Made by a program: the position numbers and the translations under genes. Source: Desulfosporosinus nitroreducens (GTDB lineage: Bacteria > Bacillota > Desulfitobacteriia > Desulfitobacteriales > Desulfitobacteriaceae). Taken from it: 64,000 nt of DNA. Positions 1 to 64,000 of this stretch are shown here, piece after piece; position 1 is the stretch's first letter; the number at the start of each line of letters is the position of its first letter. Location of the stretch: positions 1-64,000 of the forward strand of contig NZ_JAMHFY010000004.1 of the NCBI RefSeq assembly GCF_023897015.1, in the 5' to 3' direction. Under the pieces are notes generated by a model. The model made no database searches, was not told the DNA's origin, and worked only from the letters and a program-made list of their open reading frames with translations.

Positions 1-82
1 TAGCTTTATTGCTAGCTTTTTTAACGTATGGATTCATATTTAATTGTTGTACCTGTTCATCTGTAAAATAATTCTTTACCAT
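1..82 (-). CDS. Transposase OrfA-like HTH protein, N-terminal 27 codons only
   Basis: Only the start of the gene is inside the window. The peptide begins MVKNYFTDEQVQQLNMNPYV, which resembles the N-terminus of small helix-turn-helix proteins encoded by the first ORF of IS3-family elements in Desulfitobacterium and relatives. A GGAAGG Shine-Dalgarno-like stretch lies about 15 nt upstream. Family membership is recognised from memory of the N-terminal pattern; the HTH itself is beyond the edge. Confidence 0.5.
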   Translation of the reverse strand, partial: MVKNYFTDEQVQQLNMNPYVKKASNKA

Positions 83-199
83 AATAGGATTGTGTCCTTC
101 CAAAATGAATAGCAAACAAAAAAAAGACCCTGTAAAACAGAGTCAGTTAAATTTTGGCTATAGAGCCTCTTTTTCTAACTGTCTATTTTACAGGGTCCA
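1..199 (-). mobile_element. Terminal part of an IS3-like insertion sequence, cut by the window edge
   Basis: Read on the minus strand, the element end starts near 199 with TGGACCCTGTAAAATAGACAG-like sequence (first bases TGGACCCTG), typical of IS3-family ends in clostridia. The arms at 126-150 and 172-198 form a long imperfect hairpin followed by nine T residues. This could terminate outside transcription before the transposase gene. An ORF follows at 82-1. The other end lies outside the window, so size and completeness are unknown. It sits about 75 bp downstream of glyS. Confidence 0.55.
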
Positions 200-274
200 T
201 TTTATAATGAGGCAGCCACTTTTTTAAATTAATGAAGTCTTTTAGTCCATAAAAATTGGTCTTTCATTTATTCA

Positions 275-2350
275 CTAAGCCAAAATACTTAATTCACCCA
301 AGCATCCCAACATCCCCACACACTGACCGAGTAACGCCAGACGTGCCTTCTTCAAGTCTTCATCTTCCACCATAATCATGACCGCTTGGAAAAGAGCTTC
401 GATTTGCGGGATCAGTTCCCAGGCAAGATCATAGGCCTCTTCATAATTCCCCAAGCTAATCATCTGATCAAAACTCTGTCTGCGAGAGGATATTGCGTCA
501 GCTAAGGCTATTTCGGTTGCATCGACCAAACGGGATGGATCTAACTCTAAAGTTGGTTCTTTTTTGGTTAGGTTAAAGCAACGAGTATAGGTTTGGGCAT
601 AAAGGACAAAAGCTTCTTCCACCCGTTTTTCAGAAAGCACCCGAGCTCTTTTCACTACACGATTAATCTCATGACTGCCAAGCGCCAAAACCGCATCCAC
701 AGTATCATAGCGCAGACCTTGTTCCTGAAGCACGAAACGCACCCTTTGTTGGAAGAAATCCAGTAACAAAGGCAAGATGTCTCCAATGGGCAAAGGAACC
801 GTTCCTTGCTTCTCAAGAAGGCTGTAGGACTCCAGAATAAGCTCGTTTAAGGAAAGATCCCACCCTGAGTCTAAAAGGATTGCCACAATCCCCTGGGCCT
901 GCCTTCTGAGAGCATAAGGATCTTGAGACCCTGTAGGTTGAATCCCAATGCTGAATGCCCCAACAATCGCATCTAGTTTGTCCGCAATGCTGACCACGCG
1001 CCCTGAATCAGAGGCCGGCGTCACATCTCCTGCGAAACGAGGTTGATAGTGTTCAAGTATTCCTTGACAGACCTCAGGCTTCTCTCCACTGGCTTTGGCG
1101 TAGTCCGCACCCATGATTCCTTGCAGTTCAGGGAAATCACTGACCATCAAGGTTACTAGATCCGCTTTCGCTAAATAAGCAGTTCGATCGATCTCTTCTT
1201 GCTTAGCTGCTCCGAACCCTTGACGCCCTGCCATGAATCGAGATAAACCACGTAAACGTTCAACCCTCTGTTCAACTGTGCCCAATTTCTCGTGATACAC
1301 AATTTTCCCTAACTTAGGCACTAATTCTGCCAGTGAAACTTTTTGATCCTCCCTATAATAGAAGGCCGCATCTTCCAAACGAGCTTTCAATACCTTTTCA
1401 TTTCCAGCTTTAACCATGTCTAAGGCGAAATCATTTCCGTTTCGCACCGTAATAAAATAGGGCAGAAGTTGTCCGTCTCGAGATCGGACTGGGAAATACC
1501 GCTGATGCTCACGCATTGGAGTTGTAATCACAGCCTCAGGTAAATGCATGTATTGAGAAGCCACTTCGCCTATTAAAGCCGTGGGATACTCCACAAGGTG
1601 AATGACCTCACCCAGAAGTTCTTCATCTGCAGGCACCTCGCCACCGACCTTCTCAGCTAGAATTTTCAATTGAGCTAAGATGGCAGTCTTTCTCTCCTCC
1701 GGATCGATGATCACATAAGCCTGACGTAAAGCCTTACGATAATCCGAGGGTTGGCCAATCAGTACACCCTCAGTCGCTAAAGTACGATGCCCGCGGGAGG
1801 CGCGTCCCGACTCAAGACCTACGAACTCAAAGGGAACGACATCTGAACCGTAAAGTGCAACAATCCAACGAATAGGCCGAGCAAAACGAAAATCAAGTTC
1901 GCCCCAGCGCATTGGCTTTGGAAAATGCAAGGAGTTAATAGTATCAATAGCAAGTTGCGGCAGGAGTGCTTTTGTCTCAAGCCCAATTTCTGATTTTCGA
2001 GCAAATACATAGGGTACCCCATTAACCTCTTGAACAAAAAGATTTTCTACCGCTACGCCTTGCCCTCTGGCAAAGCCTTGGGCAGCCTTCGTGGGTGCTC
2101 CACTGGCATCATAGGCGGCTTTTAAAGCCGGCCCCTTGACCTCCATGGATAAATCCTCTTGGGTTCCCGCAAGTTCCATTACCAAAAGTGCCAGACGACG
2201 AGGGGTGGCAAAAACCTTTATTTCCTTATACCTTAAGCGGAGCTCTGCTAAGCGTTTGCGTGCCTGTTCTTCCAATTGGGTCATGGCCCCTGGAGAAAAT
2301 TTAGCTGGGATTTCTTCCGTTCCAATTTCAAGTAAAAAATCATTCGCCAT
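275..2350 (-). CDS. glyS: Glycine--tRNA ligase beta subunit
   Basis: Beta chain (691 aa, normal length) of the bacterial alpha2beta2 glycyl-tRNA synthetase, which charges tRNA-Gly in the cytoplasm. The N-terminal signature FLLEIGTEEIPAKF (residues 5-18) is typical. The middle holds the HD-like region around ADLVTLMVSDFPELQGIMG, and the C-terminal ~110 residues fit the DALR anticodon-binding domain. The start codon lies 1 nt after the glyQ stop and its GGGGTGGAG ribosome site is inside the end of glyQ, so the two are translationally coupled. Both are under the T-box upstream of glyQ. Confidence 0.97.
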   Translation of the reverse strand: MANDFLLEIGTEEIPAKFSPGAMTQLEEQARKRLAELRLRYKEIKVFATPRRLALLVMELAGTQEDLSMEVKGPALKAAYDASGAPTKAAQGFARGQGVAVENLFVQEVNGVPYVFARKSEIGLETKALLPQLAIDTINSLHFPKPMRWGELDFRFARPIRWIVALYGSDVVPFEFVGLESGRASRGHRTLATEGVLIGQPSDYRKALRQAYVIIDPEERKTAILAQLKILAEKVGGEVPADEELLGEVIHLVEYPTALIGEVASQYMHLPEAVITTPMREHQRYFPVRSRDGQLLPYFITVRNGNDFALDMVKAGNEKVLKARLEDAAFYYREDQKVSLAELVPKLGKIVYHEKLGTVEQRVERLRGLSRFMAGRQGFGAAKQEEIDRTAYLAKADLVTLMVSDFPELQGIMGADYAKASGEKPEVCQGILEHYQPRFAGDVTPASDSGRVVSIADKLDAIVGAFSIGIQPTGSQDPYALRRQAQGIVAILLDSGWDLSLNELILESYSLLEKQGTVPLPIGDILPLLLDFFQQRVRFVLQEQGLRYDTVDAVLALGSHEINRVVKRARVLSEKRVEEAFVLYAQTYTRCFNLTKKEPTLELDPSRLVDATEIALADAISSRRQSFDQMISLGNYEEAYDLAWELIPQIEALFQAVMIMVEDEDLKKARLALLGQCVGMLGCLGELSILA

Positions 2351-2351
2351 C

Positions 2352-3242
2352 TTACTCCACCCCTTTCAGAGAGTTAGTCTTTAGCAAAGGGAAACCCAAT
2401 TTCTCTCGCTGCTCTACATAAGCCTGAGCACAAAGACGTGCCAACCCACGGACCCGAGTAATGTAACTTGTGCGTTCCGTGACACTGATTGCCCCCCGAG
2501 CATCCAGCAGGTTAAACGTATGCGAGCATTTCAGTACGTAATCATAGGCTGGAAGCACTAAACCCTTCTCAACAACCCGTTTGGCCTCACGCTCATACAT
2601 ATCAAACCAAGTTTGCAATGCTTCAATATCCGCTACTTCAAAATTATAGTGGGAGTAATCTATTTCATTCTGAAGATAAATATCCCCGTACGTAATATCC
2701 CCAACCCATTCAATATCATAAACATTATCTTTGTTTTGGATATAAGTGGTCAGGCGCTCCAACCCGTATGTGATTTCAGCACAAACCGGTTTACAGTCAA
2801 TCCCTCCACATTGTTGGAAATACGTAAACTGAGTCACTTCCATACCATCTAACCAAACTTCCCAGCCTAACCCCCAGGCACCCAAAGTTGGGGACTCCCA
2901 GTTATCTTCTACAAACCGAATATCATGCTCGAGTGGATTAATTCCCAGCCGCTCCAGACTCTGCAAATATAGCTCCTGAACATTGTCCGGAGAGGGCTTA
3001 AGAATGACTTGGTATTGAAAATAGTGCTGCAACCGATTAGGGTTCTCTCCATACCGACCATCCGTAGGTCTGCGAGACGGCTCAACATAAGCTACATTCC
3101 ACGGCTCCGGTCCCAGAGCCCTCAAAAAAGTTGCCGGGTTCATAGTACCCGCCCCTTTTTCCACATCATACGGTTGCGCAATAATACACCCTTGTTCTCC
3201 CCAAAACTGGTTAAGGGTTAAGATAATATCTTGGAACTTCAT
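2352..3242 (-). CDS. glyQ: Glycine--tRNA ligase alpha subunit
   Basis: Catalytic alpha chain (296 aa) of the class II glycyl-tRNA synthetase; it activates glycine with ATP. The N-terminus [17 protein letters not shown] and the segment [18 protein letters not shown] (about residues 43-60) are hallmarks of the family. It is the first gene of a two-gene operon with glyS and follows a T-box leader, so expression should rise when uncharged tRNA-Gly accumulates. Confidence 0.97.
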
Positions 3243-3401
3243 AGTAGACCTCCTAAAATTAGTTTCTGGACGACTAGGCTGGATACGTGCGGACAGTTCT
3301 TCTGTCCCTTTTTTGATTAGGCAAGCATTATTCTAAATTGTTGTAACTCACAGATCTCCTTAAATATCTCTCCGAAACCTTTTTCCTTTGGGCAAAAAAC
3401 A

Positions 3402-3617
3402 ATAAAAAACCCTCACCCCCGTAGCATTTTTAAAGCTACAGGGACGAGAGCTTGTTCCCGCGGTTCCACCCTGTTTGACCCCTCAGGGTCCCCTTCGTTT
3501 TATGTGCTCAGAGTTGCCCCATTCACTTCTCTCATTTCGGCTTCCACCCACCCGAACTCGCTATTAGAGAGGATTCGTGAACTTCTTTCCCATCATCGCA
3601 TATTAAAGGCATTAATT
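3402..3617 (-). promoter_or_regulatory. T-box riboswitch leader of glyQS
   Basis: On the minus strand the conserved T-box sequence GGTGGAACCGCGG lies at about 3459-3471. It is followed by an intrinsic terminator whose stem arms CCCTGTAGC and GCTACGGGG flank an AT loop near 3418-3443 and precede a T run. The preceding ~150 nt hold the stem I region. T-boxes read uncharged tRNA by its anticodon and by pairing of the NCCA end with the bulge in this motif. Glycine specificity is inferred from the downstream glyQS; I did not identify the specifier codon with certainty. Confidence 0.92.
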
Positions 3618-3623
3618 TTATTT

Positions 3624-3652
3624 ATTATATGCTGAGGAAGAAATTGTGTCAA
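3624..3652 (-). promoter_or_regulatory. SigA-type promoter of glyQS
   Basis: The minus strand shows TTGACA at 3652-3647 and TATAAT at 3629-3624, separated by exactly 17 nt. This is a consensus vegetative promoter. It would start transcription near 3617, just before the T-box leader. Confidence 0.85.
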
Positions 3653-3718
3653 ATGTATCGAGAACTAGGACTGCTTTTTCCTAATGCAACCTTTTGTTAG
3701 GCGATATGCTAAAGTACT

Positions 3719-4276
3719 CTATAATTCTTTAATTTTAGAGATAAACTTCGCATACACCTTATGCATATGAGGTTCATTGCTATATTCAATCAATTTTTCT
3801 AGTGGAATCCATCTAACACCGCTATTTTCATCTTCTTTAACAATCACAGCGTCATTCTCATCAGCTTCCATCAAAAACGCCACTGATAAATGTAGATGTG
3901 GGGATACATACTCCCCTCTTTTCATATGCCCCAGCACTGGAAGTATGTCCAGAGAAAATATGCCCGGTGTAACCAAGTGAATATTATTAACTCCAGTTTC
4001 CTCCTTCAATTCTTTAATGGCCACAGCTAAAAGGTCTTTTTCCCCATCTGCATGTCCACCTGTCCAGGACCACGAATCATAAATATTATGATGGATTACA
4101 AGCACTTTATCTCTTGAATTATTTACTGCGAAAGCGGAGCTTGTGAAATGAGCAATCTTATTATTTCTCGTTAAAACATCCTCAAATACCCCTAAGCAAT
4201 TTAGAATTACCTCTTTATCCTTTTCCTCTTGCTCATTGTATGGACCATATCTTTTGATTGATTCGACGAAATCCAT
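3719..4276 (-). CDS. NUDIX hydrolase
   Basis: A 185-aa protein with a Nudix-box region around residues 73-98; GGHADGEKD followed by KELKEETG matches the REUxEExG core that binds metal and cleaves nucleoside-diphosphate-linked substrates. The first Glu of the box appears shifted, so the motif is slightly atypical. Upstream residues HNIYDSWSWTGG fit the usual strand before the box. The substrate cannot be told from sequence. It stands alone between the glyQS T-box and the recO group. Confidence 0.85.
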   Translation of the reverse strand: MDFVESIKRYGPYNEQEEKDKEVILNCLGVFEDVLTRNNKIAHFTSSAFAVNNSRDKVLVIHHNIYDSWSWTGGHADGEKDLLAVAIKELKEETGVNNIHLVTPGIFSLDILPVLGHMKRGEYVSPHLHLSVAFLMEADENDAVIVKEDENSGVRWIPLEKLIEYSNEPHMHKVYAKFISKIKEL

Positions 4277-4440
4277 ATTCTCTCTCTTTTCATATAAGGA
4301 TTATCATTGTAAATCTACTTTAAACAGCTAAATTCTTCTAGGTGACTAAAGCAGCTATTTTTAAATAAGAAAAAATCCTTCTAATTTTTAATACCGCTAA
4401 TGTGCAAGTCAATTATTCAGCAAAATATCCATTAACAAAC

Positions 4441-4875
4441 TTAAAACTCTCCCGTTCCTTCATCGTGAGAATAATCCTCTTTAGAAGCAACTTCCAACTC
4501 AAAATGGTTAATCGCCGCCCCTACAGCGCCTACAAGTGCCAGCATTCGCAAACCAGGCTTCCTCCAAATTGTATACGCTAGAGCTAGTCCCAAGGGAGCT
4601 GAAAGGCTGATAATCGTATTGTCATGCCGTTTGAGGCTGATTGTAGAGTGACTTATACTCGATATCGTAGATTTGACACTATCCAAGATCCCCTGTCCAC
4701 GCTCTTCAAAACTCCAGTCTTGCCCTAAACCATTTCGAACCTTCTCCAAATCATCCAAAGCCTTCAGTAAATCACCCTGAGCCAAGTTTAAGGCCGTACG
4801 AGCCTCTTCGTATCCAATCCCCATTCGTTCACGCAAAACATCTATCTTTTCAAGTTCTGTCCAAGGTTCATTCAT
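4441..4875 (-). CDS. DUF4342-like protein with UBA-type N-terminal helices
   Basis: A 144-aa protein of unknown function. The N-terminal ~45 residues (LEKIDVLRERMGIGYEEA onward) resemble the UBA/TS-N three-helix fold seen in EF-Ts. A glycine/alanine-rich hydrophobic stretch (about 95-125) may be membrane-associated. The ATG at 4875 is preferred over 4899 because it has GGAAGG 8 nt upstream. It overlaps the recO stop by 8 nt in an ATGAATGA arrangement, indicating coupled translation. DUF4342 is a recognition call, not a known function. Confidence 0.75.
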   Translation of the reverse strand: MNEPWTELEKIDVLRERMGIGYEEARTALNLAQGDLLKALDDLEKVRNGLGQDWSFEERGQGILDSVKSTISSISHSTISLKRHDNTIISLSAPLGLALAYTIWRKPGLRMLALVGAVGAAINHFELEVASKEDYSHDEGTGEF

Positions 4876-5659
4876 TTTCTTTGCCTTCCTTTCCATCAAA
4901 ACTTCGCTCCAATGAATCCTGTGTTAAACTTCCCATCCTCCACGATTTAAGAGGACGCTCAAACTTATGCTCAAGATAAACTCGTAATGTCTCCAAAATC
5001 TCTTGCTGCATCCAAGCCCCCCAACGCATACGGTCCAGCTTAGTAATATCAGCACGAATCAGCTGACGCATAAATGCAATACTGCCCGCCCGAATCCATC
5101 GCCCAGAATAGTTCTCCTGACAATTCCCACATAAAGTCCCACCAGCTTCTAAACTGAAAAACATCCGATCCCCCTTCACGCTAACCCCACACTCAGCACA
5201 TTCCCCCAGAAGCGGACGATACCCCAAGACTTCCATTAGCCGCAAAGAGTATGTACTAAGCACAAGAGATGGATCAAATTGTTCAAGTAGAAAAAAACAG
5301 GTCAAAGTAAGTGTAAAGAGTTCCGTATTAGGCTGCTCAGGTATTGTCGAGATATCTAACAGCTCAGCAATCCCGGTAGCTGCAAATGACCGATCCAGAT
5401 CATTCCAAAGATGAGGGAAGCTCTCCTTAGGGCTGCACTGACTGACGGTATCCAGACTCTTCCCCCGATGAATCAGAAAATCCCCATATGTAAATAATTG
5501 AGCCCCCGCTCTTTGACGACTCTTAGGTTTGCGCACCCCTTTTGCCACAGCTTGAAGCTTCCCCAACTCACGGGAAAAAAGAGTGAGTACACGATCCGAC
5601 TCACCAAATTGCTTGCTGCGGATCACCAACGCGTCCGCATGATAAACGGCCACGCCCAC
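4868..5659 (-). CDS. recO: DNA repair protein RecO
   Basis: RecO (263 aa) anneals single-stranded DNA and helps RecR load RecA at gaps in the RecF pathway. The N-terminal OB-fold begins VYHADALVIRSKQFGESDRV. The mid-protein zinc finger shows CAECGV and CGNCQ (about residues 149-178), as in Gram-positive RecO. The start is probably the GTG at 5659, preceded by an AAAGGGTGA ribosome site. Behind it, toward higher coordinates, is a structured repeat element that separates it from deoC. Confidence 0.95.
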   Translation of the reverse strand: MGVAVYHADALVIRSKQFGESDRVLTLFSRELGKLQAVAKGVRKPKSRQRAGAQLFTYGDFLIHRGKSLDTVSQCSPKESFPHLWNDLDRSFAATGIAELLDISTIPEQPNTELFTLTLTCFFLLEQFDPSLVLSTYSLRLMEVLGYRPLLGECAECGVSVKGDRMFFSLEAGGTLCGNCQENYSGRWIRAGSIAFMRQLIRADITKLDRMRWGAWMQQEILETLRVYLEHKFERPLKSWRMGSLTQDSLERSFDGKEGKENE

Positions 5660-5740
5660 TCACCCTTTCTATTCTTTGTATTCAATGATCTTAGTATGCA
5701 TTTTTTGTGGATGAAAAGCTGACTTTGTGCCCTAAAGCAT

Positions 5741-6165
5741 GAAGGCGCACATGAAATGTGCCTTCCCCCAAAAACGTCAACCCCGTTCCACGCCCCAGTG
5801 CAATGTGATACATTAGCGACGTCTTTACGTAAGCAGCCAAGCAAACTTCCGTTCAAGCGATCCCAGATACGGGGCAGTATACAGGGTCCCCTCCCGCCAT
5901 CCTGCAAATGGCTAATCCGTGCGAAGACAGTGTCTGCAAGAAGAGTAATCCGTGCGAAAACAGTGTTTTCGTGGGCTCCGGGGACACTTGGCCATCCATG
6001 GCCGGCGGATGTACACTGCCGCCAGTGAGCCATGGACGGCTCATCTGGCACGATAGTCTCCAGTGGAGATTATCGCCGAAGGATGAACCCCGCTCCCCAA
6101 AGCCCAGAGCTTGAACGGTTAGTTTGCTCTGCGTCGTAAGCACCGAGCGGATGTACACACAAGTC
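5741..6165 (-). repeat. Structured intergenic repeat, copy A1 (behind deoC)
   Basis: This copy shares long near-identical blocks with 7897-8320, 16480-17039 and 58846-59304. It contains inverted repeats: the terminal GAAGGCGCACAT/ATGTGCCTTC hairpin, GGCAGTATACA/TGTACACTGCC arms, CGAAAACAGTGTTTTCG (5955-5971), GGCCATCCATGGCC (5990-6003), a GCCAGTGAGCC/GGCTCATCTGGC hairpin, and GATAGTCTCC/GGAGATTATC. A1 has an extra truncated copy of the CGAAGACAGTGTCT arm at 5922. It lacks the ~36-bp GGGTTCTTTAAA insert of the other copies. On the minus strand it begins 14 nt after the deoC stop. Confidence 0.9.
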
Positions 6166-6179
6166 CTCCACAAGCCCTC

Positions 6180-6815
6180 TTAAGCAAGTACCGCACTCGT
6201 CCCCAACCTATCCGCTCCAGCCTCCACGAGCTCAAGCGCAAACTCCTTCGTCCTTATTCCACCTGATGCCTTAACCTTAACGTTTTCTCCAACCCATTTT
6301 TTCAGATTACGCACATCCTCGATGGTGGCTCCCCCTCCGGCAAAGCCAGTTGAAGTCTTAATAAAATCTGCCCCCGAACGTTTAACAATCTCGGCCGCCG
6401 ATTTTTTCTCATCTTCAGTAAGCAAACTGGTTTCAATAATAACCTTTATAATTAACCCGCACTCATGGGCTGCTTCCACCACTCTGGTAATATCCCGCTC
6501 AACCGCTTCCCAATTTCCGGATTTTGCCCATCCTACATTTATGACCATATCCACTTCTTTACCGCCATGTGCTTTAACCATAAATACTTCCTGAACTTTA
6601 ACTTCTGTATACGTCGCCCCTAATGGAAAACCCACAACAGCAGCAATACAAATCCCCGTCCCATGCAAAAGTTTAGAAGCCGTTTGCACATAACACGGAT
6701 TAACACAAACAGCCGCATACTTATACTGTTGAGCTTCATGACAAAGTGCCACAATATCCTTTTCAGACGCTTGAGGTTTTAATAATGTGTGATCTGTTAT
6801 TCCTGCAATATTCAT
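6180..6815 (-). CDS. deoC: Deoxyribose-phosphate aldolase
   Basis: A 211-aa class I aldolase that splits 2-deoxyribose 5-phosphate into acetaldehyde and glyceraldehyde 3-phosphate in deoxynucleoside breakdown. The Schiff-base lysine lies in ADFIKTSTGFAGGGAT (about residues 149-164), and the second active-site lysine in VKASGGIRT. The N-terminus NIAGITDHTLLKPQ is typical. The start lies 5 nt after the era stop. The stop is followed closely by repeat copy A1. Confidence 0.97.
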   Translation of the reverse strand: MNIAGITDHTLLKPQASEKDIVALCHEAQQYKYAAVCVNPCYVQTASKLLHGTGICIAAVVGFPLGATYTEVKVQEVFMVKAHGGKEVDMVINVGWAKSGNWEAVERDITRVVEAAHECGLIIKVIIETSLLTEDEKKSAAEIVKRSGADFIKTSTGFAGGGATIEDVRNLKKWVGENVKVKASGGIRTKEFALELVEAGADRLGTSAVLA

Positions 6816-6820
6816 CTATG

Positions 6821-7762
6821 TTATCCCTTTTCCTTTCCATAGCCATAGTTTCGCAAGCTATCCGGCCTGTTCCGCCAATCCTTTTTAACTTTAACCCAAA
6901 GCTCTAAAAACACCTGGCTGCCCAACAAAGCCTCGATATCCAAACGAGCCAAGCGGCCAATTTCCTTAAGTTGTTTACCCCCTGCCCCGATGATAATCCC
7001 TTTTTGAGAATCTCGCTCAACCACAACCAAGGCTCGCACTTTAACCAAAGTCTTCTTTTGTTCTACCTCTTCAATCACAACAGCAATCGAATGCGGGACC
7101 TCATCACGGGTCAGTTGAAGTACCTTTTCGCGTACTAACTCCGCCATAATAAAACGTTCCGGTTGGTCAGTCACTTCATCTTCAGGATAATACATCGGAC
7201 CCACAGGCATTTTATCAAAAATCACTTTTAACAGTTCATCCGTATTTTCCCCTGTTTTTGCAGAAATAGGTACGATAGCCTTGAAATCTGCCAAACTCGA
7301 GAATTGCTGAATTTTATGCATCAACTGATCTTTACTCAATAAGTCAACTTTATTCAAAGCAAGCACACAGGTCGTTTTCGTTTGCCTGAGCATTTCAATA
7401 ATAAACTCTTCCCCAGGACCGAAATCCGCCGAAAGATCCACCATATAAAGGATCACGTCAACCTCTCGCATGGATTCCTTAGCCGCACCAACCATGAATT
7501 CTCCGAGCTTATGCTTTGGCTTATGTATTCCAGGCGTATCCAAAAAAACAATCTGTCCCCGTTCCTCGGTCAAGATACACTGGATTCGATTACGGGTAGT
7601 CTGAGGCTTATCGGACATGATAAGCACTTTCTGTCCTAACAAATGATTAAGCAAGGTTGATTTCCCTGCATTCGGTCTTCCAATAACAGACACAAAACCT
7701 GAGCGAAATTCATTTGATTTTAATGAACCCAACGGTGAAGTCACTTCCCTATCTTCTAGCAT
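6821..7762 (-). CDS. era: GTPase Era
   Basis: Era (313 aa) is an essential GTPase that binds the 3' end of 16S rRNA during 30S maturation. G1 is GRPNAGKST (about 28-36), G3 is DTPGIHKPKHKL, G4 is NKVD, and the C-terminal KH domain carries the IIGAGGKQLKEIG loop (about 257-269). The first ~20 residues (MLEDREVTSPLGSLKSNEF) are a short extension over many homologues, so the true start could be slightly downstream. It is followed directly by deoC. Confidence 0.97.
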   Translation of the reverse strand: MLEDREVTSPLGSLKSNEFRSGFVSVIGRPNAGKSTLLNHLLGQKVLIMSDKPQTTRNRIQCILTEERGQIVFLDTPGIHKPKHKLGEFMVGAAKESMREVDVILYMVDLSADFGPGEEFIIEMLRQTKTTCVLALNKVDLLSKDQLMHKIQQFSSLADFKAIVPISAKTGENTDELLKVIFDKMPVGPMYYPEDEVTDQPERFIMAELVREKVLQLTRDEVPHSIAVVIEEVEQKKTLVKVRALVVVERDSQKGIIIGAGGKQLKEIGRLARLDIEALLGSQVFLELWVKVKKDWRNRPDSLRNYGYGKEKG

Positions 7763-7896
7763 TAATTTTTCATGTTATCTATATACTACCATAACCTTAA
7801 CTAATAACGTCTATTCAGCAGACATTTGAGCAAGTATTCTTAAAGAATTTCACACATCCTCAGAACAGCTCAATAACATAAGCACCCCTTAAGAAG

Positions 7897-8320
7897 GAAG
7901 GTGCACATGAAATGTGCCTTCTCTTAAGCAGTCGTAACCCCGTTCCAAGCCCCGGGACGCAGTGTGATACATCCGCGACGTCTTTTACGTAAGCAGCTAA
8001 GCAAACTTCCGTTCAAGCGACCCCACATACGGGGCAGTGTACAGGGTCCCCTCCCGCCATCCTGCAAGAAGGCTAATCCGTGCGAAGACAGTGTCTTCGG
8101 GCTCCGGGGACACTAGTCCATCCATGGACGTCGGATGTACACTGCCGCCAGTGAGCCAAGGACGGCTCATCTGGCACGATAGTCTCCAGTGGAGATTATC
8201 GCAATAGCGGGTTCTTTAAAATGATACTATCGCCGAAGGATGAACCCCGCTCCCCAAAGCCCAGAGCTTGAACGGTTAGTTTGCTCTGCGTCGTAAGACC
8301 GAGCGATGTACACACAAGTC
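7897..8320 (-). repeat. Structured intergenic repeat, copy A2 (behind cdd)
   Basis: This copy is highly similar to A1, A3 and A4 over its full length. The hairpins here are CGAAGACAGTGTCTTCG (8083-8099) and GTCCATCCATGGAC (8116-8129). It carries the ~36-bp insert (GGGTTCTTTAAAATGATAC) flanked by TATCGC on both sides. On the minus strand it starts 2 nt after the cdd stop codon and ends about 130 nt before era. Confidence 0.9.
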
Positions 8321-8322
8321 CC

Positions 8323-8778
8323 CTAGAGAAACTCCGGCCCAAACGCCTCCGGCAACAACACTTTCAAACTTGTCCACCGCAAATGTCCTTGACCATTCAT
8401 CAAAATGACCGGACAATCCACAGCAAATTCACGAATTACCTGTCGGCATGCGCCGCATGGAGATGGAAAAACGTCACTCGGAACAGCGATCACTATTGCT
8501 TTTAATTCTCGTTCTCCACGAGCAATAGCTTGAAAAATTGCATTTCGTTCTGCGCAAACCGTCAAACCATAACTGGCATTCTCCACGTTACATCCACTAT
8601 AAATCTTTCCTGATGAAAACAGCGCTGCCGACCCGACTGGGTAATGGGAATACGGCACATACGCTTGCTCATATGCTGCTTTGGCCCGGTTAATAAGTTC
8701 TTGTATGAGCTTAGGATCGAGCATTCCTAGTAGCTCTGACTCAATTCTCTCTGTATTTTGGGATTGATCCTGCTTCAC
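8323..8778 (-). CDS. cdd: Cytidine deaminase
   Basis: Zinc-dependent deaminase (about 151 aa) that converts cytidine and deoxycytidine to uridine forms in pyrimidine salvage. The zinc and catalytic residues are in CAERNAIFQA and PCGACRQVI. CNVENASYGLT precedes the first, as in tetrameric Cdd. A GTG start at 8778 is chosen because AGGAG lies 8 nt upstream. The ~23-residue N-terminal tail before LDPKLIQELINRA is longer than usual. The stop is abutted by repeat copy A2. Confidence 0.93.
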   Translation of the reverse strand: MKQDQSQNTERIESELLGMLDPKLIQELINRAKAAYEQAYVPYSHYPVGSAALFSSGKIYSGCNVENASYGLTVCAERNAIFQAIARGERELKAIVIAVPSDVFPSPCGACRQVIREFAVDCPVILMNGQGHLRWTSLKVLLPEAFGPEFL

Positions 8779-8834
8779 ACAAACAACTCCTAGCAAACCT
8801 TTCTAAAGATGACAGAAGATAAATTCTCCTCATT

Positions 8835-9218
8835 CTAAAAGATCCCTCTTGTTAATCGCAACAATGCAGGGGCAAAAACTATCATCCCAATCACTACTGC
8901 TTGAATCGCAGTGACTAAAACAGCACCTGCCGCAACATCTTTGGCCATTCCTGCTAGAGGGTGATAATTCGGTTGCGCCATATCAACTACAGTTTCAATG
9001 GCGGAATTCATGACCTCCGCACTAATGACGCTCCCAATCGCCAAAATAAGAATCAACCATTCAAACCGTGTAACCCTGCTCCACCAAGCAAAGAGCAAGA
9101 CACTAATACCTGCAACTACGTGAAATTGCATGTGCTTCTGAGTCCTTACAGTGTATATCATTCCGCGCCAGGCTTGATTTAGACTGCGCAAAAACCCCGG
9201 TTTATGATGAATCCCCAT
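8835..9218 (-). CDS. dgkA: Diacylglycerol/undecaprenol kinase family protein
   Basis: Small integral membrane kinase (127 aa) with three predicted helices. The family signature EVMNSAIETVVDMAQP (about 68-83) is present, followed by AGMAKDVAAGAVL. Gram-positive members mostly phosphorylate undecaprenol to feed the lipid carrier pool for cell wall synthesis. That substrate is inferred from the phylum, not shown here. It sits in the conserved ybeY-dgkA-cdd-era order. Confidence 0.93.
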   Translation of the reverse strand: MGIHHKPGFLRSLNQAWRGMIYTVRTQKHMQFHVVAGISVLLFAWWSRVTRFEWLILILAIGSVISAEVMNSAIETVVDMAQPNYHPLAGMAKDVAAGAVLVTAIQAVVIGMIVFAPALLRLTRGIF

Positions 9219-9260
9219 CTGATATCCCTCCGTTTGAAGTTACAGGCTCTTAGCATATTG

Positions 9261-9734
9261 CTATACTCTCTCTAACTTCAACTTAGCCATTACCTCTTCT
9301 TCTTTACTGCGCATTTCTTGTTTATCATTCTCTTCTTCATGATCAAAGCCTAATAAATGGAGAGTCCCATGGACAGCCAGGTATACAATCTCCCGCTCGA
9401 AGGAATGCCCATATTCCTGCGCTTGATCTCTTGCCCGTTCGACAGAGATTACAATATCCCCAAGCATCTCGTCCTCTTCCTCAATTTCTGGTTCTTCCTC
9501 CATCTCTTCTTGTAAGGCAAAAGAAAGAACATCCGTTGGCCGATCTACTCCTCGATACTCAAGATTTAAGGCATGGATACGTTGATTATCCACTAACAAT
9601 AAGCTTACTTCCGCCTCTTCCGAGCCATCTGACAGTCGGACAGCCTCATTAATAGCTTTATTTAGCATAGTCGCCAGCGGTTCACGCTGTTCCTGCAAGA
9701 TCGATTCTTCTTCCCAAGAGATATCTATGATCAC
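9261..9734 (-). CDS. ybeY: Endoribonuclease YbeY (16S rRNA maturation)
   Basis: A 157-aa zinc metalloprotein that takes part in 16S rRNA 3' end processing and ribosome quality control. The metal site [12 protein letters not shown] (HxxxHxxxxxH, about residues 121-132) is intact. An unusually acidic stretch ([16 protein letters not shown], about 74-89) lies between the PTDVLSF motif and GDIVIS. It follows the HD phosphohydrolase gene, its usual neighbour. Confidence 0.96.
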
Positions 9735-9881
9735 ACAATTTCGAGCAAACCCACCTATGAGCCGGAATGTGGTCTACCCTTCCCCCTTTCGATTTTCAAA
9801 ATCAGCCTATTTTTATCATCTTACGATAACCTTTGTTAATTTTATTCTTATTTCATTGTGCCTGTTTTTTCCTAATGTTAT

Positions 9882-12149
9882 CTATCCTTCTCGTGAAACT
9901 ATACTTTCAACTGTTCCCTCAGGACTTTCTGGTTGCTTTTCCTTTTGAGAGCTTTCATCATCCTCTTGACCCACTTCTCCCTCAAGTTTCTTATGCATTG
10001 AATGATTATTATTCTCCTTAATGCTTGGCATCTCCGGATATTCTACCCGGGAGTGGAAAATACCGCTCAAAACACGTACAAAGGCCATTGCAATCCGGTC
10101 TAAGTCCTGAAACGTCAAATCGCACTGATCCAGTTGTCCGTCGTTCAGTTTGTCTTTGATAATCTTCCGAACAAATCCTTCGACCCGCCCTGGAGTTGGT
10201 TGTTTCATAGATCTTACAGCAGCTTCGACATTGTCCGCCAGAGCAACCAAGGCAGCCTCTTTGGTCTGGGGTTTGGGACCTTCATAATGGAAAGTTTCCT
10301 CTGGGACATTTTCATATTCCTCAAGAGCCTTATGGTAAAAGAAACTTACAAGACTGTCTCCATGGTGCTGAGCAATGATATCTTGAATCTGCACCGGAAG
10401 TTTATTATCCTTCGCCAGCTCTAGCCCATCTTTGACATGAGAGGTGATAATCAACGAGCTTAGAGTAGGAGCGATCTTATCATGAGGGTTATCTTGGGTA
10501 AATTGATTTTCAATAAAAAAGTAAGGACGTTTCAACTTGCCAATATCATGATACATCGATGCAACTCTGACCAACGTAGCATCCGCTCGAACAGCTTCCG
10601 CGGCCGCTTCGGCCAGATTACCTACTAGAATACTGTGATGGTATGTCCCCGGAGCCTCCAACAATAAGCGTTTCAGCAACGGTCTATTAGGGTCGGATAA
10701 TTCTAACAGTCGCACAGATGACGTAATATGAAATCCTGACTCAAACCAATGTAAGGCCCCGACCGTTAAAAACGAAGACGCTAAGCCATTGACAATCCCT
10801 AAGATCACACCAACCACCCAAACAGCTAAGCGCATGTCTGAGGTTAACGCAATCCCGCTGATCACCAAAACGTTAACGGCAGAGACAAATATCCCTGCAC
10901 GCGCCAAATCGGAACGCTGGCTTAAACGAGAAACACTGTAAACACCAACAATCCCTCCAAAGAGCGCCACTACGCCTGAATGCAGGCCAAAAGAGGTCGA
11001 AAGAGCAGGATCAACTAAGACAGATACAAAAACCGCTAAGACCAAGGAAACCATAATGGCTATATCCACGCCAACTAAAATCGCGACTGTCATGGTCGCC
11101 CAAGCTATTGGAATAAGCATACCTGACAAAGAATTAAAGTCAGTCCCCAAATTTAAAGCGATCACTGCTCTCCCAATGGCCAAAACCAAGCTAATAGTAA
11201 GTCCGATAAGCACAAGACGATTAGTCATTCGGAAGATATCCCTTTTATACTGAAATAAATACAGTAAAATCGAGCCCATTCCAATAAGCACAATCATGGC
11301 AATCCCCGCCACTGATTTCCCTGTATTTTGGTTGTTAATCAAACCATAGGCAACCAGGACTTCGTAAATTGTCTCATCGACAATATCACCAACTCCCACA
11401 ATTTTTTGGTTAGCCTTATAATGAAGCTCCTCCTGCTTTATTGCAGTTCGTGCCGCCGCTCGCAACACATCCATAGTTGCTTCATCCACGATCAAAGTAG
11501 GTTGCGTCACTTCACGGTCTATGAACCCCTTAAAAAAAACTTTGAAATCCTCATTCAATTCGGACTGATCTAAATCTGTTTTAGTCCGATCACGAAACGC
11601 TGGCATATCTTCGCTAGTCCGAGCTCCAGTCTCCAAACTGCGTGCTTTGTTTAAGATAATGTCTCTGCCGGCTTTTTCGGCCTTATCTAATTCATCGGGC
11701 ACAGTCTCAATCAGAGATGTTAATAAACTCTCTGGCAAACTCGTGAAGGGCTCTAATTTCTTAAGTTCGCTGATGTTGTTATTATCTGAGGCCTCGCGCA
11801 GAGAGATAAACGCATTTCCGACTTCTTTAGTTAACAAGGTCAAATACTCCTCATCCGGCTTATACACCGGCGGAACAGCTTTTGCCGCAGCTTCCTTATC
11901 TCGAGTATACTTTGCTTGATCCACAATAACCCTGGTCCACGGTGCAGTAATGAGCTGAGGACTAGGCTCTCCTACTTCTAAATGCAGTGTAGATACAAAA
12001 ATATTGGAAGATAACAAAACCGTAAGCAACAGAAAATACATCACCCCAACAATGGCCCGTAACCAAGTGGTGTGATGTTTAAGCCAATCAAAACGGCTAG
12101 ACAGCTCATCCCAGATCGTTTTGAACATTTTTATCTTCAATACCATCAT
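9882..12149 (-). CDS. 7TM HD-domain phosphohydrolase (PgpH family)
   Basis: A 755-aa membrane protein. Order: an N-terminal membrane helix (about 30-50), an extracytoplasmic 7TMR-HDED-type region to about 275, seven membrane helices to about 480, then a cytoplasmic HD domain with HHSILVGNLAEAA and MYHDIGKL motifs. Listeria PgpH of this architecture hydrolyses c-di-AMP. The same activity is inferred here. The last ~50 residues are charged and low in complexity. It lies between yqfD and ybeY, the standard clostridial order. Confidence 0.93.
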   Translation of the reverse strand: MMVLKIKMFKTIWDELSSRFDWLKHHTTWLRAIVGVMYFLLLTVLLSSNIFVSTLHLEVGEPSPQLITAPWTRVIVDQAKYTRDKEAAAKAVPPVYKPDEEYLTLLTKEVGNAFISLREASDNNNISELKKLEPFTSLPESLLTSLIETVPDELDKAEKAGRDIILNKARSLETGARTSEDMPAFRDRTKTDLDQSELNEDFKVFFKGFIDREVTQPTLIVDEATMDVLRAAARTAIKQEELHYKANQKIVGVGDIVDETIYEVLVAYGLINNQNTGKSVAGIAMIVLIGMGSILLYLFQYKRDIFRMTNRLVLIGLTISLVLAIGRAVIALNLGTDFNSLSGMLIPIAWATMTVAILVGVDIAIMVSLVLAVFVSVLVDPALSTSFGLHSGVVALFGGIVGVYSVSRLSQRSDLARAGIFVSAVNVLVISGIALTSDMRLAVWVVGVILGIVNGLASSFLTVGALHWFESGFHITSSVRLLELSDPNRPLLKRLLLEAPGTYHHSILVGNLAEAAAEAVRADATLVRVASMYHDIGKLKRPYFFIENQFTQDNPHDKIAPTLSSLIITSHVKDGLELAKDNKLPVQIQDIIAQHHGDSLVSFFYHKALEEYENVPEETFHYEGPKPQTKEAALVALADNVEAAVRSMKQPTPGRVEGFVRKIIKDKLNDGQLDQCDLTFQDLDRIAMAFVRVLSGIFHSRVEYPEMPSIKENNNHSMHKKLEGEVGQEDDESSQKEKQPESPEGTVESIVSREG

Positions 12150-12213
12150 CCTTACTTCCCAGTGCCATACCTAGGGTTCACGCCTTCCCCATTGGCAAAA
12201 AATATCGCTGCTC

Positions 12214-13389
12214 CTACGGATTGGCATATACAGCCAAATCTTCGTAGGTTTCTACTTCTACTCTAACTCGTTCTGAATCGGAGTTATTAGAAATAACCTT
12301 CACTGTTTCTAACACGATTGGAACTCCCAGCGTGATCTTTTTCTGGACTTCGACCCGAGCTGCTTGTTCAGCTAGTTGGCGAGCTTCATCAACAGAACGT
12401 TCAATATGCAGATTACGAAGCTCTATATGATTCACTCTTATACCTTCGACAGGAAAACGCCAATTCCTCCAGAGTTTTAAAGATTGACTGATCTCTTCTT
12501 GGCGAGATTGCTCAAACGGGGAATTCTGTATAGTTAGCATTATAACGCGGGAACCAAATTTTATACCTCTTCCCGTGGCAACTCTTCCACTTTCCTCTAC
12601 TTTATCCTCAACTAATGGAATTTGAGCTTCAGCACTATACCATACTCGCGCTCGTACAAACCCTCTGGCCACAGAGACAGGGGGGGTACCTTTTGAAGTG
12701 CTCTGATTATTTCCAGGGCTCTTAATTAAGACTTGCCCAGCCCGAACAGTTTCCCCCTCATGAACCATCGGCATCCCCTCAATCACCATAATTTCCTTAA
12801 CTATTCCTGCACGACTAGCGACAAGGTTCCCTGCCTCATTGGGAATCGACGGACGTATTTTCTCCGACACTTTAATTTCTATGTTCGTCCCATGACGTTC
12901 TATACCTATCCAAGCGGCATCAGGCAGTTGTTCCTGAAGTGTTTTGGCAATCCCATTTAAATTTAGTTTTTTCGAATAGACCCATGTTTTAAGCCCAAGA
13001 TTTTCAGCCCGTTCAAGTACTTCGGGAGTCCTAAGGTTCTTGTTTCCCGACACGGAAATTGAAAGCACAAGTTGAGACAGAATCGTCAGTACAGAAGCAA
13101 TAATTATAATCCCCAGCAATAGTCCCTTTCTTCGCCACCAGCGTGCAGCAACAAAAGGCCAGCCATATTTAGCAACAATATGTACCCTTGTACGTGTCTG
13201 GCGTGCGGCCTTGCGCAATCGCCGAAAATCTGCAAGCTTAATCTGTGCCCGCATCCCCCGTTCGGATTTTTGGGTATGATAAAGAATGATACCGTCTCTT
13301 GAGACTAGATTAACGAAGTGCGCTAATTGCTCTCCCCGTGCGAGGAAAAGAATTCGCCCATGCCAGAACGTTCGCAACCATTCAAACAT
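12214..13389 (-). CDS. yqfD: Sporulation protein YqfD
   Basis: A 391-aa sporulation-linked membrane protein of unknown biochemical role. The N-terminal cytoplasmic part is basic (residues ~45-90), one membrane helix follows (LLLGIIIIASVLTILSQLVL, ~90-109), then a large outer domain with FtsQ/POTRA-like start (VSGNKNLRTPEVLERAENLG). The start overlaps the end of yqfC by 1 nt, so the pair is coupled. In Bacillus this gene is expressed in sporulation and belongs to the yqfC-yqfD-phoH cluster. Confidence 0.93.
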   Translation of the reverse strand: MFEWLRTFWHGRILFLARGEQLAHFVNLVSRDGIILYHTQKSERGMRAQIKLADFRRLRKAARQTRTRVHIVAKYGWPFVAARWWRRKGLLLGIIIIASVLTILSQLVLSISVSGNKNLRTPEVLERAENLGLKTWVYSKKLNLNGIAKTLQEQLPDAAWIGIERHGTNIEIKVSEKIRPSIPNEAGNLVASRAGIVKEIMVIEGMPMVHEGETVRAGQVLIKSPGNNQSTSKGTPPVSVARGFVRARVWYSAEAQIPLVEDKVEESGRVATGRGIKFGSRVIMLTIQNSPFEQSRQEEISQSLKLWRNWRFPVEGIRVNHIELRNLHIERSVDEARQLAEQAARVEVQKKITLGVPIVLETVKVISNNSDSERVRVEVETYEDLAVYANP

Positions 13390-13670
13390 TACTCTATCTC
13401 CCCTCCGCCAAACGAAAAGGAAAACAATTCCCCTTCGATCTGCAGTTCAGTAGCTAAGATAACCTTAAGCATTAACCCCTTTCCTCTAAAAAAGATATCT
13501 CCCTCCGCAGTTTCCAGCCGTATTTCTTCCTCTGAAAAGTTAAGAATACTGCTGTAATTCTCAACCATTATTTGCCTTCGTCCAGTTATCGTAATTTTAG
13601 GACCTTCTCCCACTACATCCGGTGGAAAATCCAAAACTTCTCCAACGCTGGTCTGTATTTTCTTGAACAA
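13389..13670 (-). CDS. yqfC: Sporulation protein YqfC
   Basis: A small (93 aa) YabP/YqfC-family sporulation protein. The core ITGRRQIMVENYSSILNFSE fits the family. A TTG start at 13670 is favoured because GGGAGGG lies about 8 nt upstream; reading further upstream adds residues not seen in relatives. It overlaps yqfD by 1 nt. Its molecular function is unknown. Confidence 0.88.
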   Translation of the reverse strand: MFKKIQTSVGEVLDFPPDVVGEGPKITITGRRQIMVENYSSILNFSEEEIRLETAEGDIFFRGKGLMLKVILATELQIEGELFSFSFGGGEIE

Positions 13671-13765
13671 AAAAAGCCCTCCCTTCTCTGGATATTTATG
13701 AAAGGAAAAGCAATAATAGTCCAAGCCTTGATCAAATTGTTTTAAAAATTTTAGGAAAATCGTAT

Positions 13766-13804
13766 AAAAGAGGCCCAGTTACTTACGTAACTGGGCCTCT
13801 TTTA
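13766..13804 (-). terminator. Intrinsic terminator after yqeY
   Basis: A perfect 16-bp stem AAAGAGGCCCAGTTAC / GTAACTGGGCCTCTTT with a 4-nt loop is followed on the minus strand by a short T run. It separates the rpsU-yqeY unit from yqfC. Confidence 0.9.
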
Positions 13805-13820
13805 CTAAGCATAATTAAGC

Positions 13821-14273
13821 TTATGCCCCAAGAATTTCCCGAACAATCTGATTGACAATTTTGCCATCAGCCCGTCCTTTAGTCTTAGGAGATAATGCCC
13901 CCATGACTTTCCCGAGGTCTTTAATGCTTTGTGCCCCTAGTGTGGTAACGGTCTCTTGAACGAGTTTGCGAATATCCCCTTCGGAAAGCTGTTGAGGAAG
14001 GTAATCCATTAGAACGACTATTTCCTCTTCCAGAGCCTTAACCTTATCAGGGCGATCCGCTTGCCCGAAAACTTCAAGCGCATCCCGACGCAGCTTCATT
14101 TCGCGTGCTAATACTTCGATGACTTGCTCATCGTTAAATTCAATTCTCTTGTCGATCTCAGCATTTTTTATGGCAGCCCTAGCCATTCGGATGACGGAAA
14201 GTCTAACCTTCCCCTCCTCTTTGGCCTTCATGGCAGCCTTCATATCCTCAACCAAGCGATCTTTCAGGGTCAA
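13821..14273 (-). CDS. yqeY: GatB/YqeY domain protein
   Basis: A 150-aa protein of the YqeY family, related to the C-terminal tRNA-binding domain of GatB. Start MTLKDRLVEDMKAAMKAKEEG and end GRADGKIVNQIVREIL are characteristic. A role in tRNA or amidation-related metabolism is assumed from the domain but not proven. It follows rpsU by 13 nt, a pairing widely conserved in Firmicutes, and is closed by a strong terminator. Confidence 0.95.
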   Translation of the reverse strand: MTLKDRLVEDMKAAMKAKEEGKVRLSVIRMARAAIKNAEIDKRIEFNDEQVIEVLAREMKLRRDALEVFGQADRPDKVKALEEEIVVLMDYLPQQLSEGDIRKLVQETVTTLGAQSIKDLGKVMGALSPKTKGRADGKIVNQIVREILGA

Positions 14274-14286
14274 TTCGAGACACTCC

Positions 14287-14463
14287 TTACTTGAACTTGC
14301 GTTTACGTGCAGCTTCAGACTTTTTCTTTCTCTTCACACTTGGTTTCTCATATGCCTCGTGCTTACGAGCCTCTGCACTAACACCTGCCTTTTGACAAGA
14401 ACGCTTGAACCGGCGGAGTGCGGCATCAAGGGATTCATTTTTACCAACTTTGACTTCACTCAT
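14287..14463 (-). CDS. rpsU: 30S ribosomal protein S21
   Basis: The minus strand encodes a 58-aa basic protein starting [20 protein letters not shown] and ending with a lysine/arginine-rich tail, the normal size and sequence of bS21. It binds 16S rRNA near the anti-Shine-Dalgarno region. GGAGGGAGGG lies just upstream of the ATG. It is co-transcribed with yqeY downstream. Confidence 0.97.
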
Positions 14464-14606
14464 TGTCTATCCCTCCCTCCACTGGATCATCACAAATATA
14501 CTTCATTATTATACTGGATGAAGTTGGTCGCGTCAAGCTCACTTTAGTCGGTAGACTGTTATCTCAACTGATTCTCAACTGATCTAACTCAAAGCATCAC
14601 TAAAAA

Positions 14607-14951
14607 TCATCCAATTCTAGCGTTCAGGGCCTGCCCCCCGAGTAAATGAAAATGCAGGTGCCCCACGACCTGTCCCCCGTCAGTCCCAGTATTGGTAACC
14701 ACTCTGTAGCCAGATTCTGCCACTCCAAACTCCCCTGCAAGCCGTCGGATGATCCCAAACAGATGGCCGATTAACCGTTCATTTTCGGGGGTTACATCAT
14801 TGAGACTGCGCAAATGTATTTTAGGAATAATCACCAAGTGCACAGGAGCTAACGGCTGAATATCTTTGAAAGCAATTAACTCATCATCTTCATAAGCGAT
14901 TTCACTAGGAATCTTACCAAGGGCTATTTGACAAAAGATACAATCCGACAT
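14607..14951 (-). CDS. HIT family (HINT-type) hydrolase
   Basis: A 114-aa histidine-triad protein. The C-terminal triad HLHFHLLGG carries the catalytic His, and CIFCQIALGKIPSEIAYEDD is the usual N-terminal zinc/nucleotide-binding segment. HINT enzymes hydrolyse purine nucleotide phosphoramidates. It sits between mtaB and rpsU, as in many clostridia. Confidence 0.95.
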   Translation of the reverse strand: MSDCIFCQIALGKIPSEIAYEDDELIAFKDIQPLAPVHLVIIPKIHLRSLNDVTPENERLIGHLFGIIRRLAGEFGVAESGYRVVTNTGTDGGQVVGHLHFHLLGGQALNARIG

Positions 14952-15028
14952 TTGTATTCATTACCTCCCATATCTTATTCACCTAAAACAACTATATTGA
15001 CTAGTTCACAATCTTTCTTTCAGAGGAT

Positions 15029-16360
15029 TTAAGAAAGTTTGATATGGTATTCCTCCAACACAACAGTTACAAATTCCCCTGAGGCCCACAGCTTGCCGTC
15101 CTCACGCGCAGGAATTTCCACCTGAATATAATGAGGAGTATGCCCAACAGCACATCCTTTTAAATCAACTCTTTCGATCAACACATCCACAGATTTTCCA
15201 ATAAAACTGCGACTAAACCTTGCCTGACTATCCCGAGCAACCACTAAAAGCTCCTTGACCCTTTGATCCTTTAATTGCTTCAAAACTTGATCCGGATAAT
15301 CCGCTGCAGGGGTCCCTTTCCGCTTAGAATATGGAAACACATGAATTCCGGAAAAATTACAAGACTTTACAAACTCCACAGTAGAGGCATGGTCTTCATC
15401 CGTCTCCCCAGGAAAACCGACAATAATGTCAGTCGTCACAGCAAGATTTGGAATCCGCTGTCGAAGTCTTGCCAATAAGGCACTGTACTCCTTTAAATCA
15501 TAGGGACGATGCATACGAGCTAACACATTATCGCTTCCACTCTGAAGGGGTATATGTAAATGAGGACAGACTTTATCAGACGAAGCAATGCACTCAATCA
15601 ACTCAGACGTATACTCCATTGGCTCAATCGAACTCAGCCGCAAGCGGCGGAGACCAGGGATTTTTTCCAACTCCCCTACTAAACGAGCTAAATTCCAATC
15701 CTCTTGCAAATCCTCGCCATAGAATCCCGTATGAATACCCGTCAAGACAATTTCCGGATACCCCTCCGCAACCAGCCGCCGAGCCTCAGCAATCGCATTC
15801 TCAGGGCGCCGACTGCGCAAAGGCCCTCGGGCATGAGGAATAATACAGTACGTACAAAACTGATTGCACCCTTCCTGAATCTTCAGCATCGCCCTCGTCC
15901 GGTGCTCTTCACTAAGTTGTGGAAGCTCTTCAAACTCCTCAGCATCCCAAATCCCGCGCACAGCATTCTGAGGCACCTTTTCCGCCTTAACTTTCTCAAT
16001 CCATTCCAAGATTTTCGCGCGATCCTGAGTCCCAAGAACCAGATCCACCCCTTCAATCCCTAAAACTTCCCCCGGAGCCGTTTGAGCATAACAACCCATA
16101 ACCACCACAACACTCTCGGGGTGAGCCTTAATCATCCGGCGAATGACCTGACGGGATTTACTGTCACCAGTATTCGTCACAGTGCAAGTATTAACAACAA
16201 CAACATCCGCTTCCTCTTGAGCACTAACCACTTGATACTGCGCCTCTCGAAAAAGTTGAGCCATCGCTTCGCTTTCAGTTTGATTCACCTTACAGCCTAG
16301 TGTGACGAAACAAACTGCTTTTTGTAGTTCGACCATTGTATTTTGACTATCATAGGGCAT
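15029..16360 (-). CDS. mtaB: tRNA t6A37 methylthiotransferase MtaB
   Basis: Radical SAM methylthiotransferase (443 aa) that turns t6A37 into ms2t6A37 in tRNAs reading ANN codons. The N-terminal MTTase domain supplies three Cys (LGCKVN, NTCTVT, MGCYAQ). The radical SAM cluster is CNQFCTYC (about 168-175), and a C-terminal TRAM domain follows. Translation may begin at the internal MVELQKAVCF start, eight codons in. A structured repeat lies upstream, between it and rsmE. Confidence 0.95.
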   Translation of the reverse strand: MPYDSQNTMVELQKAVCFVTLGCKVNQTESEAMAQLFREAQYQVVSAQEEADVVVVNTCTVTNTGDSKSRQVIRRMIKAHPESVVVVMGCYAQTAPGEVLGIEGVDLVLGTQDRAKILEWIEKVKAEKVPQNAVRGIWDAEEFEELPQLSEEHRTRAMLKIQEGCNQFCTYCIIPHARGPLRSRRPENAIAEARRLVAEGYPEIVLTGIHTGFYGEDLQEDWNLARLVGELEKIPGLRRLRLSSIEPMEYTSELIECIASSDKVCPHLHIPLQSGSDNVLARMHRPYDLKEYSALLARLRQRIPNLAVTTDIIVGFPGETDEDHASTVEFVKSCNFSGIHVFPYSKRKGTPAADYPDQVLKQLKDQRVKELLVVARDSQARFSRSFIGKSVDVLIERVDLKGCAVGHTPHYIQVEIPAREDGKLWASGEFVTVVLEEYHIKLS

Positions 16361-16479
16361 TAATATTCCACCTTTTTCCGTGGTTATGGTTTACTGTCTC
16401 CAAAGCAGACATCCACTGATGCCTGTGAGCCAAGGCCCACTTCTCGCCTCAGTCTCGAACAACTACCCAAACTTGCATA

Positions 16480-17039
16480 GAAGGCGCACATGAAATGTGC
16501 CTTCTCCCAAACAACGTCTCCCCCGTTCCCAGCCCCGGGACGCAGTGTCATACATCAGCGACGTCTTTACCTAAGCAGCTAAGGGCAACCAAGAACGGTC
16601 CCCCAACTTGCATAGAAGGCGCACATGAAATGTGCCTTCTCCCAAACAAGCGTCTCCCCCGTTCCCAGCCCCGGGACGCAGTGTCATACATCAGCGACGT
16701 CTTTACGTAAGCAGCTAAGCAAAGTTCCGTTCAAGCGACCCCAGACGCGGGGCAGTGTACAGGGTCCCCTCCCGCCATCCTGCAAGAAGGCTAATCCGTG
16801 CGAAGACAGTGTCTTCGGGCTCCGGGGACACTAGTCCATCCATGGACGTCGGATGTACACTGCCGCCAGTGAGCCACGGACGGCTCATCTGGCACGATAG
16901 TCTCCAGTGGAGATTATCGCCGTAGGCGGGTTCTTTAAAATAATACTATCGCCGAAGGATGAACCCTGCTCCCCAAAGCCAAGAGCTTGAACGGTTAGTT
17001 TGCTCTGCGTCGTATGACCGAGCGATGTACACGCAAGTC
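16480..17039 (-). repeat. Structured intergenic repeat, copy A3 with internal duplication (behind rsmE)
   Basis: This is the longest copy. The distal ~105 bp (GAAGGCGCACATGAAATGTG start at 16480) is duplicated at 16615. Hairpins CGAAGACAGTGTCTTCG (16801-16817) and GTCCATCCATGGAC (16834-16847) match A2. The rsmE stop codon TGA (17040-17038) overlaps the terminal TGACTTG of the element. The remaining stretch back to mtaB (16361-16479) shows nothing recognisable. Confidence 0.9.
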
Positions 17040-17775
17040 ACCCGATATCCCCAAAATGCCCCAACACCAGCGTAAGCGTTGCCACAGCCGCTGTCTCCGT
17101 CCGAAGAATCCTTGGTCCCAACGAAACACTTTGCGCACCCAGGTTTTCTTTCGCCCAAGCCACCTCGGTCTCTTCAAACCCGCCCTCAGGGCCAATGATT
17201 ACAGCAGTAGGGTGTTCGGCCTTCATCGATCCAAGCACAGAGGTCAAACGCTGCGTCTTCTCTTCCTCATAAGGTATAAGCCACTGGGTATTCTCAGGTA
17301 AATGTTCTTTAAGATCCTTCCAATCACACACCTCAAATATTTCGGGTTCTTGTACCCTATGAGACTGTTTTGAAGCCTCGGAAGCGATTTTTTGCCAACG
17401 AACGACCCTGTCCTGAGCTTTTTTCCCCTCAATATGTACGATAGAACGTTTAGCGCGCAAAGGAATAAGCCCTGCCATTCCCAACTCAGTTCCTTTCTGA
17501 ATTACCCATTCCATCTTTTCCCCTTTGGAAAGTCCTGCCACCACAAAAACCGAGGTATGAGCTTCTACATCCGGCTGATCGGTACTGAGAATTCGACAGG
17601 TGACACTTTTATCCTCAATATTATCAATAACACTGGTATATTCCCGCCCAGTATTATCATAACCTACCACCAAATCTCCGGGGGTAAGTCGAAGTACTCG
17701 AACGAGATGTTCTCGTTCCGCATCACGCAGCCAAAAAACATCTCTGCCCAGTTCAGTAATTTTAAACCGATTCAT
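17038..17775 (-). CDS. rsmE: 16S rRNA m3U1498 methyltransferase RsmE
   Basis: SPOUT-class methyltransferase (about 245 aa) that modifies U1498 of 16S rRNA. The knot region shows VIIGPEGGFEETEV (about 190-203) and LGPRILRTETAAVAT (about 217-231), both diagnostic. The start is set at MNRFKITELG (17775), 1 nt past the prmA stop, because residues further upstream lie inside prmA. It ends at the junction with repeat copy A3. Confidence 0.95.
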   Translation of the reverse strand: MNRFKITELGRDVFWLRDAEREHLVRVLRLTPGDLVVGYDNTGREYTSVIDNIEDKSVTCRILSTDQPDVEAHTSVFVVAGLSKGEKMEWVIQKGTELGMAGLIPLRAKRSIVHIEGKKAQDRVVRWQKIASEASKQSHRVQEPEIFEVCDWKDLKEHLPENTQWLIPYEEEKTQRLTSVLGSMKAEHPTAVIIGPEGGFEETEVAWAKENLGAQSVSLGPRILRTETAAVATLTLVLGHFGDIG

Positions 17776-17776
17776 T

Positions 17777-18703
17777 TTAAGCCCACCTCGCTCGAAATAA
17801 AATCCAGCCAGAATCTTCGACACGTTCTACAATTTTAAATCCTGCTTCCTTTAGTGCAACTTCAACTTCATCGGCCCGATTGTCAATAATTCCGGACGCT
17901 AAAAACTCACCATCCTGATGTAATAATCGCTTTAAATCCGGCAGTAACATTAAAATTACGTCAGCAATAATATTGGCAATAACAACATCTGCCTGTCCAG
18001 CAAGCACTGTCCCTAAGTCTCCACGTAATACTCGTACTCGGTCATTCACATTATTCAAAGCAACATTTTCTTGAGCCACCCTGATTGCAACCGAGTCAAG
18101 ATCCACCGCATCTACCTTCGCCCCGAGTTTTGCCGCTGCAATAGCAAGAATTCCAGAACCTGTTCCTAAATCGAAAACCATGTGCCCTGGTCTTATAATG
18201 TCCTCTAACGTCCTTAAACATAACGTTGTCGTAGGATGTGTTCCCGTACCAAAGGCCATACCCGGGTCAAGCTCAAGAACGACATCCTCAGGCTTAATGT
18301 CAACTTGCTCCCAAGTTGGTTTAATCAGAAAATGCTTGCCAATATGTAATGGTTTAAAATAGGCTTTCCAGGCAGTTTCCCAATCCTCTTCCTTTAACGA
18401 GAGTCCCTTTCTCAAAATAAGCCAGTGAGGATAGCGCTCTATGAGCTCAAAAATTCTTAAATCGAGCTTATTAAGCTTATCCGTCAGTTCATCATCCTCT
18501 GGAAAGTAACCCTTTACCACACAGGTTCCGGTTAACTCTACCTCTTCAAAAGCATGGTAATCCCACTCACCGGATTCCATGTAGCTTAATAAAAGTTCAG
18601 GATCTTCCACACTGACACCAGGACAACCTAACTCATAAAAAAGATCGGCAACAGTTTCCTCTCCTTCAGATGAAACTGTTACCGCCACTTCACGCCAATC
18701 CAT
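17777..18703 (-). CDS. prmA: Ribosomal protein L11 methyltransferase
   Basis: A 308-aa SAM-dependent enzyme that trimethylates L11. The SAM-binding motif [20 protein letters not shown] (about 172-191) and the catalytic-loop motif NIIADV are intact. [14 protein letters not shown] precedes the SAM site. It lies between dnaJ and rsmE, the usual Firmicute order in the heat-shock operon tail. Confidence 0.97.
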
Positions 18704-18719
18704 TGTTTATACTCCTTTT

Positions 18720-19829
18720 TCACCCCATTGCATCGCGGAGGTTTTCTTTAAACTTTTCGAACAGGGACTTTTTACCCATTTGTTGTTGTTCTGAAGTAAC
18801 TTCCCCGAATTCACGCAAGAGTTTCTTTTGCTTTTCATTAAGCTTAGTTGGAGTTGTCAAAACCACTCGAACATGCTGATCTCCGCGGCCGGTTCCTCGA
18901 CGACGCGGGACACCATGCGCTTTAAGCCTAAAGATGGTAGCCGTTTGTGTCCCTTCGGGAACTTTCATCTTAACCACTCCATCTAGAGTTGGCACATCAA
19001 TCTCCGCACCTAAAGCTGCTTGAACAAAGGTAATCGGAATCTCGCAATAAACGTCATTTCCATCACGCTCAAAGAACTTGTGTGGTTTTACTTGTAAAAT
19101 GATATACAGGTCTCCAGGCGGCCCGCCTTTAGCCCCGGCTTCACCATCACCGCTCAACCTTAAGTTTAAGCCGTCTTCAGACCCTTCAGGAACACTAATC
19201 TTAATAGTTTTAACCTTGCGGACCTTCCCTTGTCCATGACATGTAGAACACGGGCTGCTGACAGTACGGCCTTCCCCATTACAGGCCGGACAAGTTCTTG
19301 CTGTTTGAATTTGACCAAAAGGTGTTCGTTGAGTGACCTTAACTTGCCCACTCCCATGACATTGGGAACAGGTCGTGGGATGCGTTCCAGGTGCCGCTCC
19401 AGACCCCTGACAATCCATACAAGTTTCGTCCCGCGGAATCTGGATTTCTTTTTCTACGCCAAACACCGCTTCTTCAAAGCTCAAGGTCATTGCATAGCGC
19501 AAATCCGAACCCCGTTGTGGACCGCCGCGCCGTTGTCCGCCGCCTCCTCCGCCGAAAAACATATCAAAAATATCACCGAAGCCCCCTGCGTCTCCAAATC
19601 CACCCTGACTAGGATCTGCATGACCAAATTGATCATAACGCGCTCTCTTCTCCGGATCACTTAAAACATCGTACGCATCAGTAACTTCCTTAAACTTCTC
19701 TTCCGCTTCCTTATTACCCGGATTAACATCCGGATGATATTGGCGGGCTAATTTTCTATAAGCCTTTTTAATCTCCTGTTCACCGGCATTTCGCTCGACC
19801 CCGAGCACTTCATAATTATCGCGTTTCAT
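18720..19829 (-). CDS. dnaJ: Chaperone protein DnaJ
   Basis: Hsp40 co-chaperone (369 aa) that delivers substrates to DnaK and stimulates its ATPase. The J domain includes the HPD motif in [12 protein letters not shown]; a Gly/Phe-rich linker follows, then four zinc-binding CxxCxGxG-type repeats ([32 protein letters not shown]). The start [10 protein letters not shown] at 19829 has GGAGG 6 nt upstream and is preferred to 19844. Confidence 0.97.
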
Positions 19830-19959
19830 TATTTTCCTCCACACTCCTGCTTAACCCATACTTAGACAGTAAAGTTCTATAGTATTATATGATCCTTCGG
19901 CCTGAAGCACAAGGAAATATCCAATTTAATGGGAATCTATTTTTACTTTTCTACAAACA

Positions 19960-20397
19960 AATGCGGGCACAAAGGCCTTTCAAGCCTTTGCACCCCCAAA
20001 AATATCCTAAATAAAATATCACCCAGTCACGCTTACGAAGCGAAAAATCATATTGACTTCAATCAATCAAGTTGAGAGCGTAGCAATTCAACTTCACCCT
20101 TTAATCTCGTCGGCCAGACCTTCGTCGTTCCTGCTCCCGTCGACCCCAGCAGGCTGGAGTGAACTTGCGGAGCGAATCCATTAAGCAGAGTCGCGATCAA
20201 TCGCGCTTACATTACGAGGCGCCAGCGTGGCACCGGACTTGTCCATGGATGGACTGATGTCGCGGTGCCAAGGATGGCAAGGAGCGACGCACATGCAGTA
20301 AGCCCTGAGGTTTGCCTAAGCTCGCCTCGTAATCAAGCGTGATAGCGACGGCGCCTTGGTGAGCGGAGCAATTTCGCTCCAGCCCACCCTCGTCGGT
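19960..20397. repeat. Nested inverted-repeat element between dnaK and dnaJ (family B)
   Basis: A GC-rich, gene-free 570-bp gap interrupts dnaK-dnaJ. It contains outer arms ATTACGAGGCG (20211-20221) and CGCCTCGTAAT (20323-20332), extended by CGCTT/AAGCG on the outside. Inside are TGGCACCG (20228-20235) / CGGTGCCA (20263-20270) and, within those, GTCCATGGATGGAC (20241-20254). A GGAGC/GCTCC hairpin lies near 20365. The region reaches the dnaK stop codon. No coding potential was recognised. It does not obviously match family A apart from a similar GTCCATGGATGGAC core. Confidence 0.7.
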
Positions 20398-22233
20398 CTA
20401 CAGATCCTTCTTCACTTCAGTGAACTCAGCATCCACAACATCATCATCTTTTTTAGAAGGCTCAGCTTCAGGTTGTGCCCCAGCATTTGGGTCTTGAGCC
20501 GCTTGTTGTTGATACATTTTTTCAATATAAGGATGAAGAACTTTATTCAAAGCTTCAGTTTTAGCATTAATCTCTTCAACGCTTTCACCAGCACCCGCTG
20601 TTTTCAGCTCTTCCAGCGCCTTCTTGATGCTTTCAACTTCGGCAGCATCACCCTTACCTTCAAATTCCTTCAGAGTTTTCTCTGTTTGGTAGCCTAGCGA
20701 ATCCGCTTGGTTCTTAGCATCGATTAACTCTCTGTGTTTCTTATCTTCTTCTGCGTGAGCTTCAGCATCTTGCTTCATTTTCTCGATGTCTTCTTTAGAA
20801 AGACCTGTAGAAGAAGTAATTGTCACTTTTTGTTCGTTTCCAGTAGCCACATCTTTAGCCGAAACGTGAACAATACCGTTGGCATCGATATCAAATTTGA
20901 CTTCGATTTGTGGAATACCCCGTGGTGCAGGAGGAATTCCTGTCAATTGGAAACGTCCCAGAGTCTTATTGTAGCTTGCCATCTCACGTTCTCCTTGGAG
21001 CACATGAATGTCAACAGAGGTTTGATTGTCGGCAGCGGTTGAGAATGTCTGGGATTTCGTGGTCGGGATGGTCGAGTTACGATCAATGATCCGGGTAAAT
21101 ACTCCACCAAGGGTTTCAATCCCTAAGGAGAGCGGAGTAACATCCAACAAGATCATATCCTTAACTTCACCACTGAGCACGCCCCCTTGAATAGCCGCAC
21201 CCATGGCAACCACTTCATCCGGGTTAACACCTTTATGAGGATCTTTACCGCTTAATTTCTTAATAGCTTCTACAACTGCTGGAATACGAGTAGATCCACC
21301 CACTAAAATAATTTGATCAATTTGGTTCCAAGACAGTTTAGCATCTTCAATTGCTTGGCGTGTAGGTCCAATGGTGGATTCTACAAGTTCCGAAGTGATT
21401 TCTTCAAATTTAGCTCGAGAAATATTCATATCCAAATGTTGAGGTCCTTCTTCCGTCATTGTGATAAACGGAAGGTTCACGTTGGAATTTGTAACACCAG
21501 AAAGCTCAATCTTAGCTTTTTCTGCCGCTTCTTTTAAGCGTTGGAGAGCAACCCGGTCTTTGGAGAGATCTGCGCCATGACTTTTCTTGTATTCTGCTAC
21601 CATATAATCAATTAAGCGTTGGTCAAAATCGTCTCCACCCAGGTTATTATTCCCACTTGTAGCTTTCACTTCAACCATACCTTGGCTTAATTCGAGAATT
21701 GATACATCAAAGGTACCGCCTCCCAAGTCATACACCAAAACCGTTGAATCATCCTTTTTGTCAAGACCATAGGCAAGGGCCGCAGCCGTAGGCTCGTTGA
21801 TAATCCGAAGGACTTCAAGTCCCGCAATGGAACCGGCATCTTTAGTAGCTTGGCGTTGGGCATCTGTAAAATAAGCAGGTACTGTAATGACCGCTTGAGT
21901 AACCGGTTGCCCGATATAAGCTTCAGCATCTGTTTTGAGTTTTTGGAGAACCATTGCAGAAATTTCTTGAGGGCTATATGTTTTATCATCAATTTTCACT
22001 TTGTAATCTGTGCCCATGTGACGTTTAATGGAACTGACAGTTTTATCAGGATTAGATACGGATTGGCGTTTAGCCACCTGTCCGACTAGTCGCTCACCAG
22101 ATTTAGAAAAACCAACGACGGATGGAGTTGTACGGTTTCCTTCCGCATTAGGAATGACAACAGCTTCTCCACCTTCCATAACTGACACGCAAGAGTTAGT
22201 TGTACCTAAGTCAATACCAATAATTTTACCCAT
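20398..22233 (-). CDS. dnaK: Chaperone protein DnaK (Hsp70)
   Basis: Hsp70 chaperone (611 aa, normal). The nucleotide-binding domain begins [18 protein letters not shown] and holds [14 protein letters not shown]. The substrate domain starts near [16 protein letters not shown] (about 363-378). The C-terminal tail ends in an acidic stretch, [10 protein letters not shown]. It follows grpE by 19 nt. A structured element lies directly after its stop, before dnaJ. Confidence 0.98.
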
Positions 22234-22252
22234 TATAATCTTCCTCCTTTAA

Positions 22253-22858
22253 CTAGTTCGAAACTTTTACCATGCTGGGACGTAAAACTTTTTCTTTAAG
22301 GTAATACCCTTTTTGCAGTTCCTCTACGACAGTATTTTCAGGATGTTCATCAGACTCAACTCGGAGCACTGCATCATGAAGATTCGGGTCAAAAGGTTGC
22401 CCAGTAGCCTCGATCACCTTGAGTCCTTCCTTATTGAGGGCAGTTTGCAATTGGCGAAAAATCATATCCACCCCTTGAGAAAAAGCATTAAAATCAGGGT
22501 TTAATTGAGCTGAACTCGCTGCCCGTTCAAAATTGTCCAGAACAGGGAGCAACTCAACTACAAGACGTTCAGACGCATATTTAATGATATCTGTTTTTTC
22601 CTTCTGCGTCCGTTTTCGATAATTATCGAATTCGGCCTGTAATCTTAACAAATGATCGTAATGCTCATCTGCTTTAGCTTTGGCTTGGGCAAGCTCCGCC
22701 TCTAGCGTCATAATTTTTTCTAAAGGACTCATATCATCGCTACCCAGACTATCTTCTCCCGGAGGATTCTCAAGGTCACGCTCTTGCGCATCCCCCACTT
22801 GGTCCTCATCCGTGCTAAGCTTTCGGCCTCTGAGAGTTTCTTCTCTCATTCGCGCCAT
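22253..22858 (-). CDS. grpE: Nucleotide exchange factor GrpE
   Basis: A 201-aa co-chaperone that releases ADP from DnaK. A charged N-terminal tail of ~45 residues leads into a long coiled coil (about 46-95), then the family segment LLPVLDNFERA and the C-terminal beta domain with GQPFDPNLHDAVLRVES. GAGAGGTGA precedes the ATG. It is the second gene of the hrcA operon. Confidence 0.96.
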   Translation of the reverse strand: MARMREETLRGRKLSTDEDQVGDAQERDLENPPGEDSLGSDDMSPLEKIMTLEAELAQAKAKADEHYDHLLRLQAEFDNYRKRTQKEKTDIIKYASERLVVELLPVLDNFERAASSAQLNPDFNAFSQGVDMIFRQLQTALNKEGLKVIEATGQPFDPNLHDAVLRVESDEHPENTVVEELQKGYYLKEKVLRPSMVKVSN

Positions 22859-22996
22859 GCATAATCACCTCTCGCAACTTAATCATCATAAGTTTTTTTA
22901 TTTATATAGAATGAACCAAAAGGCTCAGTCACCGCATATCAAACAATAACCCATTCCCCGTCGTTCCCAGCTCCCGCCCAGCCTTCGTGACCCTCG

Positions 22997-24028
22997 TCAC
23001 CGCCTGCGCTTCGTTAAAACTTCCGTCAAACTTCGTGTCATAAAATCAACAATAGCAATGACTTTGGCGTAATCCATACGGGTTGGCCCAAGTACGCCCA
23101 CCGCCCCGATCATTAATCCATTTACTTTATAAGTTGCAGAGATTATGCTGCAATCACGAAATTCCTTCAATGTATTTTCTCCACCAATAGTCACATTTAG
23201 TCCTTCCTGGCGGGGGGTTAATACTTTTTTCAAGGACTCGTTCTCTTCAAAAACTTTGAACAAGGTTTTAACTTTGCTCAAATCCTTGAATTCCGGTTGA
23301 TTGAGCATATTGAGAGTTCCCCCGAGATGGATGCGCTCTTCTTCCTCGTTATCATCCAATATAGCTCTTAACATATCTAAAGCGTTATCTATAAGGAGTC
23401 TTTGCCTTGACAACTCACTATAGATTTCATGAAGCATACTGCGTTTAACCTGACCTATGGAATACCCGCGCATTTTCTGGTTAAAGACTCCAGCCACTTG
23501 CTGCAGTTCTTCCGCCGTCAGATTCTCGCCGACATCAATAATATGATTTTCCACCACGCCATTTTCTTTGACAATCACCATAATAACCTGACCCGGTTGA
23601 TACGGCAGAAAATGCATTTTTCCGAAAGTACTCTTCCCTTTATGTGGTCCTAGAACAAGACTCGTTAAGTTTGTCAGCTCAGATAATAATTTGCTGGTAT
23701 GAGCTATGACTTCCTGGAGTTCATTGATTCTTTTCGTACTCTCACGCTCGATTATCTCCATATCCTCAGGATTAAGTACTTGAGGATCCATCAGACAATC
23801 CACAAAGTATCGATACCCTGCATCCGAAGGAATTCGCCCTGCAGAAGTATACGGTTGTTCAATAAACCCCAAATCTTCTAAGTCAGCCATTTCATTTCGG
23901 ATAGTAGCTGAGGATACACCCAGATCAAACTTACGGGCAATCGTTCGAGAACCAATCGGTTCGGCGGTAGCAATATAATCCTGAACTATCGCTCGTAATA
24001 TTTTTCGTTTGCGTTCATCCATTTGCAT
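22997..24028 (-). CDS. hrcA: Heat-inducible transcription repressor HrcA
   Basis: Repressor (343 aa) that binds CIRCE elements and is itself matured by GroEL. The N-terminal winged helix includes GSRTIARKFDLGVSSATIRN (about 22-41), and the GAF-like dimerisation region follows. It is the first gene of the hrcA-grpE-dnaK-dnaJ operon and has a CIRCE site 81 nt upstream of the start, so it is autoregulated. Confidence 0.97.
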   Translation of the reverse strand: MQMDERKRKILRAIVQDYIATAEPIGSRTIARKFDLGVSSATIRNEMADLEDLGFIEQPYTSAGRIPSDAGYRYFVDCLMDPQVLNPEDMEIIERESTKRINELQEVIAHTSKLLSELTNLTSLVLGPHKGKSTFGKMHFLPYQPGQVIMVIVKENGVVENHIIDVGENLTAEELQQVAGVFNQKMRGYSIGQVKRSMLHEIYSELSRQRLLIDNALDMLRAILDDNEEEERIHLGGTLNMLNQPEFKDLSKVKTLFKVFEENESLKKVLTPRQEGLNVTIGGENTLKEFRDCSIISATYKVNGLMIGAVGVLGPTRMDYAKVIAIVDFMTRSLTEVLTKRRR

Positions 24029-24108
24029 ACATGCTCCCCCGCTTTCTTAACTGATTCCCATCTAAAGTACCTAGATACTCAACAACAATCAAGCTATGTT
24101 TTTCGTTG

Positions 24109-24135
24109 TTAGCACTCTCCGTCGATGAGTGCTAA
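24109..24135 (-). promoter_or_regulatory. CIRCE operator
   Basis: TTAGCACTC, a 9-nt spacer, then GAGTGCTAA: a perfect match to the HrcA operator. It lies in the 5' untranslated region of hrcA, downstream of the promoter at 24150-24178. Confidence 0.98.
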
Positions 24136-24149
24136 CAGTTGATGTCTTC

Positions 24150-24178
24150 ACATTACCACGTCATTTTCGCTTTGTCAA
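24150..24178 (-). promoter_or_regulatory. SigA-type promoter of the hrcA operon
   Basis: Minus-strand TTGACA (24178-24173) and TAATGT (24155-24150) are separated by 17 nt. This places the transcription start just upstream of the CIRCE element, the standard layout for HrcA control. Confidence 0.85.
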
Positions 24179-24215
24179 GAATCATTTTAAAGATATTAGT
24201 CTCACATAAAAGGGC

Positions 24216-25439
24216 TTAAACAAATTCTTGTAAGATAGAGTTTGCTACAAAAGCATATTTGGGATTTAAGCATAAATAGTCACCCTTGACTATGATGAAA
24301 ACATCCTCATTTTTATAGCGTTCCAAAACAGATCTGTAAATATCCCTAAGATCCGCTCCAAAATCCTTTTCAAATGTCTTAAAATTGACTCCCTCCTCGA
24401 GACGCAAGCCCAAAATCATGCGCTCTGCCATACACTCGCGCAAAGATAAAACCTCTTTCCCTAACTCATCCAGAGGGCTCTGCCCCTTGCGCAACAGGTT
24501 ATCATAAGCATGTACTTCTTCGATGTTTTTCCAGCGCACCCTGTTCAAACAAGATACCCCTCCCGGGCCAAGGCCTATATAATCTGCCCCGCGCCAGTAC
24601 CCTAAGTTATGTTGACATTCATAACCGGGACGCGCAAAATTTGAGGTTTCATATTGCCTGTATCCCGCTTCTCTTAATCGCATCACAGCCCATTCATACA
24701 TCTCTGCCTGCAGGTCCCCATCCGGAAGTAAATCAACCTGCACTGCGCCGGTTGGACGTTCCCCACTGGTTTTTCCTGCGTATCGTTCATAAAGCGGCGT
24801 TTCCTCTTCTAGCATTAACCCATAGAGGGACAGGTGTTCAGGGGAATAGGAGAGTGCTTCTTCCAGAGAAGCCTGCCATAACTCCATAGTTTGGCCGGGA
24901 AGCCCGAACATCAAATCCAGATTAAGATTCTTAAACCCTGCCTCTCTCAATCGTCGGATGGCTTCACGAGCTTGCTTAGCAGTATGAATTCGCCCCACTG
25001 CGTTTAACAATTGGTCATTAAAAGACTGGATCCCCAGGGAAAATCGGTTAATTCCCTGACTCCTTATCAGTTTGGCCTTCTCCTCCGTAATAGTCCCCGG
25101 ATTCCCTTCCATCGTTTGCTCCACTCCCAAGTCCATGGGAAAATACCGTTGAATCATCTTAAGTAAGCGTTCTAGATCGGTCTCCTTCAATACAGTTGGA
25201 GTCCCCCCACCAATAAAAAGAGAAGACACCCCTTGAGGGGCATCTTTTTGCATCTTTGCCATCTCTATTTCTAAACCCTCTAAATACACGGAGATAAAAT
25301 CCTTGGGGGAATCTATCAGGGAATGAGAATAAAAAGCACAGTAATCGCATTTTTGGAAACAAAACGGAACGTGAACGTATAAAGACGGCATAGGAATATA
25401 CACTCTTTCCCTTGTTTTTTTATGCTGCCTAGTAGGCAT
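24216..25439 (-). CDS. hemW: Radical SAM heme chaperone HemW
   Basis: A 407-aa HemN-like protein. The radical SAM cluster motif is CFQKCDYC (CxxxCxxC) instead of the form used by coproporphyrinogen dehydrogenase, which fits HemW, a heme-binding and heme-transferring chaperone. LFIGGGTPTVL and FSLGIQSFND are further family motifs. Translation may begin at MPSLYVHVPF (25391) instead of 25439. The gene follows lepA, a common Firmicute pairing. Confidence 0.92.
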   Translation of the reverse strand: MPTRQHKKTRERVYIPMPSLYVHVPFCFQKCDYCAFYSHSLIDSPKDFISVYLEGLEIEMAKMQKDAPQGVSSLFIGGGTPTVLKETDLERLLKMIQRYFPMDLGVEQTMEGNPGTITEEKAKLIRSQGINRFSLGIQSFNDQLLNAVGRIHTAKQAREAIRRLREAGFKNLNLDLMFGLPGQTMELWQASLEEALSYSPEHLSLYGLMLEEETPLYERYAGKTSGERPTGAVQVDLLPDGDLQAEMYEWAVMRLREAGYRQYETSNFARPGYECQHNLGYWRGADYIGLGPGGVSCLNRVRWKNIEEVHAYDNLLRKGQSPLDELGKEVLSLRECMAERMILGLRLEEGVNFKTFEKDFGADLRDIYRSVLERYKNEDVFIIVKGDYLCLNPKYAFVANSILQEFV

Positions 25440-25495
25440 ACCTTATCATAGATTCTTCGACTAACAGACCTCTTGGCTTATCGATTCCTCGACCA

Positions 25496-27301
25496 TTAGT
25501 CCTCGATCTGCAATACCGCCATAAAAGCGTCCTGTGGTATTTCCACGCTACCTACTTGCTTCATACGCTTTTTGCCGGCCTTTTGTTTCTCGAGCAGTTT
25601 TCGTTTACGGGAGATATCTCCCCCGTAACATTTAGACAAGACATCTTTTCTCATGGCATTAACCGTCTCCCGAGCAATAACTTTATTCCCGATCACAGAC
25701 TGGATCGGAATTTCAAACATCTGTCTGGGGATGATGCCGCGCAGTTTCTCAACAAGCTTTCTTCCCCGATTATAAGACTTTGCTCGGTGAACGATAAATG
25801 AAAGCGCATCCACCATTTCCCCATTCAAAAGGACGTCTATCTTGACCAGATCCGTTTCCTTATAACCCGACAGCTCATAGTCTAGAGAAGCATATCCTTT
25901 AGTTCGTGACTTTAATTGATCAAAGTAATCGAAAACGATCTCACTCAATGGAAGTTCATAAATCAGTTTCACCCGACTCTTAGACACATAGTCCATAGCA
26001 GAATAGGTTCCGCGCTTTTCTTGATTAAGCTCCATGATCGCCCCCACATACTCAGACGGAACCAAAATCGTGGCATTAACAATGGGCTCTTCTATACTGA
26101 CAATTTGATCCACCGTGGGGAGATTTGAGGGGTTATCGATGTTTAAAACTTCCCCTTTTAATGTGGTCACCTTATAAATTACGCTGGGTGCCGTGGTGAT
26201 CAAATTGAGGTCATATTCCCGCTCCAACCGTTCCTGAATAATCTCCATATGGAGTAAGCCGAGAAATCCGCACCGAAAACCAAAGCCCAAAGCAATTGAG
26301 GTTTCCGGCTCAAAAATTAGACTTGCATCGTTGAGATGGAGCTTTTCCAAGGAATCGCGAAGCCGATTATAATCGCTCGCCTCCACTGGATACAGTCCAC
26401 AAAACACCATGGGAGTGGCCTTCCTGTAGCCGGGCAGCGCTTTATCAGCAGGGTTATCTGCATCCGTAATCGTATCTCCAACCTGTGTATCCTTGACATT
26501 TTTGATACTTGCACAGATAAATCCGACTTGACCGGCTCTAAGCTCTTCGACAATACGCATCGAAGGAGCAAACACTCCTACCTCAGTTACTTCAAAGGTT
26601 TTTCCACTCGACATCATTTTCATCGTCGTACCTTTAGTAACTCGTCCCTCTACAATCCTGACATAGGAAATAGCACCTTTATAAGCGTCAAATTTCGAGT
26701 CGAAGATCAAGGCCTTCAGAGGTGCCTCATCATCTCCTTTTGGGGGGGGAACCATAGCCACGATCCTCTCCAGGATCTCTTCAATTCCTACGCCTGTCTT
26801 TGCCGAAGCCAGAATAGCCTCACTGGCATCTAAACCAATGACATCTTCAATTTCCTGTTTAACCCGCTCAGGCTCCGCACTGGGAAGGTCGATCTTATTA
26901 ATAACCGAAATCAGCTCCAGATTATTATCTAAAGCTAAATAAACATTAGCCAAGGTCTGGGCCTCAATTCCTTGAACCGAATCGACAACCAACAGGGCGC
27001 CTTCACAGGCTGCTAAACTGCGAGATACCTCATAGGTAAAATCGACGTGACCCGGCGTATCAATCAGATTAAGCTCATAAATTTTCCCATCATGAGCCTG
27101 ATAATTTAACCGCACGGCCTGCAGTTTAATCGTAATCCCACGTTCACGTTCTAAATCCATAGAATCAAGAACTTGCGCTTCCATTTCTCGTTTACTCAAG
27201 GCCCCGGTATATTCAATCAGCCGGTCCGCTAAAGTAGATTTGCCATGATCGATATGTGCAATAATTGAAAAATTGCGGATAAGTTGTGACGCCTGTGCCA
27301 A
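25496..27301 (-). CDS. lepA: Elongation factor 4 (LepA)
   Basis: A 601-aa ribosome-associated GTPase that back-translocates or remodels stalled ribosomes. G1 is [15 protein letters not shown]3 is DTPGHVDF, G4 is NKIDLP. The C-terminal LepA-specific domain contains [15 protein letters not shown] and [17 protein letters not shown]. It is followed 57 nt later by hemW. Confidence 0.98.
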
Positions 27302-27468
27302 GGTCCTGTCCTCATTTCTATAATCAAGTTTTAAGTTAGCAAACTTAGATATTCTAAATACTAAGTATAACAGCTTAAGGGGGAATTTCGCAAGAATTCC
27401 TTACTCAACATGTTGCTGATCTCTGATATTGTCATCATGAAAGTGTTCTTAGGAAAAGTCTAGTACAA

Positions 27469-27495
27469 AAAAGGGGTACCCTCTGGCACCCCAAT
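27469..27495 (-). terminator. Intrinsic terminator after the AraC/GyrI gene
   Basis: On the minus strand, stem GGGGTGCC / GGGTACCCC around AGA is followed by TTTTTT, about 50 nt downstream of the stop codon at 27544. Confidence 0.85.
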
Positions 27496-27543
27496 ACTTA
27501 TGCGCTCTATTACTACCATACTGGTAGATTTCCATAATCCTTA

Positions 27544-28419
27544 TTACTTCCGTTTCAAAACAGGTATCCATATCTCACTTCTAAACGTTGGTGAAGTAAC
27601 ATCTTTGTGCTCATTCCATAAGATTTCAGGCCCTTCCGTTTGTTCATAGTTTGAAGACGGAAACCATTCGGAATAGATGCGTCCCCAGACATTTTGCAAA
27701 GTGTCTGGAAATGGTCCAACGGCTTCGAATACAGCCCATGTTGAAGCGGGAACTTCAAGCTTGGTCAGGTTATCTGGACACTCCTTATCAGTTGCTACCC
27801 CGATATAATGATCAAGCTCTCCCTTTTCCTCCATTCGCCCTTCCGAGAAGTTTGTGGATGCACTGAGCATCCCCATAGGCTCTACGTTAGAGAGTCCCTT
27901 TAGTTGAGCGATCAACTCCCCTGTTAAACTCCCCCACATCGAAGCGATCTCTGGGTTCACTCCATTGAAAATAATGGGAACCCTTTTCATCAGACCCACT
28001 ATATGAAATGCCTCTTTTTCTTCAATTCGATAGTTCATTTCAATTCCTCCTTTAATTGACAACTGGAAGGTCATTGGTGGATAGGCTTTTAGTGATTGGC
28101 CATTATTTCTGGCTTCTGACGGTGTTACACCATGCAAACTTTGAAAAGCTCTTGTGAAAGAGTCTGCTGAGCTGTATCCATATTTAACCGCAATATCAAT
28201 GATCTTTAGGTTCATATTATTTAGCTCAAAGGCTGCAAGAGTAAGTCGTCTGCGACGGATGTACTCCGACAGCGTCACACCTGCAAGAAAAGAAAACATC
28301 CGTTTAAAATGATACTCAGAGCAATAGGCCCGCCTTGCTACTTCTTTAAAGTCAATATTATCGTTAATATTTTCTTCAATATAGTTTAAGGCACCATTCA
28401 TTCTACTTAGCAAGTCCAT
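27544..28419 (-). CDS. AraC-family regulator with GyrI-like effector domain
   Basis: A 291-aa protein with two AraC-type helix-turn-helix motifs at residues ~8-105 ([20 protein letters not shown] and [20 protein letters not shown]). A GyrI-like small-molecule-binding domain follows from ~125 to the end ([20 protein letters not shown]). Such proteins (Rob/SoxS/BmrR-like) often sense hydrophobic drugs. The ligand and targets here are unknown. It stands alone, closed by its own terminator. Confidence 0.92.
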
Positions 28420-28649
28420 TTATCTGACCCTCCTGTCGTAAATAGAATAGCAGAAATCGAATGCATCCATCCGACACTTCTTGCACAATTATGTAGGGTT
28501 AATCATTTTTTAGGGATAACTCATAAATCAACTACGGTATGTAATGGTCGTGAAGCCTATAAGTGGCGATTTGTTGGACGAAAATACAGGAGAAGTGAAG
28601 GCAAATAATAGCTATGTTATATTTTACTTCGCTATATTCCTCTGTCCTG

Positions 28650-28853
28650 CTGCACCGGGCTGCGGCTATCTATATGGACCTCTGGGATATGGCTGACAAG
28701 GACAGTAAATGGTGTCCGGGGCTATTGGTGCCATCGCTAGGGAATTAACCTGGACGCACTGTAAAAGGAGCACTGCGGACCTTAATAAAACGAGATATCT
28801 TCGCAAGGAAAATAGATGGTAGAAAAAGAAGCGATATTGATTATGTGCTATAA
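28650..28853 (+). pseudogene. Frameshifted remnant of an HTH replication/mobile-element protein
   Basis: Three successive frames give parts of one recognisable protein. First LHRAAAIYMDLWDMADKDSK (from 28650), then GAIGAIARELTW with ALADL-like TADLNKTRYLRKENRW (28709-28822), then GRKRSDIDYVL (28818-28853). The pattern HRA-YMxLxDxAD...IARELxxSxSTVKRAxxDLxxxGYLRKExRWR is typical of HTH proteins on clostridial phages and integrative elements. It is clearly broken. The rest of the gene-free stretch 28420-29004 shows nothing else I can name. Confidence 0.65.
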
Positions 28854-29004
28854 TATATCAACTCTGAGGGATTTCACTTTCACAAAAAGGCACTTTAGAC
28901 TATCTATTTAAATTTAGATACATTAACGTAATCACCACATGATGGTTTGTATTTGCCAAGGAAGAAATAGATTTTAGTTCTATATTCTAATGAGGAGAAA
29001 GTGT

Positions 29005-29565
29005 ATGTTAATTATTTTGGCAGCGATACAAAATATAGAAAACCGTAGCAGACTAGAAGCTTTGTACAAAGAACATGCTTCTTGGATGTATAAGGTTGCA
29101 TATAGGATATTAAAAGATGAACATCTGGCTCAGGACGCTGTTCAGGAAGCTTTTATCAATATTACCAATAATCTCGAAAAAATTATCGGACCTGACTGTA
29201 ATAAAATAAGGGCTTTATTCGTTATTATTGTTAGAAACGTTTCCATTGATATCTATCGACTGAGGAAGAAGCAATACAGTGTTTCTATCGAAGACATTGA
29301 AGAAGATTTATCAGAATCGGGACCAAGTGTTGAAGAAATTCTAATGAATAATGAAGCTTTTACCAGAGTGGCAGAAAAAATTAAGGAATTGCATCCGTCT
29401 TACGCCGATATTCTTGCGCTCAAATTTTTTTATCACTATGGAGATGAGGAAATATCCCAGATTTTAAACATCACACCCGAAAACACTCGAACACGGCTTC
29501 ACCGGGCCAGAAAGAGTCTGATCAAATTATTATCTCAGGAACAGGAGGCGAAAAATCATGACTGA
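29005..29565 (+). CDS. ECF-type RNA polymerase sigma factor
   Basis: A sigma-70 family protein (186 aa) with region 2 (YKEHASWMYKVAYRILKDEH, then AQDAVQEAFINI; about 19-66) and region 4 (YADILALKFFYHYGDEEISQ and TRTRLHRARKSL; about 132-178), the reduced ECF layout. The start at 29005 has AGGAG 7 nt upstream. Its stop overlaps the next gene, a predicted membrane anti-sigma factor, by 8 nt. The pair probably drives the secreted-protein genes downstream. The stimulus is unknown. Confidence 0.93.
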   Translation: MLIILAAIQNIENRSRLEALYKEHASWMYKVAYRILKDEHLAQDAVQEAFINITNNLEKIIGPDCNKIRALFVIIVRNVSIDIYRLRKKQYSVSIEDIEEDLSESGPSVEEILMNNEAFTRVAEKIKELHPSYADILALKFFYHYGDEEISQILNITPENTRTRLHRARKSLIKLLSQEQEAKNHD

Positions 29566-30307
29566 ACAAGAATCAGCGAAAGTGCAAGCTAAGGAAAAAA
29601 TACTGGAAGCACTCTTCGAATATGCGGCTGCCTGTCATGTCGAAAACATAATCGCTGAGAATCCGATTGAGGATGATCCTGCTCCTGATTTTGCTATTTC
29701 ACCCGAATTTGACCGGAGAATGAAGAAGCTGATTGCCAGGCATGACAGAAAAGAAACATTTAAGAAAACAAGAAAAGAAACCGTCAGGTTCCTGCCAAAA
29801 GCAGCGATCTTTTTGCTGGTCTTGTTAGGAAGTTTTGCTATAGTCGTAACTAGTGTTCAAGCTTTAAGAGTGAAAGCATTAAATATCATTCTGAATATCC
29901 AGAATCAATACACCAGCATTCAAACGAAAGATGAAAATAACGGTCAAACGAAACCGGGTAACGAGCAAGTGCTGCCTAACTGGAGTGGATATGTTCCCAA
30001 CTATATTCCTCCTGGTTTTAAAATTGTTAAAACAGAAGAACGTGAACTGTTAAATGCTATTTATTATACAAATGAGCAAGGCCAAACCATTCGATTCACC
30101 CAGTATAGAAGTAGCGATACAGACTTAAGAGTAGATACAGAAGGTGCTATTGTAGAAAATATTTTGATACACAACAACGATGCACTTTTAGCCGAGAAAC
30201 AAGGACTTGTCAGTATTGTCTGGAAGGGAGAATTTCTGTTTTCCCTTATAGGAGAAGTAGATAAAGCAGAGATTATTAAAATGGCTGAAAGTATAAGTAA
30301 AAAATAA
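29558..30307 (+). CDS. DUF4367 membrane protein, probable anti-sigma factor
   Basis: A 249-aa protein: a cytoplasmic N-terminal part (~80 residues), one membrane helix (AAIFLLVLLGSFAIVVTSVQ, about 86-105) and an extracellular DUF4367 domain (from about 148, IPPGFKIVKTEERELLNAIY). DUF4367 is commonly found on proteins encoded beside ECF sigma factors and is thought to be the sensory part. The 8-nt overlap with the sigma gene supports an anti-sigma role, which is inference. Confidence 0.85.
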   Translation: MTEQESAKVQAKEKILEALFEYAAACHVENIIAENPIEDDPAPDFAISPEFDRRMKKLIARHDRKETFKKTRKETVRFLPKAAIFLLVLLGSFAIVVTSVQALRVKALNIILNIQNQYTSIQTKDENNGQTKPGNEQVLPNWSGYVPNYIPPGFKIVKTEERELLNAIYYTNEQGQTIRFTQYRSSDTDLRVDTEGAIVENILIHNNDALLAEKQGLVSIVWKGEFLFSLIGEVDKAEIIKMAESISKK

Positions 30308-30394
30308 ATGAATATTTTCCCAATAAAAGTGTAACAAAAAGCTGCCTTCTTTCGTTTATCTGGATGTAGGGATAAATGAAGGGAGGTGATTTTT

Positions 30395-30823
30395 ATGAGA
30401 AAGAGAGCAACAGTACTCGTCCTGTCACTTTTAATTCTTTGCCTGGCTCCCATGCAGGCGTTTGCCCTTGGGACAAATCGAGTAACCAACTCAGAAAGAG
30501 GGCCATTATGGGTAAGCATCACGGAATTCACAAATTCCTTTGAAATTTCCGGCAGCGGACTAGCTCAATTTGATACAAGCCTTTATGCCCGCAGCAACAT
30601 AAACAAAGTGGTCATTAATGCCTGCATTCAACAATATATCGATGGAAGTTGGCAGACAGTCAAAAGCTGGACGAGTAATTCTTACAGCAACAGCGGCTAT
30701 CTGAATCAAAAGTGGTATTTAGTGAGTGGTTATAATTACCGCCTGGTTTCAACCGGAGCAGTCTATCAGAATGATGTCTTGGTAGAGCAGACTTCTTACA
30801 CAGGTTCAAGTTATTGGTATTAG
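30395..30823 (+). CDS. Small secreted protein, DUF6147-like
   Basis: About 142 aa with a clear signal peptide (RKRATVLVLSLLILCLAPMQ, cleavage near AFA-LG). The mature part is rich in Ser, Tyr and Asn and probably all-beta, with paired segments such as INACIQQYIDGSWQTVKSW. It resembles DUF6147 proteins of spore formers; function unknown. The ATG at 30395 is preceded by GGGAGGTGAT. It is probably a target of the sigma factor just upstream, which is inference from position. Confidence 0.75.
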   Translation: MRKRATVLVLSLLILCLAPMQAFALGTNRVTNSERGPLWVSITEFTNSFEISGSGLAQFDTSLYARSNINKVVINACIQQYIDGSWQTVKSWTSNSYSNSGYLNQKWYLVSGYNYRLVSTGAVYQNDVLVEQTSYTGSSYWY

Positions 30824-30863
30824 GAAAAAAGAATTAAAATTAATTTAAGAGAGGTTGATTTTA

Positions 30864-32159
30864 ATGAAAGTTAGAAAAGATATTCCTGTATATGTAATAG
30901 TAGTTATGCTATTAATTTTCAGCATTGTACCTAATACTTTAGCGGCGACAGTTAATGAAAATGCACTATATGCCGGAGATCCAGTCAAACATGTAATTTC
31001 ACAGTATTTTGATAATTATTTTAAATCATATCAAACTCTTGAAGTTGTCAATTCGGATAATCTTGTTGAAGATAATGAAAATACCTTATTATATAAAAAA
31101 ATGCATGAACTTTCTGTTGAGGCAAATAAATTAGTTCGATTAAGCTATACCACATTTAAAGTTACTCTAGATTATCAGAATATCTCTTATTTAAATGATA
31201 CTGTTAATGTGAATCTTTTAATGAGTTGTGATTATGTATATTCATCAACACCAGATGCAAAATCATCAATAGGGAATATTAATTATAAGTTTAGCTTGAT
31301 TCATGAAAATGATGAGTATAAAATAATTTCAATCGATTCAAATTTTGATGAATTCGATAATTTTAAAAAATCTGTTGAAGAAAAAGTTTCTTCTTCCAAA
31401 ATAAGCAAAATAGATGCAATTAATAAAACGGCAGAAGAAAAGTCACAAGAAATTCGAGATACTGTAAAATATATCTCTGGTAACTCACTAAATAGTGAGA
31501 ATAATCCAGCAGATAGTACAACCTCATCAAACGAAGTAATGCCTCTTGGGGTTAATTCAACTTATTCATTTAATAGAATGCTTGCTCGTAATTGGGCACA
31601 AAGATTTGCTGAAGCTGATGAATCAGATAGGTTCTTTTACACTGCATATACACCTAGTGAGAATGATTGTACTAATTTCGTATCCCAATGTATTTGGGCT
31701 GGTTACGGGGGATATGTTGAAGGAAATGATACACAAACCAAAAACAATATTAACAATAGGGTAAGAATGGTTAACAATGTATGGCAAGCTGGTACAGGTG
31801 GAGGCGTACCTAATTGGGAAAGTGTTACTAATCTATGGAGCTATGCTACTACAAATACCGGAAACGGTCCAAGAGCAACAGGATTAAATAATGATCAACC
31901 GTACTATAACCTTTCACCGAGTAGCATATATTATGGAAATGCAATACAGGCTAGAACTGGTAGTTCTGGGAATTATACTCATTCGGTATTTGTTACGTAT
32001 AGCTTAGATTCGTCTACAACGGAATATAACCAAGTACTAGTGTCTCAACACACAGGTGATATGTATAATAGAAACCTTTGGGAACTTATTACATCAAAGG
32101 GTGGCAATAATTGTTATCTTAGAAAAATGTCCTTTAAAAATGCCAATTTTAGCAGTTAA
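30864..32159 (+). CDS. Secreted amidase-domain protein (Amidase_6)
   Basis: About 431 aa. Signal peptide (VYVIVVMLLIFSIVPNTLAA, about 8-27), a ~200-residue low-similarity middle, and a C-terminal putative amidase domain. That domain has NDCTNFVSQCIWAG (catalytic Cys), THSVFVTYS (catalytic His) and a final SQHTGD-type segment. This Cys-His fold is found in exported proteins of spore formers thought to act on peptide or cell-wall amides. The start at 30864 follows GAGAGG. The gene is AT-rich compared with flanking housekeeping genes. Confidence 0.85.
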   Translation: MKVRKDIPVYVIVVMLLIFSIVPNTLAATVNENALYAGDPVKHVISQYFDNYFKSYQTLEVVNSDNLVEDNENTLLYKKMHELSVEANKLVRLSYTTFKVTLDYQNISYLNDTVNVNLLMSCDYVYSSTPDAKSSIGNINYKFSLIHENDEYKIISIDSNFDEFDNFKKSVEEKVSSSKISKIDAINKTAEEKSQEIRDTVKYISGNSLNSENNPADSTTSSNEVMPLGVNSTYSFNRMLARNWAQRFAEADESDRFFYTAYTPSENDCTNFVSQCIWAGYGGYVEGNDTQTKNNINNRVRMVNNVWQAGTGGGVPNWESVTNLWSYATTNTGNGPRATGLNNDQPYYNLSPSSIYYGNAIQARTGSSGNYTHSVFVTYSLDSSTTEYNQVLVSQHTGDMYNRNLWELITSKGGNNCYLRKMSFKNANFSS

Positions 32160-32177
32160 TTTAAAATATTTTTATGA

Positions 32178-32226
32178 AAACGGAATTGATTCTGTGTATA
32201 TACAACAATTCCGTTCCATTTTTTTA
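32178..32226 (+). terminator. Intrinsic terminator after the amidase gene
   Basis: Stem AACGGAATTG / CAATTCCGTT with a 17-nt loop is followed by CCATTTTTTT on the plus strand, 20 nt past the stop codon. Confidence 0.85.
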
Positions 32227-32248
32227 CAGAAAGGAATTGATAATAATC

Positions 32249-32725
32249 ATGAAAAGAATTTTATTGATGGCATTCCTGCTAATTTTATCTTTCAACGTAA
32301 TTGGATGTTCTCAATTTCAAAATACTGAAAATATTAACAGCTTACCTGTTCCTGATCAAAAAATTACAACGGAAGATATTAATGAAGGGAAACAAGTGAT
32401 TAGGGATTATGTTAACGCCTTAAAAAGCAGGAATTTGGAAGATTTAAATAAAACATTAGGAATGTATAAAAATGGACTTTATAATAAAGACAACATTGGT
32501 AATTTTAATTCTAACCTTGAAATTGATACTATTGCGTATCCGGGTAAATATCTTAAAGCTAATATCCCCCCAAGTAGTTATAAATCCAATTACGGAAAAG
32601 ACCCATATAAATCTATGTGTCTTCATGTAACTTTTACAGAAGGAACTAACAAAAAAGACTGGGATTATATTTTAATTAAAGAAACTGAACAATCTCCGTG
32701 GGTTATACATGATTGGGGCGTTTGA
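32249..32725 (+). CDS. Small lipoprotein, DUF4829-like
   Basis: About 158 aa. A lipoprotein signal peptide ends in SFNVIGC, with the modified Cys near residue 20. The rest, starting EDINEGKQVIRDYVNALKSR, resembles NTF2-like or DUF4829 domains of Firmicute lipoproteins. Function unknown. The ATG at 32249 is chosen over 32174 because the signal peptide starts there and AAGGAATT lies upstream. It follows the amidase gene after a terminator, so it may have its own promoter. Confidence 0.7.
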   Translation: MKRILLMAFLLILSFNVIGCSQFQNTENINSLPVPDQKITTEDINEGKQVIRDYVNALKSRNLEDLNKTLGMYKNGLYNKDNIGNFNSNLEIDTIAYPGKYLKANIPPSSYKSNYGKDPYKSMCLHVTFTEGTNKKDWDYILIKETEQSPWVIHDWGV

Positions 32726-32812
32726 GAATCATTACTCTGTGACTCAGCTTTCACCTCGCCAACGGGGTCGAAATTTTCGTCCCAACAAAATCATACGCTC
32801 AAACAACGGGAA

Positions 32813-33073
32813 ATGATTCTGACAATGTCTGGAGTTACATACCTGGATTGGCTGAGTTCCGGAAATATTCCTTACAGAGCCGCGGGTATTCCGTATTGTT
32901 GGGGTGGATTTGATTCATTAAATACTGGCTCATCTTCTTCTTGGAGTAATTACGGCAATGCAATGAGTTATGGTGCAAATGCAAGTAATGTTTACTTTTC
33001 TAGTTATTATAAATCAGGTCCATCTGATATCTCGATTGTTCAGGTTATGTTTCGCTTAAAAAGAGAAGGCTAG
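32813..33073 (+). pseudogene. Frameshifted fragment of an NlpC/P60-type secreted hydrolase
   Basis: The open frame gives GIPYCWGGFDSLNTGSSSSW, a segment that in secreted NlpC/P60-like proteins precedes the catalytic Cys motif. In this frame the motif is missing, but a shift by one base near 33025-33034 reads LDCSGYVS (from 33031), the expected catalytic sequence. The gene is therefore interrupted by a small indel. No start codon with a good ribosome site and no signal peptide were found, so the 5' part is lost too. Confidence 0.75.
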
Positions 33074-33147
33074 TTCATTTGGGTTTCGGGGCCTTCCGAA
33101 TGGGATGCTTGGGTAAAATCAAACTTGGCATAGAACCGTGAATGACA

Positions 33148-33205
33148 AGGGGACGGGGTTATTAACGGGAATGCGTGGTGTCAATAACCCCATCCCCCTG
33201 ACGCT
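33148..33205. terminator. Long GC-rich hairpin between convergent genes
   Basis: Arms GGGGACGGGGTTATT and AATAACCCCATCCCC enclose ~20 nt. There is no strong T run on either side, so termination is only a possibility. It lies where plus-strand transcription from the secreted-protein block meets minus-strand transcription from ftcD. Confidence 0.5.
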
Positions 33206-33240
33206 TTCCGAGGGGCCGATGCTCTACCATTACATCTATC

Positions 33241-33867
33241 TTAACCAATGACCTCTTGAGCTCGCGCTAAAATCAGCTGATTATATTTATCGGCGTCTTC
33301 TTGTAACACCACGATCTTTTCCCGAATATTTTTAAGAAATGTCTCATCATTTATGGAACCTAAATTAATCTTAACGTTGAATATCGCCCCTTGAAAACCT
33401 GCATAAGCCGTTACCCCGGAAACCGCCGCATCACAGGCCGTGTTAGGGTTGCCGATTGTTAAGACTCTGAGCGAAAGTTTCAAGACCTCAACACAAGACT
33501 CAGCTACTTTAAGGGGCAGAAGGGTTGCCTGTATTGTAGCCTCTTGTATCTTTTCTGACCTTAGAGTTTTCTCAGCATCCGTTTCCTTCGGTAATTTATA
33601 AGCCTTCATGACCTCTACAAAGGAATCCGTGTCCCCATCAATATAATCCATTAAATCATTTTTTAAGGCCAGCCCTTTTTGCTTAATTTCGGAAATCTCG
33701 TCTTGGACACTGCTAAACTTAGGTTTACCTTCTGTAAAATTACAAACCATGATACTCAAGGCTGCCCCTAATGATCCGGCAAGAGCCGCCGCACTCCCTC
33801 CGCCGGGAGCCGGGGAATTACTCGCTAACTCTTCCACAAATCCGCTCACAGTCTTGTTAATCAACAT
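33241..33867 (-). CDS. Cyclodeaminase/cyclohydrolase family protein (formimino-THF cyclodeaminase-like)
   Basis: A 208-aa helical protein of the FTCD_C family. The N-terminal segment SNSPAPGGGSAAALAGSLGA (about 16-35) is diagnostic. Homologues convert 5-formimino-THF to 5,10-methenyl-THF, or act as methenyl-THF cyclohydrolases (FchA). It lies 29 nt after ftcD, whose product is 5-formimino-THF, so the deaminase role is likely. The clostridial FchA activity is the alternative. Confidence 0.9.
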   Translation of the reverse strand: MLINKTVSGFVEELASNSPAPGGGSAAALAGSLGAALSIMVCNFTEGKPKFSSVQDEISEIKQKGLALKNDLMDYIDGDTDSFVEVMKAYKLPKETDAEKTLRSEKIQEATIQATLLPLKVAESCVEVLKLSLRVLTIGNPNTACDAAVSGVTAYAGFQGAIFNVKINLGSINDETFLKNIREKIVVLQEDADKYNQLILARAQEVIG

Positions 33868-33896
33868 AAATTTACCCCCTTTATTCCAGTTCGATA

Positions 33897-34796
33897 TTAG
33901 TCTTCAACCAAATTCTCTTCAAAAACTTGCTTGCGGTCAAAGTTTTCTAAACGCAGATAAAACTCAGCCACATCCAGGAGCGCCTGCAAAGGAGTCACCC
34001 CCACTAATTCACTGCCAATAATACTCACACCATACCGAGCTGCCTCGGATTTCACTGTCTCGAAAACCCGGAACAGGGGAGTGCCTGTATAATTAACCAT
34101 ATTAATAGACACTTGGGCAACATCTCGATCCTCCAGCATTACTCCCATCGCTCGAACATACTTAAATCCTCCCTTGACTTCACGGATGGAATCAGCAATT
34201 CTTTTCGCAATACTGAGGTCATTCGTGCCCAGATTAATATTGTAAGCCACCAAGAATTGCCGTGCACCAACCACGGTAGCACCGGCCGTAGGATGCATTT
34301 TAGGTTGGCCGTAATCAGGATGTCGTTCAGGGTTACTTATTTCAGCCTTTAACCCCTCATACTCGCCTTTCCTAACATCAGGCAGCCTTTTTCTGTTCGG
34401 TACTTTAGCTGCTTCCTCATACAAATAAACAGGGATATCCAGCTTGCCTGCAATCTCAGAACCCAGTTCATTGGCCAGCTGAACACATTCTTCCATGCTA
34501 ACCTCTTTAACAGGAATAAAGGGAATGACATCCGTTGCTCCAACCCGCGGATGCCCTCCTTGTTGTTGCTCCATGTCAATCAATTCACACGCCTTGGCAC
34601 AGGCATTAAAGGCGGCAAGTTTAACACTTTGGGGTTCCCCTACGAAGGTTACGACGGTTCGATTATGACTGGCGTCAGGCTTAACGTCAAGAAGTTTTAC
34701 CCCCTTGACCTTTTTAACCTCCTCAACGATAGCTTCTATTACTTCCGGACGGCGCCCCTCACTAAAATTCGGTACACATTCTACGAGTTTTCCCAT
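33897..34796 (-). CDS. ftcD: Glutamate formimidoyltransferase
   Basis: A 299-aa enzyme that moves the formimino group of formiminoglutamate to tetrahydrofolate, the last step of one histidine breakdown route and also used in purine fermentation. It starts KLVECVPNFSEGRRPEVIEA and has GGHPRVGATDVIPF (about 81-94) with the active-site His. It forms a two-gene unit with the cyclodeaminase. No hutH, hutU or hutI is in the window. Confidence 0.95.
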   Translation of the reverse strand: MGKLVECVPNFSEGRRPEVIEAIVEEVKKVKGVKLLDVKPDASHNRTVVTFVGEPQSVKLAAFNACAKACELIDMEQQQGGHPRVGATDVIPFIPVKEVSMEECVQLANELGSEIAGKLDIPVYLYEEAAKVPNRKRLPDVRKGEYEGLKAEISNPERHPDYGQPKMHPTAGATVVGARQFLVAYNINLGTNDLSIAKRIADSIREVKGGFKYVRAMGVMLEDRDVAQVSINMVNYTGTPLFRVFETVKSEAARYGVSIIGSELVGVTPLQALLDVAEFYLRLENFDRKQVFEENLVED

Positions 34797-34906
34797 TTAT
34801 TCTTGACCCCTCTCTATAATTATAGGTTTTTTACTCCAACCTAAGTTTCAGCCTTAGTTCTTATATCTGCAAATATAACCAAAGCTTATTCCTTTGATGT
34901 CTTATG

Positions 34907-34956
34907 TATCTATATAAATACTGCCCTTTTTATGACCTTAGAGAAAAGGCAGTCCA
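34907..34956 (-). terminator. Possible terminator after the EamA transporter
   Basis: Arms ACTGCCTTTT and AAAAAGGGCAGT pair on the minus strand and are followed by ATTTATAT, downstream of the stop at 34968. The T run is poor, so confidence is low. Confidence 0.4.
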
Positions 34957-34967
34957 TTTCTTCATAT

Positions 34968-35837
34968 TTATACAGAAAGCTTAAGCAGGGCGACCCCAAC
35001 CAAGACAAGTATAACTCCAATGATTTTACGTTTCAAATTCCATCTCTCTTTGAGAATAACGATGCCGACAATTATTGTTAGAACCGTCGAGGTTTGGGCT
35101 AAGGGTCCAACCACTGAAAGGTCTCCGCCGTATTTATAGGCTGCATATAGTGCCAAGGTAGAAATCATTTGGAAGACAGCGCTTATGAGCACAATTAAGG
35201 TGCTTTTTTGCGGTTTTATAAAATATCTCAGATTTCCAAACGTCTTAGGAATAAAAATCACCGTAAAGATTGCTGGAATTATGTAGACAACCACTTGATA
35301 TAAGACCACCGAGAAAGAGTTCAGGGCAATCTTATCCAATGCATACGAAGCACTAATTAAAAGAGAGTAGATTAGGGTGTAGAGGTGAGGTTTTCCAAAG
35401 TCCTTAAAGCTCCCTTTGTCCCAATATATCACAATTAAGCCCCCGAAAATAAGGGCAATGCCCAGGAAGCTACTTAAATTGACGGATTCCCCAAAGAGAA
35501 AAATTCCAAACACTAAAAACCAAATTGATCGTGTTGTGGCAATGGTTTCAACCTGGCTGACCTCCGTACTCTTTAAGGCATTATAATATAAAAACATACA
35601 CACCATATAAAAAACACTTGATAGTATTACAACCAACCACAGTTCCGGACTGCTCGCGATACTAGGCTTCTCCACCATTAGGAGGGGAATGCTCAAAACT
35701 CCGACAACGAAAAGAAAAAACGCACTGAAGGCGGCAGGATCAACCTCTTGATCCTTCAACACCTGCTTTTGAATAACCTTAGATGCTGAATTAGTAACAA
35801 TATAGATCAAAACTAATTGAAACCAATCTAAATACAT
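34968..35837 (-). CDS. EamA/DMT-family transporter
   Basis: A 289-aa membrane protein with about ten hydrophobic helices in two EamA repeats (about 1-140 and 150-289). Each repeat ends in a segment like LSSFLGIALIFGGLIVIYW and RKIIGVILVLVGVALLKL. Drug/metabolite transporters export amino acids, sugars or nucleotides; the substrate is unknown. It is cut off from the nif operon by the strong terminator at 35889-35938, so it is probably not part of it. Confidence 0.9.
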   Translation of the reverse strand: MYLDWFQLVLIYIVTNSASKVIQKQVLKDQEVDPAAFSAFFLFVVGVLSIPLLMVEKPSIASSPELWLVVILSSVFYMVCMFLYYNALKSTEVSQVETIATTRSIWFLVFGIFLFGESVNLSSFLGIALIFGGLIVIYWDKGSFKDFGKPHLYTLIYSLLISASYALDKIALNSFSVVLYQVVVYIIPAIFTVIFIPKTFGNLRYFIKPQKSTLIVLISAVFQMISTLALYAAYKYGGDLSVVGPLAQTSTVLTIIVGIVILKERWNLKRKIIGVILVLVGVALLKLSV

Positions 35838-35888
35838 TATGTATCCTCTCTTCGGTTAGGTAATCCAATCCCTCCAATTCTACGCCAA

Positions 35889-35938
35889 ATGACAAAAACC
35901 TTCTTTTCAAGCAATTTGCTTAAAAGAAGGTTTTTGTC
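35889..35938 (-). terminator. Strong bidirectional terminator closing the nif operon
   Basis: A ~22-bp stem (GACAAAAACCTTCTTTT with its complement, AAGCAAATTGCTT at the top) runs into TTTTTGTC on either strand. It lies 15 nt after the nifV stop and before the EamA gene, so it marks the end of the nif transcript. Confidence 0.92.
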
Positions 35939-35953
35939 GTTTCTTTTGATCAA

Positions 35954-37069
35954 TCATGAGCTTAACACAATTCCTAAGAATTCTTCTTCCTCCAGGGGCC
36001 TATTGAGTTGCTGAATTCTATCAAGGGCTTTACCTAACAGTTCTTTAACCGTGTCTTGATCACAGTCCATACCTCTTGATTTGAGCAGCCTTACAACGTT
36101 CTTAGACTTGGTATGCTTGCCAAAGGCAGTTGAGTGCTTCCTGCCTACGCTCTCCGGCGGAAAAGTTTGATAGTTAGCATAGTCCTTCTGTATCCCATCA
36201 ATGTGAATAGCAGACGTATGAGTAAATACATCAGATCCAATAATCGGTTTTGCCCGAGGAATCCTACGGTCAGATGCTGCACTTACTATTGAAGCAATTG
36301 AATTTAAGCGTTTAAGATCAAGTCGCACCTCTTGCTTGAGACAATATTTCAGAGCAACCGCAACTTCTTCGAGGGCAGCATTGCCAGTTCTCTCTCCTAA
36401 GCCTCCTACCGTAACACTTACCGCTTTAAAGCCCGCCTGAACCGCTGCCAGAGAATTAGCCGTCGCCATTCCTAAGTCGTTATGAGCATGAAGTTCTAAC
36501 GGAATCCTCGATAGCTTTGCTAATTCTTGTAACGTAAAGAAAACCTGCAGAGGCTCAAGGATACCCATGGTGTCAGAAAATCGAATTCTATCAACCCCTA
36601 ATTTTTGAGCTTCCAAAATAATCTCTTTAACAAAGTTTAAATCTGCTCGGCTGGCGTCTTCCAGGCCAAGAACGATATAGCCGACTTCTTGCTTGGCATT
36701 GCGCACACATTGGCCCATCTGATCAAGAAGCCAGCCCTGATCCTTATTTAACTTATGCTTAATTTGCTGTTCAGAGGTGGGAATGCAAATGGCAACTCCC
36801 TCGACCCCAGTTCGATAACTTGCCAAAAGATCCGATAAAACGACTCGATTCCAGGTGATTAACCGAACTGGCAACTTTAGAGCGACCAACTGAGAAATTT
36901 TCTTTGCTTCGGCACCACCCATGGCAGGTACTCCTACTTCCAACTCATCAATCCCAGCGTCCACCAAGGCCCGGGCAATCATTTCTTTCTCTGGCCAACC
37001 GAAGGAAACTCCGGGAGCTTGCTCTCCATCCCTTAGGGTTGTATCGCATAATAAAACCCGTTGCGCCAT
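35954..37069 (-). CDS. nifV: Homocitrate synthase NifV
   Basis: A 371-aa enzyme that condenses acetyl-CoA and 2-oxoglutarate to homocitrate, the organic ligand of FeMo-co. The N-terminus LLCDTTLRDGEQAPGVSF is the HMGL/citramalate synthase signature, and LELHAHNDLGMATANSLAA (about 185-203) holds the metal-binding HxH. The ATG at 37069 (MAQRVLL) is preferred over 37108, since the longer form adds residues upstream of the normal start. It is the last nif gene, 25 nt after nifB. Confidence 0.95.
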   Translation of the reverse strand: MAQRVLLCDTTLRDGEQAPGVSFGWPEKEMIARALVDAGIDELEVGVPAMGGAEAKKISQLVALKLPVRLITWNRVVLSDLLASYRTGVEGVAICIPTSEQQIKHKLNKDQGWLLDQMGQCVRNAKQEVGYIVLGLEDASRADLNFVKEIILEAQKLGVDRIRFSDTMGILEPLQVFFTLQELAKLSRIPLELHAHNDLGMATANSLAAVQAGFKAVSVTVGGLGERTGNAALEEVAVALKYCLKQEVRLDLKRLNSIASIVSAASDRRIPRAKPIIGSDVFTHTSAIHIDGIQKDYANYQTFPPESVGRKHSTAFGKHTKSKNVVRLLKSRGMDCDQDTVKELLGKALDRIQQLNRPLEEEEFLGIVLSS

Positions 37070-37094
37070 CTTAACTTTAACCCCTTTCTTATCA

Positions 37095-37931
37095 TCAGAC
37101 CAAACCAATTGCGTCAGCTCGGCATTGTTGACAATGCATCATTTGGGGAAGAATTGAGCTCAGAACGCTTCGGTAGTTTTTAATCAGCTCTTTGGGTGGA
37201 GCCATTGTGTGAGCGAGTTTCCCTTGAGGAATTAAAGGCAATAAATTGTGAATATGCGCTCCTCGTTTTTTAACTTCCAACGCTAAACTATATAACAGAT
37301 GTTCATTGACCCCAGGAATAACCACAGTATTGACTTTCACCGTCATTCCGGCCTTTGACGCTTGCTCAAGCCCCAGCAATTGATTATTTATCAGAATCCT
37401 TGTCCCCTCAGGACCAATCATAGTTTTTCCTTCCCAGCGAACATGACTATATATCTTAGCACCTACTTGCGAGTCGAGTGTATTGATCGTTACTGTAACG
37501 TGGGAAACTCCTATATCCACCAATTCTGCGAGCTTTTCCGGTAAGAGAAGTCCATTGGTACTCAGGCAAAGAATCATTTCCGGAAAGTGCTCTTTTACCT
37601 TTCTCAGAGATTGAAAGGTCTCCTCATTAGCTAAGGGTTCTCCAGGGCCCGCAATTCCTACAACAGTCAGTTGAGATCCTATAGCAGAGGATTTTGCCTT
37701 TAGGACTGTTTCAATTGCTTCACTAGAGTTAATCACCTTACTGGTCACTCCCGGACGAGATTCGTTGGCACAATCAAATTTGCGCACACAATAATTGCAA
37801 GATATATTACACTCGGGCGCTACTGCTAAATGGATTCGTCCGGTTTTTCCATGCCCGGAAGTTGAGAAGCAGGGATGTCCTTGATTTAAATTTGATCCGG
37901 TTATACTCGCATGATTACATTCTCGATGCAT
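37095..37931 (-). CDS. nifB: Nitrogenase cofactor biosynthesis radical SAM protein NifB
   Basis: NifB (about 278 aa) makes NifB-co, the [8Fe-9S-C] core of the nitrogenase cofactor. The radical SAM motif is CNISCNYC (C41, C45, C48). The C-terminal CQQCRADAIG is also conserved. It is the short form without a fused NifX-like domain, as in methanogens and many Firmicutes. MHRECNHASI at 37931 is chosen as start because GGGAGA lies 8 nt upstream. A separate NifX-like gene is nearby. Confidence 0.96.
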   Translation of the reverse strand: MHRECNHASITGSNLNQGHPCFSTSGHGKTGRIHLAVAPECNISCNYCVRKFDCANESRPGVTSKVINSSEAIETVLKAKSSAIGSQLTVVGIAGPGEPLANEETFQSLRKVKEHFPEMILCLSTNGLLLPEKLAELVDIGVSHVTVTINTLDSQVGAKIYSHVRWEGKTMIGPEGTRILINNQLLGLEQASKAGMTVKVNTVVIPGVNEHLLYSLALEVKKRGAHIHNLLPLIPQGKLAHTMAPPKELIKNYRSVLSSILPQMMHCQQCRADAIGLV

Positions 37932-38011
37932 ATTAATCTCTCCCTCGTTCATTCTTATTTGTTTTTCTAAATCCAAAAGTACACACATGCACGCGAATGT
38001 CCCTCACAAAA

Positions 38012-38281
38012 TCAAGCTAATTTTGCCTTAAACGTATAGGCACGGCGAACGCAGATCCTACCACAAGATTGGCAACCAATGCATTGATCCTTATTGGAAA
38101 TCTTAGCAACATGCCGTTCGGTCCCCTCATCATCTTCGAAACTTTCCAGCCCTAAGCATTCCTGGACACACAATTTCACACAACGTCCACATCCCAGGCA
38201 CAAAGCTTTATTAATCTCATCTACAAACTTGGGAGTCCAGGGTAATCCCCCATAGGTTTTATATACTAAAACGTCACTCAA
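38012..38281 (-). CDS. nif-specific 2[4Fe-4S] ferredoxin (FdxB/ferredoxin III type)
   Basis: An 89-aa ferredoxin with two cluster motifs, CLGCGRCVKLC (about 28-38) and CIGCQSCGRIC (about 66-76). The lead segment YGGLPWTPKFVDEINKA is typical of the nif-linked ferredoxin III family. It probably supplies electrons for cofactor assembly or to the Fe protein. It lies between the nifX-like gene and nifB. Confidence 0.93.
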   Translation of the reverse strand: MSDVLVYKTYGGLPWTPKFVDEINKALCLGCGRCVKLCVQECLGLESFEDDEGTERHVAKISNKDQCIGCQSCGRICVRRAYTFKAKLA

Positions 38282-38384
38282 TTTTATCCATCCTCCTTCT
38301 AGCTGATCCCTGCGTCACTTCGATTTCTCCGCACTTTCTCAGGCTTCGATCCTTTAAAAAACTTTAATTTCCAGAAAACTTTAT

Positions 38385-38786
38385 TTAGAAAAACTTAATA
38401 CTTGTAACAGCCTCAGCCCTGGCACTTTTTCCGAGTTTCTTCATTAACCAAGGCGGCAGCTTTTTGGATTGCAGCAATTTATTCAGTCTGTCAAGTTCAT
38501 CATCAATATTCGTTCCTTCCGGTACTTTTAAAGGATGAATACCGCTTTGTACTAACCGAGCTGCCGCAGGACCGCCGATCTGGGTGCAGTACACAATGGC
38601 ACACTTCTTAAGCATCTTAATTCGCACATCAACTTTATCTTCGGATTCCTCCATATCTTCAGCGGCAAGGGATGTATGGATAATCTCTTGAGGTTCGTCC
38701 GTGAATTTATACATCTCAAATGAAGGAGATGAGGCAAAATGCGAGTCAATGGTTTTTCCGTCGCTACTAGCAAAGGCTACCAGCAT
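38385..38786 (-). CDS. nifX: NifX-type FeMo-cofactor binding protein
   Basis: A 133-aa protein of the dinitrogenase iron-molybdenum cofactor family. The first strand MLVAFASSDGKTIDSHFASS and the segment CAIVYCTQIGGPAAARLVQSG (cut: AIVYCTQIGGPAAARL) fit NifX, which carries NifB-co or VK-cluster between NifB and NifEN. A ~40-residue C-terminal tail follows the core. It is separated from nifN by 139 nt. NifX is favoured over the close relative NafY by its size and place. Confidence 0.88.
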   Translation of the reverse strand: MLVAFASSDGKTIDSHFASSPSFEMYKFTDEPQEIIHTSLAAEDMEESEDKVDVRIKMLKKCAIVYCTQIGGPAAARLVQSGIHPLKVPEGTNIDDELDRLNKLLQSKKLPPWLMKKLGKSARAEAVTSIKFF

Positions 38787-38925
38787 ACTAATACCTCCTT
38801 TTAATCTCTAAAGATCTCTTTTTCCCCCAATCATTAGCATCAGCCAGTGCTATTAACGCCTTTTGGTAATAAGCCATTATCAGATCTACCCCTATGGAAA
38901 CAAGGGAATTTGAAGGGTCGGCTCT

Positions 38926-40221
38926 CTAACTCAGTGAATTTAACATATCAAACAAAAACTGCTGAGTACCTTCATACCCAATCCAACGTTTTTGTGGATA
39001 ACCGGCACGATCAAAAACTGGTAACCCCGCTCGGAGATGAGGAACTTTGAGCATCCCTGCAGCTTGACGTCCGTTGGAATTGGCAATGATCAAATCACAA
39101 TCTGCGGCCCTTTCCTCCAGCATCTCCAGGTCACCTACTTCTACAGGAAAAGGTAAAGATAAGGTATTACCGCTTCCTTGGGATGCCGACAAGGCTACAG
39201 AAATTTCCGAACCAACCTCGACCAAGCATGAACCCAGACTGTACAAAAGATCCATCTCTAGGGCTATGGCAATCTTTTGACCGCCAAGTTGGTCATGATA
39301 ATCTGCCAGGGTATCCAATAAACGGCTTCTTTGGCGCAAAAGCCTTTCCGGTATCGTCTTACCCGATATCTTAGCCAAGGTTAAGATGAAGGTATCTGTT
39401 GCAGTCAAACCGGTTAATGATGGAATATTAAAATGAGGGATCTGGTAAGTTTTCTTCAGGAATTCTCCGGCTTTTTCCATACTTTGCCCAAAGGAAAAGC
39501 AAGCCTTACATTCCGGCAAGCGCTGAAACTCTTCGATCAGCGTTCCTCCTTGTACCACCGGTGCAGCCTCCAGTTCAGCATGACCATCCAATGAAATCGA
39601 AAGATCCGGAACCGTAATCACCCTATATCCGAAGCTCTTGACAATCTCTTTTAGTTCATCCACATCCCCAGGCGTTAAATGACAACCAGGCAAGAGGGCA
39701 ACAGAAGGAGCATCGTTAGAATCCGCAAGTCCCAGGGACTTAGTCTTGTTGGTCTGTCCGGCTAAGGTCATGAGCAGAGCCTCCACCGTTCGCTGATAAC
39801 CCTCTTGCATAGAACCGATATAGTCTGGTGTACTGGCCAGCACCACTGGCAGATCCTCTAAATCCGGGCGTTCTAAACGCAAACTGGCCAGAGCACTTAC
39901 CATGTCATCTCCATAGGTTTCCGTGAGACCCGAACTCATAACTCCAATAATTTGAGGCTTGTATTTATCCGCCGCCACGGCAATTCCTTTCTTAAGATGA
40001 TCCCACCCCCCAAAAATAACTGACTCCTCCAATAAAGCGGTTGAATTAAGGGGAATGGGTTCCTTATAATGCCTGGAAAGCTGTAAGCGAATAAATGACG
40101 AACATCCTTGAGAGCCATGAAGTAATGCCAGAAGTCCATTGACACCCAGAAAGGCCAGAGTGGCTCCTAATGCAGGGCTGTTTTTCTGAGGGTTCCCATT
40201 ATAATGTCTTAGCTTAGTCAT
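38926..40221 (-). CDS. nifN: Nitrogenase cofactor scaffold subunit NifN
   Basis: A 431-aa NifK paralogue that pairs with NifE to form the scaffold on which NifB-co becomes FeMo-co. ALGATLAFLGVNGLLALLHG and GSQGCSSF (about 19-45) match the cluster region of NifN, and SRHYKEPIPLNSTALLEESV follows. It overlaps nifE by 8 nt, so translation is coupled. No fusion to NifB is present. Confidence 0.95.
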   Translation of the reverse strand: MTKLRHYNGNPQKNSPALGATLAFLGVNGLLALLHGSQGCSSFIRLQLSRHYKEPIPLNSTALLEESVIFGGWDHLKKGIAVAADKYKPQIIGVMSSGLTETYGDDMVSALASLRLERPDLEDLPVVLASTPDYIGSMQEGYQRTVEALLMTLAGQTNKTKSLGLADSNDAPSVALLPGCHLTPGDVDELKEIVKSFGYRVITVPDLSISLDGHAELEAAPVVQGGTLIEEFQRLPECKACFSFGQSMEKAGEFLKKTYQIPHFNIPSLTGLTATDTFILTLAKISGKTIPERLLRQRSRLLDTLADYHDQLGGQKIAIALEMDLLYSLGSCLVEVGSEISVALSASQGSGNTLSLPFPVEVGDLEMLEERAADCDLIIANSNGRQAAGMLKVPHLRAGLPVFDRAGYPQKRWIGYEGTQQFLFDMLNSLS

Positions 40222-41581
40222 CTAGTTCACCCTCTCTTGGCGGGAATTCCCGTTTTAAATGTCCCCAAACAGGACTAAGCACTGTGCGAGCTAAGGTCTC
40301 TGCGAAGGTAATCATCCCCTGATAACCTGCATAAGGAAGTTTTCGTCCATGGTTGATATCCAAAAAGGGAGTTCTTGTTTTATGAGCCAGATACTTTGTT
40401 TTCCCTCCGGCTACGATCAGGTCCGGTTTTTTCTCAGCAATAATCTTGAGAAATCCCGCTGAACTTGTGTCTTCGATGATCTGGGCCGAAGGATCCATCA
40501 ATTCTTTCATACGCTGGAAATCTTCTGGTGTCGAGTTCTGTGTTCCCCCTGCTAAGATATTGATCCCTAATTCGGCCAAGGTGGACACCATCGACCAGGT
40601 TTTAACCCCACCCGTGAACAAGATGGCCTGTTTATTCTCAAGTAACTTTTTGTAACCCGCAATGGTTTTACGCGTTTCCTCTTCCTTCTTTTGAACATAG
40701 ACCAAGGTTCTCTCCACTAAATCAGGATCTCCCAGTGCTTTGGCAATCTTGACCAGTGTTTCAGAGGTGTCATGAATCCCGTAAAATGAGCCTTCCATAA
40801 AGGGTATGCCATAGCGAATTTCCATTTTCCGGACTAAGTTGGTCAAGCTTTTAGAGCAGATAAGCACATTAAGACTGGCTCTGTGAGCTGAACGCAAGTC
40901 ATCAAATTTGGCATCCCCGGTAATAGCTGTTTGAAGGGTAATTCCTAAGTTTTTTAAATCGGGTAAAACCCCCCAAAGATCTCCGGCAATGTTATATTCT
41001 CCGATCAGGTTAATGGAAAGGGGTATTTTCTCATCCGAACCGGCAGCGCTCCCTATAACCCGATCATATAAGACCTCCCCCGCAATACGATTTCCAATAT
41101 TCTTATCTCCCAAAAAGCCGGGACAATTAACGGCAATCACCGGAATAGTCAGTTCAGCTTCCGCTTCCCTGCAAACCTTCTCCACGTCATCCCCTATTAA
41201 TGAAGAGACACAGGTTGCATAGACAAAGATTGCTTTCGGATTATGTCTCGCCGCGATTTCCAAGATAGACTTTTTAAGCTTAATCTCTCCGCCGTAGATT
41301 ACATCATTTTCCATGATATCTGTGGTCAGTCCCCGTCGGTACAGTTGGGAACCGGAGGAGCGAGCTCCTCTGTTATCCCAAGAGTTCCCGGCACAGGCAA
41401 TCGGTCCATGAACAAGGTGGGCTACGTCAGTAATTGGCATGAGCACAACTCGCGCCCCGTCATAAGCGCAACTTCTTTCTGCACCTTCGCCGGGCAGGGC
41501 CTTCATGCATAATTTAGGCGAACCGGCATCCGACATGCATTCTTTATCTTTGAGATCCAATTTTGTAAGATTGGTAAACAC
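40214..41581 (-). CDS. nifE: Nitrogenase cofactor scaffold subunit NifE
   Basis: A 455-aa NifD paralogue and partner of NifN. Conserved cysteines are in ERSCAYDGARVVL (about 34-46), HGPIACAGNSWDNRG and YATCVSSLIGDDVE. Lack of the FeMo-co His pattern of NifD supports NifE. It starts 18 nt past the nifK stop. Confidence 0.96.
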   Translation of the reverse strand: MFTNLTKLDLKDKECMSDAGSPKLCMKALPGEGAERSCAYDGARVVLMPITDVAHLVHGPIACAGNSWDNRGARSSGSQLYRRGLTTDIMENDVIYGGEIKLKKSILEIAARHNPKAIFVYATCVSSLIGDDVEKVCREAEAELTIPVIAVNCPGFLGDKNIGNRIAGEVLYDRVIGSAAGSDEKIPLSINLIGEYNIAGDLWGVLPDLKNLGITLQTAITGDAKFDDLRSAHRASLNVLICSKSLTNLVRKMEIRYGIPFMEGSFYGIHDTSETLVKIAKALGDPDLVERTLVYVQKKEEETRKTIAGYKKLLENKQAILFTGGVKTWSMVSTLAELGINILAGGTQNSTPEDFQRMKELMDPSAQIIEDTSSAGFLKIIAEKKPDLIVAGGKTKYLAHKTRTPFLDINHGRKLPYAGYQGMITFAETLARTVLSPVWGHLKREFPPREGELDD

Positions 41582-41598
41582 AAAGACCCCTCCCTTCT

Positions 41599-43017
41599 TT
41601 AACGCATCATTTCAAAGTATGCCTCTGGGGAATTCCTGTCGACTTCCTCCAAAAACGTATTTACGATCATGGTTATCATATTAATAACTCCGGAATACCC
41701 GATGATGGGATAACGATGGAGATTCACCCGATCCGTGATAGGGAAACCTATTCTGACCAGCGGAATATTGGCGTCGCGGGCAGCCCATTTACCATGGGAG
41801 TCCCCAATTAACATATCGACTGGTTCCGTAACCAAAAGGGATCTGAGATGCCAAAGGTCTTTGCCCGCATAAAGAGTGGCTCCTTGACCATAAGGACTTG
41901 CCTCCAGCATACTTTCCATGGCTTTCTTAAATAATGGGGTGGAATTTGTGCAAACGATGTGAACCGGTTCTCCTCCCATTTCCAGCAAGAATGAAACGAC
42001 TCCCATCAAAACATCCGGATCACCAAACAGTGCAAATTTCTTACCATGAATATATTGATGGGCATCCGTCATGGCATCGATGGAACGTCCTCGTTCAATA
42101 GTAATTTCCTTCTGTACCTCTTTCCCCGTGAATTTGGCGACGGCTTCTATGAATTTGTCCGTGCCCCCGATCCCGATGGGCATGGAAATCACTTCGACTG
42201 GGACTTCCTTGCCGGCCAGATATTTACGAGTTGTGGGAGTAGCGTAAGTCTGTGCGAATAGGAAACTTCCAGCGTTTAGAGCTTCCTTCATTTCTGTAAT
42301 AGGTGTTCCCCCGGGATACAATTCGTAGGTTCCCAAATTAGGAGCATCCAGAACATCACTCTGGTCAGGCAACAGGGTAAAAGGTGCCTCCATCACTTTC
42401 AGCAGTCGTTTATATTCACGAAGATTGGCGGTATACGTGTCAAAACCAGGAACGACATAAAGTCGGTCGTTGATTTTATCTTCCTGTCTGGGCACAGCTA
42501 AACATTCTATGAGACCTTTGAGCATGGTGTCATACCCAGTTATATGCGACCCCTTAAAACTCGGGGTGTTAGCCAAGGCTACGGGAAGATCTTTGGGAAT
42601 CGCTTCTTGTTCTTTGGCATTGCCTAAATAAGCATTGATATCGTCCCCAATGACTTCAGCCATACAGCTGGTGAACATAGCGATCACCTTTGGGCTGTAA
42701 AGTGCATTAGCATTCTTCAAACCTTCAATGAGATTAGACTGTCCGCCAAATACCGCAGAATCCTCAGTCATCGAATCAGATACTGCTGCGACCGGTTCCC
42801 TGTAATGGCGGGAGAGGGTACTGCGAAAATAAGCGGCGCATCCTTGTGAACCATGAACAAAGGGGAGGCTTGCTTCGATTCCTAAGGCACAAAGCAAGGC
42901 GCCCAGGGGTTGGCAAGCTTTAGCCGGATTAATGACCAGTTTTTCACGGGCAAAATTCTTTTCTCGGTATTCTTGAGTATTCAGCCATTCTTTTGTTACC
43001 TTAGTACAAGTTTCCAT
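41599..43017 (-). CDS. nifK: Nitrogenase MoFe protein beta chain NifK
   Basis: Beta subunit (472 aa) of dinitrogenase, where it supplies three P-cluster cysteines: CQPLGALLCALG, HGSQGCAAYFR and FTSCMAEVIGDD. The short N-terminus (about 30 residues before CQPLG) is the form seen in Firmicutes and archaea, lacking the ~50-residue extension of Azotobacter NifK. It lies 24 nt after nifD. Confidence 0.97.
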   Translation of the reverse strand: METCTKVTKEWLNTQEYREKNFAREKLVINPAKACQPLGALLCALGIEASLPFVHGSQGCAAYFRSTLSRHYREPVAAVSDSMTEDSAVFGGQSNLIEGLKNANALYSPKVIAMFTSCMAEVIGDDINAYLGNAKEQEAIPKDLPVALANTPSFKGSHITGYDTMLKGLIECLAVPRQEDKINDRLYVVPGFDTYTANLREYKRLLKVMEAPFTLLPDQSDVLDAPNLGTYELYPGGTPITEMKEALNAGSFLFAQTYATPTTRKYLAGKEVPVEVISMPIGIGGTDKFIEAVAKFTGKEVQKEITIERGRSIDAMTDAHQYIHGKKFALFGDPDVLMGVVSFLLEMGGEPVHIVCTNSTPLFKKAMESMLEASPYGQGATLYAGKDLWHLRSLLVTEPVDMLIGDSHGKWAARDANIPLVRIGFPITDRVNLHRYPIIGYSGVINMITMIVNTFLEEVDRNSPEAYFEMMR

Positions 43018-43041
43018 TGTGTGACATCCTTTCTGCCCGAT

Positions 43042-44475
43042 TTATTTTGACCAAGGAGCTTTGATAGATTTCCAGGTTGGGCTGTTAATGGCCATATCCA
43101 TATCCCGAGCAAAGATAGGGAATCCTTCGTATCCGTGATACGGACCCGAATAATCCCAAGAGTGCATTTGACGGAAGGGAAGACCCATTTTTTCAAAGAC
43201 ATACTTCTCTTTGATTCCTGATCCAACTAAGTCAGGCTTGAGCTTCTTTACGAACTCCTCGAGCTCTAAAGCTGTTACATCGTCATAAATCAACGTTCCT
43301 TCTTTTAAGGCAGGAATGGTTTTCTCGTAATCTTCATTATGAGCAAATTCATAGCCTGTTCCGATAACCTCCATGCCCAAATCTTCATATGCTCCTACAA
43401 TGTGTCTCGGTCGAAGACCTCCTACATAAAGCATGACGCTTTTTCCTTCCAGGCGCGGGCGGTAGATATCGATCACTTTCTGCATTGGTGCTGTATATTT
43501 CTCAATCACTTTTAAGGCTTTTTCCATAATATAGTCATCAAATTGGGCAGCAATTTTTAGAATTGATTCCTTAATTTTAGTGGGTCCGAAGAAATTAAAT
43601 TCGATCCAAGGAGTTCCATAGGTTTCTTCCATGTGTTTTGCAATGTAATTCATACTTCTGAAGCAGTGGATTAAATTAAGCTTGACAAGATGTCCATTCT
43701 GAAGCATTTCCAGGGTGGAGTCGCCCGTCCAAATATTGACAACCTTTAAACCCATCTCCTCCAGAATTTTTTTACTGGCCCAGGCATCTCCGCCAATATT
43801 GTAATCCCCAATAATTCCAATATCGTATTTTCCGATTTCTCTGGCCGGACCTTTACCTATCAGATGATCCCGAATGGCATCATTCGCAATATGATGGCCC
43901 AAAGACTGGCTTATTCCCCTAAATCCTTCACAACGAACCGGGATGACCGGAAGTTCAATTTTCTCGCTCATGCGGCGAGCGACACTTTCAATGTCGTCTC
44001 CAATCAGTCCGACAGGACATTCTGATAAAACAGAAACTCCTTTGGCGTTCGGGAAAAGCCCCACAACCTCACTGATTATTTTCTCAAGCTTTTTATCTCC
44101 GCCGTAAATAATATCGCTTTCTTGGAAGTCCGAGGTGAAGAGAAAAGGCACAAAGTTGTCAACGCCGATTTCTCCATCTGCTAAGTTCCGGCGGTTGCCC
44201 CAAGAATAATAGCCACACCCTACCGGTCCATGGGAGATATGCACAACATCCTTGACCGGACCCCAGACAACCCCTTTAGCTCCAGCGTAAGCACATCCCC
44301 GTGCGGTCATGATCCCGGGAACTGTTTTCGCATTGGATTTGACTGCGCAACTGGCACACTCACTATCTTTGACCGCAATATGTTGTCTCCGATTCTTTTT
44401 GGCCTTTTCCGGGTAAATCTCCAAGACATCTTCCACGACTTGTTTTCTGAATTCAATTGTTTCCTTTGTGCTCAC
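43042..44475 (-). CDS. nifD: Nitrogenase MoFe protein alpha chain NifD
   Basis: Alpha subunit (about 477 aa) that carries FeMo-co. P-cluster cysteines are in [11 protein letters not shown] (C61), [14 protein letters not shown] (C87) and [11 protein letters not shown]. The cofactor ligands are Cys in [12 protein letters not shown] and His in [15 protein letters not shown]. The QSLGHH segment has the substrate-site Gln and His. This is the Mo type, as judged by these motifs and the nifEN genes. A GTG at 44475 is the likely start, with a GAGGGGGG ribosome site; positions could be off by 1 nt. Confidence 0.97.
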
Positions 44476-44514
44476 AACGCTGTCCCCCCTCAATAATCCT
44501 ATAACTAGCGGATC

Positions 44515-45369
<855 letters not shown>

Positions 45370-45398
45370 TCAAATTTCTGAGTAACTTATATATCGAT

Positions 45399-45782
45399 CT
45401 AAACAACTGCTTCTTTTCCCACTTCCCCCGTGCGAACCCGAACAACCTCTTTCAATGGACAGACGAAGATCTTACCATCCCCCATGTGCCCCGTCTGATT
45501 AGCTTTAATGATCACGCCGACGGCATCTTCTACTTGATCGTCCTGAACCACAAGGGTTAATAACCGTTTGGGTATCCAATGGAATCTGGGCTCATCAGTG
45601 TTTTCACCGCCCATCACCGAATTCAATTCAGGATCAATCTCAGCTGCCCATCCCCCGATGCCCCCCTGCTTCCCTCGACCCTCAACGCTTTGTATGGTCA
45701 AAGCAGGGAAGCCTGCATCCTCAAAAGCCTTTTTTGTCGCCGGTACCTGATGACGTCGAATCACCATCATTATTTCCTTCAT
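45399..45782 (-). CDS. nifI2: Nitrogen regulatory PII-like protein NifI2
   Basis: A 127-aa PII-family protein. The long T-loop region (GRGKQGGIGGWAAEIDPELN) and GHMGDGKIFVCPL are typical of NifI2. In Methanococcus, NifI1 and NifI2 form a complex that binds and inhibits NifDK when 2-oxoglutarate is low. It starts 2 nt after nifI1 ends. In methanogens the pair lies between nifH and nifD, while here it precedes nifH. Confidence 0.94.
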   Translation of the reverse strand: MKEIMMVIRRHQVPATKKAFEDAGFPALTIQSVEGRGKQGGIGGWAAEIDPELNSVMGGENTDEPRFHWIPKRLLTLVVQDDQVEDAVGVIIKANQTGHMGDGKIFVCPLKEVVRVRTGEVGKEAVV

Positions 45783-45784
45783 CG

Positions 45785-46102
45785 TTACAACCCCTTTGTC
45801 CCTTTACTTACGGTATAAGCCTCTTCCACTTCCGTCACAAAGATTTTTCCATCTCCCATGGTTCCTGTTTTGGCACTCTCCAGAATGACACTTATAGCCT
45901 CATCCAACTTTTCATCTTCAACAACCATGAGCAGCAAAGTTTTGGGAAACTCATCATAAACCACATCCCCAATTCGAATCCCTTTAGTTCTGCCGCGACC
46001 AAAAACGTGCATTTTTGTCAGCGAAGGCATTCCGGCCTGTGCTAGGGCTTCAGACACAGCCTCAGTTTTATCGGGTCTTACAATTGCTCTAATCATTTTC
46101 AT
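45785..46102 (-). CDS. nifI1: Nitrogen regulatory PII-like protein NifI1
   Basis: A PII-family protein of about 105 aa. MIRAIVRPDKTEAVSEALAQ at the N-terminus, a short T-loop (GRGRTKGIRIGDVVYDEFPK) and GTMGDGKIFV fit NifI1. It is the first large gene of the nif operon. The ATG at 46102 is chosen because GGAGG lies 9 nt upstream; an ATG 9 nt further up is too close to that site. A 17-codon ORF ends 20 nt before it. Confidence 0.94.
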   Translation of the reverse strand: MKMIRAIVRPDKTEAVSEALAQAGMPSLTKMHVFGRGRTKGIRIGDVVYDEFPKTLLLMVVEDEKLDEAISVILESAKTGTMGDGKIFVTEVEEAYTVSKGTKGL

Positions 46103-46122
46103 ATAGTTCATCCTCCTCAAAA

Positions 46123-46176
46123 TTAAGTCGCTTTTTCATAACCTGCAGTCTTACATGAGTCTAAATAAATGTCCAC
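46123..46176 (-). CDS. Candidate 17-aa leader peptide upstream of nifI1
   Basis: The minus strand has GGGAGGTGAT (46189-46180), an almost perfect anti-16S match, then a GTG at 46176 opening 17 codons: MDIYLDSCKTAGYEKAT, stop TAA at 46125-46123. The stop lies 20 nt upstream of the nifI1 start. I do not recognise the peptide. It could couple translation to nifI1 or be a sensory upstream ORF. Coding status is inferred only from the ribosome site. Confidence 0.5.
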   Translation of the reverse strand: MDIYLDSCKTAGYEKAT

Positions 46177-46297
46177 CGCATCACCTCCCTTAAGTAGCAC
46201 TCATTTCAAATTATCAAAGTAAATCGTATAGTATCTCGGTTCTAAGCCCTTCCTCTCTGTCGGAAGATGTTATCTGAGAGTCAACGATGAAAAGACA

Positions 46298-46340
46298 AAG
46301 AGAGCCCTTAATTAATTAAAATAATTAAGGGCTCTCTAAA
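46298..46340 (-). terminator. Strong intrinsic terminator inside the nif leader
   Basis: On the minus strand AGAGAGCCCTTAATTA pairs with TAATTAAGGGCTCTCT, a perfect 16-bp stem with a ~7-nt loop, followed by TTGTCTTTTC. It lies 196 nt upstream of nifI1 and downstream of the NAG array. A separate CCAAATC/GATTTGG hairpin (46354-46374) precedes it. Either it ends the hutP-like transcript or it is an attenuator for nif. Confidence 0.88.
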
Positions 46341-46413
46341 ACACTTTTCCGCTCCAAATCTACGCTCGATTTGGTGCCCGGTTATGAAGTTATACTATGG
46401 GAATAAATATTCG

Positions 46414-46607
46414 CTTTAGTCTTCTCAGACTTACTCTAACTCTCACTCTGTCACTAAATTCTTTATTCTTTATTCTTTATTCTTGGTATCTTAATATCTA
46501 GCTATCTAGCTATCTGGTATCTCGGTATCTACCTATCTTAGTATCTTTCGATCTGAAGCTTTTTGACTCTGTCCTAGCCTATATTCTCAAGATCCCTATA
46601 CTTATAC
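46414..46607 (-). promoter_or_regulatory. NAG-triplet array, candidate HutP-type RNA binding site in the nif leader
   Basis: Read as RNA (minus strand), NAG triplets repeat through this stretch. Between 46555 and 46454 there are 14 in a row whose G residues are 8,8,8,8,7,8,8,8,8,7,7,7,7 nt apart (CAGATCGAAAGATACTAAG... onward). The triplet is kept while spacers vary (ATCGA, ATACT, ATAGG, ATACC, ATAGC). Less regular NAGs extend the array on both sides. HutP is known to bind NAG repeats with 4-nt spacers (period 7), and a HutP-family gene ends 115 nt upstream. No direct proof of binding. Confidence 0.7.
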
Positions 46608-46721
46608 TTTGATCAATTCCGAGAGACTCCCCCACCGAAGTCTCGATGTTCAACTTTAGCTGAACGAGTTCACTTAACTCTCCGACTCTTTCAGTCCCAA
46701 CTCTTAACCTTTTCTCTCTAA

Positions 46722-47165
46722 TCAAAGATGCATTACACCTAATCCAACACGTGCGTGTTCTAATAGAGGATGAAGGGAAGAACGGCCATAAATCGCTACC
46801 GCAATCCACTCGGTGTCTGTGGTTAACCCAATTTTAAGAGCGAAACTAGCATTACTGTTGGTATGAATAAAAATACTGTTGCTCGCTTCTAACGTAGCAT
46901 GGATAAGAGCATGAATCTTTCGGTCTTCCTTGGGAATGACCCCAGTATTAAATGCTGTTGCCATCACTGAATTTGTAAGCTTACCCGTATGTTGGAGATT
47001 CGCTACAGTTCCTCCAAGTTCAGTCACACCGCAACGTAGATCAAACGATTCATAGAGAGACTTCTTAAGTTTCTCCTCTTCCTCCCTCGTCTCTGTCATA
47101 GCTAACTGCAAGGCTGACCGCTCTAAGGAAGGTTTCACTTTTTCCATAGGTACTGATACTTTCAA
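46722..47165 (-). CDS. HutP-family RNA-binding antiterminator-like protein
   Basis: A 147-aa protein matching HutP along its length. HALIHATLEA (H85, H89) corresponds to the HxxxH of Bacillus HutP, and the C-terminal WIAVAIYG...GLGVMHL with H146 to its third metal ligand. Bacillus HutP, with L-histidine and Mg2+, binds NAG repeats in hut mRNA and prevents termination. Here no hut genes follow; the NAG array, a terminator and nifI1 do. A TTG start at 47165 has AGGAGGGG upstream. The ligand may differ from histidine. Confidence 0.88.
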   Translation of the reverse strand: MKVSVPMEKVKPSLERSALQLAMTETREEEEKLKKSLYESFDLRCGVTELGGTVANLQHTGKLTNSVMATAFNTGVIPKEDRKIHALIHATLEASNSIFIHTNSNASFALKIGLTTDTEWIAVAIYGRSSLHPLLEHARVGLGVMHL

Positions 47166-47252
47166 GTTTACCCCTCCTCTTCTTACTCTATGAATTGCAA
47201 GGTGTCGTCATAGATGCATCATCCTTATTAAACTTATGCAATAGCTAGAATT

Positions 47253-47303
47253 AAAAAAAGCCGCCAAGTATCTTTTAAAGATACCTTGACGGCTCCATTG
47301 CCG
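47253..47303 (-). promoter_or_regulatory. Overlapping hexaloop hairpin and terminator in the hutP-like leader (ANTAR-like)
   Basis: On the minus strand, CGGC-AATGGA-GCCG (47303-47290) forms a hairpin with a six-base loop having A at position 1 and G at position 4, the ANTAR-protein target signature. Its 3' arm GCCG is also the start of a terminator stem, GCCGTCAAGGTATC / GATACTTGGCGGC, followed by seven Ts (ending 47253). The two folds exclude each other. A TATCACTTAGTGATA palindrome (47324-47310) lies upstream but does not make a clear second hexaloop. A plain terminator for the upstream gene is the alternative. Confidence 0.5.
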
Positions 47304-47330
47304 ATTCCCTATCACTAAGTGATATTCCAT

Positions 47331-47359
47331 ATAGTACTCGAAATTCCGCCCTTTGTCAC
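47331..47359 (-). promoter_or_regulatory. Probable SigA promoter of the hutP-like gene
   Basis: GTGACA (47359-47354) and TACTAT (47336-47331) are 17 nt apart on the minus strand. Transcription would begin near 47324, giving a ~160-nt leader that contains the hairpin/terminator pair. The match is good but not consensus. Confidence 0.55.
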
Positions 47360-47473
47360 CAAGCAAAAAAACTCAAATCTGTTGTAATACTATCAAAAAC
47401 ATCATGTTTTAGTACTCTATTAACCCGTGACGCCATTTTACTTAATAATTCAATCTCCCTTATCAAGAGACGT

Positions 47474-49360
47474 TCAGTCATCTGAAAAATTCAAGTAGTT
47501 GCTCCGAATAATCTCATCCGCGATCTTTAAACCGAGGATAGCATCCTCCCTCTCTTTATCTGAGAGACAGTTCCCGACGACTTGTCCATTTGATAAAACT
47601 GTAAAGTTCTTATTAGTATTCAAGAGATTTCGCCCCATTGCCGTGCCCTCATACTCTTTACGATCTACCCCCATAAGATAAGCCAAGGTTGGCATAATAT
47701 CAATCTGTCCACCAATCGTCTCTATTTCCTCTCCAAAGATCTCCTTCGCGTAAATAAGCAGAGGTATCTGATTATACCCTTCAAGCCACCAGCTTTCCGG
47801 GTCCTGCAGTTGCTTTATCTCATCATCATAAAACTTATGCACTCCCGTATGATCGCCATACAATACGATGGCTGTATTCTCCAATAATCCATCCCTATCC
47901 AATTGATCAATAAACTCTCCTATTTTTTGATCCGTATAATGAATGCTTTGAAAATATCCTCCCAACTTAGATTGATCTAATACAGGGTTTAAGTTCAAGT
48001 CGCAATATTGTGCCGGTAAATTAAACGGGGCATGACTGGTAAGCGTAACAAGAAAAGTATAAAAGGGTTGCTTTTCCGCCTTGATCACCGAACTTACCTG
48101 CCTCAGGTAGCTCCCGTCACTGATACCTAAGCCAATCCACTCGTCCATTTCAAAATAGCTTTCATCAATTGTCCGTTGAAATCCAATCGCGGTAAGAGCT
48201 TGACGCCAATTCCAATAGCCCCCCTTATCGGGATGGATGGCCAACGTTTGATAACCCTGGTTTTCCAGAATTTTTGGTAACGAATTGTAGGTATTACCTG
48301 GGAACCGGAAGAAAGTCGCCCCCTGGCGCACCGGATAAACCGAAGTATTAATCATTAAGTCAGCATCCGAACTCGTACCATTCCATACTTGCTCATAAAA
48401 TCTAGAAAAGTACAGACTGTTCTTCAACAACCTATTCAAGTTAGGCGTAATCTCTTGGTCATTAACACGCTTCCCAATCACAAAGTTTTCAAGGGATTCT
48501 ACTTGAATCACTATTAGATTTTTCCCTTGTAACTTGTTTGAGTAGTGGTTCACAGGAAGGTTCTCTCTTTTATCTGTAAACCAGGCCTCGATTCGTTGCT
48601 GATCCTCAACACTTAGTAGCAGCGGTTGGCAATCTTCCCAGTAATTATAAGCATCGTAGAGGTGATAACCGAAGGGCGAGAGATTAGAGATCGTTTGGTT
48701 GGATGACCAAGAACGCTTAAACAAGAAAGAGTTATCATTTATCTTTAAGACGTCGAGCATAAAATGATTGACAAAAATATAACCTGAGGAAGAAAGAATT
48801 AACATTAAGAAGATTGGAAAACTCCGTACGACGGATTTAAACCTGGGCGCAATTTTGTAGCCAACCACCAGAAGCAAAATTATATCAATTACAAAGACTA
48901 AATCAACCGGCCTAACCATGGAAATAATGCTCTCCCAGAGATTGTGCAAATTGGTGGCTTGGGAAAACGCATGAACGGAAAAAAAATTGCCAAATGCCCT
49001 AAAGTTCATTAAGTCCACGACCATTACAACTGACAATAGCAGGTTGAAGAACACCAGCATCCAGTAATGAAACTTACCCCTAAACAAAAAAGCAACGCTC
49101 AGCAAGGCAACTTCAAAGGAAATATAGATCATAAAAAAAGGCTTATAGGTAAACAGTTGAAAGGCTTTACTAAAGCTAAAATGGACCCCATCATTATTTA
49201 CTAAACCTAAAAAAAACATTGCTTTGAAAAGTAACGCCAACCAAGTATAGTGAAATAGCTTTTCATGACGACCAACGCGGTGCAGACTTGCTTGTATTGA
49301 TTGAAGGGAATTTACAGGGCATGCCCCTTGAGTCCTGTAATTAGTTCTTTCAATTTTCAT
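47474..49360 (-). CDS. LTA synthase family membrane sulfatase
   Basis: About 628 aa. Five predicted membrane helices occupy roughly the first 200 residues. An extracellular sulfatase-type domain follows, with LIVIQVESLENFVIG, WNGTSSDADL (nucleophile Thr) and LYGDHTGVHKF (metal-binding Asp-His). Such enzymes polymerise glycerol phosphate on glycolipids (lipoteichoic acid) or transfer phosphoglycerol. The start at MKIERTNYRT (49360) is a guess, as no strong ribosome site is present; the frame is open to 49426. Confidence 0.9.
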   Translation of the reverse strand: MKIERTNYRTQGACPVNSLQSIQASLHRVGRHEKLFHYTWLALLFKAMFFLGLVNNDGVHFSFSKAFQLFTYKPFFMIYISFEVALLSVAFLFRGKFHYWMLVFFNLLLSVVMVVDLMNFRAFGNFFSVHAFSQATNLHNLWESIISMVRPVDLVFVIDIILLLVVGYKIAPRFKSVVRSFPIFLMLILSSSGYIFVNHFMLDVLKINDNSFLFKRSWSSNQTISNLSPFGYHLYDAYNYWEDCQPLLLSVEDQQRIEAWFTDKRENLPVNHYSNKLQGKNLIVIQVESLENFVIGKRVNDQEITPNLNRLLKNSLYFSRFYEQVWNGTSSDADLMINTSVYPVRQGATFFRFPGNTYNSLPKILENQGYQTLAIHPDKGGYWNWRQALTAIGFQRTIDESYFEMDEWIGLGISDGSYLRQVSSVIKAEKQPFYTFLVTLTSHAPFNLPAQYCDLNLNPVLDQSKLGGYFQSIHYTDQKIGEFIDQLDRDGLLENTAIVLYGDHTGVHKFYDDEIKQLQDPESWWLEGYNQIPLLIYAKEIFGEEIETIGGQIDIMPTLAYLMGVDRKEYEGTAMGRNLLNTNKNFTVLSNGQVVGNCLSDKEREDAILGLKIADEIIRSNYLNFSDD

Positions 49361-49467
49361 TAATGCTACCCAATTCCTTTGTAGGTTATAAAATAAAGCC
49401 TCGTCTGTCTTAATGACAAACAACACTTAGTACAAGAACCCTTATCGGATCCAAGGCTGAAAGTGTT

Positions 49468-51036
49468 CTAACGTGTTCCGATCTTCCGACGTACTAAACC
49501 CATGACCTGGTTAAACTCATTCATTCTCAAAAGCTTTGCCATTCCAGCAAATACTACCCCCCCAACCGCCGTACCAGTTACCAATACGAGTAATGAGCCT
49601 AACGTACGGACACCCGCCAGCGGGGTCAACCATTCACTCCACACCCAAATTACAACCGCCATACAAAGTGAAGCCACTAACGATTTTATACTCGTCCAAA
49701 ACATAGCCCAACCATCCATTGTCTTTAGCCTCTTGCGCAGCAGGTAAAACAAGAGCAACATATTTACAAAAGCAGCAATTGTAGTGGCAAACGCTAAACC
49801 CCCATGAGCTAACGGACCAATCAATATGTACATGGCTAAAACGTTAACTACCATTGCAATAATTCCCAATACTACAGGAGTCCAAGTATCTTGAAGGGCA
49901 TAAAAAGCCCGCGGCAAAATCTGGATTACAGCTTGCGAGGATATCCCTATTGAAAAGTAAAACAGAGGAATTGCCATTGTGAATGTGTCATCCGCTGTAA
50001 ACTGGCCATGCTCAAACAAAACCCTAATTAAGGGAAAACGCAAAACAATCATACCTGCAGAAATCGGCAGGGTTATGAAAATGACCATGCGAACAGCATT
50101 AGACAATGTTTGCCGGAAATCATCCCACCGCTTCAGTGCCGCTTGCTCAGTCATCGTCGGAAAGGTCGCCACAGCAATTGCTAAAGCAAAGATCCCCACA
50201 GGCAACTGAAATAGGCGGTAGGAATACCAGACTGAAGTGATACTTCCCGGAAAGAGCAACGAACCAAAGTTATTATTAACAACAACCTGAATTTGGTTGA
50301 GAGAATAACTAAGAATAATAGGTACCGCTAAAGCCCCAATCAGACGAACACCTGGATGGTTCAAATCAATAATCGGATAATACCGTATCCCTACCTTGCG
50401 CAAAGCCGGAATTTGAACTGCAAAGCTTACTAGAGCCCCAACAACCACCCCAAAGGCAAAACCCGAAACGCTCTCAGGTTTTTCCGGGTTCGCTAAAATC
50501 GTCCCAAAAAAGATAATACATGCATTATAAAGCACAGTCCCCAAAGCTGAAGGCCAAAAAATCTTGTACGAATTCAAAACCCCCATTGTCAACCCGCTTA
50601 GAGCCATGAACAAGGGCTGAATCAAGAGAATTCTAGTTAAATGAGTCGCTAAAACCATATTCTCAGGTGCAAAACCCGGCACCACCAGACGAATAAACTG
50701 GGGAGTAAAGAAGAGCCCCAAAAGCACAAGCACTCCCAAAGTAAGTAAGATCAAATTAATAACTGAACTGACCACACGCCAGCCCTCATCCTCATTACCC
50801 TTAGCAATAAATTCTGAAAAGACAGGAATAAAGGCGGCACTCAAAACTCCGCCTACTAAAAGCCAATATAATAAATCTGGAAGAACAAAAGCAGTATTAT
50901 AAGCATCAGTGACACCACTTTGTCCAAAGAAACCCGCCATTAATGATTCTCGCAAAAAACCTAAAATGCGCGAAACCATTTGAGCGGCCATAAGAAACCC
51001 TGCCGCTTTCATAAGTGTTCGGTTGGTTGATGACAT
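49468..51036 (-). CDS. murJ: Lipid II flippase MurJ
   Basis: A 522-aa MOP-superfamily membrane protein with about 14 helices. The N-terminal SRILGFLRESLMAGFFGQSG and the loop ALQDTWTPV (about 390) are family hallmarks. It flips lipid-linked peptidoglycan precursor to the outer face. It stands beside the LTA-synthase-like gene, another envelope gene, and has a standard length. Confidence 0.95.
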   Translation of the reverse strand: MSSTNRTLMKAAGFLMAAQMVSRILGFLRESLMAGFFGQSGVTDAYNTAFVLPDLLYWLLVGGVLSAAFIPVFSEFIAKGNEDEGWRVVSSVINLILLTLGVLVLLGLFFTPQFIRLVVPGFAPENMVLATHLTRILLIQPLFMALSGLTMGVLNSYKIFWPSALGTVLYNACIIFFGTILANPEKPESVSGFAFGVVVGALVSFAVQIPALRKVGIRYYPIIDLNHPGVRLIGALAVPIILSYSLNQIQVVVNNNFGSLLFPGSITSVWYSYRLFQLPVGIFALAIAVATFPTMTEQAALKRWDDFRQTLSNAVRMVIFITLPISAGMIVLRFPLIRVLFEHGQFTADDTFTMAIPLFYFSIGISSQAVIQILPRAFYALQDTWTPVVLGIIAMVVNVLAMYILIGPLAHGGLAFATTIAAFVNMLLLFYLLRKRLKTMDGWAMFWTSIKSLVASLCMAVVIWVWSEWLTPLAGVRTLGSLLVLVTGTAVGGVVFAGMAKLLRMNEFNQVMGLVRRKIGTR

Positions 51037-51189
51037 AATGAATTAACCTCTTCTCCCCATCGCTAACTCTGCCATCCGAATTATAGCATTTTTCACCATG
51101 CGAAAAAAGAGAAACCTTTCCAATCTAGAAGGCAAGCAGAAAGCCCAGAAGTTTTACGGTTTAGCCTGAGCAACAAGTGAATAGCAAAT

Positions 51190-51279
51190 GGATCACGTAA
51201 GTCTCCGGTACGATAGTCTCCGGTGGACACTATCGCCGAAGGCGCTGACCCACAAACGAACACTTATCATCGTAGGATG
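51190..51279 (-). repeat. Fragment of the family A repeat behind spoIIP
   Basis: GATAGTCTCC-GGT-GGACACTATC followed by GCCGAAGG matches the GATAGTCTCC/GGAGATTATC hairpin and its flank in copies A1-A4. The outer six pairs are restored to perfect Watson-Crick. Orientation is the same as in the full copies and it lies right behind the spoIIP stop. The rest of the element is missing or diverged. Confidence 0.6.
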
Positions 51280-52371
51280 CTAAGACACTTCCTCCTCCAA
51301 CCACTCAGCCAAGACCTCCGCAAAAGCCTCCGCTGCCCTATTAGATTCATCTAATGTATTATACTGACTCCCAAATTCGAGCAATAATCCACCATCAGAA
51401 AGGTGTTGATTGTACCTCGCATCGGCTGCATAACTAATATTCGAAGCAAAAAGCCCCGGATATTTCTTTTCCCCTATAGCCATCAATTCCTTAGCTAAAG
51501 CCTCATTCTTTTGCCAATGAGGATTTTTCTTCCCTATAACAAATAAAACTTTACTGGTTTCTTGACCGTTCACTTTGACCGTTGACTTAGAAAATCCCGG
51601 TGGAAGTCCATCTCGATGAACATCCAATAATATCTTTATCGAAGGATAGTCCTTAATCAATTGAGTTGCTGTCTTCACAGACTCACTGTATGCCTTCATA
51701 AAATCGACTGCGTCGTGGATTTTCGCATCATGTACTGCACCGATTCCATTTTTCTCAAGGGCCTTTTTTAATGTCTCTCCTACAGTAACTATATCTCCAT
51801 TCTCCCCTTGTACCCGATCAGGGCCCCCTTTTCCCGCATAACTTTCACTATTGTGTGTGTTATAAACTCCTACGACCACTTTCCCATCACCTGGTACCGC
51901 AGGTGAAGAAGGATTAGGAGACTCGTTCCCTTTAGGGTTCTGTCCATTAATCGGTTCTAAGATTGGACCCTCAAACTCAGGATCGTCCGGGTTATATGCC
52001 CACCCTAACCATACCGGGCCTTGCGCAGTATGAGAATAATATCCCAAAAAGAATGTGCGAGGGTCTGAAATATTTACACCTGTCAATAAAAACATGCTTA
52101 CTGCCGCGCCTTGATGTCTAGTTAAGTCCATACGATCCCGTTCCGGTTGAGAAAAGCCTGGAACCCCTTCTAACAAAATAGCTTCAAAGGGAAAAGATTG
52201 TTGAGTCAGAAAGTGAACAAACTGGTGGGAACTTCCGCTGCGTAAGGCATAACCTAATCCTAAAATCACTAGAAGACTCACAGCTCCCAGCATAAACCCA
52301 CGCATCCATTCATTAAATGTCCAAATTCTAAAGTGCTTTTTTTGCCGATGATAAAAATCTTCCCGTAACAA
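51280..52371 (-). CDS. spoIIP: Stage II sporulation protein P
   Basis: A 363-aa cell-wall amidase/endopeptidase that, with SpoIID and SpoIIM, drives engulfment. One N-terminal membrane helix (FMLGAVSLLVILGLGYALRS, about 26-45) anchors it. The catalytic domain contains VVVGVYNTHNSESYAG (zinc His) and ILLDVHRDGLP; LLEFGSQYNTLDESNRA near the end is typical of SpoIIP. A TTG start at 52371 is predicted. It is a marker for endospore formation. Confidence 0.94.
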   Translation of the reverse strand: MLREDFYHRQKKHFRIWTFNEWMRGFMLGAVSLLVILGLGYALRSGSSHQFVHFLTQQSFPFEAILLEGVPGFSQPERDRMDLTRHQGAAVSMFLLTGVNISDPRTFFLGYYSHTAQGPVWLGWAYNPDDPEFEGPILEPINGQNPKGNESPNPSSPAVPGDGKVVVGVYNTHNSESYAGKGGPDRVQGENGDIVTVGETLKKALEKNGIGAVHDAKIHDAVDFMKAYSESVKTATQLIKDYPSIKILLDVHRDGLPPGFSKSTVKVNGQETSKVLFVIGKKNPHWQKNEALAKELMAIGEKKYPGLFASNISYAADARYNQHLSDGGLLLEFGSQYNTLDESNRAAEAFAEVLAEWLEEEVS

Positions 52372-52374
52372 AGG

Positions 52375-52426
52375 ACTTGTCCCCCTTCCTCTTATTGAAG
52401 AAATATGAAGGACAAGTCCAAGGTAG
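52375..52426 (-). terminator. Possible terminator between the holin-like gene and spoIIP
   Basis: Arms GGACTTGTCC and GGACAAGTCC surround ~30 nt and are followed by TTTGTTA on the minus strand. The second arm touches the spoIIP ribosome-binding area, so it could also influence spoIIP translation. Confidence 0.45.
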
Positions 52427-52471
52427 AACCCTGTAAATATTATTTTCTAAAGAAACTCAGCATTATTATGT

Positions 52472-52801
52472 TCACCGAAGCGTCGTCGGAACAAAACTGT
52501 CGACAATTCCAATGACTAGTGAAGCTAACAAGGCACCAATAATAGAAACTGAAATGGATCCAGGAACAAGATACTGACTGAAGTAAATTACAACAGCCGC
52601 GGTGAGAAACCCAATTGAACCGCGTCCCATACGAGTAATCTTATCTCCAAATATTCTTTCAATAACATAACCCAGTATAGCAATCACAGCAGCTGCGATA
52701 AGCGCTCCCGTAAATCCAGCTACACGAAGTCCCGGAACAATCCAACTCACCAAAAGCAGAACCAAAGCAGATACAATAAACCGTACGATCATTCCTATCA
52801 T
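52472..52801 (-). CDS. Phage-holin-family (4TM) membrane protein
   Basis: A 109-aa protein with three to four hydrophobic helices. FIVSALVLLLVSWIVPGLRV and GALIAAAVIAILGYVIERIF match the superfamily IV holin-like family, common as chromosomal genes in spore-forming Firmicutes and not tied to a prophage. Function unknown. It lies between spoIIP and the divergent rpsT. Confidence 0.85.
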   Translation of the reverse strand: MIGMIVRFIVSALVLLLVSWIVPGLRVAGFTGALIAAAVIAILGYVIERIFGDKITRMGRGSIGFLTAAVVIYFSQYLVPGSISVSIIGALLASLVIGIVDSFVPTTLR

Positions 52802-52918
52802 TTACAAATCCCTCCAATTATTTTCTTACTAACACTCAATTGTGTTTTATTTGATACAAGGTATAGTTTAAACAAAATAATCGTTTTTTATTACATTGTA
52901 TTAATTTCCTGAATTTCC

Positions 52919-52947
52919 TTGATAATTTCGGACCCTGATGTTAGAAT
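52919..52947 (+). promoter_or_regulatory. SigA-type promoter of rpsT
   Basis: Plus-strand TTGATA (52919-52924) and TAGAAT (52942-52947) with a 17-nt spacer lie 54 nt before the rpsT start codon. Confidence 0.75.
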
Positions 52948-53000
52948 ATAGTTTGTGCAACAATGCGAATAATATCAATAACCAAAGGGGGTGACTATTA

Positions 53001-53273
53001 GTGCCAAACATTAAATCCGCAATCAAAAGAGTTGAGTTGGGAAAAGCTCGCACGATTAAAAATGCTGCTGCGAAATCTGCTTTACGGACAATCATTCGCC
53101 GTTTTGACGAAGCAATCAGCACGGATTCCGAAACCGCAGCACTCGCTTTGAAAAGGGCTGCTCGTGCTTTGGATAAAGCCTCCTCCAAGGGTTTGATTCA
53201 TAAAAACTTAGCTGCTCGCAAGAAGTCCCGTCTTACGAGAAGATTCAGCAAGCATTTCGCCCAAGTAGGCTAA
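53001..53273 (+). CDS. rpsT: 30S ribosomal protein S20
   Basis: A 90-aa basic, helical ribosomal protein. It starts MPNIKSAIKRVELGKARTIK and contains ARALDKASSKGLIHKNLAAR, normal for bS20. The start codon is GTG, with AAAGGGGGTGA upstream. It is one of the few plus-strand housekeeping genes here, transcribed alone and closed by a terminator. It runs divergently from the holin-like gene and convergently with holA. Confidence 0.98.
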   Translation: MPNIKSAIKRVELGKARTIKNAAAKSALRTIIRRFDEAISTDSETAALALKRAARALDKASSKGLIHKNLAARKKSRLTRRFSKHFAQVG

Positions 53274-53282
53274 ACATCCCTG

Positions 53283-53317
53283 CAAAAAAGAAGCGACAAA
53301 TTGTCGCTTCTTTTTTT
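53283..53317 (+). terminator. Intrinsic terminator of rpsT
   Basis: Stem AAGAAGCGACAA / TTGTCGCTTCTT with a very short loop is followed by eight Ts on the plus strand, 10 nt after the rpsT stop. Confidence 0.95.
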
Positions 53318-53389
53318 TGTGCCTTTCTTCTACTGCGCGCATACTCATGCCACTTGACACTCTTTGCATCAATGATAAAAACAGTCCCC

Positions 53390-54418
53390 TCACCTCGTTC
53401 CAATCCTGTCGCCTTCTTCCTCCCCACAAAACCGAACAATCATCATTTCCAATAACAATCCCGAATCCCCGCCCCCTGATTTCAAAGCCACATCTGTGTT
53501 CAAACACTCAAACAGCCCTTTGGACAGTTGTTTCGTCGATAATCTTTGCGATTGTTGCCAAACCTTTTGGGCTTCATATGGTTTAATCCCTAACGCAGAA
53601 GGAACCTCAGATACATCTCCCCCTCGTTTCCGAAGAGCATCACAGCCAAGGAGAAGTCGAACTTGCCTAACCATTAACGTTAGGACCTTTAAAGGATGTT
53701 CGTCACGTAACACTTCACGCAAAGTCTGAATAGCCTTTGCTGAGGAGCGAACTGCCACCGCATCCAGAAGATTAAAAATACTGGCCTCAATCGTACGGGT
53801 TGTAATCTTTTTAACATCTTCCATCGTTATCTTGGGGCGATCCCCTGCATAAATGACGAGTTTATCTAATTCTTGACTTAAAACACCCGTTTGATGCCCT
53901 GCCCAGTCAATAAACTGAGATGCCACCTGACTATCCATCGATTTTCCCCGTATTTTTAATTCTGACTGAACCCAGGCGAGCCACTCCTGCGGACGTTTCG
54001 GAGCACAGAATTCCAATATCCCGCCAGTCCGATCTAAAGTTTTATACAGTTTTCTTCCTCTATGCACACTTTCAGCGATAAATAAAAGGCAGGTAGAGGG
54101 ATTAGGATTCGAAAAATATTCCAGAAACGGCTCTAAATCTGCCGTCTGCCCATCTTGAAAGTAGGTTGCATCGTCAACCACCACAAGTCGGTTGGCAAAG
54201 AAGGACATCGTATTTGCTCTCTCAACAATCTCTGCCGGAGACAACTCTTTAGGGTCAACCACTTCAATCCCGCTGCCAGAAGGATCCGTCGTGAAATAGA
54301 ACGACTTAAGGACTTTCAACCCTTCCTTAATTAAAAAGCGATCCTCACCATACCAAAGATAAACAGGCGGAATCTTTCCCTTCTCTATGATTTCCTTAAT
54401 TCGTTCAATTTCACGCAT
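53390..54418 (-). CDS. holA: DNA polymerase III delta subunit
   Basis: A 342-aa clamp-loader subunit that opens the beta sliding clamp. The N-terminal VYLWYGEDRFLIKEGLKVLK and the AAA+-like region with FFANRLVVVDDATYF are typical, and the C-terminal collar domain begins near LLDAVAVRSSAKAIQTLREV. It converges on rpsT, the usual arrangement in Firmicutes. Confidence 0.95.
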   Translation of the reverse strand: MREIERIKEIIEKGKIPPVYLWYGEDRFLIKEGLKVLKSFYFTTDPSGSGIEVVDPKELSPAEIVERANTMSFFANRLVVVDDATYFQDGQTADLEPFLEYFSNPNPSTCLLFIAESVHRGRKLYKTLDRTGGILEFCAPKRPQEWLAWVQSELKIRGKSMDSQVASQFIDWAGHQTGVLSQELDKLVIYAGDRPKITMEDVKKITTRTIEASIFNLLDAVAVRSSAKAIQTLREVLRDEHPLKVLTLMVRQVRLLLGCDALRKRGGDVSEVPSALGIKPYEAQKVWQQSQRLSTKQLSKGLFECLNTDVALKSGGGDSGLLLEMMIVRFCGEEEGDRIGTR

Positions 54419-54496
54419 TTAAACCACCTCTATCGCTTATTATAATGGGTATGAATTCAATAGTCCAAGGCGGTTTTCCTCGATAAATTTTTTATT

Positions 54497-54916
54497 TTAA
54501 AAAAATTTAGCTAAAAGGTCATCTGGAGTAATCGCTTTAATCGGGGACTCAGCAAAATCCTTTAGATTGCGGGTAATAATTAGATCAAGTTTCCTCCGTT
54601 TGGCACAAGTCGCCAACAAGGCATCTTCATAATCGCGCATAGGGATGCTGAGCGCTTTCTCGCAGTCGCTTCCTGTAACATCAAGAACCTCAAAAAGTCT
54701 GAAAAGCTTCAAAAGTACTTGCTTTGCCTGATCCGCATCATGCAGATACTTGTGAAGTAAATAGTAAGTATCGGTAATAGAACTTGCAGTTATAGCTGCG
54801 TTTAATTTATCCTCAGCAACCAATAGTAAAATCTTTTCAGCAGCAATATGGTGAGGAGCACGACCGATCAGAGCATCAAGGATAACATTGGTATCAATCA
54901 ATACGTTCATGTTCAT
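54497..54916 (-). CDS. PIN-domain toxin (VapC-like)
   Basis: A 139-aa PIN-domain ribonuclease. Metal-binding acidic residues lie in VLIDTNVILDALIG (first Asp), AEKIL (Glu) and DYEDALLATCAKR (Asp pair), with LIITRNLKDFAES at the end. It overlaps the antitoxin gene by 23 nt, in antitoxin-first order. The target RNA is unknown. The pair interrupts the stretch between comEC and holA. Confidence 0.9.
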   Translation of the reverse strand: MNMNVLIDTNVILDALIGRAPHHIAAEKILLLVAEDKLNAAITASSITDTYYLLHKYLHDADQAKQVLLKLFRLFEVLDVTGSDCEKALSIPMRDYEDALLATCAKRRKLDLIITRNLKDFAESPIKAITPDDLLAKFF

Positions 54917-55127
54917 GCTTACTCAACCTCTCCTCTTTTGCCTGTTCTAAAGAAGCATCACCGGAGAGAATACTAAACAATGATTTTGCTACCTCAACCT
55001 TATCCTCGTTCGTATGGGTAAGCTTTGCGATGCTCTTTCCGTTCTTAGTGATGATGATTTCTTCATTGGCAACGAGTGTTAGGTATTTCCCGATGTTTGT
55101 TTTAAATTCAGTTGCAGTGATAATCAT
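54894..55127 (-). CDS. Phd/YefM-type antitoxin
   Basis: A 77-aa protein whose N-terminal fold MIITATEFKTNIGKYLTLVA and EEIIITKNGKSIAKL match the Phd/YefM DNA-binding family. The charged C-terminal tail would wrap the toxin. It probably represses its own operon. It overlaps the PIN toxin gene. Confidence 0.9.
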   Translation of the reverse strand: MIITATEFKTNIGKYLTLVANEEIIITKNGKSIAKLTHTNEDKVEVAKSLFSILSGDASLEQAKEERLSKHEHERID

Positions 55128-55264
55128 TTAAACGCCTCCTGTTCAAAACACAACAGATTACTTCTCTATATCAGCATACCAAATTCGCACGAAATAGTTA
55201 ATATAATTTGTGCGATCATTTTAGAAAGTAAAGAAACCTTAACCCTCTCCAAGACCTTTATATA

Positions 55265-55320
55265 AAGAAAACTTGGCTTGCGCCCGAAGACACTGTCTTC
55301 GCAACGGATTGCCCTTCTTG
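55265..55320 (+). repeat. Inverted fragment of the family A repeat
   Basis: CGAAGACACTGTCTTCG followed by CAACGGATT and CCTTCTTGCAG is the reverse complement of the CTGCAAGAAGGCTAATCCG-CGAAGACAGTGTCTTCG section of copies A2/A3. It lies in the 360-bp gap between comEC and the antitoxin. Apart from this and the terminator at 55360, that gap shows nothing I can name. Confidence 0.65.
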
Positions 55321-55359
55321 CAGTATTAACGAAAGTTATACTTTCTGACTAGTACAAAA

Positions 55360-55388
55360 AAAAAGCCCTCCACGGTAGTGGAGGAGCA
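55360..55388 (-). terminator. Intrinsic terminator downstream of comEC
   Basis: Minus-strand CCTCCAC-TACC-GTGGAGG is followed by GC and nine Ts, about 105 nt past the comEC stop. Confidence 0.9.
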
Positions 55389-55490
55389 AAAGAAAGAGGA
55401 GGAGAAAAGAGATGTTCCTTGTTATTGTTACCCAGTATTTCCTTTTTATACATGGGAATCCCAATCTAAGCTAAATAAATATCTTTATTA

Positions 55491-57950
55491 TTAACGACCA
55501 GGAATGATTTCAGTCCCATTGTCTCCTAGTAAAAGTTGTATTGTCCCGTGATTATCCGTCCGAAAAACTGGAATATGACGTTCCTCCCAATACTTCAACA
55601 CTTCCTGAGAGGGATGCCCAAAGGAATTTTTCCCTACTGAAATCCATACAGCCTGGGGATACATACTGTCTAACCAAGGGGTATACAAGGAAAACTTACT
55701 TCCATGATGCGGCACCTTAAAAATATCTGTTTCTACATTTACCCCTGTCTCATATATGTCCTGCATTTCTTCTTGCTCCATATCAGCGGTCAGCATAACG
55801 CTTTGCCTTAGATAATTAAGCTTAAGCACCAAAGAATTATTGTTCGGATCTGAATGTGTCCCTTCGAGAAGTTGATGCGGACCCAAAACCTCCAACCAGA
55901 CCCCCGAGCCCAAATCAATTTGATCACCCACTTGAAGCATACGCAGTTTTTCTGACTGGCTAGTTAACCCCAAGGGAAGCCCCTCTTGCCATTCCTCATT
56001 TTCCAGACCCTCGCCTACCGCAGGAACCCCTACCCAATCTGCAGGAATATTATCAAGCACTGCCCGCACTCCACCAATATGATCCGCATGTTCATGCGTA
56101 ATCAATAAAGCATCCAAGTGCCCTATTCCTCTATTTAATAAATAAGGCAAAACAATACGTTCCCCTGCATCGAAGGTATCACTTCGCGGTCCGGCATCGA
56201 TTAAAACTGCCTGTTTCTCAGGGCCTCGAATTAATATCGCATCTCCTTGCCCTACATCAATCATGACCACTTCCAGATCAGTTTGTGCATTCCAAGGACT
56301 CCACAGCAAGAATACAATAAGTAAGATACCACCCCAACGAACCAACAACCGATTGAGAACAACGGGGCTAAACGAGAAGTTCACTAGCCTTCGTTGCATA
56401 GTATGACAAAGTTCCCAGGGACATCGCTCAATCAGCTTAGAGGCAATAATGCTTAATTCTCTGCGGTGATAAACCCATCTGACTTTCAGAGTAAAGAGAG
56501 CACGCTCTTTTCCCCACAAAACAATTCCGATTCCACCATACCAAATGATCCAAAAAATGGCCCCCGGATTTAAAACCCAGACATCAGCATACGGTAATTC
56601 TGCCAACATCTTTAAAATAATATTCGTTCCTTTTAATAACCATAAACTCGCCTGAAACAAAGGAGCAGACAACACTCCGGAAAAAGAGAGGATTACCCCT
56701 ATAAGTCCTAATTCCAATACACTACCTAAGATAAAAAGAATAAAGACATTCACCAATAAACCGATCAATGATAAACGATGAAACGCTGCAATTAGAAGTG
56801 GAAACGTAGCGACTTGCGCTGCTATGGTACAGGCAAAAGCAAATCGAAGCAACCCCGGAATATTTGCAAAAAACTTCCCCTCAAGAATTCTTGGAGTCAA
56901 CACAACGATTCCCCAAGCGGCTGCAAATGACAGTTGAAACCCCAGATCTCGAATAATTAAAGGGTTAAAGATAAAAAGCCCCACCGCAGCAAAAAACAAC
57001 CATCTTAGGGTAGCCACTTTACCCCGGCCCAAACGTCCAAGTAAAAGTGCACTACCCAAAATTGTTGCCCTGACAATCGGAGCATTTCCTCCACAAAGCG
57101 CAGCATAAAGCAACAACCCCAAAAGCGTGCCAAAAATCCTGATCCGCATCGGTAAAAAGCCTAAAATCAACCAAGAAAACCCTAGCACAAAAGCAACATT
57201 AGAGCCTGAAGCAGCAAAAACGTGAAGCACACCAGTCACCTTATATCGTTCTTGAACCACTTCGGGTATACGACTTGAATCCCCAAAAAGGATCCCTTCT
57301 AATACCCCCGTCTCCTCCGAATCCCAAGCCAAAAGCCTGTTTCGTACCTGCTGACGAATCTTCCAAGGCAGACTCGCCTCTCCCGCAGAGAGAAGCACCG
57401 CATCCCCTTGTGCATACATACTTCCGCTTAACCCTCTAACTCCATAATAAAGGCGCAAATCAAACCCGCCTGGAGTACCAAGAGACTTAGGCCTCTCCAA
57501 GTGGGCCCTGAAACTGACATAATCTCCAGGCAGAACCCGTTTCCACTCACCAGAAAACTGCCCCAAGCTATCCGGATAAACAGTTAACCGATAAGACTGC
57601 CCCTTAACCTCACCTTCCTCAACGCTTATCAGGCCAACAACCTTATCCTTAGAAACATTCCAATCCTTTATGAGACCAACAATTTCCACACGATCTAAAA
57701 TAAGAGGTTCCGGCAAAGAACGCTCCGCAAGTGCCCCATAAACAAAGCCCAGCAGGAGACTCGCTGCCAGCAATGGAATCTCCGGACGAAACAGTCTCCC
57801 AAAAAAATCACGAGGACGCCAAAAAAGTAGGCGTACCCCTAACAGAATAAGAATCCCAAAAATCCAAAAACGCCCTTGTACCGGAATGTAAGCCCCAGAA
57901 AGACCTCCCACCAAGAGAGCCACCGCTCGAATAATCCAAGGATCCCTCAT
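55491..57950 (-). CDS. comEC: DNA uptake channel protein ComEC
   Basis: An 819-aa membrane protein for transport of transforming single-stranded DNA. Order: N-terminal DUF4131 region (OB-like, about 60-200), the ComEC competence membrane domain (about 225-530, starting GVLHVFAASGSNVAFVLGFS) and a C-terminal metallo-beta-lactamase domain with HEHADHIGG and PHHGSKFS. It overlaps comEA by 4 nt. The full three-domain form suggests it is functional. Confidence 0.96.
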   Translation of the reverse strand: MRDPWIIRAVALLVGGLSGAYIPVQGRFWIFGILILLGVRLLFWRPRDFFGRLFRPEIPLLAASLLLGFVYGALAERSLPEPLILDRVEIVGLIKDWNVSKDKVVGLISVEEGEVKGQSYRLTVYPDSLGQFSGEWKRVLPGDYVSFRAHLERPKSLGTPGGFDLRLYYGVRGLSGSMYAQGDAVLLSAGEASLPWKIRQQVRNRLLAWDSEETGVLEGILFGDSSRIPEVVQERYKVTGVLHVFAASGSNVAFVLGFSWLILGFLPMRIRIFGTLLGLLLYAALCGGNAPIVRATILGSALLLGRLGRGKVATLRWLFFAAVGLFIFNPLIIRDLGFQLSFAAAWGIVVLTPRILEGKFFANIPGLLRFAFACTIAAQVATFPLLIAAFHRLSLIGLLVNVFILFILGSVLELGLIGVILSFSGVLSAPLFQASLWLLKGTNIILKMLAELPYADVWVLNPGAIFWIIWYGGIGIVLWGKERALFTLKVRWVYHRRELSIIASKLIERCPWELCHTMQRRLVNFSFSPVVLNRLLVRWGGILLIVFLLWSPWNAQTDLEVVMIDVGQGDAILIRGPEKQAVLIDAGPRSDTFDAGERIVLPYLLNRGIGHLDALLITHEHADHIGGVRAVLDNIPADWVGVPAVGEGLENEEWQEGLPLGLTSQSEKLRMLQVGDQIDLGSGVWLEVLGPHQLLEGTHSDPNNNSLVLKLNYLRQSVMLTADMEQEEMQDIYETGVNVETDIFKVPHHGSKFSLYTPWLDSMYPQAVWISVGKNSFGHPSQEVLKYWEERHIPVFRTDNHGTIQLLLGDNGTEIIPGR

Positions 57951-58561
57951 GGTCCAACCGTCACTTGAGACGCCATCTTCTCGAAAGTCTTGGGACCAAT
58001 ACCAGAAACATTCTGTAAATCTTCAGCCTTAGCAAAAAGGCCATGTTCAGTCCGATATTGAATAATACGCGCCGCTAACGCCGGACCAACACCAGACAGT
58101 TTGTCCAGTTCAGCCGCTCCAGCAGTATTAATATTTATCTTTCCGCCCTCCGACACCGGAATACCAACCGGTGCAGAAGAAACAACTGGCACCGAACCCA
58201 CCCCTCCAGGATCACTTGAATTTCCAGCCAGAGCAGGATCAGGAGGAATAACCACAGGCTTAAGCGGAACAGTAATCTTTTGACCATCCTTAAGCCTTTC
58301 AGCCGGATTCATACTCTCTAAATTCGCCTCAGGCAACAGTTGAACCTGCTTAAGAGCATCATCCAAACGAGCATCAGGCGCTAAATGAACAAGTCCCGGT
58401 TCTTCAACCGCCCCCGCAACATAAACAATAATCTCACGACTTGAATCCGCTTTTTGAACATAGGCATAGGTGCCATGAGGAAGAAAAAGCTTCCAAATAG
58501 CCAGAATTACCAACCCAACCAGCACAGACCACCAAGCATAGCGAAGCTTCCCTTCCATCAT
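57947..58561 (-). CDS. comEA: Competence DNA receptor ComEA
   Basis: A 204-aa membrane-anchored DNA-binding protein. One N-terminal helix (WWSVLVGLVILAIWKLFL), an SLBB domain (IIVYVAGAVEEPGLVHL, about 44-100), a Gly/Ser/Pro linker and a C-terminal helix-hairpin-helix pair (ININTAGAAELDKLSGVGPA and LQNVSGIGPKTFEKM). It hands DNA to ComEC, whose gene overlaps it. Confidence 0.96.
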   Translation of the reverse strand: MMEGKLRYAWWSVLVGLVILAIWKLFLPHGTYAYVQKADSSREIIVYVAGAVEEPGLVHLAPDARLDDALKQVQLLPEANLESMNPAERLKDGQKITVPLKPVVIPPDPALAGNSSDPGGVGSVPVVSSAPVGIPVSEGGKININTAGAAELDKLSGVGPALAARIIQYRTEHGLFAKAEDLQNVSGIGPKTFEKMASQVTVGP

Positions 58562-58845
58562 CCCATGCCCCCTGCCTCTATCAAATCATTATCTCATTAG
58601 TCTGCTTCAATTCCTCTTTATTCCTTCTTTTTCCTGCCGCGAAGACTCACTTATCCTGTCGTATTAGGTATTTTTAGAATTATGACTATGGGCTTGCTTG
58701 CTATTTACCAAGAAAATAATACTCACCCGCCCCATAAATACTGGCAAAATAAAAAAATCCCTATCTATTTCTAAATACGGATTCCAGTAATCATATGTTT
58801 GGAATTAATCTCAATCCCCCAACTCACCCCCCAACCCCTGAACAT

Positions 58846-59304
58846 GAAGGCGCACATGAATGTGCTGTCTCCCTCTTCGTCCTCAGACCAGGACGCAGTG
58901 TCTCAAGCGCCCCCGACGTCTCTAACTTAACAGAATAACCAACTTATCCAATCGACCCCATAAACAGGACGGTGCACATCTATGTGCCGTCTCCCTCTCC
59001 GTTCTCCGTCCCCAGACCAGGACGCAGTGTCACAAGAGCGCGACGTTTTTACGTAAGCAGCCAAGCAAACTTCCGTTTAAGCGACCGACCCCAAATACGG
59101 GGCAGTGTACAAGGATGTACACTGCCGCCAGTGAGCCAGGGACGGCTCATCTGGCATGATAGTCTCCAGTGGAGATTATCGCCGTAGGCGGGTTCTTTAA
59201 AATGATACTATCGCCGAAGGATGAACCCCCGCTCCCCAAAGTCAGTCGCTTAAACGGTTAGTTTGCTCTGCGTCGTAAGCACCGAGCGCTTTGTGACACA
59301 AGTC
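58846..59304 (-). repeat. Structured intergenic repeat, copy A4 (behind phoH)
   Basis: The proximal half (59030-59304) closely matches A2 and A3, including GATAGTCTCC/GGAGATTATC, the GGGTTCTTTAAA insert and the CTCTGCGTCGTAAG segment. The CGAAGACAGTGTCTTCG hairpin and the GTCCAT palindrome are deleted. The terminal GAAGGCGCACATGAATGTGC-type hairpin occurs at 58846, with a variant GACGGTGCACAT/ATGTGCCGTC hairpin at 58970. The base changes in that variant are compensatory. It starts 2 nt after the phoH stop on the minus strand. Confidence 0.88.
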
Positions 59305-59306
59305 CC

Positions 59307-60632
59307 CTATAATAACTCCGCCGTCCGCGTTGCCAACTCACTCCGCTCCCCACGAATCAACCGAACCTGACCATAAAAAGATTGCCCAGCTAACCGGTGA
59401 GCCAAATGGGCCAATCCATTACTCTCTTTATCCAAATAAGGATGATCGATTTGATCCGGATCCCCACAAAGCACAATCTTCGTTCCCTCACCCGCACGAG
59501 TAATAATTGTCTTCACCTCATGTGCGGAAAGATTTTGAGCCTCATCAATAATAATAAACTGATTAGGAATACTTCGCCCCCGGATATAAGTCAGTACTTC
59601 AATTTCAAGTTGCCTCTTCTTGATTAGAAGATCAATAGCACTCTCAACCACCGACTCACTGCCTCTTTCGCGTTCTTTATCACGCCGAGCCCGCAGTAAA
59701 AACTCAAGGTTATCATAAATAGGTTGCATATACGGACGCACTTTCTGATCCTTTTCTCCGGGAAGAAACCCAATATCCTTACCGAAGGGAACAATCGGGC
59801 GTGCACAAAGCATTCTAACATAGATTTCAGCGTGAACAGTTTGCTCTAAACCGCTCGCTAAAGCAAGTAACGTCTTCCCGGTACCTGCCGGCCCCATCAA
59901 ATTAACTAATTTAATCTCTGGATTGTTGAGCATTTCCAGGGCCCAGGATTGCTCTAAATTTTTAGGTCTGATATCCCAAGGACCGAGACCCTTCCCCATT
60001 TGATAGACGAGCTTTTCCCCATCCACAGAGGTTACAAGCGGCAGGACACTGCCATCACTTAAAACTGCTTTTACGCATCGGTTTGGAGATAGCGGTGACT
60101 TTAATGGAATGTATTTGTTTTGGTAAAGTGCCCCAACATCGTGATCATCTAACGGCAGAGTTAATATCTCCTCCGTAATAGAAGGCAACGCCACTTTGTC
60201 ATTATGATAATCATCCGTTAAAATCCCTAAAGCATCGGCTTTAACACGCATTGCGATATCTTTAGTGACTAGGATAACAGGGCGTTCTTCCTCCCGCGTT
60301 AAACTTAGGGAGACTGCTAAAATCCGATTGTCTGCCAGCCCTAAATCCGAGTTTATGGGCAAAATCTCATTAGAGTAATGATTTAACTCGATTCGAATCC
60401 TACCACCGTTTGGTAAGAGCACACCTTTGGAAAGTTGCCCCTTTTCCCGTAAACGATCTAGATAACGAATAGCCTCCCGAGCAGCTAGACCAATATTTTC
60501 TAAGAGGCGCTTCTTACTTTCTATTTCCTCTAAAACCACGTAAGGAATAATGACTTCGTTGTCTTGGAATTGAACTATAGCGTTTGGGTCGTGCAGTAAT
60601 ACACTTGAATCGAGTACATATACTTTTTGCAA
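59307..60632 (-). CDS. PIN-PhoH fusion ATPase (YlaK/PhoH2 type)
   Basis: A 441-aa protein with an N-terminal PIN nuclease domain (VYVLDSSVLLHDPNAIVQF, about 3-21) and a C-terminal PhoH ATPase. The Walker A is GPAGTGKTLLALA (about 248-260) and the Walker B region is FIIIDEAQNLSAHE. PIN-PhoH proteins are RNA helicase/ribonucleases, often linked to toxin-antitoxin biology. Here it is a housekeeping-type single gene followed by repeat A4. Confidence 0.93.
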   Translation of the reverse strand: MQKVYVLDSSVLLHDPNAIVQFQDNEVIIPYVVLEEIESKKRLLENIGLAAREAIRYLDRLREKGQLSKGVLLPNGGRIRIELNHYSNEILPINSDLGLADNRILAVSLSLTREEERPVILVTKDIAMRVKADALGILTDDYHNDKVALPSITEEILTLPLDDHDVGALYQNKYIPLKSPLSPNRCVKAVLSDGSVLPLVTSVDGEKLVYQMGKGLGPWDIRPKNLEQSWALEMLNNPEIKLVNLMGPAGTGKTLLALASGLEQTVHAEIYVRMLCARPIVPFGKDIGFLPGEKDQKVRPYMQPIYDNLEFLLRARRDKERERGSESVVESAIDLLIKKRQLEIEVLTYIRGRSIPNQFIIIDEAQNLSAHEVKTIITRAGEGTKIVLCGDPDQIDHPYLDKESNGLAHLAHRLAGQSFYGQVRLIRGERSELATRTAELL

Positions 60633-61017
60633 CTATATACACCCCTTCTTCAACTATCTCTTTATACTATATTCCAAATTTTTCTACAATCTCCATTATT
60701 GCCCCAGCGATATAGAATCCGAATCTCTCTAATACTATATTCCCTGCCTCACTAACCATTCGCAAAACAAATTTCATGACGCTCAAGCGAATTGGCATAA
60801 ACCCGAAGACGGCCTCAAGATATCCCGCAGAGAAATATCAAATCGGCATAGTCAATCACACAAGCCGTGCCAAATATCGAACGGTCAAGACTAAAACAAG
60901 AATGCGAGAGCTTTCAAACCAAGAACCGCGTCATCCGCTTGGTTAATAAAATTGTAGCATATGGGTGTAAAGAATAACCTATCAATAGGTTAAAAAAATG
61001 TTAAGGATAATGAAAAC
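60633..61017. other. Gene-free stretch upstream of phoH
   Basis: I see no coding sequence, RNA gene or clear repeat in this part of the 610-bp gap. It probably holds the phoH promoter near 60655-60670 (TATACTATATTC-like AT-rich sequence), but no convincing -35 was identified. Confidence 0.4.
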
Positions 61018-61095
61018 TTGGCTGACGCCCACGAAGACACTGTCTTCGCACGTATTAGCCTTCTTGCAGACACTGTCTTCGCACGTGTTAACTTA
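61018..61095 (+). repeat. Inverted, tandem-duplicated fragment of the family A repeat
   Basis: CGAAGACACTGTCTTCGCAC followed by ATTAGCCTTCTTGCAG occurs, and GACACTGTCTTCGCACG recurs 40 nt later. Both match the reverse complement of the hairpin section of copies A2/A3. The beginning AAACTTGGCT is also shared with the fragment at 55265. Orientation is opposite to that of the full copies. Confidence 0.65.
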
Positions 61096-61185
61096 GCAGA
61101 GAAGCCTCAGGCGAGGCGGCACCCTAGTTGCACTTATGCTAAGAAATTATATAACGCAAGTTTATACTTTCTGATAGTATAAAAA

Positions 61186-61228
61186 AGGGTCCGTTCTTTG
61201 CATTTTAATACAAAGAACGGACCCACCT
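61186..61228 (-). terminator. Intrinsic terminator of the cell-wall-binding lipoprotein gene
   Basis: Minus-strand GGGTCCGTTCTTTG pairs perfectly with CAAAGAACGGACCC across a ~10-nt loop and is followed by TTTTTT, 17 nt after the stop. Confidence 0.95.
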
Positions 61229-61243
61229 GTCCAATCTTTATGC

Positions 61244-63379
61244 CTACTTCCCGTAAAGAAGGCTTTCAGCCTGTTTTATAAGGCTGTCTGGAACAACAAC
61301 CGATCCACCTAACGCCCGAACCATAGGACGGTTACCTGCATCTCTAAGTTTTGTGAGGTAAGCCTCCGTTGCTGGGGGCAGAGTGCTAAGAGCAGGGTCA
61401 ATCAGAAGGACTGGATCACCAGTCTTTGCAGCTAATGCACTTCCGGCAATCGCATCTCGATAATCAAACCCATTTGCTAAATAAATGATTTTTGGATTCG
61501 TTGAAAACTCGTTAAGGACAACGCCCGCAGTATCAAAGCGATCATTTCCTGCTAAACGTTTAATAGCAGCATTAGGGGCCAACTCTTTAATTTGAGCTTC
61601 TACGGACTGGGAAATCACAGACGCTCCGCCAACGATATATACCGTAGAAGGCTGATTACTGGAAATATAAGCTTTCGTTCTATCAGCAAGAGAGTTCTGA
61701 GAAACCAAGAGTGTAGGGTACTGTTTTGAACCTACCAGACTGGCAGAACTAAGTGCATCCGGAAAGCTTTCCCCTGAAACTATGACTACAGGCGTTCCTG
61801 GCTCTGCATTAGCCTTATCCACTACAGCCATACCTGTTTCGTAACGATCGAACCCGCTTATGCGTTCGATGTTTGCATGTCCGCCCTTAATGAGCTCTGT
61901 TTCGAACTCCGTACCAATCGCTACAGTTCCGCCAATAATAAGTATTTTTGTATCAGGTTTCGAATGTTTAGCAATATAATCAAATGCTTCTGAGGATTCT
62001 TCAACCGTAGCTCCTACTAGTAAAATCGGAGCATCGAACTTTTTGGACAAGATATTAGAAGATAACGCATCAGTATAGTTGAGACCGGATACTAGGATAA
62101 TGTTATCGCATTGGCCGCTCTCATACTCTTCAGCAATGGTTCTTGCTGTTTTGTAGCTGTCTTGCCCACCCAAACGCATAGAGCCTTCCACAGTTCCTGC
62201 AGGCACCATAGATTTCATCAAATCCATATAATCAAACGAGTTGTTTTCATTTAATACCGGAATTTCAATCTCAACCGGGCGGTTGATTCCTGAAGTAACA
62301 GTACTAAAGCTCACCTTCAGATTTAAATTGCCTTTTACCTCTTCAGACGTACTCTCTTGTGACGTCAGATTATTCATCAATTGATTAATCTCGCCTAAAT
62401 TTACTTCAAGATCAATGATCCCGCTATTTTTAACAACATATCCATTAACAATAGCATATTCTAACTTAATGCCTTGATCACCTAAAAAGGTTACATTGTC
62501 AAATTGATCCATAACCTTATTAAATTCAGTTAGAAACTCTTTTTTATTAGCATCAAAATCCTCGAAGGCTTTATCAAATTCGCTTAAGGTGTTTGCATCT
62601 TCCGGAAGTTGACTAAGCTCCAGTATCGAATGCATAAACTCCTTAACAAACATCATAGCCTCTTCGTCCTGAGTGAAATTATTGACCGTATATCGGATAA
62701 GCTCCTTTAATTGTGCGTCATTGATCTTCACTTCATAAAGTTTTGCCGACTTGCGGCCATCGTTGGTTTCTACATACTGACTTCCCTTGGAAACCACATT
62801 GACATCCGGATTAAAGCGTTTAGCATAACTAGTCAAAAAGTCAACCTGTTTTGATTGCATATTTTTAACAAATTCCGTAATCTGATTAAAGTTCATAGGT
62901 TCAGATGCACCCATATTAGAGGGATTCATCACCATATATTCCTTACCCGCAAATTGTGGCGGTAAAGATGCTGATGCGATTTGTGGAATTTTAATAATCT
63001 CTATGATTTTTGGAGTATCACCGGTCAAATCCGAGTCTACCCAAACAGGCATATTGAAGCTCATACCCTGTAAGTCCAAGTCCATGTCAACTTGTGATTT
63101 AGCCACAGTTTTTTCTTTATTAGTGCTGGTTTTAGTATCCAAACTTAGTTTAGCATTATTCATAAATGCCTTAGCCGTATCTACTTGTTGTTGGACATCA
63201 GGATCAAAATCCGAGCCACTTAATTGTAAGGTTATGGTTGTCTGCTGCTGCAGAGACGTCACATCTTGCATCTTCATGGAAGCATCAAATAGAACCTGCT
63301 GATTCTGACTGCACCCCGTTACTGCCAGCATTAATGTTAATAATCCCACAAGCCAAGTCATTTTCATCTTCGATCTCAT
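61244..63379 (-). CDS. Lipoprotein with C-terminal cell-wall-binding repeats (CW_binding_2)
   Basis: About 711 aa. The signal peptide ends LMLAVTGCSQ, so Cys ~20 is lipidated. A ~380-residue N-terminal region resembles LppX/DUF6612-type lipoprotein folds. Three CW_binding_2 repeats then follow (about 400-711; RLGGQDSYKTARTIAEEY, RISGFDRYETGMAVVDKA, RLAGNDRFDTAGVVLNEF), which bind anionic wall polymers. The start at 63379 has AAGGAGG 8 nt upstream. A protein tied to both membrane and wall is uncommon. Confidence 0.88.
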   Translation of the reverse strand: MRSKMKMTWLVGLLTLMLAVTGCSQNQQVLFDASMKMQDVTSLQQQTTITLQLSGSDFDPDVQQQVDTAKAFMNNAKLSLDTKTSTNKEKTVAKSQVDMDLDLQGMSFNMPVWVDSDLTGDTPKIIEIIKIPQIASASLPPQFAGKEYMVMNPSNMGASEPMNFNQITEFVKNMQSKQVDFLTSYAKRFNPDVNVVSKGSQYVETNDGRKSAKLYEVKINDAQLKELIRYTVNNFTQDEEAMMFVKEFMHSILELSQLPEDANTLSEFDKAFEDFDANKKEFLTEFNKVMDQFDNVTFLGDQGIKLEYAIVNGYVVKNSGIIDLEVNLGEINQLMNNLTSQESTSEEVKGNLNLKVSFSTVTSGINRPVEIEIPVLNENNSFDYMDLMKSMVPAGTVEGSMRLGGQDSYKTARTIAEEYESGQCDNIILVSGLNYTDALSSNILSKKFDAPILLVGATVEESSEAFDYIAKHSKPDTKILIIGGTVAIGTEFETELIKGGHANIERISGFDRYETGMAVVDKANAEPGTPVVIVSGESFPDALSSASLVGSKQYPTLLVSQNSLADRTKAYISSNQPSTVYIVGGASVISQSVEAQIKELAPNAAIKRLAGNDRFDTAGVVLNEFSTNPKIIYLANGFDYRDAIAGSALAAKTGDPVLLIDPALSTLPPATEAYLTKLRDAGNRPMVRALGGSVVVPDSLIKQAESLLYGK

Positions 63380-63518
63380 TTTTTTCCTCCTTAAAACCAC
63401 TATTATACATTTATAATTAGTTCTACGATAAAGCTCCAATCCCTCCTTATTCAGGAAATTTTTATTATAGACCAAAAATCCCACCATTACTATATATGCC
63501 ATAGCCCTGCATCGATAG

Positions 63519-63562
63519 TATTTAAAAAGGGCAAGCTTGCCTCTGGCAAACTCACCCTTTTA
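63519..63562 (-). terminator. Intrinsic terminator of leuS
   Basis: AAAAGGGTGAGTTTGCC pairs with GGCAAGCTTGCCCTTTT through a mix of Watson-Crick and G-T pairs around a 3-nt loop, and ends in a T run on the minus strand 10 nt after the leuS stop. Confidence 0.85.
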
Positions 63563-63571
63563 GACTATTTT

Positions 63572-64000
63572 TTACTTAACAACAATGTTAACCAGCTTTC
63601 CCGGTACCGTAATGACTTTCACGATGGTTTTTCCGTGAGTCCATTCAGCAACTTTAGGCTGAGCAAGCACTAGTTTTTCCAAGTCAGCAGCCGAAATTTC
63701 CGCAGCCACTTGAATCCGTTCCCGAACTTTCCCGTTCACCTGAAGAATTACCGTCACTTCATCTTGTACGAGAGCCGCTTCATCCACAATAGGCCATGGC
63801 TGTAAATGAATGCTCTCTGTATGTCCAAGCTCCTGCCAAAGTTCCTCCGTAATATGCGGAGCAATCGGGGCAAGAAGTATGAGAATCCCTTCCAAAGCCT
63901 CTCGACCCACTGCAGCATCCGCTGTCGGTTGCTCCTTATAGATATACAGGGCATTAACCCATTCCATAATAGTACTAATGGCTGTATTAAAGTTGTAGCG
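63572..64000 (-). CDS. leuS: Leucine--tRNA ligase, C-terminal 142 codons (cut by window edge)
   Basis: The reading frame stays open to 64000. The segment ILLAPIAPHITEELWQELGH belongs to the anticodon-binding domain, and VTVILQVNGKVRERIQV to the C-terminal tRNA-binding domain of LeuRS; KTIVKVITVPGKLVNIVVK is the usual end. The catalytic and editing domains lie outside the window. A terminator follows. Confidence 0.95.
   Translation of the reverse strand, partial: RYNFNTAISTIMEWVNALYIYKEQPTADAAVGREALEGILILLAPIAPHITEELWQELGHTESIHLQPWPIVDEAALVQDEVTVILQVNGKVRERIQVAAEISAADLEKLVLAQPKVAEWTHGKTIVKVITVPGKLVNIVVK

Follow-up and report, generated by a model that had tools for sequence, protein, structure and literature searches.

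A HutP-family gene, a conserved attenuator with a NAG triad and the probable control of nitrogenase read-through in Desulfosporosinus nitroreducens

The window analyzed here is the whole stretch of 64,000 nucleotides from Desulfosporosinus nitroreducens (contig NZ_JAMHFY010000004.1, positions 1 to 64,000). On its minus strand, a gene encoding a HutP-family protein was followed by a gap rich in NAG triplets, a conserved attenuator element (R1) and a nitrogenase operon. The features of the locus, in the order in which they lie on that strand, were as follows.

47359–47331, minus strand, promoter-like site GTGACA, 17 nt, TACTAT (sequence scan)
47303–47253, minus strand, ANTAR-like hexaloop hairpin CGGC-AATGGA-GCCG overlapping a terminator with a T tract
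47165–46722, minus strand, nif-type hutP, HutP-family protein (Pfam HutP, PF09021)
46721–46392, minus strand, NAG-rich gap between hutP and R1 (52 AG in 330 nt)
46555–46454, minus strand, NAG array, 14 NAG at 7–8 nt steps (raw sequence)
46391–46289, minus strand, R1 attenuator element, about 100 nt (model R1, 111.3 bits)
46379–46376, minus strand, GGGC, 5′ half of the proposed antiterminator (best fold of partial transcripts)
46374–46354, minus strand, R1 hairpin CCAAATC...GATTTGG (31 stem types over 59 copies)
46354–46336, minus strand, NAG triad with steps of 8 and 8 (GAG 46354–46352, AAG 46346–46344, TAG 46338–46336)
46337–46299, minus strand, intrinsic terminator of 16 pairs, with the third NAG at its foot and a T tract to 46289
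46332–46329, minus strand, GCCC of the terminator 5′ arm
46188–46178, minus strand, GGAGGTGATGC (anti-Shine-Dalgarno complement) after the terminator (motif search)
46120–45399, minus strand, nifI1 and nifI2 (Pfam P-II)
45342–35954, minus strand, nifH, D, K, E, N, X-type, ferredoxin, nifB and nifV (profile matches)

A preliminary description of this DNA had placed a terminator and then nifI1-I2-HDKENX-B-V behind hutP, and this order was recovered as nifI1-I2-HDKENX-fdx-B-V. The nifD, K, E and N products exceeded the NCBIfam cut-offs; nifB and nifV were assigned from best matches that nevertheless lay under their equivalog cut-offs. The promoter-like site was the sole sigma-70-like site on the minus strand between 46100 and 47600, in a scan that returned three sites on both strands against 3.6 expected, a number not above chance alone. 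A promoter between hutP and nifI1 (TACAAT before TTTCATAACC in the Desulfosporosinus copies) was considered and rejected: by eye it was not kept in other genera, the scan found none there on the minus strand, and at five copies R1 nearly abuts an ANTAR-type terminator. A sigma-54 site in GGGCAC was likewise rejected by eye, on its variable loop and wrong spacing. Rfam gave no match in the window at gathering scores; at E values up to 5, four sub-threshold matches were obtained in 46100–47500, three of them to miRNA models on the palindromic terminator. Elsewhere in the window, a 136-bp unit is directly repeated in tandem at 16466–16719 (1.9 copies, 97% matches).

The product of hutP had been called HutP-like, with HxxxH and the C-terminal His retained, and profile and motifs bore this out: the ORF matched Pfam HutP with 121.6 bits (E 3e-35, cut-off 25), and HALIH, EH and a C-terminal MHL were all present. 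In the Bacillus structures, HutP coordinates metal and contacts a base through the HxxxH motif and the E-H pair. Across the 47 distinct nif-type sequences compared, the first and second H of HxxxH were each kept in 45, and the E and H of the pair in 47 and 46, respectively; together with the C-terminal His these residues were kept throughout, save in three degenerate proteins (L088, L108 and L109), each of which had lost at least one of them. A monomer structure was predicted with AlphaFold from 20 natural sequences. The best of five models had a mean pLDDT of 89.4, the remaining four ranging from 71.7 to 40.5; it superposed on solved HutP (1vea_B) with Z 18.4 and 2.2 Å over 130 residues, the runner-up fold reaching Z 6.8, and the window protein is thus predicted to adopt the HutP fold.

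Membership in the family does not make it the hut antiterminator. Against the equivalog for that protein (NCBIfam PRK03065), the window protein scored 34.9 bits, below the cut-off of 155, and nif genes adjoin it in place of the hut-gene neighborhood that PRK03065 specifies; on profile and context it is a HutP-family member of another kind. The genome itself carries three HutP-family genes, namely the nif-type gene, one of hut type that precedes a hutH-like ORF and a third inside an aroH/aroF-like operon (neighbors of the latter two named by reading). When 67 rows were placed in a midpoint-rooted tree, nif-type, hut-type and aro-type proteins formed separate groups (100/95, 100/100 and 100/100, respectively). 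The aro-type clade consists of L001, where the gene lies within an aroH/aroF-like operon, and L121–L130. Its members are without HxxxH and without the E-H pair, and metal and RNA binding may therefore have been lost in this clade. In nif-type proteins, the hut-type segment RGP...LRTVGLRFA is replaced and about 12 residues are absent there, which suggests a ligand other than histidine. One nif-type hutP without an adjacent R1 (L080:986-1396) lies upstream of an ABC transporter that appears, on reading, to be of the amino-acid type, a possible hint at what that ligand is.

R1 was recognized by comparing the gaps downstream of hutP at 26 related loci, terminator included, and a model was built from 31 copies, the window copy among them. 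What the preliminary description had listed as a bare terminator proved to be part of a conserved hairpin-and-triad element, in which GGGC is followed by a hairpin and by three NAGs at 8-nt steps, the third lying inside the terminator foot. RNAalifold gave 22 pairs, six with double changes, and one terminator pair was A-U in 20 of the 31 sequences and U-A in the other 11. Hairpin stems were fully paired in 57/59 R1 copies (e.g., CCTGAG/CTCAGG and CGACCCG/CGGGTCG), a count that leans towards a stem because the script selects by pairing. The same script placed a NAG at the hairpin 3′ end in 56/59 copies; of the three exceptions, L073:3498 and L075:14046 had lost NAGs and L105 had been given another stem. 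After redundant copies were merged, the full triad (+8 or +9, then +16 to +18) was present in 37 of 38 distinct triad segments, 30 of which had the exact 0,8,16 arrangement.

The preliminary description had proposed asking whether NAG spacing is kept while spacers change, and this is what the 37 triads show, with spacers and hairpins that differ among copies (15 different first spacers; A, G, T or C as the N of the second NAG). The triplets bound by Bacillus HutP have 4-nt spacers. That value, which the preliminary description had quoted for Bacillus, does not fit here, where the spacer is 5 nt: the second NAG was at +8 in 34 distinct segments, at +9 in three and at +7, the position implied by the 4-nt spacers at the terminator in PRK03065, in 0/38. 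Sequence outside the triad was also kept. GGC(A/G)C, which precedes the hairpin, is retained to class level, and a UUCAU box on its 5′ side occurs in the Desulfosporosinus and heliobacterium-like loci, the box being absent from L079 and L083–L085. GGGC pairs 4/4 with GCCC in 56/59 copies, with double changes to AGGC/GCCT (three copies) and GGGT/ACCC (two copies); in the other three the end pair is broken. For window transcripts ending 64–84 nt into R1, GGGC:GCCC is part of the best fold (−14.8 to −16.0 kcal/mol), and at 92 nt the best fold switches to the terminator (−34.6 kcal/mol). A GGAGGTGATGC-type motif follows 31/58 R1 copies, up to class level (L103–L107); no conserved ORF was found behind it.

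The explanation that we favor, with good though not complete confidence, is HutP-type antitermination of nitrogenase read-through, in which the nif transcript would begin with a gene for a HutP-family protein, and this protein would control passage into nifI1-I2-HDK. By default, the R1 terminator would halt RNA polymerase after hutP. In the active state, presumably nitrogen limitation, a HutP oligomer would sit on the NAG triad, with its 8-nt steps, between hairpin and terminator; the bound protein would block the terminator and leave the GGGC:GCCC antiterminator, and polymerase would go on. That binding blocks the terminator is suggested by the third NAG, which forms the foot of the terminator 5′ arm. 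The opposite direction, in which HutP binds the triad and promotes termination as a repressor under ample fixed nitrogen, for example by disturbing GGGC:GCCC, appears unlikely. It would make sense of the antiterminator being in the best fold while 64–84 nt of R1 are made, and of the position of the triad in the loop that the antiterminator closes, where binding could disturb the pairing. A protein bound at the terminator foot should hinder the terminator, however, and the terminator fold is so much more stable (−34.6 versus −14.8 kcal/mol) that it needs no help. In Bacillus, HutP prevents terminator formation, according to the passages available from PMC7430163, and this, together with the third NAG in the terminator foot, favors antitermination.

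Upstream of R1, the preliminary description had reported 14 consecutive NAG triplets over 46555–46454. The raw sequence contained exactly these, with steps of 8,8,8,8,7,8,8,8,8,7,7,7,7 (starts at offsets 0,8,16,24,32,39,47,55,63,71,78,85,92,99 from 46555). In the window gap, 16 AG pairs were separated by 8 nt and 10 by 7 nt, and the longest chain of NAGs at 7–8 nt steps had 15 members; 300 dinucleotide shuffles averaged 4.0 and never reached 15. For statistics across loci, a hutP end was recognized upstream of 32/52 R1 copies; of these 32 gaps, one redundant gap and one of <35 nt were removed, and the 30 kept (5781 nt) were pooled after R1 had been excised. AG pairs at 8 nt numbered 188 against 84 expected (z 13.1) and at 7 nt 73 against 85 expected, so that the 7–8 nt steps given in the preliminary description were exact for the window, whereas the pooled preference is for 8 nt and not 7. 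Further excesses of AG were found at 6 nt (z 2.9), 10 nt (z 3.7), 16 nt (z 5.9) and 18 nt (z 4.4). The periodicity, whose absence from relatives had been named beforehand as a point against HutP-type attenuation, was present in them: z was 12.3 at 8 nt without the window, and in seven gaps of other genera 39 AG pairs were found against 17 (z 6.4). Other dinucleotides also peaked at 8 nt; of the six compared, AG scored highest by z in the full set, and in the other genera TA (z 6.6) was slightly above AG.

The array varied among loci. Its periodicity was not significant in many of them taken singly (e.g., L094, L095, L085 and L075), and it was missing before some R1 copies. Within 150 nt 5′ of R1, 17 nif copies had a strong excess of AG pairs (82 versus 35.8), and eight copies before a gene of about 510 amino acids had none (6 versus 3.1). 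Because the array is variable, often insignificant per locus and absent before some R1 copies, the core site was taken to be the triad at the terminator. The long array emphasized in the preliminary description, on which several HutP hexamers might load, is thus real, but it is accessory, the variable part of a system whose core lies elsewhere. We infer that it would serve as a landing platform holding HutP on the nascent RNA. It is rather improbable that the window array is a functionless simple repeat expanded by slippage. Such an origin would suit an array that consists, as read, of 7- and 8-nt units in tandem, differs among species and is missing before some R1 copies, but the differing repeats of individual species (by reading, NAGATANN, NAGAATA, NAGTGATT and NAGAGTTT) keep their NAG steps at 7–8 nt, and the 8-nt signal persists in the pooled gaps without the window and in those of other genera.

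In 82 genomes of the class, 47 nif-type hutP genes were found in 41. R1 lay 2–464 nt downstream, on the same strand, of 42 of the 46 testable genes, the remaining gene (G020) being at a contig edge, and the R1 of G003 was detected only at E 0.002. The four genes without an adjacent R1 were those of G007, G079 and G005 and the second gene of G074. In G007, HutP is intact and R1 copies lie elsewhere, one of them before an amtB-like gene; the proteins of the other three are the only histidine losers among the 47 distinct sequences. By genome, R1 was present in 36/82, all 36 with nif-type HutP, and was found in 0/41 class genomes without it. Filters were stricter in the searches over 40 genomes, which overlooked copies in G073 and G074; a local search found R1 in these two of the five HutP-only genomes. 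Because the genomes are related, these counts are not independent. Among 299 genomes of the phylum, R1 was found in six only, all of the window's class. Opposite-strand matches were excluded from copy counts as an artefact of the palindromic terminator. Of the 70 listed sense-strand matches, which include one weak match (G027:C30, E 7e-4), there were 24 for which the 600 nt upstream contained no listed nif-type hutP. At class-level reach (L103–L107), the order was ANTAR-like hairpin, hutP, R1 (E 7e-9 to 1e-10) and nifI1-I2-H-D-K. Many class genomes with nifH carry neither nif-type HutP nor R1, and control by HutP and R1 is therefore regarded as lineage-specific; the system appears, from the genomes compared, to belong to anaerobic spore formers of one group, together with some distant relatives.

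The pairing of R1 with hutP at 42 of 46 genes, the retention of the triads and the pooled 8-nt periodicity are strong comparative support for the attenuation of nif by HutP that the preliminary description had proposed. A riboswitch function of R1, or its recognition by a different protein, with hutP a mere neighbor, is very improbable: GGC(A/G)C and the UUCAU box are kept beyond what NAG binding alone needs, but no R1 was found without nif-type HutP in the 82 genomes, the triad conserves NAG spacing, and degenerate HutPs are without R1.

The genes behind R1 were assigned by motif within 2.6 kb for 59 copies, 8 of which received no assignment. The nifI1-nif genes followed 26 copies (24 within 350 nt, two beyond 2 kb) and a NifH-first operon 12, one of the latter encoding an Fe-only nitrogenase (ANFD equivalog). 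The gene of about 510 amino acids followed six, to which reading adds L064 and L065; an SsuA-like ABC transporter followed two, amtB two (to which reading adds amtB directly behind R1 at L079 and L110, the gene at L110 being an ammonium transporter), and a NifA-like activator, AnfO and a MORN-like gene one each. The protein of about 510 amino acids is encoded behind R1 at L063, L064, L065, L068, L069, L071, L072 and L074, often after an ANTAR-like terminator and R1. The one tested, that of L064, had no Pfam or NCBIfam match beyond chance, the best being a weak sigma-32-like match (E 0.08). According to the mechanism of antitermination proposed above, the same HutP would act in trans on such R1 copies, before anf, amtB and other genes. 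At five trans copies (L065, L068, L071, L072 and L074), R1 starts 0–15 nt after an ANTAR-type terminator, and trans R1 should therefore act on read-through RNA.

A comparable element, absent from the preliminary description, precedes hutP itself. Its hexaloop has A at position 1 and G at position 4, the ANTAR signature according to the passages available from PMC3369931 and PMC8934654, and the hairpin overlaps a terminator. Under a strict rule, this arrangement was found before 24/47 nif-type hutP genes and in 0/235 mononucleotide shuffles; under the same rule it was not found in L083–L087 and others. One hexaloop hairpin was recognized upstream of hutP, and by eye no second was made out. The genome of the window has two ANTAR-domain matches. 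R1 was also considered as an ANTAR target and rejected by eye, having no A1/G4 hexaloop. The ANTAR-like element thus lies upstream of the window hutP, and like terminators lie directly before R1 at trans copies. The arrangement suggests two attenuators in series, such that in about half of the loci HutP control would sit behind a second, ANTAR-like attenuator.

The hut-type paralogues provided a reference for the NAG step. Of 11 hut-type leaders, the eight with a terminator anchor, all of the window's genus, were measured; the other three (L116, L117 and L120) are from other genera. Relative to the anchor, NAG occurred at −18 in eight leaders, at −11 in seven, at −4 in five and at −2 in eight; a full 7-7 triad was present in 4/8, steps of 7 then 9 in three, and the middle NAG was absent in one. 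In these same-genus leaders, the NAG cluster runs into the terminator. Two HutP paralogues in one genus therefore appear to face codes of 7 and 8 nt, as judged on the hut side from few sequences. More distant HutP homologues of the phylum (L133–L151) precede ORFs that read like acyl-CoA transferase, carboxyltransferase and permease genes. A terminator was present in 15/17 of the phylum HutP loci scanned (20 fetched; L134, L141 and L152 omitted). NAG steps near these terminators were mixed, with 8-8 in a few (e.g., L146 and L150), and a phylum-wide NAG pattern is a lead only.

A wider scheme can be sketched, which we hold tentatively and about which doubt slightly outweighs belief. In it, Firmicutes would possess a broad class of antiterminators tuned by ligands, with HutP as one of its branches. 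The branch at nif would run a nitrogen regulon (nif, anf, amtB and others) through a conserved RNA, tell its sites from those of the hut paralogue by NAG step (8 versus 7 nt), work in series with the ANTAR attenuator as an AND gate and use long NAG arrays as landing platforms; further branches would act before acyl-CoA and transport operons.

If the favored mechanism is true, HutP would extend from a single histidine operon to an antiterminator family, and control of nitrogenase at the RNA level would lie with a relative of HutP that has an RNA element of its own, an 8-nt code and trans copies. It offers a testable account of nif control for a group of anaerobic Gram-positive diazotrophs, and the 7-nt and 8-nt steps in one genus are a natural pair for asking how spacing sets specificity. 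A literature search on HutP and nitrogenase, with most subscription papers outside its scope, found none, and no title among the matches listed for HutP concerned nitrogen fixation; within the literature searched, we thus found no earlier description of HutP-type control of nitrogenase. Enkh-Amgalan and colleagues reportedly described in 2006 a Heliobacterium nif cluster with 'orf1' as a possible regulatory gene. In the passages available from PMC7143216, orf1 of H. modesticaldum is said likely to regulate the nif genes, and in Heliorestis convoluta orf1 could not be identified, nifA likewise being reported absent. G076 has nif-type HutP, and in G080, a relative with nifH, none was found; this would fit an identity of orf1 with nif-type hutP if these two genomes are H. 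modesticaldum and Hrs. convoluta. The orf1 of the Heliobacterium nif cluster may well be nif-type hutP, resembling it both as a possible nif regulator and in its pattern of presence and absence. Earlier work may thus already have suggested orf1 as a regulator; what appears new is the link to the HutP family, R1 and the NAG code.

Among other known systems, TRAP of trp attenuation is ring-like and has RNA wrapped around it, with NAG triplets at regular intervals; its triplets are (G/U)AG with 2–3 nt spacers, and its fold is unrelated to that of HutP. The regular triplets are a likeness, but the spacers of 5 nt and the HutP fold differ, and TRAP was rejected on both. The ANTAR systems (EutV and NasR, and Pelobacter carbinolicus) share the A1/G4 hexaloop overlapping a terminator with the element upstream of hutP; R1 differs from them, being without such a hexaloop, carrying NAG triplets and following the HutP gene. 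ANTAR targets have been predicted at nitrogenase operons of P. carbinolicus, according to the passages available from PMC3369931. The nif type also resembles the hut operon of Bacillus subtilis and the hut-type operons of Desulfosporosinus, with which it has in common the family, the fold, the positions of HxxxH and E-H, hutP as first gene, an attenuator between hutP and the structural genes and a NAG cluster overlapping the terminator foot. Bacillus has its NAGs in two clusters of three, 20 nt apart (PMC7430163, passages available). The nif type differs in being directed at nitrogenase and not histidine use, in forming a separate clade (100/95), in the replaced histidine-type loop segment, in a NAG step of 8 (5-nt spacer) versus 7 in complete hut-type triads, and in having the hairpin with GGGC:GCCC, the long extra array and R1 copies in trans.
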